From: Arcanobacterium haemolyticum
Lineage (GTDB): Bacteria > Actinomycetota > Actinomycetes > Actinomycetales > Actinomycetaceae
Length of the DNA stretch: 64,000 bases
Assembly (NCBI GenBank): GCA_021532125.1
Contig: JADYUX010000003.1
Location: 1 to 64,000 of the forward strand
Direction: 5' to 3'
Shown: in pieces, positions 1-64,000 of the stretch
Layout: every line of letters starts with the position of its first letter
Numbering within the stretch: position 1 is the stretch's first letter
Made by a program: the position numbers and the translations under genes
Notes under the pieces: generated by a model
Databases searched by the model: none
Told to the model about the DNA's origin: nothing
The model's input: the letters and a program-made list of their open reading frames with translations, nothing else

Positions 1-85
1 AACACACTATCAAGCACCCAAACACCACACCCACACCCCAAACCAACCACCACAACAGCAGCCAGCCCAGAAGAGGCGGATTCTT
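1..85 (-). other. Probable rRNA operon leader (partial)
   Basis: Downstream of the 86-114 promoter the minus strand is G/T rich, has no open frame and ends at the window edge with GCTTGATAGTGTGTT. This resembles the segment (…CAATAGTGTGTT…) that precedes 16S rRNA in many actinobacteria. tyrS lying next to an rRNA operon is common in this phylum. The 16S gene itself is outside the window, so the assignment is inference. Confidence 0.5.
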
Positions 86-114
86 ACTCTAATCAATGTT
101 TACCAGGATGTCAA
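86..114 (-). promoter_or_regulatory. Strong sigma-70-type promoter, probably rRNA operon P1
   Basis: Read on the minus strand, a perfect TTGACA (114-109) is followed by a 17-nt spacer and TAGAGT (91-86). It is preceded by an A/T tract near 128-140 that could act as an UP element. The promoter points out of the window to the left. It is the best -35/-10 match in the window, as expected for stable RNA. Confidence 0.7.
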
Positions 115-249
115 ATCCTCGTAACCATCTTCCGAGAAAAAATCTCATCGACACGGTCAGCTTTTCGCTTCAACCTCGCGGTTTTAGCTCTTTCGCATCC
201 CGGCGACAGGTAAATACATTAATGGCCTCTGAACTGCTCCGTCAAACCG

Positions 250-287
250 AAAAGGCGTGAACCAGAACACGCTGGTTCACGCCTTTT
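250..287 (-). terminator. tyrS terminator (possibly bidirectional)
   Basis: Perfect 16-bp stem (250-265 with 272-287), 6-nt loop, with A4/T4 runs at the outer edges. It lies about 100 nt after the tyrS stop and separates tyrS from the stable-RNA promoter. Confidence 0.85.
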
Positions 288-384
288 CTGCCTAAGCCCA
301 TTCAGGTTGCTCAGCTGCGGCCATTTCGTCGCATATTCTCGTGGCTACGGTGCATCCGCCACCACGAAAATGCGCGCGCTTCAC

Positions 385-1650
385 CTATTTCACACGTACA
401 ACCGCCAAGTTCTTCTTGCCCTTTCGCAGCAGGATGACGCCGCCCGGCAACACATCCGAATCGGCAACCTTAGCTTCGACATCCGTGAGCTTCTCGTTGT
501 TGAGGTAGAGCCCTCCGGACGCAATCGTTCTCCGGGCGGCGCCAGTTCCCTTCTCCAAACCGACACTCACAAAAAGTTCGACAAGCGAATCTCCCAGGGC
601 ACCCTCGGCAGACGGCAGCTCGGCGACAGCGTCGCCAAGAGTGGCGCCGTCAAGATCATGCAGATCTCCACTTCCAAAGAGAGCGCGCGAAGCCTCTTTA
701 ACACGCTCCATAGCATCCGCTCCGTGGACCCAGGTCGTTACATCTTCCGCGAGTGCCTTCTGAGCTTCACGTGCGGCTGGACGCTCGTGCACCAAGCGCT
801 CAAGCTCCTCGATCTCGTCACGAGTGCGGAACGTGAACACCTTGAGCATGCGGATAACATCCTCGTCGGCCGTATTCAACCAGAACTGGTAGAACTTGTA
901 CGGGCTGAACATCTGGGGATTGAGCCAAATGGCGCCGCCCTCAGTCTTGCCGAACTTCGTGCCATCCGACTTCGTAATAAGCGGATTCGTCATAACGTGG
1001 ACGCTCTCGCCTTCGACCTTGCGGATGAGGTCCATTCCGCCGACGAGGTTACCCCACTGGTCGTTTCCGCCAACCTCGAGTGTGCATCCGTAGCGTCGGA
1101 AGAGCTCAAGGTAGTCGTTTGCCTGGAGAATCTGGTACGAGAACTCCGTAAAGGAGATACCTTCCTCCGAGTTGAGGCGTCGCGAGACGATGTCTTTCGC
1201 GAGCATCGTGCCCATGCGGAAGTTCTTGCCGATGTCACGAAGGAAATCAATTGCCGATAGTTCTGATGTCCAGTCGAGGTTATTGACGATGCGAGCGGCG
1301 TGCTCCCCTTCGAAGTCAAGTAGGCTCTCAAGCTGGCCACGTAGGCTATCGGCCCACCCTGCAACCACGTCGCGCGAGTTGAGCGATCGTTCGCCCTTTT
1401 CGCGCGGATCGCCGATAAGCCCGGTAGCTCCGCCGACAAGAGCAAGGGGGTTGTGTCCAGCCATCTGCAAGTGGCGCATCACCTTAACTGCGACGAGGTG
1501 TCCATGATGGAGTGAGGGAGCTGTGGGATCGAAACCGCAATAGAACGTCACAGATCCCTCGTCGAGCGCCGCACGCAGCGCGTCAATATCGGTGTGCTGG
1601 GCAATGAGCCCACGCCACTGGAGTTCGTCGAGGACGTCAGTCACGTTCAT
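385..1650 (-). CDS. tyrS: Tyrosyl-tRNA synthetase
   Basis: A class I aminoacyl-tRNA synthetase of 421 aa that charges tRNA-Tyr in the cytosol. The HIGH-equivalent HHGH is at residues 48-51 and the KMSKS-equivalent KFGKT lies in the middle of the protein. A C-terminal S4-type RNA-binding domain ends in RKGKKNLAVVRVK. The start at 1650 is chosen because GAAAGGA sits just upstream and homologues begin at this point; the longer reading to 1761 would add 37 unlikely residues. It follows argH on the same strand with a hairpin between them, so it is probably a separate unit. Confidence 0.97.
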   Translation of the reverse strand: MNVTDVLDELQWRGLIAQHTDIDALRAALDEGSVTFYCGFDPTAPSLHHGHLVAVKVMRHLQMAGHNPLALVGGATGLIGDPREKGERSLNSRDVVAGWADSLRGQLESLLDFEGEHAARIVNNLDWTSELSAIDFLRDIGKNFRMGTMLAKDIVSRRLNSEEGISFTEFSYQILQANDYLELFRRYGCTLEVGGNDQWGNLVGGMDLIRKVEGESVHVMTNPLITKSDGTKFGKTEGGAIWLNPQMFSPYKFYQFWLNTADEDVIRMLKVFTFRTRDEIEELERLVHERPAAREAQKALAEDVTTWVHGADAMERVKEASRALFGSGDLHDLDGATLGDAVAELPSAEGALGDSLVELFVSVGLEKGTGAARRTIASGGLYLNNEKLTDVEAKVADSDVLPGGVILLRKGKKNLAVVRVK

Positions 1651-1796
1651 TCCTTTCAATCTGGGGCCGCACTTCGGCCACGGTTCCCAGTTTGCCCGAT
1701 TCCTCGTAAGGGCGCGAACTGTCTCGCGGTGTGTTCGCTTCCAGAAGGAGAGAACGAGCACCCGCGCCTTCAGCTGTGGGGGTCGAAGATTGGGAA

Positions 1797-1824
1797 TGGG
1801 GCGCAGAAGTACTCCTGCGCCCCA
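1797..1824 (-). terminator. Hairpin after argH
   Basis: Perfect 10-bp G/C-rich stem TGGGGCGCAG / CTGCGCCCCA with an 8-nt loop, 25 nt after the argH stop. There is no clear U-tract, as in several other terminators of this window. Confidence 0.6.
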
Positions 1825-1848
1825 GTATCAGCAATCGTTCCGCTGTAT

Positions 1849-3369
<1,521 letters not shown>

Positions 3370-3436
3370 TCATAGGCCGCGCGGGAGACCGGTGTCCGCA
3401 TTGACAACGCCCGCCGATTTTGTCGCTGGCGCCCCC

Positions 3437-3442
3437 TAGACT
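3437..3442 (+). promoter_or_regulatory. -10 box of leaderless argF
   Basis: TAGACT ends 7 nt before the ATG at 3450, and no ribosome binding site precedes the start. TTGTCG at 3419-3424 is too close for a standard -35, but it belongs to an ATTTTGTCGCT word seen at two other promoters of the window. Confidence 0.6.
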
Positions 3443-3449
3443 TGTCCGC

Positions 3450-4445
3450 ATGACACTTCTGGGACGATCTTTCTTGAAAGAATGTGACTTCACTCCCGCA
3501 GAATGGGCATCGTTCGTCGATCTCGCGGAGTCACTCAAACGCGAGCGCCGAGAAGGCCACGAGCGGCAGCGACTTCAGGGGAAAAGCGTCGCGCTCATTT
3601 TTGAGAAGACATCGACGCGTACCCGATGCGCGTTCGAGGTTGCCGCTTTTCATCAGGGAGCTCATACAACCTACCTCGATCCAAGCAGCTCGCAGATCGG
3701 GCACAAGGAGTCTGTAGCAGATACCGCCCACGTCCTCGGGCGGATGTTCGATGCCATCGAATTTCGCGGGGATCACCAAGCTGATGTCGAAGCCTTAGCC
3801 GCGCACTCTGGAGTGCCCGTCTATAACGGGCTCACCGACGAATGGCACCCGACGCAAATGCTCGCGGATGCTCTGACAATTCGGGAACACACTCGCAAGC
3901 CTTTCTCTGAGGTAGCACACGCATATCTTGGCGACGCCCGTTTTAATACGGGGCGTTCCCTCCTCGTATCCTCCGCCATGCTCGGAATGGACGTGCGTAT
4001 CGCAGCGCCCAAGGCATATCAACCTGACGCTGAAGCTGTCGCTATTGCCACGAGCTTCGCTAAGATCACAGGTGCTCGGATAACGATTACCGAGAATGTC
4101 GACGAAGCCGTGGAAGGAGCCGACGCAGTTTCTACTGACGTCTGGGTATCCATGGGAGAGCCTAAGGACGTGTGGCGCGACCGGGTCGAAGCTCTCCTCC
4201 CCTACCAGGTCAATGCTTCAGTTATGCACGCCACACACAACCCTCAGGCGATATTCATGCACTGCCTACCGGCCTATCACGATCTCAATACGGCGGTTGG
4301 CCGTTCGGTCCACGAGATGACGGGGCTTGACGCGCTTGAAGTTACTGACGACGTTTTCCGAGGGCCTCACTCGGTTGTTTTTGACCAAGCTGAAAACCGT
4401 ATGCATACGATCAAAGCTGTCATGGTTGCCACACTCAGTTGCTAG
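3450..4445 (+). CDS. argF: Ornithine carbamoyltransferase (long, ArcB/ArgI-like type)
   Basis: Makes citrulline from ornithine and carbamoyl phosphate. The protein has 331 aa. The carbamoyl-phosphate motif STRTR is at 55-59, HPTQ at 133-136, the ornithine-side VSMGE near 233-237 and the catalytic HCLP at 271-274. Length and wording ([16 protein letters not shown]) match the catabolic ArcB / E. coli ArgI branch rather than the ~307-aa ArgF usual inside actinobacterial arg operons. No arcA or arcC is nearby and the arg operon lacks argF, so it very likely serves biosynthesis. The start at 3450 is preferred over 3420 because homologues begin [10 protein letters not shown] and a -10 box lies 7 nt upstream. 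Confidence 0.93.
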
Positions 4446-4455
4446 GATTCCTAGC
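4441..4455. promoter_or_regulatory. 15-nt palindrome between argF and MFS gene
   Basis: GCTAGGATTCCTAGC is a perfect 7+1+7 palindrome that includes the argF stop codon and lies 30 nt before the MFS start. It could be a repressor operator for the transporter gene, but no regulator gene is adjacent. Confidence 0.35.
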
Positions 4456-4484
4456 GATTCGCAACGTATTCAACGAGGAAACAC

Positions 4485-5927
4485 ATGACACACCATCACG
4501 ACGAATCCGGTTCTCTCCGCGATCCTCAGGAGGAACCTCACAACACGCACCCACATGAAACCCAAGCACCACGCGAGCACCACCAGGAACTGCAAGCTGA
4601 AAGCGGTAGCCCGCAAGGAAAATCTCGCACCCGAGAAGCGAATCCTCTCCGCCCGTTAGCCCTACCTGTCTATATCCCCGCCCTGATCTACGCCATCGGC
4701 GACGGAGCGATTAAGCCAGTCATCGTTCTCGCAGCTCTATCGATCGGATTCACTGACGCCGGCTCATCAGCCGTCGTCGGCTTATTCGGCCTGGTCGGGG
4801 TTTTCACGGCTCCTCCACTTGGGCGCCTTATTTCACGGATCGGAGATCGCAAAGCGCTCGTCGGCGCCGGAATTGTCACCATCGGGGCGATCATCCTCTC
4901 GCTTGCCTCGCTCATCGTCGGAAACGCCCACCCCGCCTTTGCGCGTTCGTCGTTCATTATCTCGCTCGTCATTATCGCAATCGGTGCGAACATCTGGGCC
5001 CTCGGGCGCCAGGCCTACGTGGCAGAGCACGTCGATGCCTCATGGCGTGCCCGTGGGCTCTCAACGCTCGGAGGCATGACTCGTCTGGGTGACCTCGTCG
5101 GTCCAGGATTCTCCACTCTCCTCATCGGCATGTGGTTCCTCGGCTCAGTGTTCTGGCTCGCCCTCATCATGACGGCAATCTCCACCCTCATGGTCGTCGT
5201 CTTCTTGGTGCCTCCAGCAGAAAAAGAATCTGCTGTCGATATCCTCGCCACAGAGGAAAATCCTTCTGCTCCAGCCTCACAGGCGCCCGCCATCACGGAA
5301 GCACCCCGTCCCACAGTCGTCCGCTCCGTTTTCGCAACGGTCGTTATGGGCATCGGGCTCAACGCCATCGCGATTTTGCGCGCAAACCGAAACGTTATCG
5401 TGCCGTTGTGGGGTGCATTCCTCGGCGTCGACGAGACAGTTATCACGGCGACATTCGCAATTTCTGCCCTCGTCGATTCGATCATGTTCTTCGCCGTCGG
5501 CGGCCTCATGGATCGTCACGGCCGCCTTGCCGCGCTCATCCCCTCGCTTCTCGTCATGCCAGCAGGCATCGTCACCATGCTTCTTTGGCAGGACGTCGTA
5601 GGCTTCGTTGTCGGCGCATGCATACTAGGAATCGGAAACGGCTTCGGAGCAGGAGTCGTCATGACAACCGGCGCCGATCTCTCACCCACTGTGAACCGCG
5701 CGACCTTCCTCGGCCTGTGGCAAGCGATCGTCAATATCGGAACCGCCGCCGGCCCATTCATCGCTTCAGGAATGACGCACGTCCTTGGAGTTGGCGCAAG
5801 CCTGTGGGCGACAGCCGGTATCGGCGTGGCTGGCGCCCTATGGCTCACCCTCCTCATACGCTCAGCCTACGAGCGCCTGGGAATCGATCTACGTGGACGC
5901 CCCTTACCTCCACGACACCAGCAATAA
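4485..5927 (+). CDS. MFS transporter with His-rich N-terminus
   Basis: Membrane protein of 480 aa with about 12 hydrophobic segments from residue 58 on, typical of the major facilitator superfamily. A motif-A-like GRLISRIGDRKA lies after the second helix, and a second-half copy GGLMDRHGR after the seventh or eighth. The first ~50 residues are hydrophilic and rich in His, Glu and Pro, for example three His at 3-5 and more to about residue 33. The tail is probably cytoplasmic, and metal binding is possible but unproven. GAGGAAA serves as ribosome binding site. Substrate unknown; export of a drug or metabolite is the usual role. Confidence 0.85.
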   Translation: MTHHHDESGSLRDPQEEPHNTHPHETQAPREHHQELQAESGSPQGKSRTREANPLRPLALPVYIPALIYAIGDGAIKPVIVLAALSIGFTDAGSSAVVGLFGLVGVFTAPPLGRLISRIGDRKALVGAGIVTIGAIILSLASLIVGNAHPAFARSSFIISLVIIAIGANIWALGRQAYVAEHVDASWRARGLSTLGGMTRLGDLVGPGFSTLLIGMWFLGSVFWLALIMTAISTLMVVVFLVPPAEKESAVDILATEENPSAPASQAPAITEAPRPTVVRSVFATVVMGIGLNAIAILRANRNVIVPLWGAFLGVDETVITATFAISALVDSIMFFAVGGLMDRHGRLAALIPSLLVMPAGIVTMLLWQDVVGFVVGACILGIGNGFGAGVVMTTGADLSPTVNRATFLGLWQAIVNIGTAAGPFIASGMTHVLGVGASLWATAGIGVAGALWLTLLIRSAYERLGIDLRGRPLPPRHQQ

Positions 5928-6058
5928 CACGTGGAACTGCAGGACGGATTCTCGCCAACGGCGGACGTGAGCGCATCTGGGCCTGTGAACTCGGTAGAGG
6001 TCAGATTCTTCTGGCCCCAAGCCGATTCCTCTCACGCCCACATTTTCTGACGATACGC

Positions 6059-6086
6059 GTGGTGCCGCCCAGATGGGCGGCACCAC
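6059..6086. terminator. Bidirectional terminator
   Basis: Perfect 12-bp stem GTGGTGCCGCCC / GGGCGGCACCAC with loop AGAT, between the converging MFS gene and nitroreductase gene. Confidence 0.8.
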
Positions 6087-6123
6087 AAAGCCTCACTCCA
6101 CAAGCAAGCCGGCAGATTCGTCG

Positions 6124-6879
6124 TCAATCAATCGCGATATCCCAGCCCTGCTCACGAATGAACTGTACGTACTTACCCCGCAAAGGATTCGGGTTCTCCA
6201 TCCGCACACGGGTCTGATGCGTAAACGAATCAACACGACGATTGGCCTCACGCAAGTCGTAATAGGTTGTCATCTCGTCGTCGTAGTCACTCAGCGTCTC
6301 CAACCACGACGCCGGTTCCTCATACGAATTCTCCATCAGGCGAAGGTCCATACTCATACGAGGTTTGAGCTGCGGCTGCTGTGCAGGATGCCCGAAAGCA
6401 ACCCCCAACACCGGGAACGTCAATTCCGGCAAATTCAAGAGGCGAATCACCTCAGGAACATTATTGAGAATTGACCCAAAGAATGTTGTCCCCAGCCCCA
6501 ACGACTCCGCGGCAAGGACAGAATTCTGTGCCATCAAGCACGCATCTGTGAAGCCTTCCGTGAAGGCATCAATCGTGCGAGCGCCATGCCCATTCGAACC
6601 GAGCTCGTCGAGGATACGCTGACTGCGGTGCGTATCAACAATAAAAACCAAGAGCTCGGGCACGTCAGCTAAATAGTCCTGCGCAGCAATCTTCGACAGC
6701 TCCACCTTAAGCTCCGGGTCTGTCACATGAATAATCGACGCATGCTGGAGGATTCGCGACGACGCCGTCGCACGCGCTGCCGCGATAATCTGCGAAAAAT
6801 CCTCCGCACTCACAGGCTCGTCACTGTATGCACGGATCGTTCGATGGGATAACTGAGTCTGGATCGTTTCGTTCGCCAT
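6124..6879 (-). CDS. NfsA/FRP-type FMN-dependent nitroreductase
   Basis: Protein of 251 aa resembling oxygen-insensitive NADPH nitroreductase / flavin reductase of the NfsA-FRP group. The N-terminal HRTIRAYSDEPV matches the FMN-phosphate-binding region, and the central SLGLGTTFFGSI and LPELTFPVLGVAFG blocks are typical. These enzymes bind FMN and reduce nitro compounds, quinones or flavin with NADPH. The start at 6879 (MANETIQ) is chosen over 6987 because homology begins there. GACAAT lies 7 nt before it, possibly an imperfect leaderless promoter. Flanked by two MFS exporters, which would fit a detoxification block (inference). Confidence 0.85.
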   Translation of the reverse strand: MANETIQTQLSHRTIRAYSDEPVSAEDFSQIIAAARATASSRILQHASIIHVTDPELKVELSKIAAQDYLADVPELLVFIVDTHRSQRILDELGSNGHGARTIDAFTEGFTDACLMAQNSVLAAESLGLGTTFFGSILNNVPEVIRLLNLPELTFPVLGVAFGHPAQQPQLKPRMSMDLRLMENSYEEPASWLETLSDYDDEMTTYYDLREANRRVDSFTHQTRVRMENPNPLRGKYVQFIREQGWDIAID

Positions 6880-7038
6880 ACCCACGATTGTCTCACCCAC
6901 CCACGCGAAAAGAAGCGACTGCTCACGAAAAGCCACCGATTCTTCGTCGAACGCGGACAACACTCGCCGTGAGCACCTGAGGTTCACACGTGCGCATTCT
7001 CTCGATGGACACCACTAGAGGCCCCGCCGCATACGTTC

Positions 7039-7058
7039 TAGTCTTCAACTGAGAAAGG
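7039..7058 (+). promoter_or_regulatory. -10 box and ribosome binding site of MFS gene
   Basis: TAGTCT at 7039-7044 is followed by a short leader with GAAAGG at 7053-7058, five nt before the ATG at 7064. This gene therefore has a conventional leader, unlike the leaderless genes around it. Confidence 0.5.
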
Positions 7059-7063
7059 CATGT

Positions 7064-8638
7064 ATGGCGAATTCACGATATTTCACAGTTCCCGGGTCAG
7101 AACGGACTTACGACAGGAACAAACTCCTCGGAGTTTTGCTCATCCCCCTGGCAATGGCGCTCCTCCAAGTGAGCTCCGTCGATAACCTCCTCCCTGCTAT
7201 CCAGAGTGGACTTGGGGCATCGAGTTCGTCGATCCAATGGGTACTTTCGGGATACGCACTCGCTGTAGGAATTCTCCTCGTTCCGTCGGGGCGCCTCGGA
7301 GACGTCTTCGGGCGCTCAGGAATGTTTACCATCGGTCTTGCAGTATTCGCCGCAGGCTCACTAGCCTGCGGACTCTCCTCCAATCCATCCGTGCTCAATG
7401 CCATGCGCATATTCCAAGGGATCGGTGCGGGCATTTACTCGCCACAAGTAACGGGACTTATTCAGCAATACTTCGTCGGTCGTGACAAGGCACGCGCATT
7501 CGGGTTCATGGGACTCGTCATCGCGATGTCTGTCGCTGCTGGCCCCGTCATGTCCGGGAGTTTCGTCGCATGGCTGGGCGACGAAAACGGGTGGCGCTGG
7601 AGCTTCATCATCAACGCGCCGCTCGGCATAGCTGGCCTCATATGCGCTGCGCATTTTCTCCCGTTCGGGAAAGAACGCCGTCATGTTGGCCAACGCGCCA
7701 TGGCTACCGATACTGAATACGCCGATGAAGAAGCCACCTCGGGGCATCCGACATCAGGTCGGCGTGGCGAGAAAATCGACCTCGATCCCCTCGGAATGAT
7801 CGTCCTCTGCCTCGCGGTGCTCTGCGTCATGCTGCCGTTCATGATCGAGCAATCATGGCGCTGGTTCTTGCTTCTGGGCGGCGTGATTCTCGCTGTGGTT
7901 TGGCTCATCTGGGAACGGAGTTACAAAGCTCGCGGCCACATTCCCATGGTGAACCTTGACCTCTTTAAACTCGAATCTTTCTCCTTCTCGGTCGCGATTA
8001 CGGGGTTCCAATTCCTCGGCACAACCTCGATCTTCGTCATCTTGTCGATGTATCTCCAAAACGGAGTTGGGGCGAGTGCGCTCGCTGTGGGGCTTGTCAG
8101 CCTCTCGAACGCGCTGTCGTCGGCATTCTCGGCTATGTGGTCGGGGCGCCATTCGCTCGAACACGGTCGGGCTATCCAGGTGGGTGCGCTCGCCGTTATC
8201 GCTGGCGCTTCGCTACTTGTCATTGCGTCGGCGTGGGGGATCTCGCGCGGTGGTTCGCTCTGGCTCATGGTGCCCTCACTCGTCATTCTCGGCTTGGGTA
8301 TGGGCTGTATGGGTGCCGCAAATCAGACGGTCGCCATGCTCGATGTGCCTCTGGCGCACGGCGGGACCGCGGGTGGTGTGTATCAGACGACACAGCGCGT
8401 GACGACCGCCATTGGCAATGCTCTCGTCACCGCGATCTTTTTTGCCCTCAGCGCTGGTGCGCAGACCGGAACGACGAAGGGCGACCATCAGTGGTTCGTC
8501 GCTTTCGCCGCTGGGATGTGCGTTATCGTCGCCATCGTGCTGTGTGCGCTGACTGTTGCAACAATGTCCTATCGCCGGGCGAAGAAGCGTCAGATTTCTC
8601 CTCATGCCGCGGATGTTGCCGCGGTTGTCGAGAAGTGA
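7064..8638 (+). CDS. MFS transporter, DHA2 (EmrB/QacA-like) family
   Basis: Integral membrane protein of 524 aa with about 14 predicted hydrophobic segments. Motif A GRLGDVFGR follows the second helix, and the antiporter-type motif C region is VIAMSVAAGPVMSG. A hydrophilic loop of ~45 residues separates helices 6 and 7. Proteins of this group expel drugs, dyes or antiseptics using the proton gradient. It is the last gene before a strong bidirectional terminator shared with argG. No adjacent TetR or MarR regulator is visible. Confidence 0.88.
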   Translation: MANSRYFTVPGSERTYDRNKLLGVLLIPLAMALLQVSSVDNLLPAIQSGLGASSSSIQWVLSGYALAVGILLVPSGRLGDVFGRSGMFTIGLAVFAAGSLACGLSSNPSVLNAMRIFQGIGAGIYSPQVTGLIQQYFVGRDKARAFGFMGLVIAMSVAAGPVMSGSFVAWLGDENGWRWSFIINAPLGIAGLICAAHFLPFGKERRHVGQRAMATDTEYADEEATSGHPTSGRRGEKIDLDPLGMIVLCLAVLCVMLPFMIEQSWRWFLLLGGVILAVVWLIWERSYKARGHIPMVNLDLFKLESFSFSVAITGFQFLGTTSIFVILSMYLQNGVGASALAVGLVSLSNALSSAFSAMWSGRHSLEHGRAIQVGALAVIAGASLLVIASAWGISRGGSLWLMVPSLVILGLGMGCMGAANQTVAMLDVPLAHGGTAGGVYQTTQRVTTAIGNALVTAIFFALSAGAQTGTTKGDHQWFVAFAAGMCVIVAIVLCALTVATMSYRRAKKRQISPHAADVAAVVEK

Positions 8639-8728
8639 GTAGGAACTCTCCACCGCCACGCCGCCTAGGCGCCGCCACCACGCAAACACCCATAAAACGC
8701 CACCCACAATCGGCATGAGTCATAAAGA

Positions 8729-8764
8729 TGAGGGAGGGAACACCACCTGGTGTCCCCTCCCTCA
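8729..8764. terminator. Bidirectional terminator between MFS gene and argG
   Basis: 17-nt arms (8729-8745 and 8748-8764) pair with one mismatch around a very short CC loop. Genes converge on it from both sides. Confidence 0.8.
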
Positions 8765-8803
8765 GTTCGCTGCGCCGAATAATAGCGCCCTCACACGCTG
8801 AAC

Positions 8804-10045
8804 TCAGTACACGTTCGCCTTGCCCATAGCGACGCCCTTACCGAACTTCACGTCGCGGGCCGCCGCCAACTTCGACGTGAGACCGAAGATCTGGATGAAG
8901 CCCTTGGCGTTGGACTGATCGTAGGAATCGCCCTCGTCGTAGGTGGCGAGGTTGAAGTCATAAAGCGACGTTTCGGACTTGCGTCCCGTCACAACGGCGG
9001 TGCCCCCATGAAGCGTCATGCGAATGTCACCCGACACGTATTCCTGTGTGTCAACGATGAAAGCATCGAGAGAACGCTTGAGTGGCGAGAACCACTGGCC
9101 TTCGTAGACGAGATCGGTCCACTTGTCGACAACGGTGCGCTTGAAGCGAGCTTGGTCGCGGTCGAGCGTCACGTTCTCTAGCTCTTTGTGGGCAGCGAGG
9201 AGTGCCATAGCGCCCGGTGCTTCGTAGATTTCGCGCGATTTGATGCCGACGAGGCGATCTTCGACGATATCAATACGCCCGATGCCTTGGGCACCGGCGC
9301 GGCGGTTCATCTCCTGAATTGCCTCAAGAGGCGTCACCGGGCGTCCATCAATGGCAACCGGGATACCCTTCTCGAACGTGATAATGACTTCGTCGGGAAG
9401 CGGCGGGTAGGTGGGGTCGTCCGTGTAGTTGTAGACGTCCTTCGTCGGCGCATTCCACAGGTCCTCAAGGAAGCCCGTTTCAATGGCGCGACCCCACACG
9501 TTCTGGTCGATGGAGAACGGGTTATGGTGCGTCGTCTCGATAGGCAGGTTGTGCTCATTCGCGTAGTTGATGGAGAACTCACGCGTCATAGCGAGATCAC
9601 GCACAGGTGACAGGCAGGTGAGGTCCGGTGCGAGGGAGGTGATGCCGTTTTCGAAACGCACCTGATCGTTGCCCTTGCCGGTGCATCCGTGTGCCACGAC
9701 GGTTGCGCCGAACTGGCGGGCCGCTGTGACGAGGTGCTTGACAATGCATGGGCGAGAAATCGCCGAGATGAGCGGGTAGGCATCCATGTAAAGCCCACCG
9801 GCCTGAAGCTCCGGCATGCAGTATTCCGCCGCGAACTCTTCGCGCGCGTCGGCAACGTATGCTTCGACCGCGCCACAATCGAGAGCTCGTTGGCGGATCG
9901 TTTCAAGATCCTCCCCGCCCTGGCCAAGATCGACGGCGACGGTAACGACTTCCATTCCCGTTTGCTCGGCGATCCATCCGATTGCTACGGAGGTATCGAG
10001 GCCACCAGAGTAGGCCAGTACCACGCGGTCCTTATGCTGTGACAT
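8804..10045 (-). CDS. argG: Argininosuccinate synthase
   Basis: Joins citrulline and aspartate with ATP to give argininosuccinate. The protein has 413 aa. The N-type ATP-pyrophosphatase loop YSGGLDTS is near residues 11-18, and [20 protein letters not shown] and NVWGR blocks are conserved. AAGGAG seven nt upstream supports the start at 10045 rather than 10066. It lies 130 bp after argR on the same strand. argH, usually the next gene, is displaced. Confidence 0.97.
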
Positions 10046-10175
10046 GTTTTCTCCTTGTTGTGTCAAAGTTCGTTGTGCGATGAATGGCGCGATGCAGGTG
10101 CCGCGTTCCCGATGGTCACCTTTGGCTCGACAATGACCGAGGTCACGCGCACATGGCAGGTATCCTCACGCAAGA

Positions 10176-10661
10176 TTAGGTGAGCCGGGCCAGCTCTGTG
10201 CGCAGCGCCGTAGCCGAGGCTTCGTCTTTCGTGATGACGAGCACGGTGTCGTCACCGCCGAGAGTTCCGATGACTCCGTCGAGTTTCGCTTTGTCGACGC
10301 TAGAGGCAAGGAGCTGTGCAGCCCCCGGTGGGGTGCGCAGGATGAGTTGGTTTCCTGCCTGCACCACGCTCGTGAGTACCTCACTTGCCCATCGCTCGAG
10401 GAAGGAACGTGCGCCTTGAAGCGGGCTTTCGGGATTCGGAACGTCCTGCACTTGGTAGGCCTGGTTTCCTCCGGCGTTCTTCACTTTGATGGCGCCGAGT
10501 TCGTCGAGATCTCGTGAGAGCGTCGCTTGGGTGACGAGGATACCTTCCTCCGCGAGGCGATCGCGCAGTTTTGTTTGCGAGGCGATCTCCTCCGAGGAGA
10601 GGATCTCAATAATCCGTCCCTGGCGCGCGCTTCGGGTGTCGGGGATGAATTCTTCTAGCAA
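10176..10661 (-). CDS. argR: Arginine repressor
   Basis: Regulator of 161 aa. The N-terminal winged helix (about 15-70) carries QTKLRDRLAEEG and TQATLSRDLDELG. The C-terminal arginine-binding oligomerisation domain contains GTLGGDDTVLVIT. The start codon is TTG within TTGCTAG, overlapping the argD stop by 7 nt, so translation is probably coupled. Family members bind ARG boxes when loaded with arginine; a candidate box overlaps the argC start. In other actinobacteria argF sits between argD and argR; here it is absent. Confidence 0.95.
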   Translation of the reverse strand: MLEEFIPDTRSARQGRIIEILSSEEIASQTKLRDRLAEEGILVTQATLSRDLDELGAIKVKNAGGNQAYQVQDVPNPESPLQGARSFLERWASEVLTSVVQAGNQLILRTPPGAAQLLASSVDKAKLDGVIGTLGGDDTVLVITKDEASATALRTELARLT

Positions 10662-11824
10662 CCTGTCTCCTCTACTAGAGCCTCAATGAATGGTGTGAGG
10701 TGGGTTTTGTCGATGATGAGTGGTGGTGCGATTCTGATGGTTGTTGGATTGGGCGCATTGACGATAATCCCGCGGTCAAGAAGCTTCTGGGCAATCGTAG
10801 CTGAATCTTCAACGACGATCCCCCGGAGAAGCCCTGCGCCACGCACAGTAAATCCGTGGGCTTCGAGTTCATGTGTGAGCCACTCCCCCGTACTGCGCAC
10901 GTGATCTAGCAGCGCGCTCACCTCAGTGAGGGTGGCGAGCGCCGCAGCGCATGCGATGGCGTTGCCAGCGTAGGTGGAGCCGTGGCTCCCAGGTGTAAAG
11001 AGTTCCGCTGTCTGTCCTGCAGCCACGCACGCGCCGATTGGCATACCGCCTCCGAGCCCTTTGGCAAGGGTGACAACATCAGCGCGTACCGCTTTGGCTG
11101 ATTCGAGCCACCGCCCGGTGCGCCCCATTCCTGTTTGGACCTCGTCGACGACGAGGAGGGCATCGTACGTATCAGCGAGCTTCCGAGCCATTCGAAGGAT
11201 ATCGTCTGGGATTGGCACCACTCCGGCCTCACCTTGGATGGGTTCGACGAAGATCGCTGCAACGTCTGGGCCGAAAGCCGCGGTAAGCGCCTCCTTCGTC
11301 GGCTCGACAAACGCTACGGGCCCAGGAAGGGGCTCGAAAGGTTCACGAATTGCCGGTTTTTCTGTGAGGGAAAGCGCGCCGAGAGTTCGTCCGTGAAAAG
11401 AGTGGGTGAGCGCGAGGACCTTGCCTCCAGGTTTGTGGAGCCGTGCGAGCTTGAGAGCCGCTTCATTTGCTTCGGCTCCCGAATTGGCGAAGTAGACCTT
11501 GACGTTCTCCTCATATCCCTCGGTTGCGAAAATCTCGACGATTTTCTCGGCCAGTTCAATTTGGGGAACTGTGGCAAAGAAATTCGACGTATGCGCGAGT
11601 TTCCCTGCCTGGCGCGTGATAGCCGCAACGTAGCTCGGGTGGGCGTATCCCAGTGCGTTCACGGCAATTCCACCGAGGAGATCGAGGTATTGCTTGCCCT
11701 CTCGATCCCAGGCGTACACACCTTCGCCGTGGTCAAGGACGAGCTTTGGCTCGCCAAAGGTATTCATGAGTGCGCGGGAGTAACGCTCCTTGTAAGCCGC
11801 GCTGGAGGTCGTTTCGTCGTTCAT
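10655..11824 (-). CDS. argD: Acetylornithine aminotransferase
   Basis: PLP enzyme of 389 aa that converts N-acetylglutamate semialdehyde to N-acetylornithine. SGAEAN is at 115-120, the [11 protein letters not shown] block at 141-151, [13 protein letters not shown] at 225-237 and the PLP lysine in TLAKGLGGG is K255. Overlaps argB by ATGA and argR by 7 nt in one operon. Confidence 0.96.
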
Positions 11825-12720
11825 TTTCCCTCGCTTTCGGTCACGAGCGTCCCAATGCCTTCGTCGGTGAAAACTTCGAGAAGCATGGAGTGGGCGAGGC
11901 GCCCGTCGATAACGTGGGCGTGTTCCACTCCTCCGTCAACGGCTCGTAGCGCCGCCTCCATCTTCGGAACCATTCCCGACGTGAGTTGAGGTAGAAGCTC
12001 GCGCAGCTTCGTCGTCGTTATTTCTGAAATGAGCGACGACGAATCGGGCCAGTTGAGGTACAAACCTTCCACATCGGTGAGCATGATGAGTTTGCGGGCG
12101 CCGAGCGCTACAGCGATGGCCGAAGCTGCCGTATCCGCATTGACGTTGAGAACGTCGCCGGGCTCATCGACATCGACGGCAACGGTCGAGATCACCGGGA
12201 TTCTCCCGTTATCGAGCAAGTCGGTGATAGCCTGCGGATTCACCTCAACAACGTCGCCCACATGTCCGACATCAACAGGCTCACCATCAATCTTCGCCAT
12301 CCGCCGCTTCGCACGCAGCAAACCGGCGTCCTCCCCCGACAACCCCACAGCATACGGAGCGTCGATGTTGAGCAGCGAGACGAGCTCCCGCTGAACTTTA
12401 CCCGTGAGAACCATGCGGACGACATCCATCGTCTCGTCAGTTGTCACACGGAAACCCCCACGGAACTCAGATTCAATGCCAACCTTGCTCAGCATGTCGT
12501 TGATCTGTGGTCCGCCGCCATGCACAACAACCGGGCGGATACCAACGTGATGCAAGAAGACGATGTCTTGGGCGAAAGCGACGCGAAGCTCGTCGGAAAT
12601 CATCGCGTTGCCACCGTACTTGACGACGACGGTTTGACCAGCGAATTCCCGAATCCACGGCAAGGCCGCAACGAGGACGTTCGCTTTAGCTTGGGCTGAA
12701 TGAAGGCGCGACGGGGTCAT
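11821..12720 (-). CDS. argB: Acetylglutamate kinase
   Basis: Phosphorylates N-acetylglutamate, usually the arginine-feedback step. The protein has 299 aa. KYGGNAM is at 34-40, VVHGGGPQI near 64-72 and the C-terminal GMVPKMEAA is typical. ATGA overlaps join it to argJ and argD. The N-terminal helix (about 8-27) is the kind found in arginine-inhibited hexameric kinases. Confidence 0.96.
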
Positions 12721-13877
12721 GACGAATATGCTGAATTCTCTGTGACGTAATCATGAGTGAGGTCGTTCGTGAGAAGCGTGACGTTCTCGTTACCAGCCTT
12801 GAGATCGATATGGATATGTACCTCTCGGCCGGTCATGTCGACGAGGTCGCGTGATTCGTGAGCCGCACCGCCCTTGCACACCATGACACCATTGATCGAC
12901 ACATCGACCTCGTCCGGATTGTACGGCGCAACCCATTCGGGGACCGTGCCGATTGAGGAGAGTACGCGACCCCAATTCGGGTCGTTTCCATACACCGCAG
13001 CTTTCAACAGATTCGAGCGCGCAACGGATCGCGCCACCGCGACTCCGGCAGCTTGCGTCGATGCGCCCGTCACCTCAACCGTGATGTCGTGGGAAGCGCC
13101 CTCGGCATCAGCAATGAGTTGGGCGGCAAGATCCTGGCACACCTGCGTGAGAGCGCGCGTGAACTCCCCGAGCTCTGGGGCGACCGACGAGGCGCCAGAA
13201 CTCATGAGAATCACCGTGTCGTTGGTGGACATGCACCCGTCCGAGTCGATGCGGTTGAACGAGAATTCCACCGCTTGACGCAGAGCGGCCTGAGCGGATT
13301 GCGCATCGAGCTGCGCATCCGTCGTGAGAACGACGAGCATTGTGGCAAGCTGAGGAGCAAGCATGCCTGCACCCTTGGCCATCCCGCCGACTGACCAGGA
13401 TTCGCTTTCGTACGCGGCAGTTTTCGGCTTGGTATCTGTCGTCATAATCGCTCGCGCTGCATCTGCGCCGCCATCGGCAGACAGCTTTTCCAAGGCGTGA
13501 GCGACTCCTGAACGGACCGCGCGCATGTCGAGCCGTTCACCGATGAGACCCGTTGAGCAGACGGCGATTTCGCCTGGCGTTGTTTCGATGCCCCGCGCGA
13601 CGAGGTGGGCGGTCGCGACTGTATCGGCGTACCCGAGTTCTCCCGTGCACGCGTTTGCACCGCCCGAGTTGAGTGCAACTGCCCGGAGAGTGCCGTCACT
13701 CACTGCCTGACGTGTCCACTTCACTGGCGCGGCGAATACGCGATTCGACGTTGTGACAGCGGCAGCAGTATACGATGGTCCTTCATTGACGACGAGGGCG
13801 AAATCAAGCTTATTGTCATTTTTGAGGCCGCATGCTACTCCTGCGGCGTGAAAACCTTGGGGCGTTGTGACACTCAC
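12717..13877 (-). CDS. argJ: Bifunctional ornithine acetyltransferase / N-acetylglutamate synthase
   Basis: Recycles the acetyl group from acetylornithine to glutamate; many members also use acetyl-CoA. The protein has 386 aa. The autocleavage site is in [14 protein letters not shown], with T179 as predicted nucleophile of the beta chain. SGGANACTG (71-79) and STGLIGERL are conserved. Overlaps argC and argB by 4 nt each. Confidence 0.96.
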
Positions 13878-14947
13878 GGTGCTACTCCATTCACTGTTAG
13901 GCCTGTAGTTTCTGGCAGGCCAAGTGCAAGGTTGAGCGACTGGATAGCGGCTCCTGCCGTGCCCTTGACGAGATTGTCGATTGCGCAGATCGCCGTGATT
14001 CGGCGACCGTCACGGTCGAGCGCGGCTCCGACGAGCGCCGTGTTAGCTCCCATAACTTGACCGGTTGTTGGGAAATCTTCGACGAAGGTGACGAAAGGTT
14101 CGTCGGCGTAGGCCTCACGATAAGCGCTCACGACGTCTGCGGCAGTGACTCCCGGATGAACGGGAATTGAGACGGTGGCGAGGATTCCCCGCGACATCGG
14201 TACGAGTACCGGTGTGAAGGAGAGGCTCGTGGTCTGTCCTCCCGCCGCACGCAAGTTCTGCGCGATTTCGGGGATATGGCGATGAACGCCGCCGACAGCG
14301 TAGGGCGCCGCGGAACCAAAGGCCTCTGCTGCCATGAGGTGCGGCTTCATGGCTTTGCCCGCCCCAGAATATCCAACTGCGAGAGTTGCGACGATGCCGT
14401 GGCCATCGGAGAGGGGAACACCGCCGGTAAGAGCGGTCAACTCTCCGGCCACCGCTGGTTGAGAGGCGAAAGTAACTGCGGAGGCGTTACATCCCGGAGC
14501 GGCGATGAGCTGGGCGCGGGTTAAGCGTTCTCGCTGGCTCGGGCCATCTGAACGGATCAGTTCCGGCATGCCGTAGCACCACGGGGCCGCCGGTTCCGTG
14601 CCATAGAAGGTCCGCCAATCCTCCGGAGATTCGAGGCGGTGATCGGCGCCGAGATCCACGATCCGGCACAGCGGATTGATGTCGAGTATTGCTGCAGTGA
14701 CCTCGGCAGAAGCCCCGTGTGGGAGGCCGACGAAGACAATATCGGCTTCGGCGAGAAGTTGGGGGTCTGTCGCAACGACGTCCAAATCTGCGTATCGGCG
14801 GATGTGCGGATGGTATTTTCCAAGTTTGCCGAACGACGAACCAGCGCACACCGTCTGGACGTCAACACCCGGATGGGCGGCGAGGAGGCGCAGTACTTCG
14901 CCACCTGCGTATCCGGTGGCGCCCGCGATAGCTACTTTCATCGTCAT
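13874..14947 (-). CDS. argC: N-acetyl-gamma-glutamyl-phosphate reductase
   Basis: NADPH-dependent third enzyme of the pathway and first gene of the operon. The protein has 357 aa. The nucleotide-binding GATGYAGGE is at 9-17 and the catalytic cysteine lies in AAPGCNASA. Three in-frame ATGs lie close together; the one at 14947 is preferred because TATAGT ends exactly 7 nt before it, which indicates a leaderless message. The longer reading to 15049 has an unlikely Cys/Arg-rich extension. Confidence 0.95.
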   Translation of the reverse strand: MTMKVAIAGATGYAGGEVLRLLAAHPGVDVQTVCAGSSFGKLGKYHPHIRRYADLDVVATDPQLLAEADIVFVGLPHGASAEVTAAILDINPLCRIVDLGADHRLESPEDWRTFYGTEPAAPWCYGMPELIRSDGPSQRERLTRAQLIAAPGCNASAVTFASQPAVAGELTALTGGVPLSDGHGIVATLAVGYSGAGKAMKPHLMAAEAFGSAAPYAVGGVHRHIPEIAQNLRAAGGQTTSLSFTPVLVPMSRGILATVSIPVHPGVTAADVVSAYREAYADEPFVTFVEDFPTTGQVMGANTALVGAALDRDGRRITAICAIDNLVKGTAGAAIQSLNLALGLPETTGLTVNGVAP

Positions 14948-14948
14948 G

Positions 14949-14962
14949 TGCATAACTATACG
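14949..14962. promoter_or_regulatory. argC -10 box overlapped by candidate ARG box
   Basis: The minus-strand -10 is TATAGT (14960-14955). The plus-strand sequence TGCATAACTATACG over the same bases is an imperfect palindrome (TGCATA-AC-TATACG; ideal partner TATGCA, 4 of 6 match). ArgR boxes are built from similar TGCAT/TGAAT half sites, so this could be the arginine operator. The palindrome is visible; its role is inferred. Confidence 0.45.
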
Positions 14963-15064
14963 CGGCAACGTATGATTTCCACCCGCTCGTCCATGGTGCA
15001 CTACGACACATGCACACCGGCACAGACACAAGCAGAGCCAGATCGACAACCTCAGTACGCCAGG

Positions 15065-16663
15065 CTACGCCACCAACCGGCGCAAATCTTCGTCGTTCAT
15101 CTCGTAAGACTGCCGCGAGTGCTCAATCACCGCCACGAACGACTCTCGCGCACGCCGCTCAAGATCCTGGCTGAATACACGATGAATACGCACGCCCAAC
15201 CGCGCCGCCCCTCGTCGTACCGCCATTCCCGACAGTAGAGCAAGAAGCCAACCCCACGCCAAACCCCCTGCAAGGAGAAGCGTCGGCAACGGGAAAACTC
15301 CGTAATACGGCGGATCTGGTAAACGAAGCGCCAGCCACGACGCAACAAGCATTCCATCAAGCCACACCAGACCACCAAGCATCACGGCCCATCCAAGGAG
15401 TTGGAGGACCTGCACGAGCCTCCACCAGCCAGGCCGCCGATCCTGACCAAGGTCAAGGCGGGTAAAAATATCGTCCGAATCTCCGATCAAGCGACCCGCC
15501 TGGCCGCTCGCATCCTCCACCGTTGCCGTACGCCACGATCTCGGAAGCCCCACGCACGCATCCTCAGCGTATCTCGCACACGCGGAATACGCGGCCCGGG
15601 CATGGGCCGGAGAGGGCGCAAGAGAAACAACCGGAGCAACACCCTCGTTGCCTGCCGCAGATCGCAGATGCAAACGTGCAAGTGGATCAACCCGCACACG
15701 ATGTACCCACGCCACAAGCGGCCACGACGTTGCAGCCCGACCACGCCGCAACCACGATTCCTGAGCCGAAGCAACCACCGTCCCGACCCCGGCAGCCTTC
15801 GCCACCGCCGCCGCAACCGGCGCAAAATCTGGAAGCTCCGGTAAAGGCGCCGGCAGACCACCCTCCCGAACCATGCGCTCCCTCAACGCCGCAGACACAG
15901 CGCCAATATCAGCCCCCAGGCGGGCACGAGCCGCTTCTTTTTCTCCCACGAGACCCGACAAAGAACGACGAAGATCGGAAATACCCTCACCCGTGCGCGC
16001 TGACGTCGCAAAAATCCGAGCATGCACACCCTCACGCTCAAGGATCGCTCCAAGGTCAGACACAATCGCCCGACGCTCGTCATCGTTCACACGGTCAATC
16101 TGATTAAGAACAACGAGAAGAACACCCGCATGGCGGGAAAAGCCCGGCAAATAGTCGCGATGCACAACCGCATCGGCATATTTTTGCGGATCAAGCACCC
16201 ACACAACAGCATCCGCACGAGCGATAAGCTCGTTGGCCCGAGCCGCATTCGATTCTTCCGTGGAATCAATATCCGGGAGATCGACGAGAACAGCAGAATC
16301 CCCGCCAGGCACATCCTTCACAATCGAATTCTCGTGAACCCCGAGCCAATCGAGAACCTCCGACGCCGGCTGAGCGGAAACGGCGTGCGGGACACTCGTC
16401 GTCGGACGCTTCGCGCTCACAGCGACGACATCGCGACCAACAATTGCATTGACGAGCGACGACTTACCTGAACCCGTCGTGCCAGCTACCGCAATCACCG
16501 TGAGATCCATACTCAACGAACGACGCTCACTCACCTTCACCAGAAGCTCACGAGCCGGAGCTAGCTCTTCCTCCGTGAGGTACTCCTCTCCGCGCGACAC
16601 CACTGCCGAGAGACGCGCAACCGCCTCATCGAGGCCACCGCCGGTCCGTTTAAGCGCTCTCAT
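15065..16663 (-). CDS. Membrane GTPase (paired, downstream member)
   Basis: Protein of 532 aa with an N-terminal GTPase domain: P-loop AGTTGSGKSS near 60-69, G3 region DLPDIDS, and G4 NQID near 188-191. The C-terminal third holds two hydrophobic stretches (about 420-440 and 455-485), so it is probably anchored in the membrane. Its ATG overlaps the stop of the upstream GTPase gene by 4 nt. Paired GTPases of this kind occur widely in actinobacteria and resemble dynamin-like/YfjP proteins. A role in membrane remodelling or ribosome-linked GTP switching cannot be decided from sequence. Confidence 0.75.
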   Translation of the reverse strand: MRALKRTGGGLDEAVARLSAVVSRGEEYLTEEELAPARELLVKVSERRSLSMDLTVIAVAGTTGSGKSSLVNAIVGRDVVAVSAKRPTTSVPHAVSAQPASEVLDWLGVHENSIVKDVPGGDSAVLVDLPDIDSTEESNAARANELIARADAVVWVLDPQKYADAVVHRDYLPGFSRHAGVLLVVLNQIDRVNDDERRAIVSDLGAILEREGVHARIFATSARTGEGISDLRRSLSGLVGEKEAARARLGADIGAVSAALRERMVREGGLPAPLPELPDFAPVAAAVAKAAGVGTVVASAQESWLRRGRAATSWPLVAWVHRVRVDPLARLHLRSAAGNEGVAPVVSLAPSPAHARAAYSACARYAEDACVGLPRSWRTATVEDASGQAGRLIGDSDDIFTRLDLGQDRRPGWWRLVQVLQLLGWAVMLGGLVWLDGMLVASWLALRLPDPPYYGVFPLPTLLLAGGLAWGWLLALLSGMAVRRGAARLGVRIHRVFSQDLERRARESFVAVIEHSRQSYEMNDEDLRRLVA

Positions 16664-18378
16664 GCGACCTCCCGAGCACGAGCAGAAGCCACACCGGCGA
16701 AAGCAGCCGCCACCTTCGTCGTCATTCCTTCCACGGCACGCAACTCATCAGCGGCCCGCACAAAAGGCTCCATCTGACCATCCACAAAAGATCGAGCGCG
16801 CTCCCGCAGATCAAGGCGAGCGCGCTTAGCCATCGAGCGCACCGCCTCATCACCGAACACGGCCTCCAGCACACGCTGAGCCACAACGGCAGTTCCGCCT
16901 GCCACAGCAACCTCGCCGCCAGTCAGACCAGCAGTCGAAGCAAAAATCACCACCATAAGAGCAACGCCAAGAGCATTGACGCCAAAGGAAAGAACTCTCG
17001 CCAACGAGCGTTTCGAACGCCCCTCATCCTCAACCATCCGGAAGATCGACCGTTGCCAGTCTCGGACAGCCAGCGAAGCCTCCTCCGACATCACTGCATC
17101 GCGAGAACCCTGCTCCACCGGGAGTGGAAGGCCCTGGGCATCCCAGGCACGCGCGAGCACACGCTCAGCATGCTCACCTTCAGCGACAAACAACGAATGA
17201 AGACTATCCTCGATCGCGTCCGTAGCGCCCTCGGGAGATACAGAGGCACGCCCACCAAACCACCGGGCAACGCGATCACGCAACGACGCGACGCCTGATT
17301 CGAGTTTCTTCATCCATTCGCCCGTACCGGCAATCTCCTGCCAGCGATCCATGACTTCTCCACGCAAGAGAGCACCATTATCAAGTGACGCCACGATCGT
17401 CTCAACAGCCTGCGCCCTCGCCTCATCCACAGCTTCATTGAGGACCCGCACGCCGCTTTCCTGCTCCGACAACGCAAGGTGAAGAACCTTCTCTTTCGCC
17501 AGGAGAGCATCGACAGCCCCTGCCACACTCTGGCGCGCCACGCTCGTACGAGCAGCCGCATCGCTCGTCAAACCGGAAATCCACCCCCGCAAAGGTTCGA
17601 GCACCGACTGAGGGATACGCCCATCGTCAAGGTGCTCACCGATGACAAACAACGGCGCCGAACCAAGACCACGCTCACGCAGCCGACGAACAAGATCCGG
17701 CCTGATCTCCTGCTCAACACCATCGGGAACTCGATTGAGAATCACAGCAACGACAATATTGCGGGCGACAGCTTCGCCAAGAATCTCCCAAGGAATCGCA
17801 TCTGCATAGCGGGCCGCAGTAGTCACAAAAATCCACAAATCGGCACCTGCCAGAAGCTGCGTTGCCAGCTCCCGGTTCTCCACCGCAACCGAATCAATAT
17901 CCGGCGAATCAATAACCGCTAGGCCGCAAGGTAACGTTTCCGCTTCGACGAGAGCGATCTCCGTGATCGGCGCACCCGGCGTGACAGAAGTATCCGGCAC
18001 GTCATCACCAACCACACGACGAAGGGATGGAAGGATACGATCGCCCTCAAAGTAGGAACGTTCACCCCGGGCATGGACAAGAACCGGACGACGAGTAGTT
18101 GGGCGAACAGCCGACGCCTTGCTCACCACGCGGCCAACGAGAGAATTGACCAACGTCGATTTACCCGAACCCGTTGAACCACCAACGACGGCGACGAGCG
18201 GTGCATCCAAGCTCGCGTAACGCGGGATGATGTAATCGTCGAGCTGCTGGAGAATATCTTTCCGCACACGCTGGCCTGTATCCGCCATCGATGCAGGTAA
18301 GACAAACGACGCCTCTGCCACCTCACGGCGAAGATTCGTGAGAGCAGCAGGGACGTCGCTAGCCGGAAGCGGGAGCAT
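16660..18378 (-). CDS. Dynamin-like membrane GTPase (paired, upstream member)
   Basis: Protein of 572 aa. P-loop GGSTGSGKST near 67-76 and switch region IDSPDIDS, a DSPD form instead of DxxG as also seen in its partner. The G4 position reads NRVPD, a departure from NKxD. One strong hydrophobic segment lies at about 470-505, inside a long helical C-terminal half. Starts one nt after the hisS stop, so it is translationally linked to hisS and to the second GTPase. Actinobacterial dynamin-like proteins often come as such pairs and act at the membrane; that function here is inferred. Confidence 0.72.
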   Translation of the reverse strand: MLPLPASDVPAALTNLRREVAEASFVLPASMADTGQRVRKDILQQLDDYIIPRYASLDAPLVAVVGGSTGSGKSTLVNSLVGRVVSKASAVRPTTRRPVLVHARGERSYFEGDRILPSLRRVVGDDVPDTSVTPGAPITEIALVEAETLPCGLAVIDSPDIDSVAVENRELATQLLAGADLWIFVTTAARYADAIPWEILGEAVARNIVVAVILNRVPDGVEQEIRPDLVRRLRERGLGSAPLFVIGEHLDDGRIPQSVLEPLRGWISGLTSDAAARTSVARQSVAGAVDALLAKEKVLHLALSEQESGVRVLNEAVDEARAQAVETIVASLDNGALLRGEVMDRWQEIAGTGEWMKKLESGVASLRDRVARWFGGRASVSPEGATDAIEDSLHSLFVAEGEHAERVLARAWDAQGLPLPVEQGSRDAVMSEEASLAVRDWQRSIFRMVEDEGRSKRSLARVLSFGVNALGVALMVVIFASTAGLTGGEVAVAGGTAVVAQRVLEAVFGDEAVRSMAKRARLDLRERARSFVDGQMEPFVRAADELRAVEGMTTKVAAAFAGVASARAREVA

Positions 18379-18379
18379 C

Positions 18380-19696
18380 TTAAGCTTCGCTCAGACGGGG
18401 TCGAAGATCCTCAGCCGGTGGCATCCAGGAATCAGGATCAGCACTCACCTGTTCACCCGAACGGATGTCCTTCACCTGCTCGCCCTCCTCCGTGAGGAAC
18501 CAGACGAACGGAATACCGCGCTTATCCGCGAACTTAATCTGCTTGCCGAACTTCGTCGACGTAGGCGATACATCCGCACTAATGCCGCGCTTGCGCAACG
18601 CCACCGCCGTCAGCTCAGCATGGCGACGCTCAGATTCGTCGTTCACTGCGACAAGCACACACGTTGGGACGCGACGCGACGGCACAACAAGTCCCCGCCC
18701 AAGAACACGCGAGATAATTCGCGACACACCGATCGAGAGACCGACACCCGGATACGTGCGTTTTCCATCCGATACGAGGGAATCGTAGCGGCCACCCGAG
18801 CAGACCGAACCCAAATCCTCGTGGCCAATCATCGTCGACTCGAAAACTGAGCCCGTGTAGTAATCCAGACCGCGAGCAATCTTGAGATCCGCGACGACCG
18901 ATCCAGGAAGAAGCTCATTCGCGCCCTCGATGAGATCAACAAGCTCATTCAACCCCTCGTCGAGAAGATCGCTCGTGTATCCGAGCGCACGCACGGCATC
19001 TGCGACCGACGCATCCGAACCCGTAATCTCCGCGAGCGCCAAAGCGAGACGCGCCTGTTCCTCGGAAGCCCCCACCGATTCAGCGAGCATCTGCGCGACA
19101 ACCTTCGGGCCGACCTTATCGAGCTTATCGACAATACGGAGAGTCTCAACGACATCCTCAAGACCGATCGCTTCGTAGAACCCCTGCGCAACCTTACGGT
19201 TCGAGGCACGCACGACAACCTTCGGAACAGGCAACTGCGAGAGAGCATCCACCATGACGAGAGGCAGCTCAATCTCGTGGTGGAACGCCAAACTTTCCGA
19301 GCCGACGACGTCCACATCGGCCTGAACAAACTCCCGGAAACGGCCATCCTGTGGCCGCTCACCGCGCCACACCTTTTGGATCTGGTAACGCTTGAACGGG
19401 AAATCCAACTTTCCGGCGTTCTCGAGGACATAACGCGCGAGGGGCACCGTGAGGTCGAAATGGAGGCCAAGCTCGGCATCTTGCGCTTGCCCGCCCTGAA
19501 GACGATGGAGAAGGTAAACCTCCTTCGACGTTTCTCCCTTACGCAGAAGCTGGTCGAGAGGCTCGACCGCGCGCGTTTCAATACCGGAGAAACCGTGAAG
19601 CTCGAAAGTATCGCGCAACTTGTCGAGAATTTGCTGTTCGACAATGCGCCCCTCGGGCAACCATTCGGGGAAACCTGACAGCGGAGCAATCTTCAT
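18380..19696 (-). CDS. hisS: Histidyl-tRNA synthetase
   Basis: Class II synthetase of 438 aa. Motif 2 contains WRGERPQDGRFREF, the histidine-binding ARGLDYYTGSVFE is present, and an anticodon-binding domain occupies about the last 100 residues. The start at 19696 (MKIAPLSGFPEWLP) is supported by TAGAAT exactly 7 nt upstream, indicating a leaderless message; the longer reading lacks homology. The next gene starts 1 nt after its stop. Confidence 0.96.
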   Translation of the reverse strand: MKIAPLSGFPEWLPEGRIVEQQILDKLRDTFELHGFSGIETRAVEPLDQLLRKGETSKEVYLLHRLQGGQAQDAELGLHFDLTVPLARYVLENAGKLDFPFKRYQIQKVWRGERPQDGRFREFVQADVDVVGSESLAFHHEIELPLVMVDALSQLPVPKVVVRASNRKVAQGFYEAIGLEDVVETLRIVDKLDKVGPKVVAQMLAESVGASEEQARLALALAEITGSDASVADAVRALGYTSDLLDEGLNELVDLIEGANELLPGSVVADLKIARGLDYYTGSVFESTMIGHEDLGSVCSGGRYDSLVSDGKRTYPGVGLSIGVSRIISRVLGRGLVVPSRRVPTCVLVAVNDESERRHAELTAVALRKRGISADVSPTSTKFGKQIKFADKRGIPFVWFLTEEGEQVKDIRSGEQVSADPDSWMPPAEDLRPRLSEA

Positions 19697-19703
19697 GGTG
19701 AAT

Positions 19704-19709
19704 ATTCTA
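19704..19709 (-). promoter_or_regulatory. -10 box of leaderless hisS
   Basis: TAGAAT on the minus strand lies 7 nt from the hisS ATG with no ribosome binding site between. The -35 region is poor. Confidence 0.6.
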
Positions 19710-19808
19710 CCGGTGCTTGACCACGCTGACATACGTCGTTGTTACACGCCGCGCACGAAAGAGCTGCGAACTAAGCCGCACACTCGTGCGAGAGAACGCA
19801 CCCCACTA

Positions 19809-20543
19809 CTACGGGCGACGATCGAGGTACTCGCGCAGAATCACCGAATGCTTCACCTCGCGGCCCATCGTTGAAGCGGGGCCATGCCCAGGGAAGAATA
19901 CCGTGGCAGGAGCAATAACACGGGAGAGGGTACGCAAAGATTCTGCCGCGACCTCGTCGTTCCCACCCGGAAGATCCGTGCGGCCAACGCCGTCACGGAA
20001 AATCACATCACCGCTGAGCATGAGAGCACTCGTCGACGAACCTTCGGGGAGCCGGACTGCCTCGGGGTCCTCGTCAATAACTCCCGCCAACAAAAACACC
20101 GTCGAGCCCTCCGTATGACCGGGAGCTGGCACCCCACGGAGCCAGACGCCCTCAACTAGCGGGAAGCCACCGTCAACAAAGACGTCCGCAGGGATCTCCT
20201 GTACATTCGCCGGACGCTGCCACGGGTGCCCCGAAACAGCCTCAAATGCCTCGCCAGGAACAACCGCCGTACGTTGAATCGGGTTCTCCATTCGGTACAT
20301 ATCTGGTCCCGGAACGTACACGGGTTTATCGCCGGCGACGAGGGCTGCATCCCAGACATGGTCTGCGTGGCCGTGCGTGCACAGGACGGCTCCCAGTTCG
20401 AGCCCGCGCGATTCCAGCGCCTGCGCGACCCAGCGTGCACTTCCAGCACCCGGATCAACGACGAGCGCCGAGCGAACGTCAGAATCAGCGATGATATAGC
20501 AATTCGCCTCGATGAGCGTCTGAGAATAGCGCAGGAAGATCAT
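19809..20543 (-). CDS. Glyoxalase II-like metallo-beta-lactamase-fold hydrolase
   Basis: Protein of 244 aa. The metal motif THGHADH is at 56-62, with further ligands in PAPGHTEGS, SGDVIFRDGVGRTDLPGG and FFPGHGPAST. This is the usual order for glyoxalase II-like hydrolases with two metals. It probably splits a thioester such as an acylated low-molecular-weight thiol; the substrate is not evident. TATGGT lies 6 nt before the ATG, suggesting a leaderless message. Located between hisS and a divergent DUF349 gene, as in many actinobacteria. Confidence 0.85.
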   Translation of the reverse strand: MIFLRYSQTLIEANCYIIADSDVRSALVVDPGAGSARWVAQALESRGLELGAVLCTHGHADHVWDAALVAGDKPVYVPGPDMYRMENPIQRTAVVPGEAFEAVSGHPWQRPANVQEIPADVFVDGGFPLVEGVWLRGVPAPGHTEGSTVFLLAGVIDEDPEAVRLPEGSSTSALMLSGDVIFRDGVGRTDLPGGNDEVAAESLRTLSRVIAPATVFFPGHGPASTMGREVKHSVILREYLDRRP

Positions 20544-20549
20544 GCCTCA

Positions 20550-20555
20550 ACCATA
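20550..20555 (-). promoter_or_regulatory. -10 box of leaderless MBL gene
   Basis: TATGGT on the minus strand, 6 nt before the ATG at 20543, with no Shine-Dalgarno sequence. Confidence 0.5.
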
Positions 20556-20728
20556 TGCGTACGGACGTAGAGACGCCAGATAGGTCAACCCCAGACCGCA
20601 GGCCCCGCATGGATGACGAATCCGGGAAAACATCTACTTTCAGGCAAAAAAATGGCATACTCAGATGGTCTATGTATTCCTGGTCGTCCATACTTCCCGG
20701 GATACACAGCACCAATGTTGAACGCGCA

Positions 20729-20744
20729 CGGCATACTGATGCCG
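20729..20744. promoter_or_regulatory. Short inverted repeat before the DUF349 gene
   Basis: CGGCAT-ACTG-ATGCCG, a perfect 6-bp inverted repeat, lies 9 nt before the AAGGAG ribosome binding site. It could be an operator or a leader hairpin; no further support. Confidence 0.3.
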
Positions 20745-20764
20745 TCTCCATCAAGGAGCACCTC

Positions 20765-22117
20765 ATGAGTGAAACCACTCCCAGGCCAACACCCAAACCC
20801 GTACCGCGACCAATCCCCCGTCCGCGTCCAGGCACCGCACCAGTCACACAGGTGACAACACCCGTTGACGAAGCGGCAGCAGCACGCGCAGCAGCATGGG
20901 GCCGTGTCGATGGCGACGGCAACGTCTGGTTGAGGTCCGACGAAGGCGAACGCATCGTCGGCCAGTACGCCGCCGGCGGCTCTCCCGAGGATGCTCTCTC
21001 CCTTTACGTTCGTCGCTACCTCGACCTCCAAGCTCACGTCGCACTCCTCGAATCGCGCGTGGAAAACATCAGCCCCGAGGAAGCGACAGCGGGGCTCAAA
21101 GTTCTTGACGAGCAGCTCGTCGAACCCGCCGTAGTCGGCGATGTCGCCTCGCTCCGTCAGCGTGTGTCCGCCATCAAGGAGCGCGTCGCAGTTCGACGCG
21201 AAGAGGTTGCTGCAGCTCGCGAAGAAGCTCGCGCCAATGCGATCGCCGAACGCACCAAGCTCGTCGAACGCGCCGAAGAAATCGCCCAGTCCGATCCGTC
21301 AAAGATTCACTGGCGTAACACTCAGGAAGAATTCTCCAAGCTTTTCGAGAGCTGGAAGTCCGCCCAGCGTCACGGCGCCCGCATCGACCGTCCCACCGAA
21401 GAAGGGCTCTGGCAGCGCTTCTCCAAGGCACGCACCCAGTTCGATCGCATGCGCCGCCAGCACTTTACGGAACTCGAAGCGCAGCGCGCCGAAATCGTTG
21501 CCGCCAAGAATGCGCTCATCAAGCGAGCTGAAGATCTCTCCGATTCCACTGAGTGGGGCCGCACGAGTAGCCTCTTCGCTGGTCTCATGGATGAGTGGCG
21601 CGCACTCGGCCACGTCGCCCGCCGCGAAGACGACAAGCTCTGGGCGCGCTTCCGCGAGGCCCGCGACAAGTTCTTCAACGCTCGCTCGGCACACGACGAA
21701 AGCGTCAACGCCGAACGCGCCGCCAACCGCGACGCCAAACTCGAGCTCATCGCCGAGGCAGAAAAGATCCTCCCGGTGACGGACGTTAAGGCGGCCCGTG
21801 CTGCACTGCGTACCATCGCAGACAAGTGGGACGCTATCGGCCCGGTATCACGCCACGATTACGACCGCACCGAAGGCCGTCTCCAGCAGATCGAGGACGC
21901 CGTCCGCGATGCCGAAGCCGAACGCTGGCGTGCAACCGACCCGACGAAGAAACAGCGCTCCAACGGCATGGCCGCTCAGCTTGAGCAGCTCATCGCCGAT
22001 CTCACCGAGCAGATTGCCGCCGCCGAAGCTGCAGGCGACACCAAGAAGCTCAAGGAGCTTCAGAGCGCCAAGGAAGCACGCGAAGCCTGGCTCGCCCAGG
22101 TGCAGCAGGATCTCTAA
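20765..22117 (+). CDS. DUF349 repeat protein
   Basis: Cytosolic, highly helical protein of 450 aa. A short Pro/Arg-rich N-terminus (about 5-25) is followed by DUF349-type repeats recognised by W..F..AR..FD.M motifs, such as LWQRFSKARTQFDRM, LWARFREARDKFFNA and the region around WRATDP. A coiled-coil tail ends the protein. Function unknown; in actinobacteria the gene commonly lies beside relA, as here. AAGGAG at 20753-20758 fixes the start; the longer reading to 20555 runs through the promoter region. Confidence 0.8.
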   Translation: MSETTPRPTPKPVPRPIPRPRPGTAPVTQVTTPVDEAAAARAAAWGRVDGDGNVWLRSDEGERIVGQYAAGGSPEDALSLYVRRYLDLQAHVALLESRVENISPEEATAGLKVLDEQLVEPAVVGDVASLRQRVSAIKERVAVRREEVAAAREEARANAIAERTKLVERAEEIAQSDPSKIHWRNTQEEFSKLFESWKSAQRHGARIDRPTEEGLWQRFSKARTQFDRMRRQHFTELEAQRAEIVAAKNALIKRAEDLSDSTEWGRTSSLFAGLMDEWRALGHVARREDDKLWARFREARDKFFNARSAHDESVNAERAANRDAKLELIAEAEKILPVTDVKAARAALRTIADKWDAIGPVSRHDYDRTEGRLQQIEDAVRDAEAERWRATDPTKKQRSNGMAAQLEQLIADLTEQIAAAEAAGDTKKLKELQSAKEAREAWLAQVQQDL

Positions 22118-22135
22118 ACGGTCGCTATCCGCTGA

Positions 22136-22170
22136 CGGGGGGAGGTGGGAAACCACCTCCCCCCGCTTTT
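22136..22170 (+). terminator. Strong intrinsic terminator
   Basis: 13-bp perfect G/C stem (22136-22148 with 22153-22165), GAAA tetraloop, then CTTTTT. It is the most canonical terminator in the window. Confidence 0.95.
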
Positions 22171-22302
22171 TCTCCGGGATGGCCGACCGACGAAGCAACA
22201 TTCCTGTGGATAACTTCCCCTTGCCTCGCTACCTGGGCATCCGCGTTCACATTCCCAGCCATCACCCCTACCTGTGGAAAAGAAAAACGCGCAGCGAAGC
22301 TC

Positions 22303-22935
22303 ATGCGATACAACACTCTCATGGCTCACTCCACATCCACCCGCACAGCCTCCACAACCACCACGAGGTTCCACGTTCAAGGCCTCAACGGAGAGTTCTC
22401 GCTCCCCCACTCGGAAGTCCACGCCCTCGCATGCGACGACCTCGTCGTCGAATACGCACCCGGCCACTACGCCACCCGCGACCTCACACACACCCCTGGC
22501 GCCAGGGCAGCACTCCTTAAGCCGTTATTCCCCGAAGGATCGGCACTAGTCACCTGGAGCGCCCTCTGGGTTCACACCGCGTGGCAACCGCGCCCAGGGA
22601 GGCCCAGGCTCACGGCTGCTCACGCCAATTACGGTCGAGAACCCATCGTATTTCGACGAACCATCCCCGATCACGCTCTCATGAATATCGGAGGCTGTGC
22701 CGTCACCTCGCCTGCGCGAACAGCTCTTGATCTTCTCAGCTCCTGCGAGCCGAGCGAGGCCCTTGACGGAACCTTTCGCCTCATCCACGACGGCCTGACA
22801 ACCCGCGAAATGATCGAAGCACTCGGCCGCGAACAGGCACGCAAACGGTGGAAACGACTGTACGACATCGTCGTCGCACTCGACGACTACGTTTCCCATA
22901 GCCGGGCGCGCCCAACGTCACCCGGTAGTCGATAG
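22303..22935 (+). CDS. AbiEi-antitoxin-like protein without partner
   Basis: Protein of 210 aa. The middle part (VTSPARTALDLLSS near 135-148) recalls the C-terminal domain of AbiEi/COG5340 antitoxin-like proteins, which often follows a winged-helix N-terminus. No AbiEii nucleotidyltransferase toxin is next to it, and the following gene is convergent relA. Such orphan members are common in actinobacteria and may be regulators or relics. No ribosome binding site is visible; ATG 22321 is an alternative start. Confidence 0.45.
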   Translation: MRYNTLMAHSTSTRTASTTTTRFHVQGLNGEFSLPHSEVHALACDDLVVEYAPGHYATRDLTHTPGARAALLKPLFPEGSALVTWSALWVHTAWQPRPGRPRLTAAHANYGREPIVFRRTIPDHALMNIGGCAVTSPARTALDLLSSCEPSEALDGTFRLIHDGLTTREMIEALGREQARKRWKRLYDIVVALDDYVSHSRARPTSPGSR

Positions 22936-22948
22936 CCAGCGAGCGCGC

Positions 22949-25288
22949 CTACTTCTCCGTTGCTGGTCCTGAAACTGAATCATTCGGCGCCTTCGGACGA
23001 GCTGAGCGCTGCACCCGACGCTTATCGCCCTTCTTCGATCCCGTGACCCGGTATGCGTCGTACACGCCCTCAACTTTTCTCAGCTCACGAAGAACCTGCT
23101 CAAGATGCCGCGGATCAGCCATCTCGAAGACAAAGCTCGACTTCGCCACGCGCTCCTTTGAGGTTGTCATCGTACCCTGAAGAAGATTCACTCCATGCTC
23201 AGAGAGCACCCGCGACATATCCGTGAGCAGCCCCTGGCGATCGAGAGCCTCAACCTGGACCTGCACGAGGTACACCGCATCTGCGCTCTCCGACCAATCC
23301 ACCGGAATGAAACGATCCGGCTCACGTTGGAGCGATACGACATTCGGGCAATCGGCCCGATGAACAGACAAGCCATTGCCGCGTGTCACAAAGCCAATAA
23401 TCTTGTCCGGCGGAACCGGGGTGCAACACTTCGCCAGCTTGACGAGGACATCCGAAGATTCCATCGACTGAACGACGACCGCCGAATCTCCCGCAGCCGT
23501 CCGGCGATGTTGAATTCGCGTTGGCGTCACCGCCTCGGCAAGAGTCTCTTCAACGCCGAGGTTGCCACCTTGAGATTGGATGAGGTGTCGAACGACGGTC
23601 TCGGCAGAAATCGCACCTTCACCGATCGCGGCATAGAGCTCGGTAACATCCGCCCGGCTGAGATCCTGAGCCACTCCACGCAGCGTGTCGTGGCTCATCA
23701 ACCGCTGCACCGGCTGGTTCTTCCGGCGAATTGCCTTCGCCAGTTTGTCCTTGCCCTCTTCGATGGCTTCGTCGCGGCGCGAATGTTTAAACCACGACTT
23801 AATCTTCGCCCGAGCGCGCGGCGAAGCGACGAATTCCAACCACCCTTGGGAAGGTCCAGCGTCGGCACTCTTCGAGGTAATGATCTCGACATTATCGCCA
23901 GATTCTAAGCGGTGATCCAAGGTGACGAGACGATCGTTGACACGAGCGCCCACTGTCCGGTGCCCAACCTCCGTGTGGACTGCGTACGCAAAATCAACCG
24001 GGGTCGAGCCCGCCGGAAGTTCCAGTACCTCACCTTTCGGGGTAAACACGTACACCTGGTTGCCCGAGATCTCGTAACGCAACGAATCCAGGAACTCCGT
24101 CGGATCAGCTGTTTCTCTCTGCCAATCAACGAGCTGGCGCAACCAATTGAGCTGCGTGTCCTCCGCGCTGGTCTTGGCCTGCTGTTGCGAGCCGGCATTT
24201 TCCTTGTATCGCCAGTGAGCAGCAACACCGTACTCCGCGCGTCGGTGCATGTCATATGTGCGGATCTGGACTTCGAGGGTGCGCCCGCCGGGGCCAATAA
24301 CAGTCGTGTGGATCGACTGGTACAAGTTAAATTTTGGAGTGGTGATGTAATCCTTAATTCGACCTTGAATGGGCGTAAACAACGTATTCGCCACGCCCAG
24401 GGCTGCGTAGCATTCGGGGATTGTTTCGACGAGCACCCGGACGCCGACGAGGTCGTAAATATCCTCGAAGTCTTTACCCCGGAGGATCATCTTCTGATAA
24501 ATCGAGTAGTAATGCTTCGGGCGCCCGGTGATGACGCACTTAATGTGCGCGTTCTTGAGTTCCTTCTCAAGCATCGACTTAATCGTGGCAATATATGCCT
24601 CACGCTCGGGAGTACGCTCGGCGACAAGCCGCTCAATCTCGGTGTAGACAGCCGGATACAGAGCCTTGAAGGAGAGATCTTCAAGCTCCCATTTGATCGA
24701 GTTCATACCCAGACGGTGCGCGAGCGGAGCGTAGATTTCGAGCGTCTCGCGCGCTTTATTCTGGGCACTCTCGGCAGAGACATACTTCCATGTGCGGGCG
24801 TTATGGAGGCGGTCGGCAAGTTTGATGAGCAGCACGCGGATATCTTTCGACATCGCGATGACCATTTTGCGGACAGTCTCAGCCTGAGCCGCTTCGCCGT
24901 ATTCGACCTTGTCGAGCTTCGTCACGCCATCGACAAGCAATTCAACGGTCGAACCAAATTCCTTGCGTAGCTCAGCAAGCGAGTATCCCGTATCTTCGAC
25001 GGTGTCATGAAGGAGAGCACCCACAATCGTGTCCTCGTCCATGCCCAGCTCGGCAAGGATCGTCGCCACAGCAACAGGATGCGTAATATATGGCTCGCCG
25101 GACTTGCGTTTCTGCCCCGCATGGCGCTGCTCAGCCACCTGATAGGCGCGAATAATCCTTGCCTTATCAACATTCTTCGCACCGAGTGCACGGATGAGGG
25201 GTTCAAGAGCAGCAGGAACCTGCGGAGCAGAGCGCCCCGTCAGCCATGTCAATCGAGAACGCACCCGTGGCGTTTGTGATTCACTCAT
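22949..25288 (-). CDS. relA: Bifunctional (p)ppGpp synthetase/hydrolase
   Basis: Rel/SpoT homologue of 779 aa, the alarmone switch of the stringent response. The HD hydrolase domain carries HDTVED at 94-99. It is followed by the synthetase domain with GRPKHYYSIYQKM, a TGS domain near 420-485 (VYVFTPKGEVLELPAGSTPVDFAYAVHT), a conserved CCTPVPPD zinc-finger region near 632-639, and a C-terminal ACT domain. Both catalytic halves look intact. GAGGGGG is the ribosome binding site. Separated from apt by 90 bp that hold a 30-nt palindrome and a TATATT box, so it may have its own promoter. Confidence 0.97.
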   Translation of the reverse strand: MSESQTPRVRSRLTWLTGRSAPQVPAALEPLIRALGAKNVDKARIIRAYQVAEQRHAGQKRKSGEPYITHPVAVATILAELGMDEDTIVGALLHDTVEDTGYSLAELRKEFGSTVELLVDGVTKLDKVEYGEAAQAETVRKMVIAMSKDIRVLLIKLADRLHNARTWKYVSAESAQNKARETLEIYAPLAHRLGMNSIKWELEDLSFKALYPAVYTEIERLVAERTPEREAYIATIKSMLEKELKNAHIKCVITGRPKHYYSIYQKMILRGKDFEDIYDLVGVRVLVETIPECYAALGVANTLFTPIQGRIKDYITTPKFNLYQSIHTTVIGPGGRTLEVQIRTYDMHRRAEYGVAAHWRYKENAGSQQQAKTSAEDTQLNWLRQLVDWQRETADPTEFLDSLRYEISGNQVYVFTPKGEVLELPAGSTPVDFAYAVHTEVGHRTVGARVNDRLVTLDHRLESGDNVEIITSKSADAGPSQGWLEFVASPRARAKIKSWFKHSRRDEAIEEGKDKLAKAIRRKNQPVQRLMSHDTLRGVAQDLSRADVTELYAAIGEGAISAETVVRHLIQSQGGNLGVEETLAEAVTPTRIQHRRTAAGDSAVVVQSMESSDVLVKLAKCCTPVPPDKIIGFVTRGNGLSVHRADCPNVVSLQREPDRFIPVDWSESADAVYLVQVQVEALDRQGLLTDMSRVLSEHGVNLLQGTMTTSKERVAKSSFVFEMADPRHLEQVLRELRKVEGVYDAYRVTGSKKGDKRRVQRSARPKAPNDSVSGPATEK

Positions 25289-25314
25289 CGTCGACCCCCT
25301 CGATGTGTTGTATC

Positions 25315-25320
25315 AATATA
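25315..25320 (-). promoter_or_regulatory. Candidate relA -10 box
   Basis: TATATT on the minus strand, 5 nt downstream of the 25326-25355 palindrome and about 26 nt upstream of the relA ATG. Its -35 position would fall inside the palindrome. Confidence 0.4.
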
Positions 25321-25325
25321 TACAC

Positions 25326-25355
25326 GGTTGGCCGCACGCATGCGTACGGCCAACC
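25326..25355. promoter_or_regulatory. 30-nt near-perfect palindrome between apt and relA
   Basis: Arms GGTTGGCCG (25326-25334) and CGGCCAACC (25347-25355) flank the perfect inner palindrome ACGCATGCGT (25336-25345); only the pair 25335/25346 fails. It could be the apt terminator or, given its position over the relA -35, an operator. Confidence 0.6.
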
Positions 25356-25377
25356 TGTCTACGTAACTGGGACGGAA

Positions 25378-25917
25378 TCAGAAGGTGAGAACTGCGTCCA
25401 CCTCGCGTCCGGCGAGCTTGTCGCGCCCGCCGAGCGCCTCCAGTTCAATGAGAACGCACAAGCCTGTTGGCTTACCGCCCGCGCGTTCAATCAATTCGAA
25501 CGCGGCATTTGCGGTTCCTCCGGTGGCGAGCACATCGTCAATGACGAGCACACGCTGGCCGTCTTCCACCGTAAAGGGCTGCAGCTCCATGCGAGCCGAT
25601 CCGTATTCGAGGTCGTAATCCACGCCAACGACCGGGCCAGGAAGACGTCCAGCTTTACGCACGGTTAGCATACCCACGCCCAGCGCGAGCGCGAGAGGAG
25701 CGGCGAGGATAAATCCACGCGATTCCAAGCCTGCTACCGCATCGACCTTGCCCTTGTAACGATCAGCAAGGATCTTGATGAGGGCAGCAAAACCCTCAGC
25801 ATCCGCGATAAGCGGAGTGATGTCTCGGAAGAGGACTCCCGGTGCCGGGAAATCCTGAACCTCACGCAAGTGGCTCTCAACGAGCGCTACTGTTTCGTCG
25901 GGAAATACTCCGCTCAC
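25378..25917 (-). CDS. apt: Adenine phosphoribosyltransferase
   Basis: Salvages adenine to AMP with PRPP. The protein has 179 aa. The PRPP-binding motif VLVIDDVLATGGTA is near 123-136 and the FPAPGVLFRDITPL block at 23-36 is family-typical. Its start overlaps the secF stop by 4 nt. The secDF-apt-relA order is conserved in actinobacteria. Confidence 0.95.
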   Translation of the reverse strand: MSGVFPDETVALVESHLREVQDFPAPGVLFRDITPLIADAEGFAALIKILADRYKGKVDAVAGLESRGFILAAPLALALGVGMLTVRKAGRLPGPVVGVDYDLEYGSARMELQPFTVEDGQRVLVIDDVLATGGTANAAFELIERAGGKPTGLCVLIELEALGGRDKLAGREVDAVLTF

Positions 25918-27014
25918 TTCTTGTTCCTCTTCTTCCTGCGGGGCTGGGCACTGACTCCTTGATGATGGCCGGCTTCACGAATCGCGCCATGAGCGGGCAC
26001 ATACGCGTCGTCATCTGTGGTTTCGCCCTGAGCGGCACGCTCTTCGCGGAGCTTGATGACGCGCTCAGTGTGTTCCTTAATGACCGGGTTGAGCTCAGCC
26101 AGGGTAACGGCAAGCGGCGAAGCGATGTAAATCGAGGACAAGGTGGAGAGGATCAGGCCGACGAACATGACGAGAGCGAGATCCGCGAGTGTCCCGGCGC
26201 CCAGGATCATGACACCGATGAACAGAATCGACGCCACCGGAAGAATCGACGTCAGCGACGTGTTAATCGAACGGATAAGCGTCTGGTTGACAGCAAGATT
26301 TGTCGACTCAGCGAACGTGTAGGACGTCTGGTTCGTCAGCTTCGTCGTATTCTCGCGAACCTTGTCGAAGACGACGATGGTGTCGTACAGGGAGTAGCCG
26401 AGAATCGTCAAAAGACCAATGACCGTCGATGGGGTGAACTCGAATCCGAAGAGGCAGTAGATTCCCACCGTCACCACGAGATCGTGGAAGAGGGCGAGAA
26501 TACCGCCGGCCGCGTTACGCCACGCCCGGAAGTACAGCGTCAGGCCGACAGCCACAAGGACGAGGAAGACGACGAAGCCGCGGATCGCCTTCATGAGGAT
26601 ATCTTGGCCCCACGATGGTCCGATGTAGGTCGATGTCACGTCAGTCGCTTCGACACTGTATGCCTTTGCGAGTTCCTGACGGATCGACTCGGTATCTTCA
26701 TTCGAGATGTTGCGGGTGACCGTCTGAACGCGGATCGTCGAATCGCCGACCTGCGTGACCCTGGCCGAGTCGTCACCCAGGTAGTCCTTCATGACGGTTG
26801 AAGCCGGCGCCTGATCCGTCGTCGTGGTATTCGATACCGTGAACTGTGAACCACCCGTGAATTCGATGCCGAGGTTGAGCCCCTTCGTGAAAATGAGGAC
26901 AACCGACAAGATGACCGCAGCAATCGCGATCGAGAACCAGATGCGGCGCTTGCCGACGAAGTCGAACGACTTACGCCCGGTGTAGAGATCGTTACCAAAG
27001 CTGTGCATCGACAT
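25914..27014 (-). CDS. secF: Protein translocase subunit SecF
   Basis: RND-type membrane protein of 366 aa with six expected helices. It contains GLNLGIEFTGGSQF near 48-61 and the second-half ILGYSLYDTIVVFDKVREN motif. With SecD and YajC it uses the proton gradient to pull secreted proteins across the membrane. The C-terminus is basic. It starts one nt before the end of the secD stop (TGATG). Confidence 0.95.
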   Translation of the reverse strand: MSMHSFGNDLYTGRKSFDFVGKRRIWFSIAIAAVILSVVLIFTKGLNLGIEFTGGSQFTVSNTTTTDQAPASTVMKDYLGDDSARVTQVGDSTIRVQTVTRNISNEDTESIRQELAKAYSVEATDVTSTYIGPSWGQDILMKAIRGFVVFLVLVAVGLTLYFRAWRNAAGGILALFHDLVVTVGIYCLFGFEFTPSTVIGLLTILGYSLYDTIVVFDKVRENTTKLTNQTSYTFAESTNLAVNQTLIRSINTSLTSILPVASILFIGVMILGAGTLADLALVMFVGLILSTLSSIYIASPLAVTLAELNPVIKEHTERVIKLREERAAQGETTDDDAYVPAHGAIREAGHHQGVSAQPRRKKRNKK

Positions 27015-28984
27015 CAGTGTGCCTCCTCTTCCTCGGAGGACGTTTCAGCCTTCTTCGCTTCACGCCGCTCTCGTGCTCGACGTTCCGCCAGGGAAAGATG
27101 GCCATCCTCTGTTGTCTTTGCGGAGCCGCCCTTCGTTTCGATGTCGGCTTCGTTCTCTGTAGGTTCCGCGCCTTCGGACTTTTCGATGTCCGATTCGACA
27201 GCAGCCGCCACACGCTCGGCGGCTGTTGCAACGCGCCCGCGGCCACGGTAAACCGATGTGCGGCCGAGCGCCTCCGGGTCCATACCTGAGAAGCGGTGTC
27301 CCTCTCCGAAGAACTTCGTCCGGACGAGAAGCGTCATGATCGGGTACGTAAACATCATGACGATTGCGAGATCGATCACCGTGGTCAAACCAAGGGTGAA
27401 GGCGAAGCCTCGCACCGAACCCACCGCAAGGAAGTAGAGCACGACCGAGCAGAGGAGGTTGACAGCGTCGGCAACGATGATCGTACGCTTCGCGCGATGC
27501 CAGCCATGTGATACCGCGGCAACAAGCGAGCGCCCTTCGCGGATTTCGTCGCGGACACGCTCGAAGAACACAATGAAGGAGTCAGCCGTGATACCCACTG
27601 AGATAATAAGGCCAACCACGCCAGCCATCGAGAGTCGGTAGCCCATCGTCCACGACAGCAAGCACACCATGAGGTACGACAAGGCCGTTGCAATGACAAC
27701 CGAGCCAGCAGCAACGAAGCCAAGACCGTGGTACTGCCACAGGAGATAGAGGACGACGAGCAGGAGGCCAACGAGACCCGCTACGAGGCCGGATGCCAGC
27801 GACTCGGAGCCGAGCGTTGCAGAAATCTGTTCCTCCGACTGAACCTCAAAGTTCAGGGGCAACGAACCGAAGTTGAGCTGGTTTGCCAGCGTTGTGACTT
27901 CTTGGGAGGTGAAGCTACCCGAAATCATGGCGCGCCCGTCAGAAATGACGACGCTCGGGACAGCAGCCGAAATCACCGTACCGTCGAGGACGATCGCGAA
28001 CTGGTTGCGAGGCTGAGGAAGGTTGATGATACGGCTTGTGATGTCGGAGAAGGTCTTGGCGCCCTCCGAGTTGAGCTCCATGTTGACAACCCACTGGTTG
28101 CCCTGCTGGTCGTAGCCCGACGAGGCTTGCGTCAGCTGAGTACCCTCGATTTCGGCTGGACCAAGAATGTACTTCACTCCCGGAGTCGAACCACATGCAG
28201 CGAGCGGCAGTGCCGGATCGTCGGCACCGACCGACTTGCTGACACCGGTGGTGCAATCGAGCGTGAGGGCCTGGTAGGTAACCGCCTCCGTGATCCATGC
28301 CGGGTCCGATGCATCGGTCGGTGTGGTTGCAGGCTGATCTGAAATCTCGCCATCACCGTTGATATCGGCGATTCGCTTTGCCTGCGCCTCAAGCTCCTCC
28401 TGAGTGTAGGTCGGCGCGACGCTCGGCGTTGCTTCCGCAGATGCAGACTCTGAGGCTTGCGGTGTCGCTTCCTCCGCAGCGGGGCTCTCATCAGCCGCGC
28501 CGGCCTCTGCAGTCGGTGCCGTCGACGCCGTTGCGGCGTTATCAATCTGCGCCACAGCAGCAGGTGTCAGAACCGAACCGCCAGAAAGCTGGAGAACGGG
28601 ACGCATACGAAGGACAGCCGACGTGCGGACGAGATCGAGAGTCTCCTGCGACGGTGTTCCGGGAAGTCCGACGACGATGTTCTGGCCACCCTGCGAAGTG
28701 ATTTCGGCTTCGGCCACACCAGAGGCATCGACACGCTGACGAATAATCTCAATCGCCTGGTTGACGTCTTCCTGAGTGATCTCAGAACCGTCCGTTGTGA
28801 CCGGAGTCAGGATGAGCTGCGTGCCGCCTTCGAGATCCAACGCAAACTCAGGTGTCCACTTGGAATTCTTCGTCACAAGTGAGCCAACGAGCAGCGAAAC
28901 GACAAGGCTGGCAACGAGGACAATCAATAAGATGAGGCGGCGCCAGGGCACAACGTGACCCGCCTGGGTGCTACGGGAAGGCAT
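27014..28984 (-). CDS. secD: Protein translocase subunit SecD
   Basis: Protein of 656 aa with one N-terminal helix (about 15-37), a large extracytoplasmic P1 region starting with FALDLEGGTQLIL, and five C-terminal helices with GLIISVGITADSFIVFFERVRDE. An Ala/Glu/Pro/Thr-rich linker (about 150-190) interrupts P1 and is followed by a DxNxDG sequence (207-216) resembling a calcium-binding EF loop. The tail is acidic and charged. First of the pair with secF. Confidence 0.95.
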   Translation of the reverse strand: MPSRSTQAGHVVPWRRLILLIVLVASLVVSLLVGSLVTKNSKWTPEFALDLEGGTQLILTPVTTDGSEITQEDVNQAIEIIRQRVDASGVAEAEITSQGGQNIVVGLPGTPSQETLDLVRTSAVLRMRPVLQLSGGSVLTPAAVAQIDNAATASTAPTAEAGAADESPAAEEATPQASESASAEATPSVAPTYTQEELEAQAKRIADINGDGEISDQPATTPTDASDPAWITEAVTYQALTLDCTTGVSKSVGADDPALPLAACGSTPGVKYILGPAEIEGTQLTQASSGYDQQGNQWVVNMELNSEGAKTFSDITSRIINLPQPRNQFAIVLDGTVISAAVPSVVISDGRAMISGSFTSQEVTTLANQLNFGSLPLNFEVQSEEQISATLGSESLASGLVAGLVGLLLVVLYLLWQYHGLGFVAAGSVVIATALSYLMVCLLSWTMGYRLSMAGVVGLIISVGITADSFIVFFERVRDEIREGRSLVAAVSHGWHRAKRTIIVADAVNLLCSVVLYFLAVGSVRGFAFTLGLTTVIDLAIVMMFTYPIMTLLVRTKFFGEGHRFSGMDPEALGRTSVYRGRGRVATAAERVAAAVESDIEKSEGAEPTENEADIETKGGSAKTTEDGHLSLAERRARERREAKKAETSSEEEEAH

Positions 28985-29010
28985 AAGTATTTCTCTCGGA
29001 GGGAGGCCAC

Positions 29011-29385
29011 TCAGCTACGAGCGGTGCCATCTTCCGAGGAATCCTCGGAAGAAACTGATAGGTCTGCATTGTCGTCAACGACGTAATGATCATCAACATC
29101 TTCGTCGTCGTTCTCAGCGAGCGGAAGATCGGAAACGGCGTTAATGGCGTTCTTCAGCCACACCGTCTCGTCACCGGACGGGCTCTGCAGCGTAACTGCG
29201 TCACCGTCAATATCGACAATCGTGCCGAAGAAACCAGACGTGGTCACGACGTTATTTCCGAGCTGGACAGCTTCCTCACGCTGCTTGGCAGCAGCCTCGC
29301 GCATCTTCTTGCTCGAGCGCGACATCCACCAGAACATGAGAACCATAAGTCCGATGAAAATGAACATCGTGTATTGCTGGGGCAC
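29011..29385 (-). CDS. yajC: Preprotein translocase subunit YajC
   Basis: Small protein of 124 aa with one N-terminal membrane helix (about 5-20), then GNNVVTTSGFFGTIVDIDGDAV, typical of YajC. The tail is very acidic. GTG start behind GAGGAG. Forms the auxiliary complex with SecDF, whose genes follow directly. Confidence 0.93.
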   Translation of the reverse strand: MPQQYTMFIFIGLMVLMFWWMSRSSKKMREAAAKQREEAVQLGNNVVTTSGFFGTIVDIDGDAVTLQSPSGDETVWLKNAINAVSDLPLAENDDEDVDDHYVVDDNADLSVSSEDSSEDGTARS

Positions 29386-29493
29386 GGGCAGACTCCTCAG
29401 AAAGGCAAGATAATTACCGCGCTAGTCTACTCGGTAGGCGCCACCATTGGGAACACGAAGCCATTTTCTGAGCGATGAAGCACCCCAGATGCG

Positions 29494-30534
29494 CTAATCG
29501 AAGAGCACACCAGTATCAACCGGAGCATCAGGCACGGGCGGAACCAAACCCAAGTGATCCCACGCGAGCTGAGTTGCCGCACGCCCCCGAGGGGTACGGA
29601 TGAGAAAGCCCTCGCGGACCAAATAAGGCTCAGCCACCGTCTCGACCGTCTCGGGTTCTTCACCCACAGAAATGGCAAGGGTCGTTAATCCCACAGGCCC
29701 TCCGCCAAAACGCGTGCACACAGCCTCAAGAACGGCTCGATCTAGGCGATCCAGACCTTTCTTATCCACCTCGAACACGCTCAAGGCCGCACGAGCCGCA
29801 TCCAAGTCGAGGACACCCGATCCGCGCACCTGCGCCCAATCCTGAACGCGGCGCAGCAGCCGATTGGCGATTCGTGGCGTTCCTCGCGACCGGGAAGCAA
29901 TCTCCGAAGCGGCATCCCGGCTCAACTCGGCGTCGAGTTTGATCGCATTACGAGCAACGATCTGCGTGAGCTCATCCGTGGAGTAGTAGTCGAGATGACC
30001 AGTGAAACCAAAACGATCACGCAACGGCGCCGGCAGAAGCCCCGCCCTCGTCGTCGCTCCCACGACAGTAAACGGCGGCAACGGGAGCGGAATCGACGTA
30101 GCTCCCGGGCCCTTCCCCACCATCACGTCCACCCGGAAATCCTCCATCGCTAGGTAGAGCATCTCCTCGGCAGTACGCGCAAGACGATGGATCTCGTCAA
30201 TAAAAAGCACGTCGCCTTCTTGGAGGGAGGAAAGCACGGCCGCGAGATCACCCGTGTGCTGAATCGCCGGGCCAGAAGTCAGCCGGAGTGAACCGCCAAC
30301 TTCGTTGGCAATAATCATGGCGAGAGTTGTTTTACCCAGCCCAGGCGGGCCGGACAACAGTACGTGGTCGGGGGTGCGCCCGCGAGCCAGCGCTGCCTCA
30401 AGTACCAACGAAAGTTGCTCTCGAACAATCGGCTGCCCGACGAAATCATCGAGATACTTGGGGCGTAGCGCAGCTTCGGCGGCGCGCTCAGAATCGCTGG
30501 CCTCTGGAGAGACAACGCCAAAATTCTCCGACAC
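29494..30534 (-). CDS. ruvB: Holliday junction helicase RuvB
   Basis: AAA+ motor of 346 aa that drives branch migration with RuvA. Walker [10 protein letters not shown] near 63-71, Walker B FIDEIHR near 113-119, sensor [17 protein letters not shown], and a C-terminal winged helix. GTG start three nt after the ruvA stop. Confidence 0.97.
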
Positions 30535-30537
30535 TCG

Positions 30538-31134
30538 TTACCTCCGATTCCCAAGAACCTGCAGACTCGCACGCAAAAGCGTGGGAACGTCACCGCCAGG
30601 ATTCGCTTCCTGCGCCTGGTCAAGTGCCGCTGCCGCATCGCGCTCTGGCCACCCCAAGCCGATGAGTGCCTCCACAACATCGCCCGCAACTGCACTACGT
30701 GGCGCCGCGTTTGTTGCCGACGACGAACCGCGCGCCGGCCCGAGCTTCGTCGCCAACTCCAAAATCAGACGCTGAGCACCTTTCTTCCCGATCCCTGGCA
30801 CACGTTGCAAGGCCGCCGTATCCTCATTCGCCACGGCCGCCCGCAAGGCGTCGGGTGTATGCACGGAAAGCACCGCGAGCGCAATACGTGGCCCAATCCC
30901 CGATACTCCTTGAAGAATATCGAACGTATCGCGTTCATCTGCATCCGCGAAGCCGAACAGCGTCAAAGAATCTTCACGGACGACAAGCGACGTGTGAAGA
31001 ACGGCCTCGCTTCCCTCACGTAACGATGAGAGCGTGGTCGGGGTTGCCTGAATCTGGAATCCAAGCCCACCAACATCAACGACAACGTTTCGGGCGCCGA
31101 GCGAAAGTACCTCGCCGCGGACAACAGAAATCAT
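30538..31134 (-). CDS. ruvA: Holliday junction helicase RuvA
   Basis: Protein of 198 aa that holds the four-way junction and loads RuvB. N-terminal OB fold (MISVVRGEV…), helix-hairpin-helix motifs LQGVSGIGPRIALAVLS and LQRVPGIGKKGAQRLILEL, and a C-terminal RuvB-binding domain. GAAAGG ribosome binding site. Confidence 0.96.
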   Translation of the reverse strand: MISVVRGEVLSLGARNVVVDVGGLGFQIQATPTTLSSLREGSEAVLHTSLVVREDSLTLFGFADADERDTFDILQGVSGIGPRIALAVLSVHTPDALRAAVANEDTAALQRVPGIGKKGAQRLILELATKLGPARGSSSATNAAPRSAVAGDVVEALIGLGWPERDAAAALDQAQEANPGGDVPTLLRASLQVLGNRR

Positions 31135-31179
31135 GGTGAGCCTTTCTCGAACATCTGTTTGAACAGTGTAGCCGATCCG

Positions 31180-31818
31180 TCACCGAGACGGCGGCTCCTT
31201 GGGCGCCACCGCACCGTGGCGACGCGACATCCGCTCGGCACTCGCCCACATTTTCTGGGCGGGAGTCAGGTCGCGACCCTCCGCGCGAGGAAGCGTGCCA
31301 GCACCTCCATGCTGCGCACGATCCGGCTCAGCGTGGAGAGAGGCCGCTCCCCCACGCCACGCCTGCGTAATCGCAATCGCGAGTGAATCAGCCGCGTCGG
31401 CAGGTCTCGGAAGCTCAGGGAGCCGAAGAATTCGCTGCACCATGATCTGCACTTGCTTCTTCTCCGCCCGGCCACTGCCTGTTACTGCAGCCTTCACCTC
31501 CGACGGCGTGTGCATACCAAGCGCCAAACTCCGGCGCGCCGCCGCGAGCATGACAACGCCAACGACCTGGGCAGTTCCGATCACAGATCGCACATTTGAC
31601 TGCGCGAACACCCGTTCCACCGCCACAACATCTGGGCGAAACTCATCCAAGACCTCATCGAGACCGTCGGCGATAAGGAGAAGGCGTTTATGTGGAGCGA
31701 GTTCGGCGGCCGAACGCACCACCCTCAAATCCACGAGAGAAACGCGCCGGCCGCCTTCAGTGTCGATTGTGCCGAGGCCGCACCGGGTCAAACCCGGATC
31801 AACCCCGAGAATCCTCAC
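31180..31818 (-). CDS. ruvC: Holliday junction resolvase RuvC
   Basis: Nuclease of 212 aa that cuts Holliday junctions. D6 lies in LGVDPGLTRCG, an acidic residue in VAVERVF near 66-70, and the C-terminal acidic residues in RPADAADSLAIA. The C-terminal ~40 residues form a polar extension beyond the usual ~175 aa. GTG start two nt after the yebC stop. Confidence 0.95.
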   Translation of the reverse strand: MRILGVDPGLTRCGLGTIDTEGGRRVSLVDLRVVRSAAELAPHKRLLLIADGLDEVLDEFRPDVVAVERVFAQSNVRSVIGTAQVVGVVMLAAARRSLALGMHTPSEVKAAVTGSGRAEKKQVQIMVQRILRLPELPRPADAADSLAIAITQAWRGGAASLHAEPDRAQHGGAGTLPRAEGRDLTPAQKMWASAERMSRRHGAVAPKEPPSR

Positions 31819-31820
31819 TC

Positions 31821-32579
31821 TTAGTCTTCTTCCTCGAGCTCAGCCATGACCTCGTCGGGGATATCAACGTTCGAGAAGACGTTTTGCACGTCATCACAAT
31901 CGTCAAGCGCGTCGATAACCTTGAGGACTTTCTGAGCCTTCTCCTTGTCAACTTCGACCTTCATTGACGGAACGAACTCAACTTCAGCGGAGTTGTACTC
32001 GATTCCAGCCTCTTGAAGTGCCGTACGCACAGCGACGACGTCGCTTGGCTCCGATTCAACAATGAACACGTCGCCTTCGTCGCGAACTTCCTCAGCACCC
32101 GCATCGAGAACGGCCATGAGGACGTCATCTTCGGTGAGCTCGCCCTTCGGGACCTCAACGACGCCGCGACGGTTGAACAAGTACGACACCGAGCCAGGAT
32201 CAGCAAGCTGCCCGCCGTTACGCGTGAGGGCTACACGCACTTCGGACGCCGCGCGGTTTCGGTTATCCGTGAGGCACTCGATGAGCACGGCAACACCGCC
32301 CGAGGCGTAGCCTTCATACATGATCGATTCGTAGTTGACAGCGTCGTTTCCTTCGCCGGAACCACGCTTGACGGCGCGGTCGATGTTGTCAGCCGGCACC
32401 GAGTTACGCTTAGCCTTCTGAATGGCATCGAACAAGGTGGGGTTACCAGCAGGATCGCCACCGCCCGTGCGCGCAGAAACCTCAATGTTCTTGATCAGGC
32501 GCGCGAAAAGCTTGCCGCGCTTGGCGTCAATGGCCGCCTTCTTATGCTTTGTGGTGGCCCACTTAGAGTGTCCTGACAC
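31821..32579 (-). CDS. YebC/PmpR-family transcriptional/translational regulator
   Basis: Protein of 252 aa starting [20 protein letters not shown], the family signature. GTG start behind GAGGAG. Members bind DNA or, as more recently shown for some, assist ribosomes at difficult motifs. First gene of the run leading into ruvCAB. Confidence 0.95.
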
Positions 32580-32802
32580 AGATTTCTCCTCGGGTTTGAG
32601 CTTTTTACCGCACCCATTCTACGCGCTCGGAGCAACAATCCCCGTTCTTCGTGGTTGAAGTCTCGCGTTACGGCACGACGAAGCCTGTTTACGCTCGGTC
32701 ACGTCGGCCGGCATGCTGCGCTATCCGGGGTCAGAACACCACGAGGGTTATCGACACGGCAACGCACTCAGACACCACCGCCTCGCGGAAACTCACCTCA
32801 AC

Positions 32803-32831
32803 TTGATAACGATTCTCATTCTCGTTATTGT
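32803..32831 (+). promoter_or_regulatory. aztD promoter with Fur/Zur-type operator
   Basis: TTGATA (32803-32808), a 17-nt spacer and TATTGT (32826-32831) form a good promoter. The ATG follows after 7 nt, so the message would be leaderless. Overlapping the -35, TGATAACGATTCTCA (32804-32818) matches the Fur-family 7-1-7 box TGATAATNATTATCA at 12 of 14 defined positions. An additional inverted repeat ATAACGA/TCGTTAT spans 32806-32828. Zinc repression by Zur is inferred from the downstream gene. Confidence 0.65.
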
Positions 32832-32838
32832 TGCTCCC

Positions 32839-34182
32839 ATGATTCAACAACGACGTTTCTTAACCGCCATCGTCTCAACGACCCTCGCGTTCTGCGCCCT
32901 GACAGCGTGCTCATCCAGCACCGACACATCAGCAGGCGCCACCTCGCGCCCTCATTCTCACAGTCATGAACACGGTCACGGCCACGGGCATTCGCACGAC
33001 CACGCCGACATGGAAGGCGCGGAAGAAGTCGATCAGCTCTCCCCACGCCTCGTCGTCACCTACGATGGCGGCATTAAAGTGCTCGACGCTCAGTCGGGCA
33101 AGGAGATAACCACCATCCCCACGTCTCAATTCACGCGCCTCAATACCGCTATCGATGGGCGGCACATCATGCTGTCGCAGGGCGACGAATTCCGCATGCT
33201 TGATAGCGGCCTTCTCGCCCAGTGGCACGAGGACCACTACCACTACTTCCAAGCCGACCCTCGTCTGACGGATACTCACGTTCCGGCTCCGAAGGCCGGT
33301 CACGTCGTCAATCACTCCGGCGCGACTGTCCTTTTCTCAGACGGAACAGCAAAAGCTCAGGTATTTGGTAGCCGAGCCTTCCATGACTCGCAGTTGTCCT
33401 CACAAGAAGCGATCACCTACGCAGGCACCGACCCGCATCATGGCGTCGCCGTGCTTCTCGCGAACGGCAACCTTCTCGTCACCCACGGAACGACAGAAGA
33501 ACGCCATACGCTGCGTGAGGTAACTCCCGGAGGCGAGATCGTCCAGGAATTCACGGACTGCCCAGGCGTGCACGGCGAGGCTGCTGCTCCGTTAATCAAT
33601 GGACGCGACGTCGTAGCATTTGGTTGCACCAACGGCCCGGTTGTCTATCGTGACGGCAGTTTCCACAAGGTGAATGTCGACGAGGAATACCAGCGCTCCG
33701 GCAATATGTTCAGTTCTCCTGCCTCGCCAGTTGTTCTCGCCGATTACAAGACGATGAAGCCGGTGAAGGGCGGACCCATCGAGCGTCCAACCCTCGTCGG
33801 CCTGCTCGATACACGCACGAATGAACTCACGAAGGTTGACCTGGAATCTCCGTACTGGTTCCGCTCTTTTGCGCGCGGTGAGAACGGCGAATCACTTGTC
33901 CTCACCTACGATGGCAAGCTCCACATTCTCGACTCGTCCACCGGAAAGCATCTCCACACGCTCGATGTCACAGCACCGTGGCAGGAGAAGGAAGATTGGC
34001 AGCAGCCTGGCCCAAACGTCAAGACTTCGGGTGATTACGCATGGATTTCGGAGCCTGCCGCGCGAAAGATTCATGTCGTCAAGATTTCGAGTGGAGAGCT
34101 CGTCAAATCTTTTGATCTTGACGTAGAAGTTAATGAAATGGCAGTTGCCACCGGCAAAGCGGAGGATACCTCCGCCAAATAA
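32839..34182 (+). CDS. AztD-like zinc-binding lipoprotein
   Basis: Protein of 447 aa. A lipoprotein signal peptide ends in lipobox LTAC (C24). A histidine cluster at 39-55 (alternating H-S and H-G) is a likely metal site. The rest consists of repeated beta-strand units of beta-propeller type, for example DGGIKVLDAQSGKEI and DGKLHILDSSTGKHLHTLD, as in the zinc metallochaperone AztD. It would bind zinc outside the cell and hand it to an importer; no aztABC genes are in this window. The start at 32839 is chosen for the signal peptide and because a -10 box lies 7 nt upstream. Confidence 0.68.
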   Translation: MIQQRRFLTAIVSTTLAFCALTACSSSTDTSAGATSRPHSHSHEHGHGHGHSHDHADMEGAEEVDQLSPRLVVTYDGGIKVLDAQSGKEITTIPTSQFTRLNTAIDGRHIMLSQGDEFRMLDSGLLAQWHEDHYHYFQADPRLTDTHVPAPKAGHVVNHSGATVLFSDGTAKAQVFGSRAFHDSQLSSQEAITYAGTDPHHGVAVLLANGNLLVTHGTTEERHTLREVTPGGEIVQEFTDCPGVHGEAAAPLINGRDVVAFGCTNGPVVYRDGSFHKVNVDEEYQRSGNMFSSPASPVVLADYKTMKPVKGGPIERPTLVGLLDTRTNELTKVDLESPYWFRSFARGENGESLVLTYDGKLHILDSSTGKHLHTLDVTAPWQEKEDWQQPGPNVKTSGDYAWISEPAARKIHVVKISSGELVKSFDLDVEVNEMAVATGKAEDTSAK

Positions 34183-34218
34183 AGGCCGGGTAAAAGCTCG
34201 GCCACACACATGAATGTC

Positions 34219-34260
34219 GATGAGGCGTTGGGTCCGATCTTGAGGGCCCAACGTCTCATC
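34219..34260. terminator. Bidirectional terminator
   Basis: 14-nt arms GATGAGGCGTTGGG / CCCAACGTCTCATC pair with one mismatch over a 14-nt loop. It lies between the converging aztD-like and Nudix genes. Confidence 0.7.
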
Positions 34261-34263
34261 TAT

Positions 34264-34821
34264 CTAGTTTTCCCAGATTTCCTCGAGCTGTCCGTCCCAC
34301 CCGTCGCGCCAGGAGCGGGCCCGGCCTGCAAATTCGGCGGGGTAGAAAGCTGTTCCCTGTGCTTCTTCTGCCGGGATCTCCTCGGGCTGCCACCACCGGT
34401 ATTCGTCGAGAACTTCTTGCTCAAGGTCGGTGAGTTCACGATGCTCTCCCACACGCGCAGCCTCGTCGTTGTCGAGGAAAAGGAGGAAGAAATACTCGTG
34501 TTGGCGCCGTGTCTCTGAGGCGAAATAGAACGTTGCGTGGCGGTCGAGGACCGGGCCGACGAGTCGGTCGGGCGACACGACGAGTCCCGTTTCTTCGTAC
34601 AGTTCACGACAGGCGCCTTGGCGTGGGGTTTCGTCGCCACCGTAGCCTCCACCTACGGTAAACCACCAGGCGTGGTCGGTGTCGTCGATATCGTGGCCGT
34701 AGATGAGGTACGTGGCCCCGTCGGGTCGAAAGATGACAATGCGGGCTGCCTCCCGTGAGAGTATTCCATCTGCGTCGGGTGTCCATTCGGATTCGACGTC
34801 TGCCCTAGTTTCTTTGTCCAT
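34264..34821 (-). CDS. Nudix hydrolase
   Basis: Protein of 185 aa. A complete Nudix box (GGYGGDE then RELYEETGL) lies at about 57-80. It hydrolyses a nucleoside diphosphate linked to another group; the substrate is not predictable. The ribosome binding site GGAG/GAGGT supports the start. Encoded as a single gene after the bidirectional hairpin. Confidence 0.88.
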   Translation of the reverse strand: MDKETRADVESEWTPDADGILSREAARIVIFRPDGATYLIYGHDIDDTDHAWWFTVGGGYGGDETPRQGACRELYEETGLVVSPDRLVGPVLDRHATFYFASETRRQHEYFFLLFLDNDEAARVGEHRELTDLEQEVLDEYRWWQPEEIPAEEAQGTAFYPAEFAGRARSWRDGWDGQLEEIWEN

Positions 34822-34968
34822 ACCTCACTCCTGCTTTGATTCCGCTTTCTTGCCGTGGGTTCATGCGCTGACGTTCCTGCATCATGTGACTCCATCGGGC
34901 ATGTCGCGGCGATACCCAGGCCCGTATTTCCCCATGCCGCCCCGCGCTATGCGCGTGCGGAGGGCATA

Positions 34969-36267
34969 TTACGCTGGGCGTTGCCCCGTGAAAACTTCGC
35001 GTAAATAGACAAGTAGTTGAAGCCGGTTTGCTTCACTTCGCCGATTCTTCTCGCTGTTGACGGTGCCGTCACGTAAGGCGTGTGAACGGGAATACCCGAG
35101 CTGGACAAGTTCATCTTGGAATCGTTTCATCGCTCGCTTACCCGTATCAGCGTTCCCTCCGATACGCGCAAGGTTGTTTCCGGCCCATGTTTGGGCAGTT
35201 TGCCGGTTGTGCATCGTCTGGATCATGGCGTACTCGTTCCGTGTGAGCCACCCGGCTTCGAGGTAGTCGTACAGCCCGCCGAGCACGTCCCGGCGTTCAC
35301 GTGCCCTCAGGTATCGAATCACCGCGAGCGCCGCGATATAGATAGGGATTTGGTACATGAACCGGGCGGTGGAGGACATTCCTTGCACTGCTGAGTAGTT
35401 GTGGAGTGCGTGGAGAAGGGACGCAAGCGCGTATCCGGCGACGACGAGAGGGAGCGCCGCGGCTTTCGTCCGCTTCTCCAAAGCGAATCCAAGGAACATT
35501 CCCGTCATAGCTGTGGCGAGTGGATGAACAAAAGGATTCTCGATGGCTCGCGCTTGGAAAACGGCAGCAATCTCGTCGAAATACATGCTGAAGTACAAGA
35601 TGTTCTCGGTGAATGCGAATCCAACTCCGATGAGCATTCCGTAGACGATGCCGTCAATAGGACCATTAAAGAATTTCCGGAATAGCGCGATGATAATGAG
35701 GAGGCCAGCACCTTTTGTCGCCTCTTCGATAAGTGGCGCGCCGATTACGGTTTCAATCGCCATTTGTTCGTAAGCGTCACCGTAAGCGAGCGCCGATAGT
35801 GTCGAGGAGACAAAGTTATTTCCGAACAGCGCCGTGAGCGCCGCTACTCCCGCTCCCCAGGCAAATGCGAGGAAGTACATCGCTCCTGGTTCGGGCTCCC
35901 ATTGGTCGATCCAACGGATCAGCTCGACGATCGCGATTACTGGCAAGAAAGCGAGAAAGGCAGCCATGAGAGCTACCTGCGGGCCCGACACGGAGATATA
36001 CGGGAGCATGTAGATGAAGGCGGCCATTGCGATAAGGGCCACAACGATAAACGCCCAGTATGTAGCGATATTCTGAATACTCGCTTCACGCCATACGGGA
36101 GCTTTATAGGAAATACGGGCAGGCGCTACGCGGCCGCCGGCTCCTTCGTATCCGCCCGATAATGCAGCTTGATTGCCGTGGAGATCACCCATATACGGCG
36201 AAGAACCTGAGTCGTGCATCGTTCTGGCGTGATCACCTAGTGCACCGTGGGTGTAGTCCTCATTCAT
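34969..36267 (-). CDS. PrsW-family intramembrane metalloprotease
   Basis: Integral membrane protein of 432 aa with an N-terminal polar region of ~60 residues and about eight helices. PrsW signatures are present: EEATKGAGLL, GFAFTENILYF and HPLATAMTGM, which supply the Glu and His thought to bind zinc. The C-terminal ~100 residues are soluble. PrsW of Bacillus cleaves an anti-sigma factor; no anti-sigma gene is adjacent here. The start at 36267 (MNEDYTHG) follows AAAAGGA and is preferred over 36324. Confidence 0.8.
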   Translation of the reverse strand: MNEDYTHGALGDHARTMHDSGSSPYMGDLHGNQAALSGGYEGAGGRVAPARISYKAPVWREASIQNIATYWAFIVVALIAMAAFIYMLPYISVSGPQVALMAAFLAFLPVIAIVELIRWIDQWEPEPGAMYFLAFAWGAGVAALTALFGNNFVSSTLSALAYGDAYEQMAIETVIGAPLIEEATKGAGLLIIIALFRKFFNGPIDGIVYGMLIGVGFAFTENILYFSMYFDEIAAVFQARAIENPFVHPLATAMTGMFLGFALEKRTKAAALPLVVAGYALASLLHALHNYSAVQGMSSTARFMYQIPIYIAALAVIRYLRARERRDVLGGLYDYLEAGWLTRNEYAMIQTMHNRQTAQTWAGNNLARIGGNADTGKRAMKRFQDELVQLGYSRSHALRDGTVNSEKNRRSEANRLQLLVYLREVFTGQRPA

Positions 36268-36394
36268 GGCCGTATCCTTTTCGCTCCTGCAAGGTTGGGT
36301 CGGGAACCCAGGAAGTATTATCACAACGCGGGCAAGGTGTGCGCGAGAAACGTTGCAAAATGCTCGTCGTTTCTCGCGGGAAGGTGCAGCGTCG

Positions 36395-36964
36395 TTATTC
36401 GTCGTCGATATCGACGGTCATAGGTATCGGGGCTCGACCAGCAATGCGGAACATGCTGATGAACCAGCCCCGGCGGACCTGTTGAATGCGTGCAACATGG
36501 GAATTGTGGAATGAACGTGTCATGCGAACATCGAGCCGGGCGCGTGTGAGTTTGTCAAAGCAATCGCGAGCCCGATCGGGAATCTCGTCGTCGGACAGTT
36601 CGTCCACGGTAAGACGCAAGGTGCGGGAGAGATCCGATTCTAAGGAGCGGCGGTCGGCCTCGCCTCCATGGTGGGAGAACTGGTCGAGTTGGTCGAGTCC
36701 GTCGTCGATGATCGGGAACATCGACGAGCGTTGGCAGGCTTCGGCTGCGTCGATGAGGAGGATGGCACTCGCGAGGTCGAGCACTTGTGTGTCGGCAAAT
36801 TCGCGTGCGTATCTCGCTCTAGCCGTCAGGGCATGTTCGAGCGCGAAACGGGACTTGACGACGGTGCGATTGAGACGATCTATCCGGCGAGCAAGCAATG
36901 TGGAAGCCACACCGATGAGGAAAATTATCGCGATGACAAGAGCGGCGATGATGGGGAGTTTCAT
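36395..36964 (-). CDS. Single-pass membrane protein, LemA-like
   Basis: Protein of 189 aa with one N-terminal helix (about 4-25) and a helical, charged remainder beginning RRIDRLNRTVVKSRFALEHAL. The layout resembles LemA-type proteins, but the motifs are weak. It overlaps pimA by 4 nt, so it is co-translated with PIM synthesis. The equivalent position in Mycobacterium carries a membrane protein of unclear role. Function unknown. Confidence 0.55.
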   Translation of the reverse strand: MKLPIIAALVIAIIFLIGVASTLLARRIDRLNRTVVKSRFALEHALTARARYAREFADTQVLDLASAILLIDAAEACQRSSMFPIIDDGLDQLDQFSHHGGEADRRSLESDLSRTLRLTVDELSDDEIPDRARDCFDKLTRARLDVRMTRSFHNSHVARIQQVRRGWFISMFRIAGRAPIPMTVDIDDE

Positions 36965-38088
36965 TCGTCGCCCTCCATGCTGTAGGCGCGGATTGCGTTT
37001 TCGTAGACTGCAAAAACTTGTGATGCCACGGTAGACCAGTCGTAGCGGTGCGCCTCAACGTGAGCTCGTGCAACTGTTTCCGCTCGGCCTTCCGGATCAG
37101 CCATTACTCGCTGCACTGTATCGGCTAGGCCCTGTGCGTCTTCGTTGGGAAAGTGCGCACCGAATGAACCCGATCCGAGCACTGCGCGGAATGCTGGGAT
37201 ATCGGAGGCGACGACGAAGCTACCTGCACTCATGGCTTCGACGAGGATGATTCCGAATGATTCACCGCCCGTGTTGGGGGCGAGGTACACGTCCACCGAT
37301 GAGAGGAGCGCCGCTTTGTCGTCGTCGCTCACTCCCCCGAGGAATGTCACTGCTTCAGCATGCTCTCCAAACATTGCTTTCGCTTGGTCGATATCGCCGC
37401 GGCCAGCAACGTACAGGTGCACTCCGGGCACACGTTCGCGGATACGTGGAAATGCTTGTGCGACGATGGGCAAGCCTTTGCGTGGCTCGTCGAGGCGGCC
37501 CAAGAACCCGAGCGTTGGGCGTTCCGGGGTTCCTGTGAAGCGAGGATCGCGTGGGGCGTGTTCGAAGACACCTGTGTAGACGCCGTTGGGGATGACGAAT
37601 GCGTCTCCTCCCAGGTATTGAACTGCTGTGCGGCGTGCCTCTTGGGATACTGCGATGCGCGACTGGATCTTTTCAAGCACTCGGCGGAGGAATGGCGCCG
37701 CGATTTCGAAGGCGCGCGATTTATCGAGTGCCGTGTGGAAGGTGGAAACGACGGGACATTCAGCGCTGATGAGCGCGAGCATCGACAGCGACGGGATAAA
37801 TGGCTCATGCACGTGAAGCACGTCGAAGTTGCCTTCGCGTAGCCACGTGCGAACTTGTCGATTGACCAGCGGACCGAACGACAGCCGTGCTACTGATCCG
37901 TTGTAAGGGATTGCAACTGCTGAGCCGGTTGGCGTGACAAAAGGCGGAAGGTCCTCGGTGTTTTCGGCCGGAGCTATGACCTGGACGTCGTGTCCGCGAG
38001 AAATGAGTTTTTCAGCTAAGTCGCGGATGTGGAATTGGACGCCGCCGGGAACATCCCACGAGTATGGGCATGCAATACCGATACGCAT
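36961..38088 (-). CDS. pimA: Phosphatidylinositol mannosyltransferase PimA
   Basis: GT4 glycosyltransferase of 375 aa that moves mannose from GDP-mannose to phosphatidylinositol on the inner membrane face. N-terminal YSWDVPGGVQFHIRDLAE, FHTALDKSRAF, GRLDEPRKGL and the sugar-nucleotide site GGESFGIILVEAM are all PimA-like. Its ATG overlaps the acyltransferase stop (TAATG). Confidence 0.92.
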   Translation of the reverse strand: MRIGIACPYSWDVPGGVQFHIRDLAEKLISRGHDVQVIAPAENTEDLPPFVTPTGSAVAIPYNGSVARLSFGPLVNRQVRTWLREGNFDVLHVHEPFIPSLSMLALISAECPVVSTFHTALDKSRAFEIAAPFLRRVLEKIQSRIAVSQEARRTAVQYLGGDAFVIPNGVYTGVFEHAPRDPRFTGTPERPTLGFLGRLDEPRKGLPIVAQAFPRIRERVPGVHLYVAGRGDIDQAKAMFGEHAEAVTFLGGVSDDDKAALLSSVDVYLAPNTGGESFGIILVEAMSAGSFVVASDIPAFRAVLGSGSFGAHFPNEDAQGLADTVQRVMADPEGRAETVARAHVEAHRYDWSTVASQVFAVYENAIRAYSMEGDE

Positions 38089-39236
38089 TACATTCCTCCT
38101 TCGCGGACGTGGGGTGGGCCAGTGAGAGGGTCTCCACTGTGGTCAGATCCCGTACGAGTTTCGGGCGTGGGGGTTGAATCGTTTGACGGCTGCGGCGCGT
38201 CAGTCGCCGCAGCTTCCTCGCGGTGGGCGAGCGCCCGGGCTACCTTATCTGCCTCGTGTTCTTTCGCGGCAGCCTGTGCTGCGCGTTCGCGCGTGCGGGC
38301 TAGGCGCTCCGGATCGAGATCAGCGACGAATACCTTCTGAAGCATGTGCCAGTCGACGACATGTGCGCGCAGATATGGTTCGATTGCACTCACCCACTCT
38401 TGGGTGATCCGGTGGACATCCTTCACACGCTCAGCGTGGGGCGAGGACGGATTCGTAGTGGGAGTGATTCCCGGCAGAATATCGAGGTGGATACCCCACC
38501 GTGAGCCGGCCTTCTTTCGCCGTGACCCGCTGAGCTTTTCGTATGAGATGAAGACTGGGAAGAGAGTCGCGCCTGTGCGTTGGGCCAGGAGCGCGGGGCC
38601 GGGGGCCACCATTGCGGGTAGCCCTGCCAGCGTGACTTCGAGGCCGGAGGCAGCGAGGTCGCGGTCGGCGAGGACAGGTGTAAAGACGGGAGCCTTCGCC
38701 ATTGCTTCTTGAAGTTTCGCGAGCGAACCACTGCCGCGGGCAGCGGGATAGATCGTCATCCCGAGGGCTTCGCGGAATCCAACGAAGAACTGGTAGAGCT
38801 CTTCTGGTTCGAGTTTTTCGGCCAGGGTGTGTACCGGTGCGAGTTCGTAGTGAGCCCATGCGCCCGCAAAATCCCAGTTACCTGAATGTGTGAGTGCACC
38901 TGTGACGGCCCGACCAGCGGCAAGCTCTGCCCGGATACTTTCGAGACCTGTTGCGCTCACTCTGGCGAGGATCTGTTCTTTCGTCAGTGACGGCAACCGG
39001 AACGCCTCGTAGTAGTAGCGCATGTAGGAACGCATTGCTGCGTTGGCCAGCCAGAATGCCTCGGCCTTTCCCATACCAGGGCGTAGGCGCGCCTGGTTCT
39101 TGAGAAGCTGTTTCGTTCGTTTTGTGGGCAGGGCACCGGCAACCGTACCGACGAGGTTGAACATACCTCTCCCGCAGGATTCCGGTAGAAAATCGACGAG
39201 TTTTTGCGCCCTGGCGAAAAGCTTAACCTGATCCAT
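38088..39236 (-). CDS. Phosphatidylinositol mannoside acyltransferase
   Basis: HtrB/LpxL-family acyltransferase of 382 aa that acylates PIM after the PimA step. The catalytic Hx4D is in THSGNWD near 107-113. The last ~60 residues are a polar Ala/Glu/Pro/Thr tail not needed for the fold. The start at 39236 lies within TAATG shared with the pgsA stop; the longer reading to 39560 is antisense-like Arg/Cys-rich filler inside pgsA. Confidence 0.9.
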   Translation of the reverse strand: MDQVKLFARAQKLVDFLPESCGRGMFNLVGTVAGALPTKRTKQLLKNQARLRPGMGKAEAFWLANAAMRSYMRYYYEAFRLPSLTKEQILARVSATGLESIRAELAAGRAVTGALTHSGNWDFAGAWAHYELAPVHTLAEKLEPEELYQFFVGFREALGMTIYPAARGSGSLAKLQEAMAKAPVFTPVLADRDLAASGLEVTLAGLPAMVAPGPALLAQRTGATLFPVFISYEKLSGSRRKKAGSRWGIHLDILPGITPTTNPSSPHAERVKDVHRITQEWVSAIEPYLRAHVVDWHMLQKVFVADLDPERLARTRERAAQAAAKEHEADKVARALAHREEAAATDAPQPSNDSTPTPETRTGSDHSGDPLTGPPHVREGGM

Positions 39237-39871
39237 TACTTCCCCTCGTCGAACGTGCGGCCTTTCGCCTGCTTCTTGACGTATGCCATTCGCTGGATGA
39301 CCGTGGCGAAGGCAGTGAGGAAAAGAATCCACATGGCAACGGCCATGATCCAATCGCCGAGCTCCATGCCAACGAGGAGAGTGCCGACGAGGACGACGAC
39401 AAGGCGATCGGCTCGCTCGGCAAGCCCCACGCTTGCACTCATGCCGAGGCCTTCGGCACGTGCGCGCGCATACGGCACAACCGACCCAAAGACGAGGGCT
39501 CCGAGGCCACCAATGAGAATCCACACGCCGTACTTCGGATCGGCAAAGCGATACGCCCACACGAGGAGGCCGCAGAAGATTGCCGCATCGGAGATCCGAT
39601 CAAGAGTGGAATCAAGGAAGGCACCCCACGGGGATGATGTGCCGGTCAAGCGTGCAATCTGGCCGTCAAGGTTATCGAAGATGACGAGAACAGCAATCGT
39701 GAGCGCCCCCGCCGTCAGATGATCAAGAGGAAGAAGCGTGAGAGAAGCAATGACTCCCGCAATCGTGCCCGTAATTGTGATCGTATCGGCAGAAATATGT
39801 GCTTTGACGCATGCTTTCGCAATAGGGCCAAAGAGTACCTGTGCGAGTGGACGACCTGAACGGCTCAGCAT
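39236..39871 (-). CDS. pgsA: Phosphatidylinositol phosphate synthase
   Basis: CDP-alcohol phosphatidyltransferase of 211 aa with about six helices. The signature DGx2ARx8Gx3Dx3D is complete within DNLDGQIARLTG…GAFLDSTLDRISD, near residues 66-92. It makes phosphatidylinositol phosphate from CDP-diacylglycerol and inositol phosphate, the base of PIMs. GAGGAAAG upstream supports the start at 39871. Confidence 0.92.
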   Translation of the reverse strand: MLSRSGRPLAQVLFGPIAKACVKAHISADTITITGTIAGVIASLTLLPLDHLTAGALTIAVLVIFDNLDGQIARLTGTSSPWGAFLDSTLDRISDAAIFCGLLVWAYRFADPKYGVWILIGGLGALVFGSVVPYARARAEGLGMSASVGLAERADRLVVVLVGTLLVGMELGDWIMAVAMWILFLTAFATVIQRMAYVKKQAKGRTFDEGK

Positions 39872-40008
39872 GATTCTCACTTTCCTCGGATTATCGGCTT
39901 CCAGTCTAACTGCGGCTTTACTCAGCGTGGGTGAGGGTCCCAACCGGACGGCACAGCCATCGTGTGCTCATCATCCGCACCCCAATCTCGGGCTTCGTTA
40001 GTTCCGCC

Positions 40009-40554
40009 TTAGAGTTCCTTCCACGCTTGCGCCACCTGAGCACGGGTATCCGAGAGAATTGCCGGTACAGCCTTCGTTTGAGCAACAATCGGGAAGAAAT
40101 TAGCATCGCCACCCCAGCGCGGCACAACGTGCTGGTGAATATGCGCTGCGATCCCAGCTCCGGCGACCTCGCCCTGGTTCATCCCGAGATTAAAACCTTG
40201 TGGCTTCATCGCTGCAGTCAATGCGCGCATCGCCTTCTGCGTCATCTCCCCCATCTCGGTACGTTCAGCATAAGAAAGATCGGTGTACATCGAGACGTGG
40301 CGATACGTGCAGATCAGCACATGCCCCGAGTTATAGGGGTACAAATTGAGCAAAGCGAAACACGTCTCTCCGCGAGCGACGATAAGCCCCTCCTCGTCGC
40401 TCAGACCCGGAGCACGGCAGAACGGACACTGCGTAGCACTCGTATCTTCTGGCTTATTCTCTCCCGAAATATAGGCAGCCCGATGCGGAGTCCACAGCCG
40501 CTGCAAACCATCCGGATCTCCTGGGAAATTCCCTACATCCTCAAACGTCATCAT
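40009..40554 (-). CDS. HIT-family Ap4A phosphorylase-like protein
   Basis: Protein of 181 aa with CPFC near 43-46 and the histidine triad HIHQHVVPRW near 138-147. The gene between thrS and pgsA in Mycobacterium (Rv2613c) encodes a diadenosine tetraphosphate phosphorylase, and this protein has the same place and motifs. AAAGGA is the ribosome binding site; a TAGGAT box lies about 25 nt upstream. Confidence 0.85.
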   Translation of the reverse strand: MMTFEDVGNFPGDPDGLQRLWTPHRAAYISGENKPEDTSATQCPFCRAPGLSDEEGLIVARGETCFALLNLYPYNSGHVLICTYRHVSMYTDLSYAERTEMGEMTQKAMRALTAAMKPQGFNLGMNQGEVAGAGIAAHIHQHVVPRWGGDANFFPIVAQTKAVPAILSDTRAQVAQAWKEL

Positions 40555-40651
40555 CTTTCCTTTCCCTCGGAATTCATCCTATGCCCCGCAAGCGACAAAA
40601 TTTGAGCTCCTTTTTGGCAGCGTTCGCACCGCCAACACGAGGACGACGAAT

Positions 40652-40691
40652 CCCGGCGCAAGTTCACCCGGCGCAGGTTCGCCCGGCACGG
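40652..40691. repeat. Short tandem repeat, 15-nt unit
   Basis: CCCGGCGCAAGTTCA is followed directly by CCCGGCGCAGGTTCG (13 of 15 identical) and by a third, partial unit CCCGGCACGG. Intergenic between thrS and the HIT gene. Meaning unknown. Confidence 0.6.
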
Positions 40692-40732
40692 CCCCGTGGC
40701 TTCGTCGCCCCCTGAATCTCCCCGCACAGCAC

Positions 40733-40765
40733 TGAGGGCCAGGCACCCAAAGCACCTGGCCCTCA
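40733..40765 (-). terminator. Hairpin after thrS
   Basis: Perfect 11-bp stem TGAGGGCCAGG / CCTGGCCCTCA with an 11-nt loop, starting 12 nt after the thrS stop. No U-tract, so read-through into the HIT-pgsA-pimA genes is possible. Confidence 0.6.
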
Positions 40766-40777
40766 CAGCATTTCTCT

Positions 40778-42811
40778 TTAGCGAGAAAGCTTCTCCCCCG
40801 CAGGGTCGTTCACACGATCAGCAACAACCTTAACAATGTGCTCGATCGCCTCATCAACTGGCACGCCATTCTCCTGCTCACCATCACGGAAGCGGAACGA
40901 GACGGCCCCGGCCTCAACGTCCTCACCACCAGCGATAAGAGTGAAGGGGACCTTCTCCTTGGCAGCATTGCGAATCTTCTTGCCAAAACGATCATCGGAA
41001 TGATCTACCTCGACACGAATACCCTTAGCCCGAAGCTTCGCGGCAACCTCGTCGACATAACCATCAAACGCCTCAGCCACCGGAATCAAGCGAGCTTGAA
41101 CCGGAGCGAGCCACGCAGGGAAAGCACCCGCGTAATGCTCAACAAGCACGCCAATGAAACGTTCCACTGAACCGAGCTTCGCCGAATGAATCATCACAGG
41201 GCGCTGGCGGGAACCGTCAGGGGCTGTGTACTCCAGGCCGAAACGCTCAGGCTGGTTGAAGTCGTACTGAACCGTCGACATCTGCCACGTGCGACCAAGT
41301 GCGTCCTTCGCCTGCACCGACACCTTCGGGCCGTAGAACGCGGCACCGCCGGGATCGGGAACGAGGTCAAGGCCGGTAGCTGCACATGCTTCTTCGAGAA
41401 TACGTGTAGCAGTAGCCCAATCCTCGTCCGAGCCGATGAACTTATCCTTCTTCTTCCCATCCTCATCACGAGTTGAAAGCTCAAGGTAGAAGTCGCTCAG
41501 ACCGAAGTCACGCAAAATCCCCAAGAAGAAGTTGAGCAGCTTGGTAATCTCATCCTTCGCCTGCTCAGGGGTGCAGTACGTATGCGAATCGTCCTGAGTG
41601 AAGCCGCGCATACGGGTCAGACCGTGCACAACACCCGACTTTTCGTACCGGTAATCGTGCCCCATCTCGAACAGGCGCAACGGCAGCTCACGGTAGGAGC
41701 GGCCACGCGAACGGAAAATGAGGTTGTGCATCGGGCAGTTCATAGCCTTGAGGTAGTAGGCCTGGCCTGCCTTCGTCACGTTGCCGTTCTCGTCGGTCTC
41801 CTCGTCCACATTCATCGGGGGGAACATCGTATCCGCATAGTACGGAAGATGCCCTGACGTGTGGAAAAGGTCGCCCTTGGAGATCTCCGGCGTGTGAACG
41901 AAATCGAAGCCTTCCTCAAGGTGACGCTTCGTCACGTAATCCTCGATCACATGGCGCAGTACACCGCCCTTGGGATGGAAGACGACGAGACCCGGCCCGA
42001 TCTCCTCCGGGAAGGAGTAAAGATCCAGTTCGGCACCGAGCTTACGATGGTCACGCTTCTCGGCCTCACGGATCCGATCCTGGTAGGCCACAAGCTCGTC
42101 CTTCGATGGCCACGCCGTACCGTAGATACGCTGCAAACCATCATTGGACTGATCGCCCTTCCAGTAAGCAGCGGACGCCTTAGTGAGTGCGAAACCGTTA
42201 CCGATGAGCTTCGTCGACGGCACGTGCGGGCCACGGCACAGATCCTTCCAGGCAACCTCACCATCACGGCGAACGTTGTCATAGATGGTCAGCTCGCCGT
42301 GCCCGACTTCCACCGAAGCTTCGTCGGCACCCGAACCCTTTGTCTGGACAAGCTCAAGCTTGTACGGCTGATCTGCCAGCTCAGCGACGGCTTCTTCCTC
42401 GGTAACCACGCGGCGGCGGAATGTCTGCCCTTCCTTCACAATGCGCTTCATCTTCTTCTCAAGATCACGCAGAAGCTCAGGAGTTACCGAATCAATGTTG
42501 CCGAAGTCGTAGTAGAAGCCATCCGTGATGAACGGGCCAATACCGAGGTTCACCTCGGGGAACGTCTGCTGCACAGCCTGGGCAAGCACATGTGTTGCCG
42601 AATGACGCAAGATATTCAGACCGTCCTGGCTCGAAATATCAACGCCCTCAATCGTCGCATCCACGGGAAGCGAAGCGAAAGGCGTAGAAAGATCTTTCAG
42701 CTCGTCGTTCACTCGAAGTGCGACGATATTCTTCGCCTTGGCATAAAACTCAAGGCCGGTGGGTGTTTCGGCAAGCTGCTCTGCCGAATACTGCACTCCA
42801 TCAATATTCAC
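40778..42811 (-). CDS. thrS: Threonyl-tRNA synthetase
   Basis: Class II synthetase of 677 aa. N-terminal TGS domain, editing domain (HATHVL-type [12 protein letters not shown] near 73-84), catalytic core with motif 2 [21 protein letters not shown], zinc ligands in MNCPMHN and [12 protein letters not shown], and a C-terminal anticodon-binding domain. A GTG at 42811 behind AAGGAG is chosen because the TGS domain starts there; the reading to 42910 adds non-homologous residues. Heads the PIM gene run, as in Mycobacterium. Confidence 0.95.
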
Positions 42812-43159
42812 GGAAAATGCTCCTTTATCTGTGCGCACATACAAGGCACGCACGGTCGATGCACGCGCATACAGGGCGCGGGCGGATGCTATTCGGCTCG
42901 CAGGAGGCAATCGTCGAAGAATCTCGAAGATACGTACGAACTCTGCAGCTCATGGCTACGGAGCTTTTAACGACGAACCAACGAACCCGAATGCTAGCCA
43001 TGATACCTGCGCACCTACTCGGGGAGAATATCGAGGGCGGAATTGGGCGGAAGCTCGCACTTGGCGCGACTAAGCACGGTCAGCGCTTCGATAGGCGCGA
43101 ACACAAGAAGACTGCAAGGATCCCTGCCATAGGATTTATTCGGATCAGTGAGGAGCGAC
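42812..43159. other. 348-bp intergenic region without clear gene
   Basis: Lies between divergent thrS and the small HicB-like gene. It holds the thrS leader with the palindrome GTGCGCAC (42832-42839) and, at the other end, TAGGAT (43130-43135) as -10 for the small gene. Open frames crossing it on both strands have no recognisable content. Confidence 0.5.
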
Positions 43160-43387
43160 ATGCGCAGATTTCTTGTGACAGCTGAACGCGGTGAGGGCAA
43201 TTGGTGGGTCCTGGCCTGTGACGAAACAGGGTCAGTGTCGCAGGTACGTCACCTCGACGATGCTGCAGAGGAAATGCGGGAAGCCCTCGCATATCAGACC
43301 GGTATTACCGAAGAAGACATAGAAGTTCAGGTTGAGGTACTCAGTTCATGGATGAGGCAAACCAGCATCATTCACCCTACTCAATAA
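43160..43387 (+). CDS. HicB-like small protein
   Basis: Protein of 75 aa. The pattern VTAERGEGNWWVLACDETG followed by LDDAAEEMREAL resembles the single-domain HicB/DUF1902 fold, which in toxin-antitoxin pairs neutralises HicA. No HicA gene is adjacent, so it may be a lone member. GAGGAG 5 nt before the ATG fixes the start. Confidence 0.6.
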   Translation: MRRFLVTAERGEGNWWVLACDETGSVSQVRHLDDAAEEMREALAYQTGITEEDIEVQVEVLSSWMRQTSIIHPTQ

Positions 43388-43393
43388 ATACGA

Positions 43394-43417
43394 GAGGGCC
43401 CCTCAATCGGAGCCCTC
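43394..43417. terminator. Bidirectional terminator
   Basis: 9-nt arms GAGGGCCCC / GGAGCCCTC with one mismatch and loop TCAATC, between the converging HicB-like and PH-domain genes. Confidence 0.65.
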
Positions 43418-43437
43418 CCCACATCCAAGCGATCTAT

Positions 43438-43809
43438 CTACGCATGGCCAATAACGGCATTCGCGATAAGTTTGTCGATCTTGCGCACATCAACTTTCTT
43501 GCCGAGGCTCACCTTAATGTGACCGGCCTTCGTCCAGAGCTCGACCTCCGAATTGATGTCAAAAGTTCCAGCATTCTCCGTGGACCACATTGTGATCGAT
43601 GAATACGGCAACGAGTAAATCTCAATCTTCTTGCCACGGATCCCCTGGGAATCACGCACGATGAGCCGCCTCGTCGTAAAAATTGCAGAGTCGCGGAATG
43701 TCTTATACGCGGCATATGCCTGCTCACCCGGCATCAAAAGATCTTGCACATCGGCCGGAACCGGAACTTCTTCGATGAATGTCCAGGCGGCAACAACAGC
43801 AGCTTCCAT
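43438..43809 (-). CDS. Bacterial PH-domain protein (DUF1696-like)
   Basis: Protein of 123 aa, the usual length for the bPH_1 family. LLMPGEQAYAAYKTFRDSAIFTTRRLIVRD and the final VDVRKIDKLIANAV fit that fold. No membrane segment. Function unknown; possibly ligand or membrane binding. A TAGAGT box lies about 45 nt upstream. Confidence 0.75.
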   Translation of the reverse strand: MEAAVVAAWTFIEEVPVPADVQDLLMPGEQAYAAYKTFRDSAIFTTRRLIVRDSQGIRGKKIEIYSLPYSSITMWSTENAGTFDINSEVELWTKAGHIKVSLGKKVDVRKIDKLIANAVIGHA

Positions 43810-44027
43810 TTGTCTTCCCTTCGTTGCGAATGACTCGAACAGGAAGACTCTACTTGAATAAACGAAAATACTCGCCGCTCAGCATTATTTCAGACGATTT
43901 TCGAGGGCTATTGACGTATACCATTCGTCGATCGAGGGAGGTACTCGTTTTCCCTCCCTCGTCAGTGGCTGTTGTTGTGCCTGAAATCAGCGCAGAATCA
44001 TTATCAGTTCCATACGAAGGAGACATC

Positions 44028-44786
44028 ATGAGCACACTTCAGACAGTTCTTGTTATCGGTTCAACCGGGCAGATCGGGCGCGTCGTCGTCGACGAAGCCC
44101 TCACGTCCGGGCTCACCGTTCTTGCCCAGACTCGCAACGCCTCGCGAGCAACGCGCATCCTCCCACACGCAGCTCGTGTCATCGAGGCAGATCCAGCAGA
44201 TGCCCACGCTCTACGCCCTGTCCTCGCCGAAGCCGATGCTGTCGTACTCACCCACGGCGGCGAATCTGACGGTCATTCCGGCCAAGCGTTCTACAACATC
44301 CTCGCTGCTCTCCTCGAAGCAAGCGACGATAAACCTGAGATGCCCATTAGCCTCATGACCTCGATGGGTGTCTCGAAAGATCCTGCCCTCTACGAGTTCA
44401 TGGCGTGGAAACGCCGTGCGGAGCGACTCCTACGCGCGTCAGGGCGACGCTACACAATTGTTCGTCCTGGCTGGTTTGGGTACGAATCAGATGGAGACAA
44501 CCGAATTGACCTGCGGCAAGGCGACCTCGTCGGAGGGCAGCCCGGAGTGAGCCGGCGCCACGTAGCGCAAACATTGCTCGGCGCTCTCACGGCACCTTCC
44601 GCTACCCGTCGCACCGTTGAGGTCTTCTCGGCTCCAGGCGATCCATTCGACAGCGTTGAGGACGCTTTCGCCGGCACGACCGCAGACGAGCCAGGCTCCG
44701 GGAAAGGCGCATTGGACGCGACTGAGGTACCCCTTGATCAGGAGCCAACCGTCGTGCGCAACACTATCGTCACACTCACAAAGTAG
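44028..44786 (+). CDS. NAD(P)-binding (SDR/NmrA-like) protein
   Basis: Protein of 252 aa. The N-terminal Rossmann motif GSTGQIGR is at about 11-18, with LMTSMGVS in the middle and RPGWFGYES further on. This matches the atypical SDR group that senses or reduces with NAD(P)H. Substrate unknown. AAGGAGA before the ATG at 44028; the longer reading to 43779 runs through the promoter. Followed by an NTF2-like gene that is interrupted. Confidence 0.8.
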   Translation: MSTLQTVLVIGSTGQIGRVVVDEALTSGLTVLAQTRNASRATRILPHAARVIEADPADAHALRPVLAEADAVVLTHGGESDGHSGQAFYNILAALLEASDDKPEMPISLMTSMGVSKDPALYEFMAWKRRAERLLRASGRRYTIVRPGWFGYESDGDNRIDLRQGDLVGGQPGVSRRHVAQTLLGALTAPSATRRTVEVFSAPGDPFDSVEDAFAGTTADEPGSGKGALDATEVPLDQEPTVVRNTIVTLTK

Positions 44787-44793
44787 GCATCAC

Positions 44794-44843
44794 ATTCGGG
44801 GAGTGGGAAGCGCAAACAGCACCTTACTTCCCCCTCCCCGAAT
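44794..44843 (+). terminator. Large hairpin after SDR gene
   Basis: 17-nt arms (44794-44810 and 44827-44843) pair at 16 positions over a 16-nt loop, 8 nt after the stop. No U-tract. It separates the SDR gene from the NTF2-like pseudogene. Confidence 0.7.
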
Positions 44844-44857
44844 ACTGCCCGGGCCAC

Positions 44858-45253
44858 ATGACCGAGATTATTGACTACCCAGAGATGACTGACGACGAAG
44901 CCGCACTTGTTGCTTTATATCGGCGCCTTAATAAAGACATGATCGACAGAAATATCGACGACATGGCCGATATTTTCGACGAGTCCTACACCTTGCATCG
45001 CATGACAGGTGTGCGACAGACACGTGAACAATGGTTCGCTGACATGATGAACGGACGCATGACCTATGACGCTTCTACGGAAGTATCGTGATCGTGCGTT
45101 GTGCGCGGCGATCGGGCGACGGTGACCGGCCGCAGCATCGTGGACGCACAGATTTACGGCAGCAGGAACACGCGGCCGTTGCAGATGACCTTTGATGCAC
45201 ACAAAAACGATGGAATATGGCAGTTCGTTTCCGCCGTTGCCTCATTCTTTTAA
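44858..45253 (+). pseudogene. NTF2-like protein gene with in-frame TGA
   Basis: The frame from 44858 codes for an NTF2-like/DUF4440-type domain (IIDYPEMTDDEAALVALY, then YTLHRMTG). After 77 codons it meets TGA at 45089-45091. In the same frame it continues without further stop through GDRATVTGRSIVDAQIYGS and MTFDAHKNDGIWQFVSAVASFF to TAA at 45251, exactly the C-terminal half expected. The gene is thus intact except for one nonsense codon, pointing to recent inactivation, a sequencing error or read-through. Confidence 0.82.
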
Positions 45254-45278
45254 GAGTCGGGGATCAACGCACCAATAG

Positions 45279-46202
45279 TTAGTCAGTCGAGGCAATATGC
45301 AGTCTGTCTGGCCGACGAGCACTCGCCTCAATAAGGTCTTCCCAGCCCGGCGGAAAACCCAGCTTAATGAGCCGGTAATCGTCGTTCGTTTCGGTCGCGC
45401 GACGAATATCGGCTATCAGTTTCCTTCGACGCGGCGGCGTAAGAATGGCCGATAACCCGAGAACGGCAGCAAAAACACTGTTAGGAAAGAGCGTGAATCC
45501 CGGTAAGTTTTCACTAACGTAGACCCGCGTTTGGTGCGGTATAGCAAACTGCGCCGCCATTCGTCGACCATAGAGACGCGAGTGGTGAGCGACGAGGTTA
45601 CGCAAAACGACGAGTGTCTTCAACAGGTTTTCCAGAGCGTCATATTGGAAACCAATGAGCCGTGCTGCTGCTTTCTGATCACTTGGCAGCATATTTTTGT
45701 AGAGCTTCGAGATCGTACCGAAGCTGAGGAGCTCAACCACCACCCACAGCGGGTACTGCCCGCCATATTCCTGTTCGTAGACCTCAAGAAATGGCTCCCG
45801 CGACGAGTCAATCGCCGACTCCACGTTCCCCAGGAAGGAATGATGGTGCTGAAGGTCCTCGAAATGCGCAGGATCGAGGTAGCCAATCGGACCATACTTG
45901 CGGGTGAGCACATAGGAGCAGGCCACTCGCGTCGCTTGTTCAGCCTCGCGGAGGTAGGGAAAGAGGGCTTCCCGTAACGCACAGTCTGTAGTGTATCGAC
46001 GAACAAGCTGACCAAACGTGGCTCCGGGTACGAAATTCCCCAATTCGTCGACGAGGTCTGTGTAATAGCCACGGAGATGGTAGTAGTTCACACGCGAGAG
46101 GACATGGCGTGCACGCTCGGGATCGTCGACGACGAGGCCCTTCACGGCAAGGTGCTGGACTTGCTCAACGAAACTGAGGTGAGGTTTAAGAGGGCGCGAC
46201 AC
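45279..46202 (-). CDS. Abi_2-family (AbiD/AbiF-like) HEPN protein 1
   Basis: Protein of 307 aa. The N-terminal KPHLSFVEQVQHL then VLSRVNYYHLRGYY is the classical Abi_2 opening. The motif RNLVAHHSRL (R201, N202, H206) matches the RNxxxH signature of HEPN ribonucleases. Abi_2 proteins abort phage infection in Lactococcus. The GTG at 46202 is chosen over the ATG at 46253 because GAAGG lies 6 nt before it and homology starts there. A promoter and hairpin element lie directly upstream. Convergent with the NTF2-like pseudogene. Confidence 0.85.
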   Translation of the reverse strand: MSRPLKPHLSFVEQVQHLAVKGLVVDDPERARHVLSRVNYYHLRGYYTDLVDELGNFVPGATFGQLVRRYTTDCALREALFPYLREAEQATRVACSYVLTRKYGPIGYLDPAHFEDLQHHHSFLGNVESAIDSSREPFLEVYEQEYGGQYPLWVVVELLSFGTISKLYKNMLPSDQKAAARLIGFQYDALENLLKTLVVLRNLVAHHSRLYGRRMAAQFAIPHQTRVYVSENLPGFTLFPNSVFAAVLGLSAILTPPRRRKLIADIRRATETNDDYRLIKLGFPPGWEDLIEASARRPDRLHIASTD

Positions 46203-46219
46203 TGGGAACCTTCGGGGAG

Positions 46220-46279
46220 AAAAATAAGGACCGCCATGGTTCACTCCCAACAAGTTGGGGCGTGTGGCGGCCTCTGTTA
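46220..46279 (-). ncRNA. Structured RNA element before Abi gene 1
   Basis: Expected transcript begins near 46279. Outer stem GGCCGCCA (46272-46265) pairs with TGGCGGTCC (46236-46228, one bulge). A CAC/GTG helix lies inside, and a core hairpin CCCAA-CTTG-TTGGG occupies about 46259-46246. The stem is followed by a U-rich run (46227-46220), as in an intrinsic terminator. The core CGCCCCAAC…GTTGGGAGTG is identical in the leader of the second Abi gene. Role as small RNA, antitoxin RNA or attenuator is inferred. Confidence 0.55.
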
Positions 46280-46285
46280 CTGCCC

Positions 46286-46314
46286 AATCTACCGGTGTTG
46301 CCAGGGCAGGTCAA
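46286..46314 (-). promoter_or_regulatory. Promoter of Abi gene 1 and its RNA element
   Basis: TTGACC (46314-46309), 17-nt spacer, TAGATT (46291-46286) on the minus strand. It would start transcription about 7 nt further, at the foot of the structured element. Confidence 0.7.
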
Positions 46315-46429
46315 TGGGCGTTCGCGTGCCTTTTCATCCGCGATTGGCGGGGCGTATCGCTAAGAAACGGTGGAGTCGCGCTCACACCAGGGATAGATGA
46401 CGATGCCATGAGCAGCTACACTCCCGCTC

Positions 46430-46615
46430 CTAGCTGCGCGGCCCTGAAGATCGGAGAGCTTGACGAGAGGCTTCACATCGACGGATAAACGCAATTTGCC
46501 CGGCCCTATCAGTAGCCGAAATGTTTGCCCGTTCACGGCGAACCTCACGCATCTGCTCACGTAACGACTCATAGGTTTGCGCGTCATCACTCGCACACGC
46601 CGCCGCATGAATGGC
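46430..46615 (-). pseudogene. Unidentified coding-like remnant
   Basis: A minus-strand frame of 61 codons has strongly protein-like, charged helical content (AQTYESLREQMREVRRERANIS…) and ends in TAG at 46432-46430. It lacks a plausible start: a TAG stop lies immediately upstream at 46616-46618, and the same frame is open beyond it. It looks like the 3' end of a lost gene. Family not recognised. The remaining parts of 46315-46780 show no other structure. Confidence 0.4.
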
Positions 46616-46780
46616 CTAGCAACCTGGTTCATCAATATCGCTGATCCTATGATGGGGCAATTCATGAACCCCGAGGGGCCATTTAAGAAATGTGTCGATG
46701 GTACACACAACGTTCTCAGTGAAGACGCCATGCATCTACCATTCGCTACACCGCCACCTGAATATATCGAGCGATGTCAG

Positions 46781-47722
46781 TTATTTAAACGACTGCCAAT
46801 CTCGTGGCAGTCCAGGGGCTTGACGTGTGACGAGAGGGTTGGGGAGAAACTCGTCATTGATAAGGGCAGCAACTTTCTCAGCCCAGGCTGAGCCTGGTGA
46901 ATAGGTCTTGAGAAGATAGGTCATGAAAACTAGGGCGCCGAAAACTTTCTTGCTCTCTTGTGCAGGGAGGTCTTCTAGTCCTGAGATTCGCCGTAGTGTT
47001 TCAGTGGGTGCTGTCGTATAGGAACGATTCCAGCATCGGGCATGATGTGCCTCGGTGTTTCGCACGACTGTGAGTTGCTCATACCATCGTGCGCTCGGTG
47101 ATTCTTTTAGGAAGCTACGACGAGTCGGAAGTGGTAGGTCATTAAGGTCGACGATGAGGCCAAGACGTTCATCTATCACTCGTTGATCTGATCGACGCAG
47201 ACCTTGAAACATCATCGAGATGTCACGGAAGTCGAGGACTTCTGATAATACCCATAGCGGAAACTGTGACTCGTAGTATTGCGCGTAATGTTTGATCGCT
47301 GTGTTACTGCTTTCGCTACGGTGGATGCGCTGGTTGAGTCGTTTTCGCCATTCGTCGTGGGGAAATGAGGGGCGGAACACCTCTTTATCTTGGTATCTCA
47401 GTGGATCTGGGATGCATAACTGTTGGCAGATGTGGACACGTAGACCCACTTCGATCCGTTCGATCCCGTCGTGTATGAGGGTGCGGAGTTTTCGATCTGC
47501 CTCGTATAACGCTGTGACGTCACTGAATCGTGTTCCTGGACTGTAAGTGTCGAGACGTCGCCCATTAACGATCATTCGTGCTGGATACGAGTAGGCTGAT
47601 AAACGGTAATATCCAACGTTAGAGAGCCACTGTCTGGCTTCGTCCTCATTGACGTCCATGCCTCGTTGCCGCATCAACTCAATTTGTTCGTGCACCGTCG
47701 TTCCTGGCTTCAACGCTCGCAC
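46781..47722 (-). CDS. Abi_2-family (AbiD/AbiF-like) HEPN protein 2
   Basis: Protein of 313 aa. Opening LKPGTTVHEQIELMRQRGM then WLSNVGYYRLSAYSYP is the Abi_2 pattern. VVRNTEAHHARCW (R221, N222, H226) gives the HEPN RNxxxH motif at the same place as in the neighbour. Outside these motifs the two proteins are strongly diverged. Base composition is visibly lower in GC (about 50 %) than the surrounding genes, suggesting transfer. GTG start behind an AGGGGG site. Lies between gene remnants and an IS3 end. Confidence 0.87.
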   Translation of the reverse strand: MRALKPGTTVHEQIELMRQRGMDVNEDEARQWLSNVGYYRLSAYSYPARMIVNGRRLDTYSPGTRFSDVTALYEADRKLRTLIHDGIERIEVGLRVHICQQLCIPDPLRYQDKEVFRPSFPHDEWRKRLNQRIHRSESSNTAIKHYAQYYESQFPLWVLSEVLDFRDISMMFQGLRRSDQRVIDERLGLIVDLNDLPLPTRRSFLKESPSARWYEQLTVVRNTEAHHARCWNRSYTTAPTETLRRISGLEDLPAQESKKVFGALVFMTYLLKTYSPGSAWAEKVAALINDEFLPNPLVTRQAPGLPRDWQSFK

Positions 47723-47733
47723 TATCGCCCCCT

Positions 47734-47797
47734 TTGCCGCAAAAGAGGATCAGCCCACTCCCAACTTTCGTTGGGGCGGGCTGACCTGTTGCGGCAA
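47734..47797 (-). ncRNA. Structured RNA element before Abi gene 2
   Basis: Outer stem TTGCCGCAA (47797-47789) with TTGCGGCAA (47742-47734). Inner stem TCAGCCC/GGGCTGA, a small internal loop, and a core hairpin CCCAAC-GAAA-GTTGGG (47774-47760). The core words CGCCCCAAC and GTTGGGAGTG are the same as before Abi gene 1, while both outer stems and the tetraloop differ. It ends next to the ribosome binding site. TAGACT (47802-47797) could be a -10 box but would cut into the outer stem, so the 5' end is uncertain. Confidence 0.55.
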
Positions 47798-47928
47798 GTC
47801 TATCACCGGGATACGACGGATACTACGCATCGTGGTACACAGCCGTTTATCGTGTCCTCGCTCGTCGGTGAGTGACTGTTCGTCCACGTAGGCGCGCCAT
47901 TGTGTGCGCCATTTTCAGGCCACTTTCC

Positions 47929-48294
47929 TTATGGATTCTCAGTCCTTCTTTTGCCGGGATAGGGAATGAGTCCTCGCGAGCTTGCCGGGCACTGTGAGCT
48001 TCCTCGAGATAAGCGATCATCATCGGGGCGGACGGTCGAGCTCCGTTGCGAAAAAGCCGAAGCAGTCCGCAAAATCTCGTTCGCTCGCCGCAGCTCAGCG
48101 TTCTCACGCTTCAGGCGTTTCACCTCCCCGCCTATCTCACGCGTGGCCCCAGGACGTTGACCAGAATCAATCAGTGATTGTTCATACCAGTGGCGCATCA
48201 ACCCCACCGACGCCCCGAGCCTCAGCACGATCTTTACACTCTTGCGAAATACCTCTTAAGCATGCCCCTATCCTTTCAAAAACAGGTAGGAACA
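47929..48294 (-). mobile_element. IS3-family insertion sequence remnant (5' end)
   Basis: One IS end is recognisable at 48294-48270 (minus strand TGTTCCTACCTG, then a GAAAGGA ribosome binding site and ATG at 48263). OrfA is shattered: a short MLKRYF start, a frameshift, then WYEQSLIDSGQRPGAT, RLKRENAELRRANEILRTASAF, the hallmark leucine-zipper end of OrfA. A second frameshift leads into a scrap of OrfB (MMIAYLEEAHSA) before the trace is lost near 47930. The other end is missing. Confidence 0.85.
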
Positions 48295-48349
48295 AACCCA
48301 GCACGCTCCATTCCTAGCAACACGAAATGACCAATAAGCCGCAATAAGA

Positions 48350-48399
48350 GCCCTTTGTTCCGGGTAAAGCAAAGGGCCCGATCCTCTCGGATCGAGCCC
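48350..48399 (-). terminator. Terminators after tRNA-fMet
   Basis: The first hairpin is 48374-48384 with 48389-48399 (one mismatch, loop TCTC), followed on the minus strand by TTTGCTTT. An overlapping second stem GCCCTTTG/CAAAGGGC lies at 48350-48377. Confidence 0.8.
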
Positions 48400-48408
48400 T
48401 TCAATCAG

Positions 48409-48482
48409 TGGCGGGGACAGGATTTGAACCTGCGACCTCCGGGTTATGAGCCCGGCGAGCTACCGAACTGCTCCACCCCGCG
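48409..48482 (-). tRNA. tRNA-fMet (CAT), initiator
   Basis: 74-nt cloverleaf on the minus strand. The acceptor stem starts CGCGGGG with an unpaired first position. The D loop contains AGTTCGGTA, and the anticodon loop CTCATAA sits in a stem with three G-C pairs (CCGGG/CCCGG), the mark of initiator tRNA. T loop TTCAAAT. CCA is not encoded. Confidence 0.95.
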
Positions 48483-48493
48483 TCGACCCATAT

Positions 48494-48499
48494 AGTCTA
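48494..48499 (-). promoter_or_regulatory. -10 box of tRNA-fMet
   Basis: TAGACT on the minus strand, 11 nt before the mature 5' end. The -35 region is not well conserved. Confidence 0.5.
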
Positions 48500-48578
48500 G
48501 CACGCTGCAGGAGCACTTATCTCCCCTTGGAACCGTGCATCGCCTCACATAAGGCCAGGCGGAGAGCCTGCCATACAC

Positions 48579-48615
48579 CGGGTGGGGCGCAACCTTTGCC
48601 GTTGCGCCCCACCCG
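48579..48615 (-). terminator. Hairpin after UPF0182 gene
   Basis: Perfect 15-bp stem (48579-48593 with 48601-48615), 7-nt loop, 46 nt after the stop codon. No U-tract. Confidence 0.8.
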
Positions 48616-48660
48616 AGCCCTTGCTTTCTTCCTCGTATCCATTACGCGAGGAGCTACCGG

Positions 48661-51600
48661 TTAGCCGTTCGAGTCAAGCTCCGTTTGAGCCGCCACAGCC
48701 TGCTCGATCGCCGACTGCAGCGCCTTCTGCGCCTCACCGTATGCAGCCCAATCACCGTTCGACATCGCCGAATTTGCATCGTTGAGAGCCTTCTGTGCAT
48801 TGGACAGCGCCGAGTTCAGCCGCTCCTGCGCACTGCCTGCTGGCGCTGCCGGAGCCGCAGGTGTCGCTGCCGAATCATTCGGCTGCTCGCTCGGCGCGGC
48901 GCTTGGCGTTGCCGGGGCTGTTCCCGTACCGCCGTCAACAACATCCTCGGTGACCGGAGTATCGTCCTTCTCAATGTTTGCGTCACCGGCCTGCGCACCA
49001 GAATCACCGCCGAAGGTCTGATTCAACGCCTCATCGAGCGTGGGGGCAAAACCGATCTTGTTGCCGTCACCAAAAGCGGTGAGGACATACTGGACGAGTG
49101 GGTATTGCGTGCCCGAGGAGGCACTCACATAAACGGGCTGCACATAGAGCAGGCCTCCGCCAACCGGCAGGGTGAGAAGATTACCCATCTTGACAGTTGT
49201 TCCACCTTGACGCAGCAAGTTGAGGTTACGCGACACTGACGAATCCGTAAGGAAGTTGTTCTGCGCCTGGCCAGGGCCTGGCACCGTGGCATCACGCGGC
49301 AGCTCCAGCAATCGCAACTTGCCATAACCTTCACGTACCGTCCCAGCCTCATTACCGGCGTTGGAATCAACCGCAAGGAAACCAGTCATGACGTTACGCT
49401 TCGTCGTACCACCTGGAACGAATCCCGTCGTCAAGGAGAACTGGGCAGAATCCTGACCAGGCATCTGCAAGGTGAGGTAGTACGGCGGCTGCTGTTCTGT
49501 GCTGCCCGCGCCAGCCGTTGCCCCCGCGGATGTCGACGATTCAGTTGGCTCGTTCGGGACATTCCAGAAGTCACCACCGGAGTAGAACGCTGCCGCATCC
49601 GTCACGTGGTACTTCGTGAGGAGTGTGCGCTGCACCTTGAACAGATCCTCAGGGTAGCGCACGTGCGACATGAGGTCGCCGGACATCTGCGACACATCCG
49701 TGAGCATGCCGGGGAAGATCTTGTCCCACGCCTTGAGGATCGGATCCTGCGAGTCCCATGTGTAGAGCTTGACCGAACCGTCATAGGCGTCCACGACAGC
49801 CTTCACGGAGTTACGCACGTAGTTCACTTCGTCGCCGCCACCGTAAACTTCCGTACCCTTCGACTGCGCATCTTCCGTCGCGCTCGACAGTGAGGTACGC
49901 GCGGAGTACGGGTAGTTATTGGACGTGGTGTAGGCGTCGATGATCCACACAAGGCGCTTGGGGGTCGAAGAATCCCCGTCCATGTCGACGACCGCCGGGT
50001 AGGCGCGCGAATCGAGCGTCAAGTACGGCGCCACCTTCGACACGCGGCTCTGTGGGTCGCGGTCATAGAGAATCTGCGAGTTCGATGTCACGCGGTCGGA
50101 GAAGAACATGTCAGTGGAACGGAACTTGATCGCGTACATGAGCTTTTCCCAGGCATTAGAAAGCTTCGGTCCACCGTCGCCGGTATAGGTGGTGAACACC
50201 TGGCCGTTGGCCGCGCTGTCGTCCGGGTAGTCGATCTCCCACGGGTCGCTTCCTTCAGGTGCACCGACGATCGAATAGTCCGGCGATTGCTGCCCGAAGT
50301 AGACGCGTGGCTCATACTCCCCCATCTCTCCAACTGACGGAATATCGCGCTGGAAGAATACTGGTGCGCCGCGGTTCGTCGTCGTATTTCCATATGCGGC
50401 AGCCACACCGTAGCCGTGGGTGTACACGGTGTGGTCGTTCACCCAGGTGCGCTGGGCGTTATCAAGGCCAGCAGTGTTGAGTTCACGCACGGCAAGGACT
50501 GTGTCGCGATCGTTGCCGTCAATACTGTATCGGTCAACCGAGAGGGAGTCCGCGAACTGATAGTACTGACGATTCTGCTGAAGCTGGTTGAAGGTTGGAG
50601 AGACGATCGTCGGATCGAGGAGACGAATCTGGGTCGTCGTATCCGCATCGGCACGAAGCTGACCAGCCTCAGCCTCTGTTTGTGCCGTGTAATTCGTCGT
50701 CTCAATATCGTCAAGACCGTAGGCCGTGCGGGTAGCATCAATGTTGCGTTGGATGTATTCGGATTCCATCTCAACGGCATTCGGCGTCACGCGGAAGTTC
50801 TGAACGAGCGCAGGATACGCCCAGCCAACGACTAGGCCAGCCACAACAGCAGCCGCGATACCCGTCACTGTAAGCTTCCACATTGACTTAATCGACGCCA
50901 CGACGAAGAGCACGGCGATAAGCAACGCGACGATCGCAAGGATCGTCAAGCCCGGCAACGAAGCATTGATATCGGTGAATGATGCGCCGGCAAACTTATC
51001 GTTGTTGGCGAGAAGCATGTCGTAGCGGCCGAGCCAGAAGTATCCCGCCGCAAGAACCGCGCCGACGGCACCCAAAACCCCGATGTGGAGACGTGCACGG
51101 CGCGACAGCACAATCTTGTTGTTCGACCCCGAGATACCCCCGTAGAGGTAATGCCCGAGGATTGCAACCACAGCACTGACGGCAAGAGTGGTGATCGCCA
51201 GAGAAAGCAGCGAATGCATAACTGGCAATGAAAATACGTAGAAACCGACATCCTTGCCGAATTCGGCGTCCTGCGTACCAAAGTCGGTGCGGTTAAACCA
51301 GGTGAGGTATGTGCGCCACTCAGTCGCGAGAGGCGCACCAAACACGATACCGGCAAGGAACGTGACACCGAGACGCACAAGCCAGGGATGCTCGTCGGCG
51401 ATCTTCCGGTACGGTGCCATTCCGCTACGCACCTCAAGGGTTTTGCTTGCGCGCGTCACCGAGAAATTAATCGTCGCAATAACTCCGACGAAGAGGGTAC
51501 CAATGAGGCCGAGCGCTACCGCCCACCCCCACTGCTTCCAATACACTTGGGCCGCTCCGATCTGGGAGTACCAGCGCACATCGGTCCACACTGTCGACAA

Positions 51601-51705
51601 CAGCACGATGACGGTGACAAGTACTGCTAGGACGACAAGCGTAGGTATGAACACTGTCGAGCGTTGCGACAGCGCGGGCGGACGGGGTTCTTGCGACGAT
51701 GACAA
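48661..51705 (-). CDS. UPF0182-family membrane protein
   Basis: Large protein of 1014 aa. About seven hydrophobic helices lie in the first ~310 residues, followed by a big extracytoplasmic domain (WVNDHTVYTHGYGVAAAYGN, DVSQMSGDLMSHVRYPEDLFKVQR). The tail is Ala/Pro/Thr-rich with a helical end. The length and order are those of the actinobacterial UPF0182 family, whose function is unknown. The start codon is TTG behind GAGG. Same neighbour set as Mycobacterium Rv3193c-Rv3199c. Confidence 0.92.
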   Translation of the reverse strand: MSSSQEPRPPALSQRSTVFIPTLVVLAVLVTVIVLLSTVWTDVRWYSQIGAAQVYWKQWGWAVALGLIGTLFVGVIATINFSVTRASKTLEVRSGMAPYRKIADEHPWLVRLGVTFLAGIVFGAPLATEWRTYLTWFNRTDFGTQDAEFGKDVGFYVFSLPVMHSLLSLAITTLAVSAVVAILGHYLYGGISGSNNKIVLSRRARLHIGVLGAVGAVLAAGYFWLGRYDMLLANNDKFAGASFTDINASLPGLTILAIVALLIAVLFVVASIKSMWKLTVTGIAAAVVAGLVVGWAYPALVQNFRVTPNAVEMESEYIQRNIDATRTAYGLDDIETTNYTAQTEAEAGQLRADADTTTQIRLLDPTIVSPTFNQLQQNRQYYQFADSLSVDRYSIDGNDRDTVLAVRELNTAGLDNAQRTWVNDHTVYTHGYGVAAAYGNTTTNRGAPVFFQRDIPSVGEMGEYEPRVYFGQQSPDYSIVGAPEGSDPWEIDYPDDSAANGQVFTTYTGDGGPKLSNAWEKLMYAIKFRSTDMFFSDRVTSNSQILYDRDPQSRVSKVAPYLTLDSRAYPAVVDMDGDSSTPKRLVWIIDAYTTSNNYPYSARTSLSSATEDAQSKGTEVYGGGDEVNYVRNSVKAVVDAYDGSVKLYTWDSQDPILKAWDKIFPGMLTDVSQMSGDLMSHVRYPEDLFKVQRTLLTKYHVTDAAAFYSGGDFWNVPNEPTESSTSAGATAGAGSTEQQPPYYLTLQMPGQDSAQFSLTTGFVPGGTTKRNVMTGFLAVDSNAGNEAGTVREGYGKLRLLELPRDATVPGPGQAQNNFLTDSSVSRNLNLLRQGGTTVKMGNLLTLPVGGGLLYVQPVYVSASSGTQYPLVQYVLTAFGDGNKIGFAPTLDEALNQTFGGDSGAQAGDANIEKDDTPVTEDVVDGGTGTAPATPSAAPSEQPNDSAATPAAPAAPAGSAQERLNSALSNAQKALNDANSAMSNGDWAAYGEAQKALQSAIEQAVAAQTELDSNG

Positions 51706-51928
51706 TTTTTACCTCGTAGTTCTCTGAGAAATGCCAGGTATTGGCCTGGCCGAGCTCACATCCAAACTTATCCCAACTACGTGGTGAAACACATCTGTCT
51801 CCGCTCACCGAGTATTTTCAGCCTCGGCACACCACGAGTTACCGCATGTAGGACGACGAGAAGCGTGCGCACGTGATGTACTTCAGCGTGGCAGAGTACG
51901 CCGCGTCAGTACCCAGCGTTGTTTCACC

Positions 51929-51958
51929 TTGTCACTATGTCCTCTCATAACGGACAAT
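51929..51958 (+). promoter_or_regulatory. Promoter of PPA1309-family gene
   Basis: TTGTCA (51929-51934), 18-nt spacer, GACAAT (51953-51958), then 6 nt to the GTG at 51965. The -10 deviates from TANNNT at its first base. The message would be leaderless. Confidence 0.45.
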
Positions 51959-51964
51959 CGACGT

Positions 51965-52501
51965 GTGACTTCAAGCCAAGATGCAATTCGAGAAGCAGTT
52001 CGAGAGATTGAAAGTTATGTGTCTACGTTCGGTTGGGATGGGCCGATCCGCGTATTTGCGCTGATCCGCTCCGCGCAAGCGCTCATCGACAACCCGGATC
52101 TCGCTAGTGAACTCCCCTCCGATGTTCCCGTGGAGGCAGCCCAGAATCCTGACGCCCTGTTCTCTGTCGAACAGGAGAATCTCCCACCAGCGGAGTCAAT
52201 AGAACACTTGCTGGCACAAATCGCCTGGCCCGAGACAGTGGCTGGTGCTGCCATCAGTTGCGAACGCATCACCCTCCCACCTGAAGCTGAGGCCGATCTG
52301 CCCGATGATCCTGCCGCCGCAGAGGAATTCCTTGCGACGGACCCACGGCGCGAGGATGTCCGTATCGTTGTGGGCGTTGATCGTGAGGGATCCTCCTGGT
52401 GTGCTCTGCGTATGCGTTCACATGATACGAACGACGAAGTCTTGCAATCGGCTGACCTTATTCCCGACCTTGTCGCCGCCCTCAAGGCGACGTTCGAGTA
52501 G
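51965..52501 (+). CDS. PPA1309-family protein
   Basis: Cytosolic protein of 178 aa without membrane segment. It has IREAVREIESYVSTFGWDGPIRVFALI at the start and a C-terminal VGVDREGSSWCALRMRSHD and LIPDLVAALKATF. Matches the small actinobacterial PPA1309 family of unknown function, regularly found between the UPF0182 and PDZ-S16 genes. The GTG at 51965 is preferred for the upstream promoter and for homology. Confidence 0.8.
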   Translation: MTSSQDAIREAVREIESYVSTFGWDGPIRVFALIRSAQALIDNPDLASELPSDVPVEAAQNPDALFSVEQENLPPAESIEHLLAQIAWPETVAGAAISCERITLPPEAEADLPDDPAAAEEFLATDPRREDVRIVVGVDREGSSWCALRMRSHDTNDEVLQSADLIPDLVAALKATFE

Positions 52502-52517
52502 GACGCCTCTACGCGTG

Positions 52518-52551
52518 GAGGGGAGGACCACCTGTCGGCGGCCCTCCCCTC
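52518..52551. terminator. Bidirectional terminator
   Basis: 9-bp stem GAGGGGAGG / CCTCCCCTC with a 16-nt loop, between converging genes. Confidence 0.65.
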
Positions 52552-52625
52552 TGCTGTATATCTCCGCCTAATCAACTACTCGCTGAGCACGACGAAGCAA
52601 CCGGAGCGCCGCACGGACGCGTCCC

Positions 52626-53726
52626 TCACTCTCCTTGCCGGGCTACCTGTTCACAGGTCAGGAGGTCACCAGTCTGCCCCGCGGCAATCGCCTTGGCCGC
52701 GTCAATGGAATCCTGGAGCGTTCGCACCGCAAACACATCCATACCCTCAGGCACATAACCGATCGTCTCCGCACAATTGAGTGCCGGAGCCAGGAAATAT
52801 GTCGCGCCCTGGGCCGCGGCTCCTGCCATCTTGTGTGTGATTCCACCAATCGGGCCGATCAAGCCGTTATAGGACATCGTTCCCGTGCCAGCAATTTTAT
52901 TGGCCCCACCGAGCGATCCGTCAGTCAGTTTGTCGTAAATTGCGAGCGCAAACATCGATCCCGCGGACGGACCGCCCACGTCTTTGATTCCGTACGTAAC
53001 ATCCACCGGGAACTGGATATCGCTCACGTCGAGGTAGATACCCAACTGCGAGCCGGGACGCACCCAGCCTGTCTCGTCAGGTTCGTATGACTTCGTCGTC
53101 ACGTCGAATGAAACGTCGACACCCTCGCGCTGCACGCCGACCGTTACCTGTGCACCGCCCTCAACGTGTGCAAGCACGGAGGACAATGCTGAAAAACTTG
53201 TCACGGGAGTCATCGTTCCATTGACGGTAATCGACGAAAGCACATCGCCCTTCTGGAAAACGTCCGCGGCGCTCGTACCGTCCTCAACTCCGGAGACCGT
53301 CAGCTTCATCGGGACGGCGTAGCCGGCGGCCTCCAACCCCGCGACGGTGCAAGAATCCTGCGAGCTTGCCATCGCCTGAGCATTCTGCTCGTCAACCTGT
53401 GACGCTGTCTCCTGCTTCGTGTACATTGCGCGTACTGGTATGAGTTGTTGTTCCTTGGAGAGAAGGGCGATGAGAGCTTGCGCCCCTGTCACTCCAGAAT
53501 CTGCATTACCTACGGCGCTCACAGTCGTCATGTAGAGATCAGTCTCTGACGCGTACGTCGGGGCCCCTGAAATCGTCAGGAGCTCGGTCCCTTCGTATGC
53601 GCCCGATACCTCTAGGGCCGGCCCGGCGTCCTCCACCATATAGGCACCGGGGAGTAGCAATCCCACAGCGAGGAGAACACCAAAAGAACAACCTGCGACA
53701 CGGGTACGATTCGACACGATCTCCAT
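52626..53726 (-). CDS. PDZ and Lon-type (S16) serine protease, membrane anchored
   Basis: Protein of 366 aa. One N-terminal helix (about 10-31), a PDZ domain near 135-215 (VFQKGDVLSSITVNGTMTPV), and a C-terminal Lon protease domain. The catalytic serine lies in VGGPSAGSM near 252-260 and the lysine in GGITHKMAGAA. An extracytoplasmic protease acting on membrane or secreted proteins, substrate unknown. TAGACT lies 11 nt before the ATG, giving a very short leader. Confidence 0.88.
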   Translation of the reverse strand: MEIVSNRTRVAGCSFGVLLAVGLLLPGAYMVEDAGPALEVSGAYEGTELLTISGAPTYASETDLYMTTVSAVGNADSGVTGAQALIALLSKEQQLIPVRAMYTKQETASQVDEQNAQAMASSQDSCTVAGLEAAGYAVPMKLTVSGVEDGTSAADVFQKGDVLSSITVNGTMTPVTSFSALSSVLAHVEGGAQVTVGVQREGVDVSFDVTTKSYEPDETGWVRPGSQLGIYLDVSDIQFPVDVTYGIKDVGGPSAGSMFALAIYDKLTDGSLGGANKIAGTGTMSYNGLIGPIGGITHKMAGAAAQGATYFLAPALNCAETIGYVPEGMDVFAVRTLQDSIDAAKAIAAGQTGDLLTCEQVARQGE

Positions 53727-53868
53727 CTTGCCGCAGCAGTCTAGGAAAATGCCACACGAGGCAGCGGTCGATGATCAGCCACGAATCTTTCACGCCGATG
53801 GCGTATCTGCACGCCTCCCGCCTAGCGACCCCGTACTCTTAACATTGACGAGTTGTAAAGGAGCCTCC

Positions 53869-55275
53869 ATGAGCGAGCAAGAGGATAACCAGAGCCCCGA
53901 TCAGTGGGAGCAGATGCTTCGGGCGGTGCTGGGCGATCAAGCTGCCGAGGAGGTCCTCCATCAGATGCAGGAACAGGGCATTGATCCGTCAACTCAGATG
54001 AACGAGATCATGAACCCGGCGAATTTTAACGCCGTTGTCACCCAGGTGAAGTCGATGCTCGGCTCAGCCGGTGACGGGCCTGTTAATTGGAGTGTCGCGG
54101 AACAGGTGGCCCGCGAGACGATCTCCCGCCAGCATCTTGACTCCCTCACGGCGTCTGACGGCGATCGTGCCCGCACGTCACTCCAGACAGCTAACCTGTG
54201 GCTTGATCCCGCAACATCAATAGATCCATGCTCCGGTCCCAATCAAGCATGGAGCCGCCTCGACTGGCTTGCCCACTCGCTTCCAACGTTTAAGCGTCTC
54301 ACTGAACCTGTCGCGACGAATATCTCCCGCGCCTTCTCCGAGGCTATGCGCGGGCAGCTTGAGAACGCTCCCGAACAGTTGCAGGCCATGTTTGGCGGCA
54401 ACCCCCACGAGATGTTCCAGGGCCTCATTGCTTCGCTTTTGGGTGTGCAGTTCGGAATGGGTTTAGCCCAGTTGTCGACGATCGCTTTCGGCACGGCCGA
54501 TGCGGGTTTGCCTCTTGTTGAAGGCCAAACTGCTGCGCTCGTTCCTTCCAATATCGACGACTTTGCCGACGGGCTCGAATCTGAGGCTCATGAAGTCGAG
54601 CTCTTCGTCGCCGTCCGGGAGCAAGCGGCCGCGCGTCTCTACTCTCGTGTCCCCTGGTTGCGCGCCCAGGTGCTCGATACCGTAGCCGCCTACGCTAACG
54701 ACATCGAAATCGACACCGACTCCATCGAGTCACAGGTTCGAAACATGGGCTTCGACCCAAGCAACATGCAAGAACTTGATCTCACGGATGTCTTTGCGCC
54801 CGAGCCCACAGAAACTCAACGCGCAACGCTCACCCGTCTCGAACACATCCTCTCCCTCGTCGAGGGGTGGGTCAACGCCGTGTCCATGCAGGCCGCTATC
54901 GCGCAGCTCCCGCATGCCGTCCCATTGTCGGAAATGTTCCAGCGACGTAGCGCAACCTCGTCGCCCATCAATGAAGTTTTCGGCCCCCTCGTCGGCCTTC
55001 ATATCCAGCCACGTCGACTGCGCGAAGCCACCGCGTTTTGGCAGATGGCACTCACGAAACGTGGAATCGATGGGCGTGACGCCTTGTGGGCGCACCCGGA
55101 TCTCCTTCCCCAACCGGACGACCTCGAAAACCCCGAAGGCTTCTTTGGCTCTCAATCATCGAGCGTCGCCGACGAACTTGACGCCTTCCTTTCTGAGCTT
55201 CTCGACCAGCCCGAGGGAAGGGACGATGTCCCGCACGAGCCGGGTTATGGAGAAAATACCGACGAATCCCATTGA
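53869..55275 (+). CDS. DUF2342 family protein (zinc-metalloprotease-like)
   Basis: Protein of 468 aa, mostly helical. Homologues are annotated as zinc-dependent metalloproteases. The segment VREQAAARLYSRVPWL (about 248-263) is the family's core, but the His often found after the two Ala is an Ala here, so activity is doubtful. Other blocks: WSRLDWLAHSLPTFKRLTEPVA, LEHILSLVEGWVNAV. AAAGGAG before the ATG at 53869 fixes the start; the longer reading overlaps the divergent gene's promoter. Confidence 0.82.
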   Translation: MSEQEDNQSPDQWEQMLRAVLGDQAAEEVLHQMQEQGIDPSTQMNEIMNPANFNAVVTQVKSMLGSAGDGPVNWSVAEQVARETISRQHLDSLTASDGDRARTSLQTANLWLDPATSIDPCSGPNQAWSRLDWLAHSLPTFKRLTEPVATNISRAFSEAMRGQLENAPEQLQAMFGGNPHEMFQGLIASLLGVQFGMGLAQLSTIAFGTADAGLPLVEGQTAALVPSNIDDFADGLESEAHEVELFVAVREQAAARLYSRVPWLRAQVLDTVAAYANDIEIDTDSIESQVRNMGFDPSNMQELDLTDVFAPEPTETQRATLTRLEHILSLVEGWVNAVSMQAAIAQLPHAVPLSEMFQRRSATSSPINEVFGPLVGLHIQPRRLREATAFWQMALTKRGIDGRDALWAHPDLLPQPDDLENPEGFFGSQSSSVADELDAFLSELLDQPEGRDDVPHEPGYGENTDESH

Positions 55276-55290
55276 GCACAATTTCGTCGT

Positions 55291-55309
55291 TTTCCACAGC
55301 CTGTGGAAA
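55291..55309 (+). terminator. Hairpin after DUF2342 gene
   Basis: TTCCACAG-C-CTGTGGAA, a perfect 8-bp inverted repeat (55292-55308) followed by ATTTTC. The two arms also resemble DnaA boxes (TTTTCCACA and, inverted, ATTTCCACA). Confidence 0.5.
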
Positions 55310-55318
55310 TTTTCTGCA

Positions 55319-55345
55319 GTGAGGCTAGAATCCCGCTAGCCTCAC
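55319..55345. promoter_or_regulatory. 10-bp inverted repeat over the ThiF-like gene promoter
   Basis: GTGAGGCTAG-aatcccg-CTAGCCTCAC is a perfect repeat. Its right arm contains TAGCCT (55337-55342), a -10 box exactly 7 nt before the ATG at 55350. An operator that would block a leaderless promoter is the simplest reading; a terminator hairpin is the alternative. Confidence 0.6.
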
Positions 55346-55349
55346 ACCC

Positions 55350-56318
55350 ATGCTCATTGACCCTCGTTTTGGCGTATTTTGGCGAACGCCCTCCCACATC
55401 CAAATCGGCCTCGATCCTCGTGTGGCCGTCACTTTCGATGGCCTGACCTCGCGCGAGCAGGAATTTGTCGCTTTTCTCGCATCACATCGGACGCACGCCG
55501 AGATAGATGCACTGGCCTGGCGGTTGCGCTTGCCACGGAGTCGCTGCGACGACATTATCGAGGAATTGCGCGAGCATCGGCTCCTCCTCGACGAGTCGCA
55601 GCGGGGTATGCCCCTCAACGTCCGCTTGATGAATCTTGATCCGCTGGCGGTATCCATTGCTTATGCTCTCGCCCGCGCAGGTCTACGCCGGATTTACTAT
55701 GCCGATGCACGCCCAATCACACCGGCAGATCACCCAGCGCTTGTGCAACGTCGCTGTGATGCTCCCACCCGCGATGCTGCTTTTGCGCTTCTCATGGAGA
55801 CAACATCAACAGATGCCGTGCGGGTGGAACCTAACCCCGAGAACCAGAATGTTCATGCGCCAGTTGACCTGACAATCGTGACGGGATCACGCGCCATCGA
55901 CCCACTCGCAACCGCTTTCCTCATGGAAGATCGCGCCCCGCATCTTCTTGTGTGGATGGAGGATGTCGATATGTGCATCGGCCCTCTTGTTGAGCCCTAT
56001 GCGTCTGCGTGTGCTCGGTGTCTCTACAACGATAGGCTCGCTCGTGACCCTGCGTGGAGAGTACTGTTCCCTCAAGTTCTTGCCGCTCCGTCTCTCTTGC
56101 CTTCGCCTCATATGCTCCATCTTGTTGGTGAACTCGTTGCCCGGAGCGTCCTGTCGGTCGCCCAGACGCGCTCCAATGTCTTGTTCAATCGACAATGGCG
56201 CATCCCCCTGCGCACCGGTCTTCCTTACATGCAAGCGGTCGATCCTCATCCACGGTGCGGGTGCTTAGCGAGCACGCCAGCACAATTCGACGATGCACCA
56301 CATCATCCGCCGACCTGA
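55350..56318 (+). CDS. Degenerate ThiF/cyclodehydratase-like protein
   Basis: Protein of 322 aa. A short winged-helix-like N-terminus (about 25-85) is followed by a ThiF-like fold (ALARAGLRRIYYADARPITPADH near 106-128). The usual glycine-rich nucleotide loop is missing. CARCLYNDRLARDP and a final CGC may bind zinc. The equivalent in Mycobacterium (Rv3196 position) is likewise uncharacterised. Enzyme activity is doubtful; a peptide- or metabolite-binding role is possible. Confidence 0.6.
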   Translation: MLIDPRFGVFWRTPSHIQIGLDPRVAVTFDGLTSREQEFVAFLASHRTHAEIDALAWRLRLPRSRCDDIIEELREHRLLLDESQRGMPLNVRLMNLDPLAVSIAYALARAGLRRIYYADARPITPADHPALVQRRCDAPTRDAAFALLMETTSTDAVRVEPNPENQNVHAPVDLTIVTGSRAIDPLATAFLMEDRAPHLLVWMEDVDMCIGPLVEPYASACARCLYNDRLARDPAWRVLFPQVLAAPSLLPSPHMLHLVGELVARSVLSVAQTRSNVLFNRQWRIPLRTGLPYMQAVDPHPRCGCLASTPAQFDDAPHHPPT

Positions 56319-56418
56319 CCGGCCTCCACGACGTGCCGCATCTCCAAGCCTCGCCACAACGCTGCCATCGCCCCACGCCCTCATCGCGGGAGGGAACCAC
56401 GTCCCAGCCTCGGAACGC

Positions 56419-58416
56419 TCACATAAATCCGCGTTCGCCGGCCACAACTGCAAGAATCACGTTGCCCCACGCAGCGAGTTTTGTTGCGCCTATTCCTTTG
56501 ATACGGCCGAGCTGGGCCAGTGTCGCCGGTTTGGCGACGGCGATAGCGCGTAGGCTCGTATCGTGCAGCACGGTGTATGCGGGACGGTCGATTTCTGCGG
56601 CTACGCGGGCCCGCCACTGGATGAGTGCTTCGAGGAGCTCGAGATCGTCCGGATGTTCCCGCGCAAATTTCTCTTTTTCTTCCTCGCGGCGTTTGCGGTA
56701 GGAAGTCGTGCGCGATACGGGTTTTTCCGGCTGCGGCCACACGTTCCTCAAGAAGCGCGAGACTTTTCGTGTGGCGCGGTTTCCGTTCGAGGAAGCGTAC
56801 GAGATGTGGAGATGCTGCTTTGCGCGCGTGATCCCGACGTAGAGTAGCCGGCGTTCCTCAGCAATCCCGCTGTCTCCTTTGGCAAGGGAGATAGGGATAA
56901 GTCCCTCGCTAGCCCCGGCCAAAAACACACATTCCCATTCGAGGCCTTTCGCCGCGTGTAGCGACGATAGGGTAACGCCTTCGACTTCCGGTGCGTTTTG
57001 GAGTTGGGCGCGTTCTTCGAGCTCGTGGACGAATTCGAGCATGCTTGCGCCGCGCGCATTTTCCATTTCTTTTGCGAGATTGAGAAGTGCGTTGAGCGCT
57101 TCCCATCGGTCGCGAACCGCACCGGCTTGTTCTGGTGCGCCGTCACGCCAACCGCTCTGCCGCAGAACTGTCCGCACATTTTCTGAGAGGGAGCCTTCAA
57201 CTCCGGCACGCGCTGCGGCTCGCAGGGCAACCATGACTTCACGAACTTCGCGCCGCGAGAAGAATCGCTCCGAGCCGCGCACTTGATATCCGATTCCCGC
57301 GCGTGAGAGCGCCTCCTCAAACTGAACTGACTGGGCATTCGTTCGGTAGAGAATGGCCATTTCGCGCAGGGGTACGCCTTGCTTGCTCAGCTCGAGGATC
57401 TGTGCAGCGATGCCGTCGGCCTCTCCCGTGTCGTCGCCGTATTCGTGCCATTGCACAGGCACTGAGGAAGGTAATTGAGAGACAAGGTGTACGGCGCCCT
57501 CGGATTGATCTGGGGCAATGACCTCGTTGGCAACCGTGACGATCTGCGGGCTTGAACGGTAATCACGGACGAGCTCAACCACGTTCGCCTGAGGGAATTC
57601 TCGCGTGAATTCGGCAAGGTAATGCGATGAGGCGCCTGTGAAGGAGTAAATCGTCTGTGAGACATCACCAACGACGCACAGATCCTTGCGGTCTCCGAGC
57701 CAGAGCTGGAGAAGCCGGTGCTGGAGGGGCGAGACGTCTTGATATTCGTCGACGACGAAGTAGCGGTATTGTTGCCGGATTGCCCGTGTGATGTCCGGGC
57801 GGTCGAGGAGAATCCCAACGAGGATGAGTAGCACATCCTCAAAGTCAATGACGCCGCGTTCAGTTTTGATCTCCTCGTATGCGCGAAGGAGCTGCGTGAT
57901 CTCTGCTGGAGAGTGCCCTGCAACTTCGGTCCGGCCCGCTTGAATGGCGGTGTCAGCGTATTTTTCGTGGGCGACCAGCGACACTTTCGACCATTCAACT
58001 TCGGCGGCGAGATCGCGTACAGCAACTTTGTCGGTACTTAAGCCGATGGTAGCTGCGGCTTGGGAAACGAGGGCGAGCTTGTGCTCAACGATGGGCGGAA
58101 TTTTTCCGCCCACTGCAGTTGGCCAGAAGTAGGAAAGCTGGCGAAGGGCTGCCGCATGAAATGTTTGGGCGGATACTCCTCCGACGCCCAGATCTCGTAA
58201 ACGTGAACGCATCTCCCCTGCTGCACGTGAGGTAAACGTGACGGCTAGGACATTGCCCGGCGCATAGGCGCCTGTGCGTACGCCATGAGCAATGCGATAG
58301 GTGATAGCGCGGGTCTTCCCCGTGCCAGCTCCCGCACGCACGCACAGCGGCCCAACCAGCGTTTCGGCGACGCGACGCTGGTCGGGATCGAGATGGGCGA
58401 GTAGATCGTTCTCCAT
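56419..58416 (-). CDS. uvrD2: UvrD-like DNA helicase with HRDC domain
   Basis: Superfamily 1A helicase of 665 aa. Walker A AGAGTGKT is at 28-35, Walker B VVDEYQDVSPLQ near 222-233, GDVSQTIYSFTGA near 249-261 and motif VI VGITRAKQHL. The C-terminal HRDC domain (about 580-655; ALIQWRARVAAE…LGRIKGIGATKLAAWG) is the mark of actinobacterial UvrD2. Unwinds DNA in repair. A short AGGGA precedes the ATG. ATTTTGTCGCT lies about 35 nt upstream. Confidence 0.93.
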   Translation of the reverse strand: MENDLLAHLDPDQRRVAETLVGPLCVRAGAGTGKTRAITYRIAHGVRTGAYAPGNVLAVTFTSRAAGEMRSRLRDLGVGGVSAQTFHAAALRQLSYFWPTAVGGKIPPIVEHKLALVSQAAATIGLSTDKVAVRDLAAEVEWSKVSLVAHEKYADTAIQAGRTEVAGHSPAEITQLLRAYEEIKTERGVIDFEDVLLILVGILLDRPDITRAIRQQYRYFVVDEYQDVSPLQHRLLQLWLGDRKDLCVVGDVSQTIYSFTGASSHYLAEFTREFPQANVVELVRDYRSSPQIVTVANEVIAPDQSEGAVHLVSQLPSSVPVQWHEYGDDTGEADGIAAQILELSKQGVPLREMAILYRTNAQSVQFEEALSRAGIGYQVRGSERFFSRREVREVMVALRAAARAGVEGSLSENVRTVLRQSGWRDGAPEQAGAVRDRWEALNALLNLAKEMENARGASMLEFVHELEERAQLQNAPEVEGVTLSSLHAAKGLEWECVFLAGASEGLIPISLAKGDSGIAEERRLLYVGITRAKQHLHISYASSNGNRATRKVSRFLRNVWPQPEKPVSRTTSYRKRREEEKEKFAREHPDDLELLEALIQWRARVAAEIDRPAYTVLHDTSLRAIAVAKPATLAQLGRIKGIGATKLAAWGNVILAVVAGERGFM

Positions 58417-58470
58417 AGTTCCCTAGTCTGGCATGGGGCAGCGACAAAATTTTGACGGTGGCGCAGCTCA

Positions 58471-58490
58471 CTCGGCACTACTGTGCCGAG
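58471..58490 (-). terminator. Hairpin between nudC and uvrD2
   Basis: Perfect 8-bp stem CTCGGCAC / GTGCCGAG with loop TACT, 37 nt after the nudC stop. Confidence 0.6.
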
Positions 58491-58527
58491 CAGCTCACAC
58501 AGCACCACCACGCGACGCCAACGCGCA

Positions 58528-59448
58528 CTAATCCATAACCTTGCTGAAAGGCTCTCCAAGCCAGCTCTGGATGAGGCTCGCCGCAACCGAGGTAGGTGTG
58601 GGTAGCGAAATCTCGCCGCTCCGGAGAGCCTGCCGGAACTCGTCGCGCGAGAAGAAGTGGGCATGCGCCATCTCTTTACCATCGACGCTCAACTGTTCTT
58701 CTCCCATACGGGTTGTGCCGGTGAAGGCGAGCATGAGGGAGCGAGGGAAAGGCCACGGTTGCGACCCGTAGTACGCGACGTCGTCGACCTCAATCCGAGT
58801 TTCTTCGAATACCTCACGACGAACGGCCGATTCGAGGCTCTCACCCGCTTCGACAAAGCCGGCCAGAACAGAGTACTTCCCCGGCCCCCACGCGGCATTT
58901 CGCCCGAGGAGGAGGCGATCCTCACTGTCGCGAATCGCCATGATGACAGCCGGGTCGGTCCGCGGATAAACGATATGCCGATTGACGCAGGCCTTTTCCC
59001 ATCCTGAGTGGCGAACCTCAAGTTCTTCACCGCATTGGGAGCAGTATCGCGCGTTTCGTCGCCAGTTGAGGACAGCGACACCGGCGACCGCGAGCGCGGT
59101 GTCGAGATCGGACCACTCGTGCGCCCAGTAGCGCACGGGCCGTAGAGGTGGTGTGTCGGGTTGGACGTCGTTGGGTTCGATGAGGTTGGTGCCATCGCAT
59201 GCGAAATAGCGTTTATCGCCCTGTCGCCCGAGGTAGACAGACGAGTTGGCATCCCAGCGGCTAGCTTCGTCGCGCGTGTAGTAGGCGAGGGTGTTTGTCG
59301 CTGGGTCAATGGCTACGTTGTCTGCAACGACGAGGATGAATCGTGCACCTTCGTCGTGCCGCGCGCTTGCTAATGCGGACGAATCCATGCGGGTGAGTTC
59401 GTCACGGTCGATGTAGCCGCGTGCCAAGTTGAGTTCTGGAACGTACAT
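58528..59448 (-). CDS. nudC: NADH pyrophosphatase NudC
   Basis: Nudix enzyme of 306 aa that cleaves NAD(H) and can remove NAD caps from RNA. SQPWPFP at 229-235 is the NudC signature. The Nudix box spans 197-219 with all acidic residues (E203, R211, E212, E215, E216), but the glycine after EET is R218. The zinc finger has C136, C139 and C154, while the fourth ligand position is not Cys (VNRH follows; H158 could replace it). GAGGAG upstream supports the start at 59448. Confidence 0.9.
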   Translation of the reverse strand: MYVPELNLARGYIDRDELTRMDSSALASARHDEGARFILVVADNVAIDPATNTLAYYTRDEASRWDANSSVYLGRQGDKRYFACDGTNLIEPNDVQPDTPPLRPVRYWAHEWSDLDTALAVAGVAVLNWRRNARYCSQCGEELEVRHSGWEKACVNRHIVYPRTDPAVIMAIRDSEDRLLLGRNAAWGPGKYSVLAGFVEAGESLESAVRREVFEETRIEVDDVAYYGSQPWPFPRSLMLAFTGTTRMGEEQLSVDGKEMAHAHFFSRDEFRQALRSGEISLPTPTSVAASLIQSWLGEPFSKVMD

Positions 59449-59626
59449 TTTTCTCGCCTCCTCTTTAAGGATACGGCGAGTGGGATTCGGGTGCGGCTCG
59501 CCCACGGGCAAACACGAGTGTTTTTCCTGGTCATTTCAAAGACGACGAGCGAGTTACTCACGTTGTGAGGTTTCCGACGGGTTCGGCGGAGGTGATACTC
59601 GTGGTCCTGAGCAAGAACTGAGCATG

Positions 59627-59632
59627 TATAGT
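59627..59632 (+). promoter_or_regulatory. -10 box of glgX
   Basis: TATAGT, about 50 nt before the ATG. The leader contains the hairpin CGGGC-TGAC-GCCCG (59647-59660) and then GAAAGG. Confidence 0.5.
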
Positions 59633-59681
59633 CCTGTGCGTATCGACGGGCTGACGCCCGCCTCATGAAGGTGAAAGGCCT

Positions 59682-61976
59682 ATGACTTCTTGGAATAATC
59701 AAGGCGTGACGTCGCCTGCTACGCCAGTTATCCCAGGTTCTCTTTATTCTCTGCATGACCCGGTGCTTGAGGCCGAGCCCGCCCAGATCCCCGTACGGTT
59801 GGGGGCACACCTTGTGGGCGATGGTGCCGACTTTGCACTGCGGGCTCCCCATGCCTCGGCCGTGCATGTGTGTATTTTTGACGACGAAGCCGGTGAGCTG
59901 GTGGAACGTCGTTTCGCTCTCACGTTATCGATGGGCACATGGTCGGGCCATATTCGCGGTATTCGGGCCGGACAGCGTTACGGGTATCGTGTGCATGGCC
60001 GCTGGGCACCGGAGGATGGGCTGCGTTACAACCCAGCGAAGCTTGTTCTGGACCCGTATGCTCGGGCCATTACGCGAACTCCCGTCCTCAACGGTGCATT
60101 GTATAGCCACCGCACCACCGATGACCTCGTCCCTTACGTACCGCTTGAGCCGGATAATCGCGATTCGGCGCCATATATGTGTTACGGCGTTGTCCTCGGC
60201 GAGGACACTTCTGCACGTTGCGCCGATCCTTTGGCTGGATCGCAGGCATTCCCTATCTCCCACCCGTTTGTTCCGTGGGATGAGACAGTCATTTACGAAG
60301 GCCATGTTAGGGGCCTGACTGCACGTGCTGACGACATTCCTGAGGATCTCCGGGGCACTTATGCCGGTCTTGCTCATCCTGCTTCGATAGCTCGCTTGAC
60401 CTCGCTGGGTATCACGACGCTTGAACTTCTTCCCATTCACGCCAACATGTCCGAGCCTTTCCTCACGCAGAAGGGCTTGACGAATTACTGGGGTTACAAC
60501 ACTCTTTCGTTTTTTGCACCTGAGCCATCGTATGCGACGCAGCAGGCCCGAGACGCTGGGCCGCAGGCCGTTGTCGACGAGGTGCGTGCCATGGTGCGCG
60601 ATCTTCACGCCGCGGGAATCGAGGTCATCCTCGACGTGGTGTACAACCACACCTGCGAGGGGCCGATTGACGGCCCTACTCTCTCGTGGCGCGGAATTGA
60701 ACCCACCTCGTATTACATGCAGGAACCGGGCCATCCGGGTGCTTTTATGGACACGACCGGATGCGGGAACTCGCTTGATTTCCGCAGGCAAAAGGTCGTT
60801 CGCCTCACTCTTGACTCCTTGCGTTACTGGGTGTCGGAGATCGGGGTCGATGGTTTCCGTTTCGATCTTGCCGTGACCCTTGGCCGAAATGGCGAGCAAT
60901 TTGATTCGCATCATCCGCTCCACATGGCGATCACGACAGACCCCATCCTCGCCCCGATGAAGATCATTAATGAGCCGTGGGATTTGGGGCCTAACGGCTG
61001 GCAGACTGGCCGCTTTTGCCCTCCCACTGCGGATTGGAACGATCATTTCCGCGATACGGTGCGCAGCTTTTGGGTGGCGGAGCCACGATCGATGCGCTCG
61101 GGCGGCTCGGGCGGCGATCTTCGAGATTTGGCGACGAGGCTTGCCGGCTCAGCAGATCTATTCGGGCATGGCCGTGAACCGGGCGGGCGTGGAACCTTCG
61201 CTTCGATCAACTTTGTGACCGCTCATGATGGATTTACGTTGCGGGATCTAGTCTCGTACGACGTCAAACACAACGAAGCCAACCTCGAAGATAATCGCGA
61301 CGGCTCAAACGACAACAAGTCGTGGAATCATGGCTGGGAAGGAACCGAGGGCGCTCCTGCGTTGGTTCATGCTGATCGCCTTCAAACGATGCGCAACCTC
61401 CTTGGGACGCTGCTTTTCGCCGCAGGAACCCCCATGCTGACGGCCGGCGACGATATCGGCCGAACCCAAGGCGGCAATAACAACTCGTACTGCCAAGACA
61501 ACGAGACATCCTGGGTGGACTGGAATCTTGAACCGTGGCAGGAGGATTTGCGCGCCACAACCACCTATCTTCTCCAGCTTCGCCGCGAGAATAAGGTTTT
61601 GCGCCCAACTCGCTTTTACTCCGAAGGCGGGGCGGATCAAGACGCGATGCGCGATCTCGTTTGGCTCGACGCGGACGCAACTCCGATGCCCGAACATAAA
61701 TGGTTCGATGTATGGGATCGAACTCTCCAAATGTTCCGTTCGGGACGACGAGACGATGCTGACGCGCTGATCGTCGTCAATGGATCGCTCAATCAACGCA
61801 CAGTCACACTCCCGAAGGGACGCTCCCTTCCTTTCATCCTCGCGTGGGATTCCACATGGGATCGCCCACGGGAGAACAACGACGTCTACGCCCCCGGAGC
61901 CATCACATCACTGCCCGCGATGTCGATGCGTCTCTATCTCTCGCTTCAACCTCACACATCCGAACGTGCGCAATAA
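59682..61976 (+). CDS. glgX: Glycogen debranching enzyme
   Basis: GH13 isoamylase-type enzyme of 764 aa that removes alpha-1,6 branches from glycogen. N-terminal CBM48-like domain (about 38-140), catalytic barrel with VVYNHTCEG, nucleophile Asp in DGFRFDLAVT, acid Glu in IINEPWDLG, and transition-state Asp in TAHDGFTLRDL. With GlgE further downstream it belongs to glycogen turnover. GAAAGG ribosome binding site. Confidence 0.95.
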   Translation: MTSWNNQGVTSPATPVIPGSLYSLHDPVLEAEPAQIPVRLGAHLVGDGADFALRAPHASAVHVCIFDDEAGELVERRFALTLSMGTWSGHIRGIRAGQRYGYRVHGRWAPEDGLRYNPAKLVLDPYARAITRTPVLNGALYSHRTTDDLVPYVPLEPDNRDSAPYMCYGVVLGEDTSARCADPLAGSQAFPISHPFVPWDETVIYEGHVRGLTARADDIPEDLRGTYAGLAHPASIARLTSLGITTLELLPIHANMSEPFLTQKGLTNYWGYNTLSFFAPEPSYATQQARDAGPQAVVDEVRAMVRDLHAAGIEVILDVVYNHTCEGPIDGPTLSWRGIEPTSYYMQEPGHPGAFMDTTGCGNSLDFRRQKVVRLTLDSLRYWVSEIGVDGFRFDLAVTLGRNGEQFDSHHPLHMAITTDPILAPMKIINEPWDLGPNGWQTGRFCPPTADWNDHFRDTVRSFWVAEPRSMRSGGSGGDLRDLATRLAGSADLFGHGREPGGRGTFASINFVTAHDGFTLRDLVSYDVKHNEANLEDNRDGSNDNKSWNHGWEGTEGAPALVHADRLQTMRNLLGTLLFAAGTPMLTAGDDIGRTQGGNNNSYCQDNETSWVDWNLEPWQEDLRATTTYLLQLRRENKVLRPTRFYSEGGADQDAMRDLVWLDADATPMPEHKWFDVWDRTLQMFRSGRRDDADALIVVNGSLNQRTVTLPKGRSLPFILAWDSTWDRPRENNDVYAPGAITSLPAMSMRLYLSLQPHTSERAQ

Positions 61977-62010
61977 CGGGACGACGAAGCCTTCACTCAC
62001 CTCGTCGTTC

Positions 62011-62026
62011 CCGCGAAATTACGCGG
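62011..62026 (+). terminator. Small hairpin after glgX
   Basis: CCGCG-AAATTA-CGCGG, 34 nt after the glgX stop, followed by AAATTCG. Weak for a terminator on its own. Confidence 0.35.
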
Positions 62027-62086
62027 AAATTCGTCGTTTCGTCACGGCGCGATAGAATCGCTGCGGGCCCCCAAAGGAAAGAAGGA

Positions 62087-63196
62087 ATGATGACGACAAG
62101 CTTTGGAGACGATCTCGAACAGTCGACGAGCGACGCCTCGCTTGCTCATACGCGTGCGTTGAGCAACAAGATCGAAGCCGCAATTGCGAAAGATCCCTCG
62201 GAGTTTCGTGTGCTCACGGGAGACCGCCCCACGGGCAACCTCCACATTGGCCACTACTTCGGCTCCCTCCGCAACCGCGTGCGCCTGCAGAAGGCGGGAG
62301 TTGAGACCTGGCTCGTCATCGCTGATTTCCAGGTAATTACCGACCGCGATGGTGTCGGCCCACTCAAGGACCGCGTCTATTCTCTCCTCACGGATTACCT
62401 CGCCGTCGGCATCGATCCGGAGAAGGCTGTTATTTTCCCGCACTCGCAGATCCCTGAGCTCAATGAACTCATGCTGCCCTTCCTGTCGATCGTCACGGAT
62501 TCCGAGCTTCGCCGAAACCCCACGGTGAAATCCGAACTCGAAGCGACGGGGAATCGCCCGATGTCCGGCCTCATGCTCACGTATCCCGTACACCAGGCTG
62601 CCGATATCCTGTTCTGCAAGGCCAACCTCGTGCCAGTTGGCAAGGATCAGCTCCCCCACCTCGAACAGACCCGCGTTATTGCCGATCGCTTCGAGGCGCG
62701 TTATGGGCATCCGGCGGGCACAGACAAGCCCGTTTTCACCCGCCCGCAAGCCCTCCTCTCCGAGGCTGCCCTGGTTCTCGGCCTCGACGGTGCCAAGATG
62801 AGCAAGTCGCGCGGCAACACGATCGAGCTGCGGATGAGCGCCGACGAAACTGCCAAGCTCATCAAGAAGGCAAAGACAGACACCGAGCGCATGATCACCT
62901 ACGATCCCGAGAATCGCCCGGAAGTCTCGAACCTCGTCCAGCTTGCCGCTATGTGTCAGGGCCGCGATCCACGCGAGGTGGCCGACGAGATTGGCAACGG
63001 TGGTGGCGGCACTCTCAAGAAAGTTCTCACCGAATCCCTCAACGAAACGCTAGCCCCGATCCGGGCGCGCCGCGCAGAGCTCGAACAGCAACCCGACTTC
63101 CTTGCTGAGGTTCTTCACCGCGGTATCGAGACTGCCCGCGAGCGCGCGGCCGCAACTCTCGACGAGGTCAAGGCAGCTATGAACATGCATTACTGA
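62087..63196 (+). CDS. trpS: Tryptophanyl-tRNA synthetase
   Basis: Class I synthetase of 369 aa. GDRPTGNLHIGHY with HIGH at 53-56, and KMSKS at 237-241. It starts with two Met codons behind AAGGAAAGAAGGA; TAGAAT near 62053 is a likely -10. The longer reading to 61844 overlaps glgX and is not homologous. Confidence 0.95.
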   Translation: MMTTSFGDDLEQSTSDASLAHTRALSNKIEAAIAKDPSEFRVLTGDRPTGNLHIGHYFGSLRNRVRLQKAGVETWLVIADFQVITDRDGVGPLKDRVYSLLTDYLAVGIDPEKAVIFPHSQIPELNELMLPFLSIVTDSELRRNPTVKSELEATGNRPMSGLMLTYPVHQAADILFCKANLVPVGKDQLPHLEQTRVIADRFEARYGHPAGTDKPVFTRPQALLSEAALVLGLDGAKMSKSRGNTIELRMSADETAKLIKKAKTDTERMITYDPENRPEVSNLVQLAAMCQGRDPREVADEIGNGGGGTLKKVLTESLNETLAPIRARRAELEQQPDFLAEVLHRGIETARERAAATLDEVKAAMNMHY

Positions 63197-63201
63197 GCGC
63201 A

Positions 63202-63229
63202 AGGGGCGGGTGTAGCAGCACCCGCCCCT
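63202..63229 (+). terminator. trpS terminator hairpin
   Basis: Perfect 11-bp stem AGGGGCGGGTG / CACCCGCCCCT with a 6-nt loop, 5 nt after the stop. Confidence 0.8.
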
Positions 63230-63336
63230 ATGTTGCTCCTCGTTGCGCTGGTGGACACAGCGTGCCTGCTGGCCTTAGCGATCTGCGACATGGCCGCGCG
63301 GGTGGGCAACGACCTGCACAACAGCGCCAAACCGCA

Positions 63337-63342
63337 TAGGCT
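63337..63342 (+). promoter_or_regulatory. -10 box of leaderless glgE
   Basis: TAGGCT ends exactly 7 nt before the GTG at 63350, and there is no ribosome binding site. The -35 region is weak. Confidence 0.55.
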
Positions 63343-63349
63343 GGTATTC

Positions 63350-64000
63350 GTGAGCGCTAACACTACTCCACAAGCATCGCCTTCCTCTGCATCGAAGCAG
63401 CCGGGCAAGGAACCATCTGCGCCGCTTGGCGCCCCTGTTTTTTCGCCTGTCGTTGGGCGTATCCCCATCATGGATGTGACGCCCTGCGTCGAGAAGGGAC
63501 GCCTCGCGGCGAAAGGGACTGAGCACGAGGCTTTCCCCGTCCAGGCAACCGTCTTTCGTGAGGGACACGATCGCTTCGCAGCCGAGGCGGTTCTCGTCGA
63601 TCCGGAAGGCAATGTTGCTCAGATCGAACGGATGGTCAATATCCGGCCAGGCCTGGGCCGATACGAAGCATGGCTCACCCCGACGTATCCAGGCGCATGG
63701 AGCTTCTACGTGCAGGCGTGGTCGGACCCGTGGGCAACGTGGGAGCACAATGCCCGGATCAAGGTTGCTGCAGCGAGCGACATCGAATTGGTCTTCCTCG
63801 AGGCAGAAGATCTCTTGCGCCGAGCTATCGGCAACCTTGAGCCACGTTCACCCCAGGCAGCAACACTCATCGATACGCTCTCGGTCGTCTCTCGTGCTTC
63901 TACACCCGCGCCTGTACGTTTGGCCGCCGCAACCTCGCCGGCCGTCGATGAGATCATGACGGCCCATCCTCTCCGCGATCTTCTCACGCGCAGTGAGCCG
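63350..64000 (+). CDS. glgE: Maltosyltransferase GlgE (5' part, runs off the edge)
   Basis: Open frame of 217 codons continuing past the window. After a polar ~30-residue start it reads VGRIPIMDVTPCVEKGRLAAKGTEHEAFPVQATVFREGHD, then YPGAWSFYVQAWSDPWATW, the N-terminal domain of GlgE. GlgE adds maltose from maltose-1-phosphate to glucan chains. The catalytic barrel is not in view. GTG start chosen from the leaderless promoter. Confidence 0.88.
   Translation, partial: MSANTTPQASPSSASKQPGKEPSAPLGAPVFSPVVGRIPIMDVTPCVEKGRLAAKGTEHEAFPVQATVFREGHDRFAAEAVLVDPEGNVAQIERMVNIRPGLGRYEAWLTPTYPGAWSFYVQAWSDPWATWEHNARIKVAAASDIELVFLEAEDLLRRAIGNLEPRSPQAATLIDTLSVVSRASTPAPVRLAAATSPAVDEIMTAHPLRDLLTRSEP

Follow-up and report, generated by a model that had tools for sequence, protein, structure and literature searches.

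Two predicted AbiF/AbiD toxin genes of Arcanobacterium haemolyticum, each preceded by a candidate RNA antitoxin of its own subfamily

Small hairpin RNAs encoded upstream of Abi_2/AbiF genes are represented in Rfam by the abiF RNA family (RF03085). In ToxIN and other type III toxin–antitoxin systems, too, the gene for an RNA antitoxin comes directly before that for the RNase it counteracts, although the toxin fold is unrelated to Abi_2/HEPN. In the RCd22-AbiFCd system of the Clostridioides difficile phages phi027 and phiC2, a promoter is followed by a hairpin RNA and then by the AbiF gene; RCd22 binds AbiFCd directly and so neutralises it both in cis and in trans, with transcription ending mostly ahead of the toxin gene (PMC12373285). 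The residues that matter include R210 and H215 in PbAbiF and R202 and H207 in C. difficile AbiF (PMC12373285). PbAbiF has been solved in complex with its RNA (8VZ6), which carries a long single-stranded bulge (PMC12737573).

We compared these systems with two Abi_2 genes on the minus strand of a 64-kb window, that is, the whole stretch of 64,000 nucleotides analyzed. Gene 1 (45279-46202) encodes a 307-residue HEPN protein of the Abi_2/AbiF family and gene 2 (46781-47722) a 313-residue HEPN protein of the Abi_2/AbiD family. The preferred start codons are the GTG at 46202, which follows GAAGG and lies downstream of the hairpin discussed below, and the GTG at 47722, which follows AAAGGGGG (47728-47735). 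Both products matched the Pfam Abi_2 profile (PF07751, cut-off 25.6 bits) over essentially its whole length (gene 1, E 3.9e-42, 145.1 bits, profile positions 1-183 of 184; gene 2, E 2.6e-43, 148.9 bits, 1-184 of 184), as well as the PADLOC AbiD profile (E 2.9e-68 and 9.1e-57, respectively). They also matched the solved Abi family protein 8VZ6 (E 2.7e-24 and 4.9e-30), to which both align nearly full length with low sequence identity and a conserved RNxxxH motif. This motif reads RNLVAH in gene 1 (residues 201-206) and RNTEAH in gene 2 (residues 221-226), and it corresponds to the arginine and histidine residues named above. From these sequence features, the two genes are predicted to be phage-defence genes that encode RNA-cutting toxins. 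We found no sign of a Cas13/type VI system, as the locus holds no repeat array and the RNxxxH first encountered in either protein is the sole copy belonging to its Abi_2 domain.

Two features of the surroundings were noted by eye. A minus-strand reading frame of 99 amino acids (47929-48228), near a tRNA gene (48409-48482), looks like the remnant of an IS3-type transposase helper and gave no Pfam match; the Abi pair may lie within an inserted segment. On the plus strand, around 44860-45250, lies a short, seemingly frameshifted reading frame (MTDDEAALVALYRRLNKDMIDRN..), perhaps a pseudogene.

The leader of gene 1 contains a promoter, TTGACC-17-TAGATT, whose -35 box (46309-46314) and -10 box (46286-46291) we could confirm as originally described, as we could the U-run at 46220-46227, which is interrupted. 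Just after this promoter lies a predicted AbiF-type RNA of 59 nt (46220-46278, minus strand). It starts with AACAG at 46278 and consists of an outer helix, GGCCGCCA/TGGCGGTCC, a small 5′ and an approximately 6-nt 3′ internal loop, the latter being AACCA(U) at 46236-46241, and an inner hairpin with a bulged A. Trimmed to its predicted ends, it folds more stably than shuffled sequences (z -3.75). For an independent assessment, we used a covariance model, R2, whose nine source sequences, gene 1 not among them, were AbiF leaders from Bacillota, from phages and from L058, a locus of a congener; seven of the ten pairs in its alignment are changed on both sides. Searched against the 64-kb window, R2 returned the gene 1 leader from AACAG to the U-run (30 bits, E 3.3e-5) as the sole significant match, the next best having an E-value of 3.8. 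When R2 was run with stricter filters in the search of the 213 genomes of the family, gene 1 was not reported.

The architecture delineated by R2, which includes a short inner helix, is that of RF03085. Bacillota AbiF leaders on plasmids contain RF03085 and run in the order AACAG, outer stem, A, CGC...GCG, GACCA, outer stem and U-run; the Bacillota members share with the gene 1 RNA the 5′ AACAG, the outer helix, a CGC/GxG inner helix, the (A/G)ACCA 3′ internal loop and the U-tail, whereas the inner hairpin of the gene 1 RNA is longer and has the bulged A. Rfam itself does not detect the relationship: at the curated cut-off of 37 bits, which the phiC2 positive control passed with 37.6 bits, RF03085 matched neither the window nor the genome, and at permissive thresholds the window leaders and 20 family loci gave chance matches only. 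RCd22 differs from both RNAs of the window in having two motifs and a separate terminator, as compared with one hairpin per gene.

The gene 2 leader harbors a different RNA, which we call type A. The predicted molecule (50 nt, 47741-47790, minus strand) forms a continuous hairpin with one bulged A, followed by the 3′ tail AUCCUCUUUU with a short U-run, and its fold stands out strongly against shuffled sequences when trimmed to the predicted ends (z -6.81). It lies just after its own extended -10 promoter, TGATAGACT (47797-47805). We place its start at 47790 because TGATAGACT occurs at the same spacing as the promoter upstream of 43 type A copies in the family, which shows the pattern TGnTAnnnT (98% of the copies have A at -11, 95% have T at -7) together with TTG near -35; the initiating base is A. 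A held-out model, R3, built without gene 2 and its closest relative, L078, recovered the gene 2 RNA with 48 bits (E 5e-12) as the only significant match in the window. The covariation expected in a larger alignment was indeed found for this subfamily: among 29 distinct type A RNAs, 97.0% of the cells are paired and 7 of the 16 pairs are doubly changed, a result that beats 500 of 500 shuffles and all slid versions. In the window search, R2 did not report the gene 2 RNA, which departs from the RF03085 architecture in having no large 3′ internal loop; conversely, the type A model scored the gene 1 RNA at noise level (12.6 bits, E 0.49). At neither RNA was a standard intrinsic terminator called. 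Abi genes on plasmids of Mycolicibacterium and Rhodococcus (L134, L135) likewise have type A in front of them, and at an E-value of 0.001 type A was matched in 6 of 390 sampled genomes of the class, including the window's own.

The original prediction had rested on a core, CGCCCCAAC..GTTGGGAGTG, shared by the two leaders, for which it claimed a single conserved element with covarying flanks. Exact matching retrieved precisely two copies in the 64-kb window, both on the minus strand and immediately upstream of the Abi_2 genes (46242-46262 at gene 1; 47756-47778 at gene 2), and none in 100 shuffled windows. Some details needed correction. At gene 1, the two identical halves are separated by just 2 nt (TT), and what had been described as a CTTG tetraloop borrows its C and G from the core. 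The outermost stem assigned to gene 2, TTGCCGCAA/TTGCGGCAA, probably lies outside the RNA, with its 5′ arm (47789-47797) at about -7 to +2 of the predicted start. We rejected this stem as part of the RNA, since it is mostly upstream of that start and is unpaired in L078, the nearest relative. Nor is the literal core conserved elsewhere: with a loop of 3–8 nt, it was matched 20 times across 395 genomes belonging to the class, a chance-level figure that does not exceed the roughly 32 matches, by our count, of a reversed control pattern. Conservation instead concerns the fold, the 5′ end and the outer stem, in a different manner for genes 1 and 2.

We then considered the leaders of relatives. Abi_2 is present in 105 of the 213 genomes of the family, and about 110 leaders of Abi_2 relatives were read. 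They fall into a few hairpin classes, whose spacing from the gene hardly varies. Besides AbiF-like hairpins and type A, the class of gene 2, these are type B (CCGGTTCCG..CCAGGGCCGG), type C (ACCGGCTC..AGAGCCGGT) and type D (CCCGGTCAGGCCTC..AAATGACCGGG). Labels were assigned by regular expression, which left 40 leaders unlabelled. On a FastTree tree of 111 proteins, the RNA labels require 17 changes, compared with a mean of 60.7 after shuffling, and none of 200 shuffles was as low. All 26 type-A-labelled proteins belong to one clade of 27 members (support 99), the clade of gene 2; the leader of the remaining member, L057, is cut by the contig end. Gene 1 forms a long branch and groups with AbiF of phage phiC2, a Cytobacillus AbiF and L058 of the congener (support 93). 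It has no close relative within the family (best full-length match, 32%), its best matches among phage proteins are from C. difficile phages (29%), and a search of the genome contigs with its protein sequence found no relative. As judged from these sequence comparisons, the RNA subfamily follows the protein clade and the two RNAs of the window belong to different subfamilies, the pattern that specificity of each RNA for its cognate protein would produce. Tandem hairpins were seen before a single Abi_2 gene in L013, L022, L029 (two different classes) and L119 (two of type A).

These data bear on the origin of the shared core. Duplication or gene conversion within the genome could have given the gene 1 and gene 2 RNAs a core that is common by descent, and the identity of 19 core bases in one genome, unmatched in 100 shuffles, speaks for such an origin. 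Against it, the two RNAs fall into different subfamilies with different nearest relatives, their proteins fall into different clades, and the inner stem of L058, to which gene 1 is related, is not the same. We consider common descent unlikely, and we rejected the notion that one and the same element occupies both leaders, as the held-out models place the two in different subfamilies. The inner stem common to both, CCCAAC/GUUGGG, is a variable part of the RNAs, and its sharing may reflect coincidence, convergence or local exchange. Comparative evidence, along with what experiments have shown for other AbiF systems, lends strong support to the proposed selection on an RNA, whereas the argument from one conserved core is not supported: the subfamilies differ, the shared inner stem is variable in the gene 2 subfamily, and gene 1 gives no significant type A match.

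Many type A RNAs have no toxin gene beside them. Of 51 matches scoring 45 bits or more across the 213 family genomes, 33 by our count precede an Abi_2 gene, three of them one whose protein belongs to another clade, and 18 stand alone, with no Abi_2 within about 1.5 kb or, where the contig is shorter, as far as it reaches (L155, L160, L162, L177, L178, L180, L181, L184-L190 and L192-L195). The stand-alone copies have kept the promoter. In an alignment fitted to the structure, 21 toxin-less copies, none of which was in the model, have 97.9% of their cells paired and 10 of 16 pairs doubly changed. One stand-alone copy lies behind the same regulator-like gene in three related genomes (L155, L160 and L187), and in L162, L180 and L181 the RNA is directly followed by 10–22 codons resembling an Abi start (weak E-values). 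In L191, L200 and L203, type D genes are preceded by decaying type A copies, which suggests that some toxin-less copies are relics. AbiF-type RNAs (AACAGGACTCCCCGCACCTCTC..GTGTCCCAGGGGAGACGTTTTT) likewise occur with no Abi_2 nearby in L222, L224, L225, L226 and L227. The same kind of RNA as in these five loci was seen, together with its AbiF gene, in a human gut phage contig (L213). A gene-1-type RNA (CACGC..GCGAACCAGGCGGGG), resembling that of L058 of the congener, was noted around position 1501 of L223, again with no Abi_2 nearby. Tentatively, and with more doubt than confidence, we raise the possibility that selection maintains the type A and abiF-type RNA genes that stand alone in many actinobacteria without the cognate toxin. 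In this reading they would work in trans, either as decoys or as RNAs conferring immunity (anti-addiction), and their targets would be AbiF/AbiD toxins that arrive on mobile elements or are encoded at another site of the genome.

The hairpins could also be purely cis-acting leaders that limit the toxin by attenuation, termination or translation control, as for AbiD1, in which case the free RNA would play no part. Each hairpin is situated between promoter and start codon with a U-rich tail after it, RCd22 also works by premature termination, and the 5′ untranslated region of Lactococcus lactis AbiD1 is structured (PMC12373285). Nevertheless, 18 of the 51 strong type A copies keep fold and promoter with no Abi_2 downstream, a mere terminator would need no sequence class tracking the protein clade, and the solved AbiF binds its RNA (8VZ6, PMC12737573). 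We regard a purely cis-acting leader as improbable, while attenuation may have a contributing role. That the hairpins are fortuitous, for instance repeats at the DNA level or the usual terminators of genes lying upstream, is scarcely credible: GC-rich hairpins are common in such genomes, but the covariation, the fixed promoter spacing, the clade specificity and the detection by held-out models all argue against it.

We consider it highly likely that the locus comprises two adjacent, independently transcribed AbiF/AbiD toxin–antitoxin units with RNA antitoxins, similar to type III systems. At the level of sequence, each has the type III layout, a putative RNA antitoxin gene with its own promoter directly upstream of the toxin gene; unlike in ToxIN, there are no tandem antitoxin repeats in the window. 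In each unit, the role of the small hairpin RNA is very probably to silence its toxin. Of the three options originally put forward, an attenuator, a phage sensor and an antitoxin-like RNA for a HEPN nuclease, the last is strongly supported by the comparative evidence together with the experimentally characterized AbiF systems. Judging from the promoter positions, transcription would begin at the first base of the 50–60 nt hairpin RNA. By analogy with RCd22 of C. difficile, most transcripts would end at the U-rich stretch 3′ of the hairpin and accumulate as small RNA, read-through providing the toxin mRNA. The hairpin would bind its cognate HEPN RNase and hold it inactive, as expected from the homology with RCd22/AbiFCd and PbAbiF, and loss of the RNA, for instance in phage infection, could free the RNase and stop growth. 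The gene 2 RNA is without the long single-stranded bulge of the PbAbiF complex, and its contacts must differ from those of PbAbiF, because it has no large 3′ internal loop, the element with the nucleotides reported to inhibit PbAbiF.

The locus therefore very probably represents a known kind of system, an AbiF/AbiD toxin with an RNA antitoxin in an arrangement known from Clostridioides and Prevotella, in two actinobacterial variants that Rfam does not recognize. We found no report of the two variants in the open literature; they may already be described by Zilberzwige-Tal et al., reportedly the main paper on AbiF and Cas13. Covariance models of the kind used here find systems that Rfam misses. 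AbiF with its RNA is a proposed starting point of Cas13, and RNA antitoxins of very different shape, associated with different toxin clades, offer naturally occurring pairs in which evolutionary change of RNA recognition by HEPN RNases can be examined. The many toxin-less copies, in turn, raise the question of whether RNA antitoxins can persist as immunity genes.
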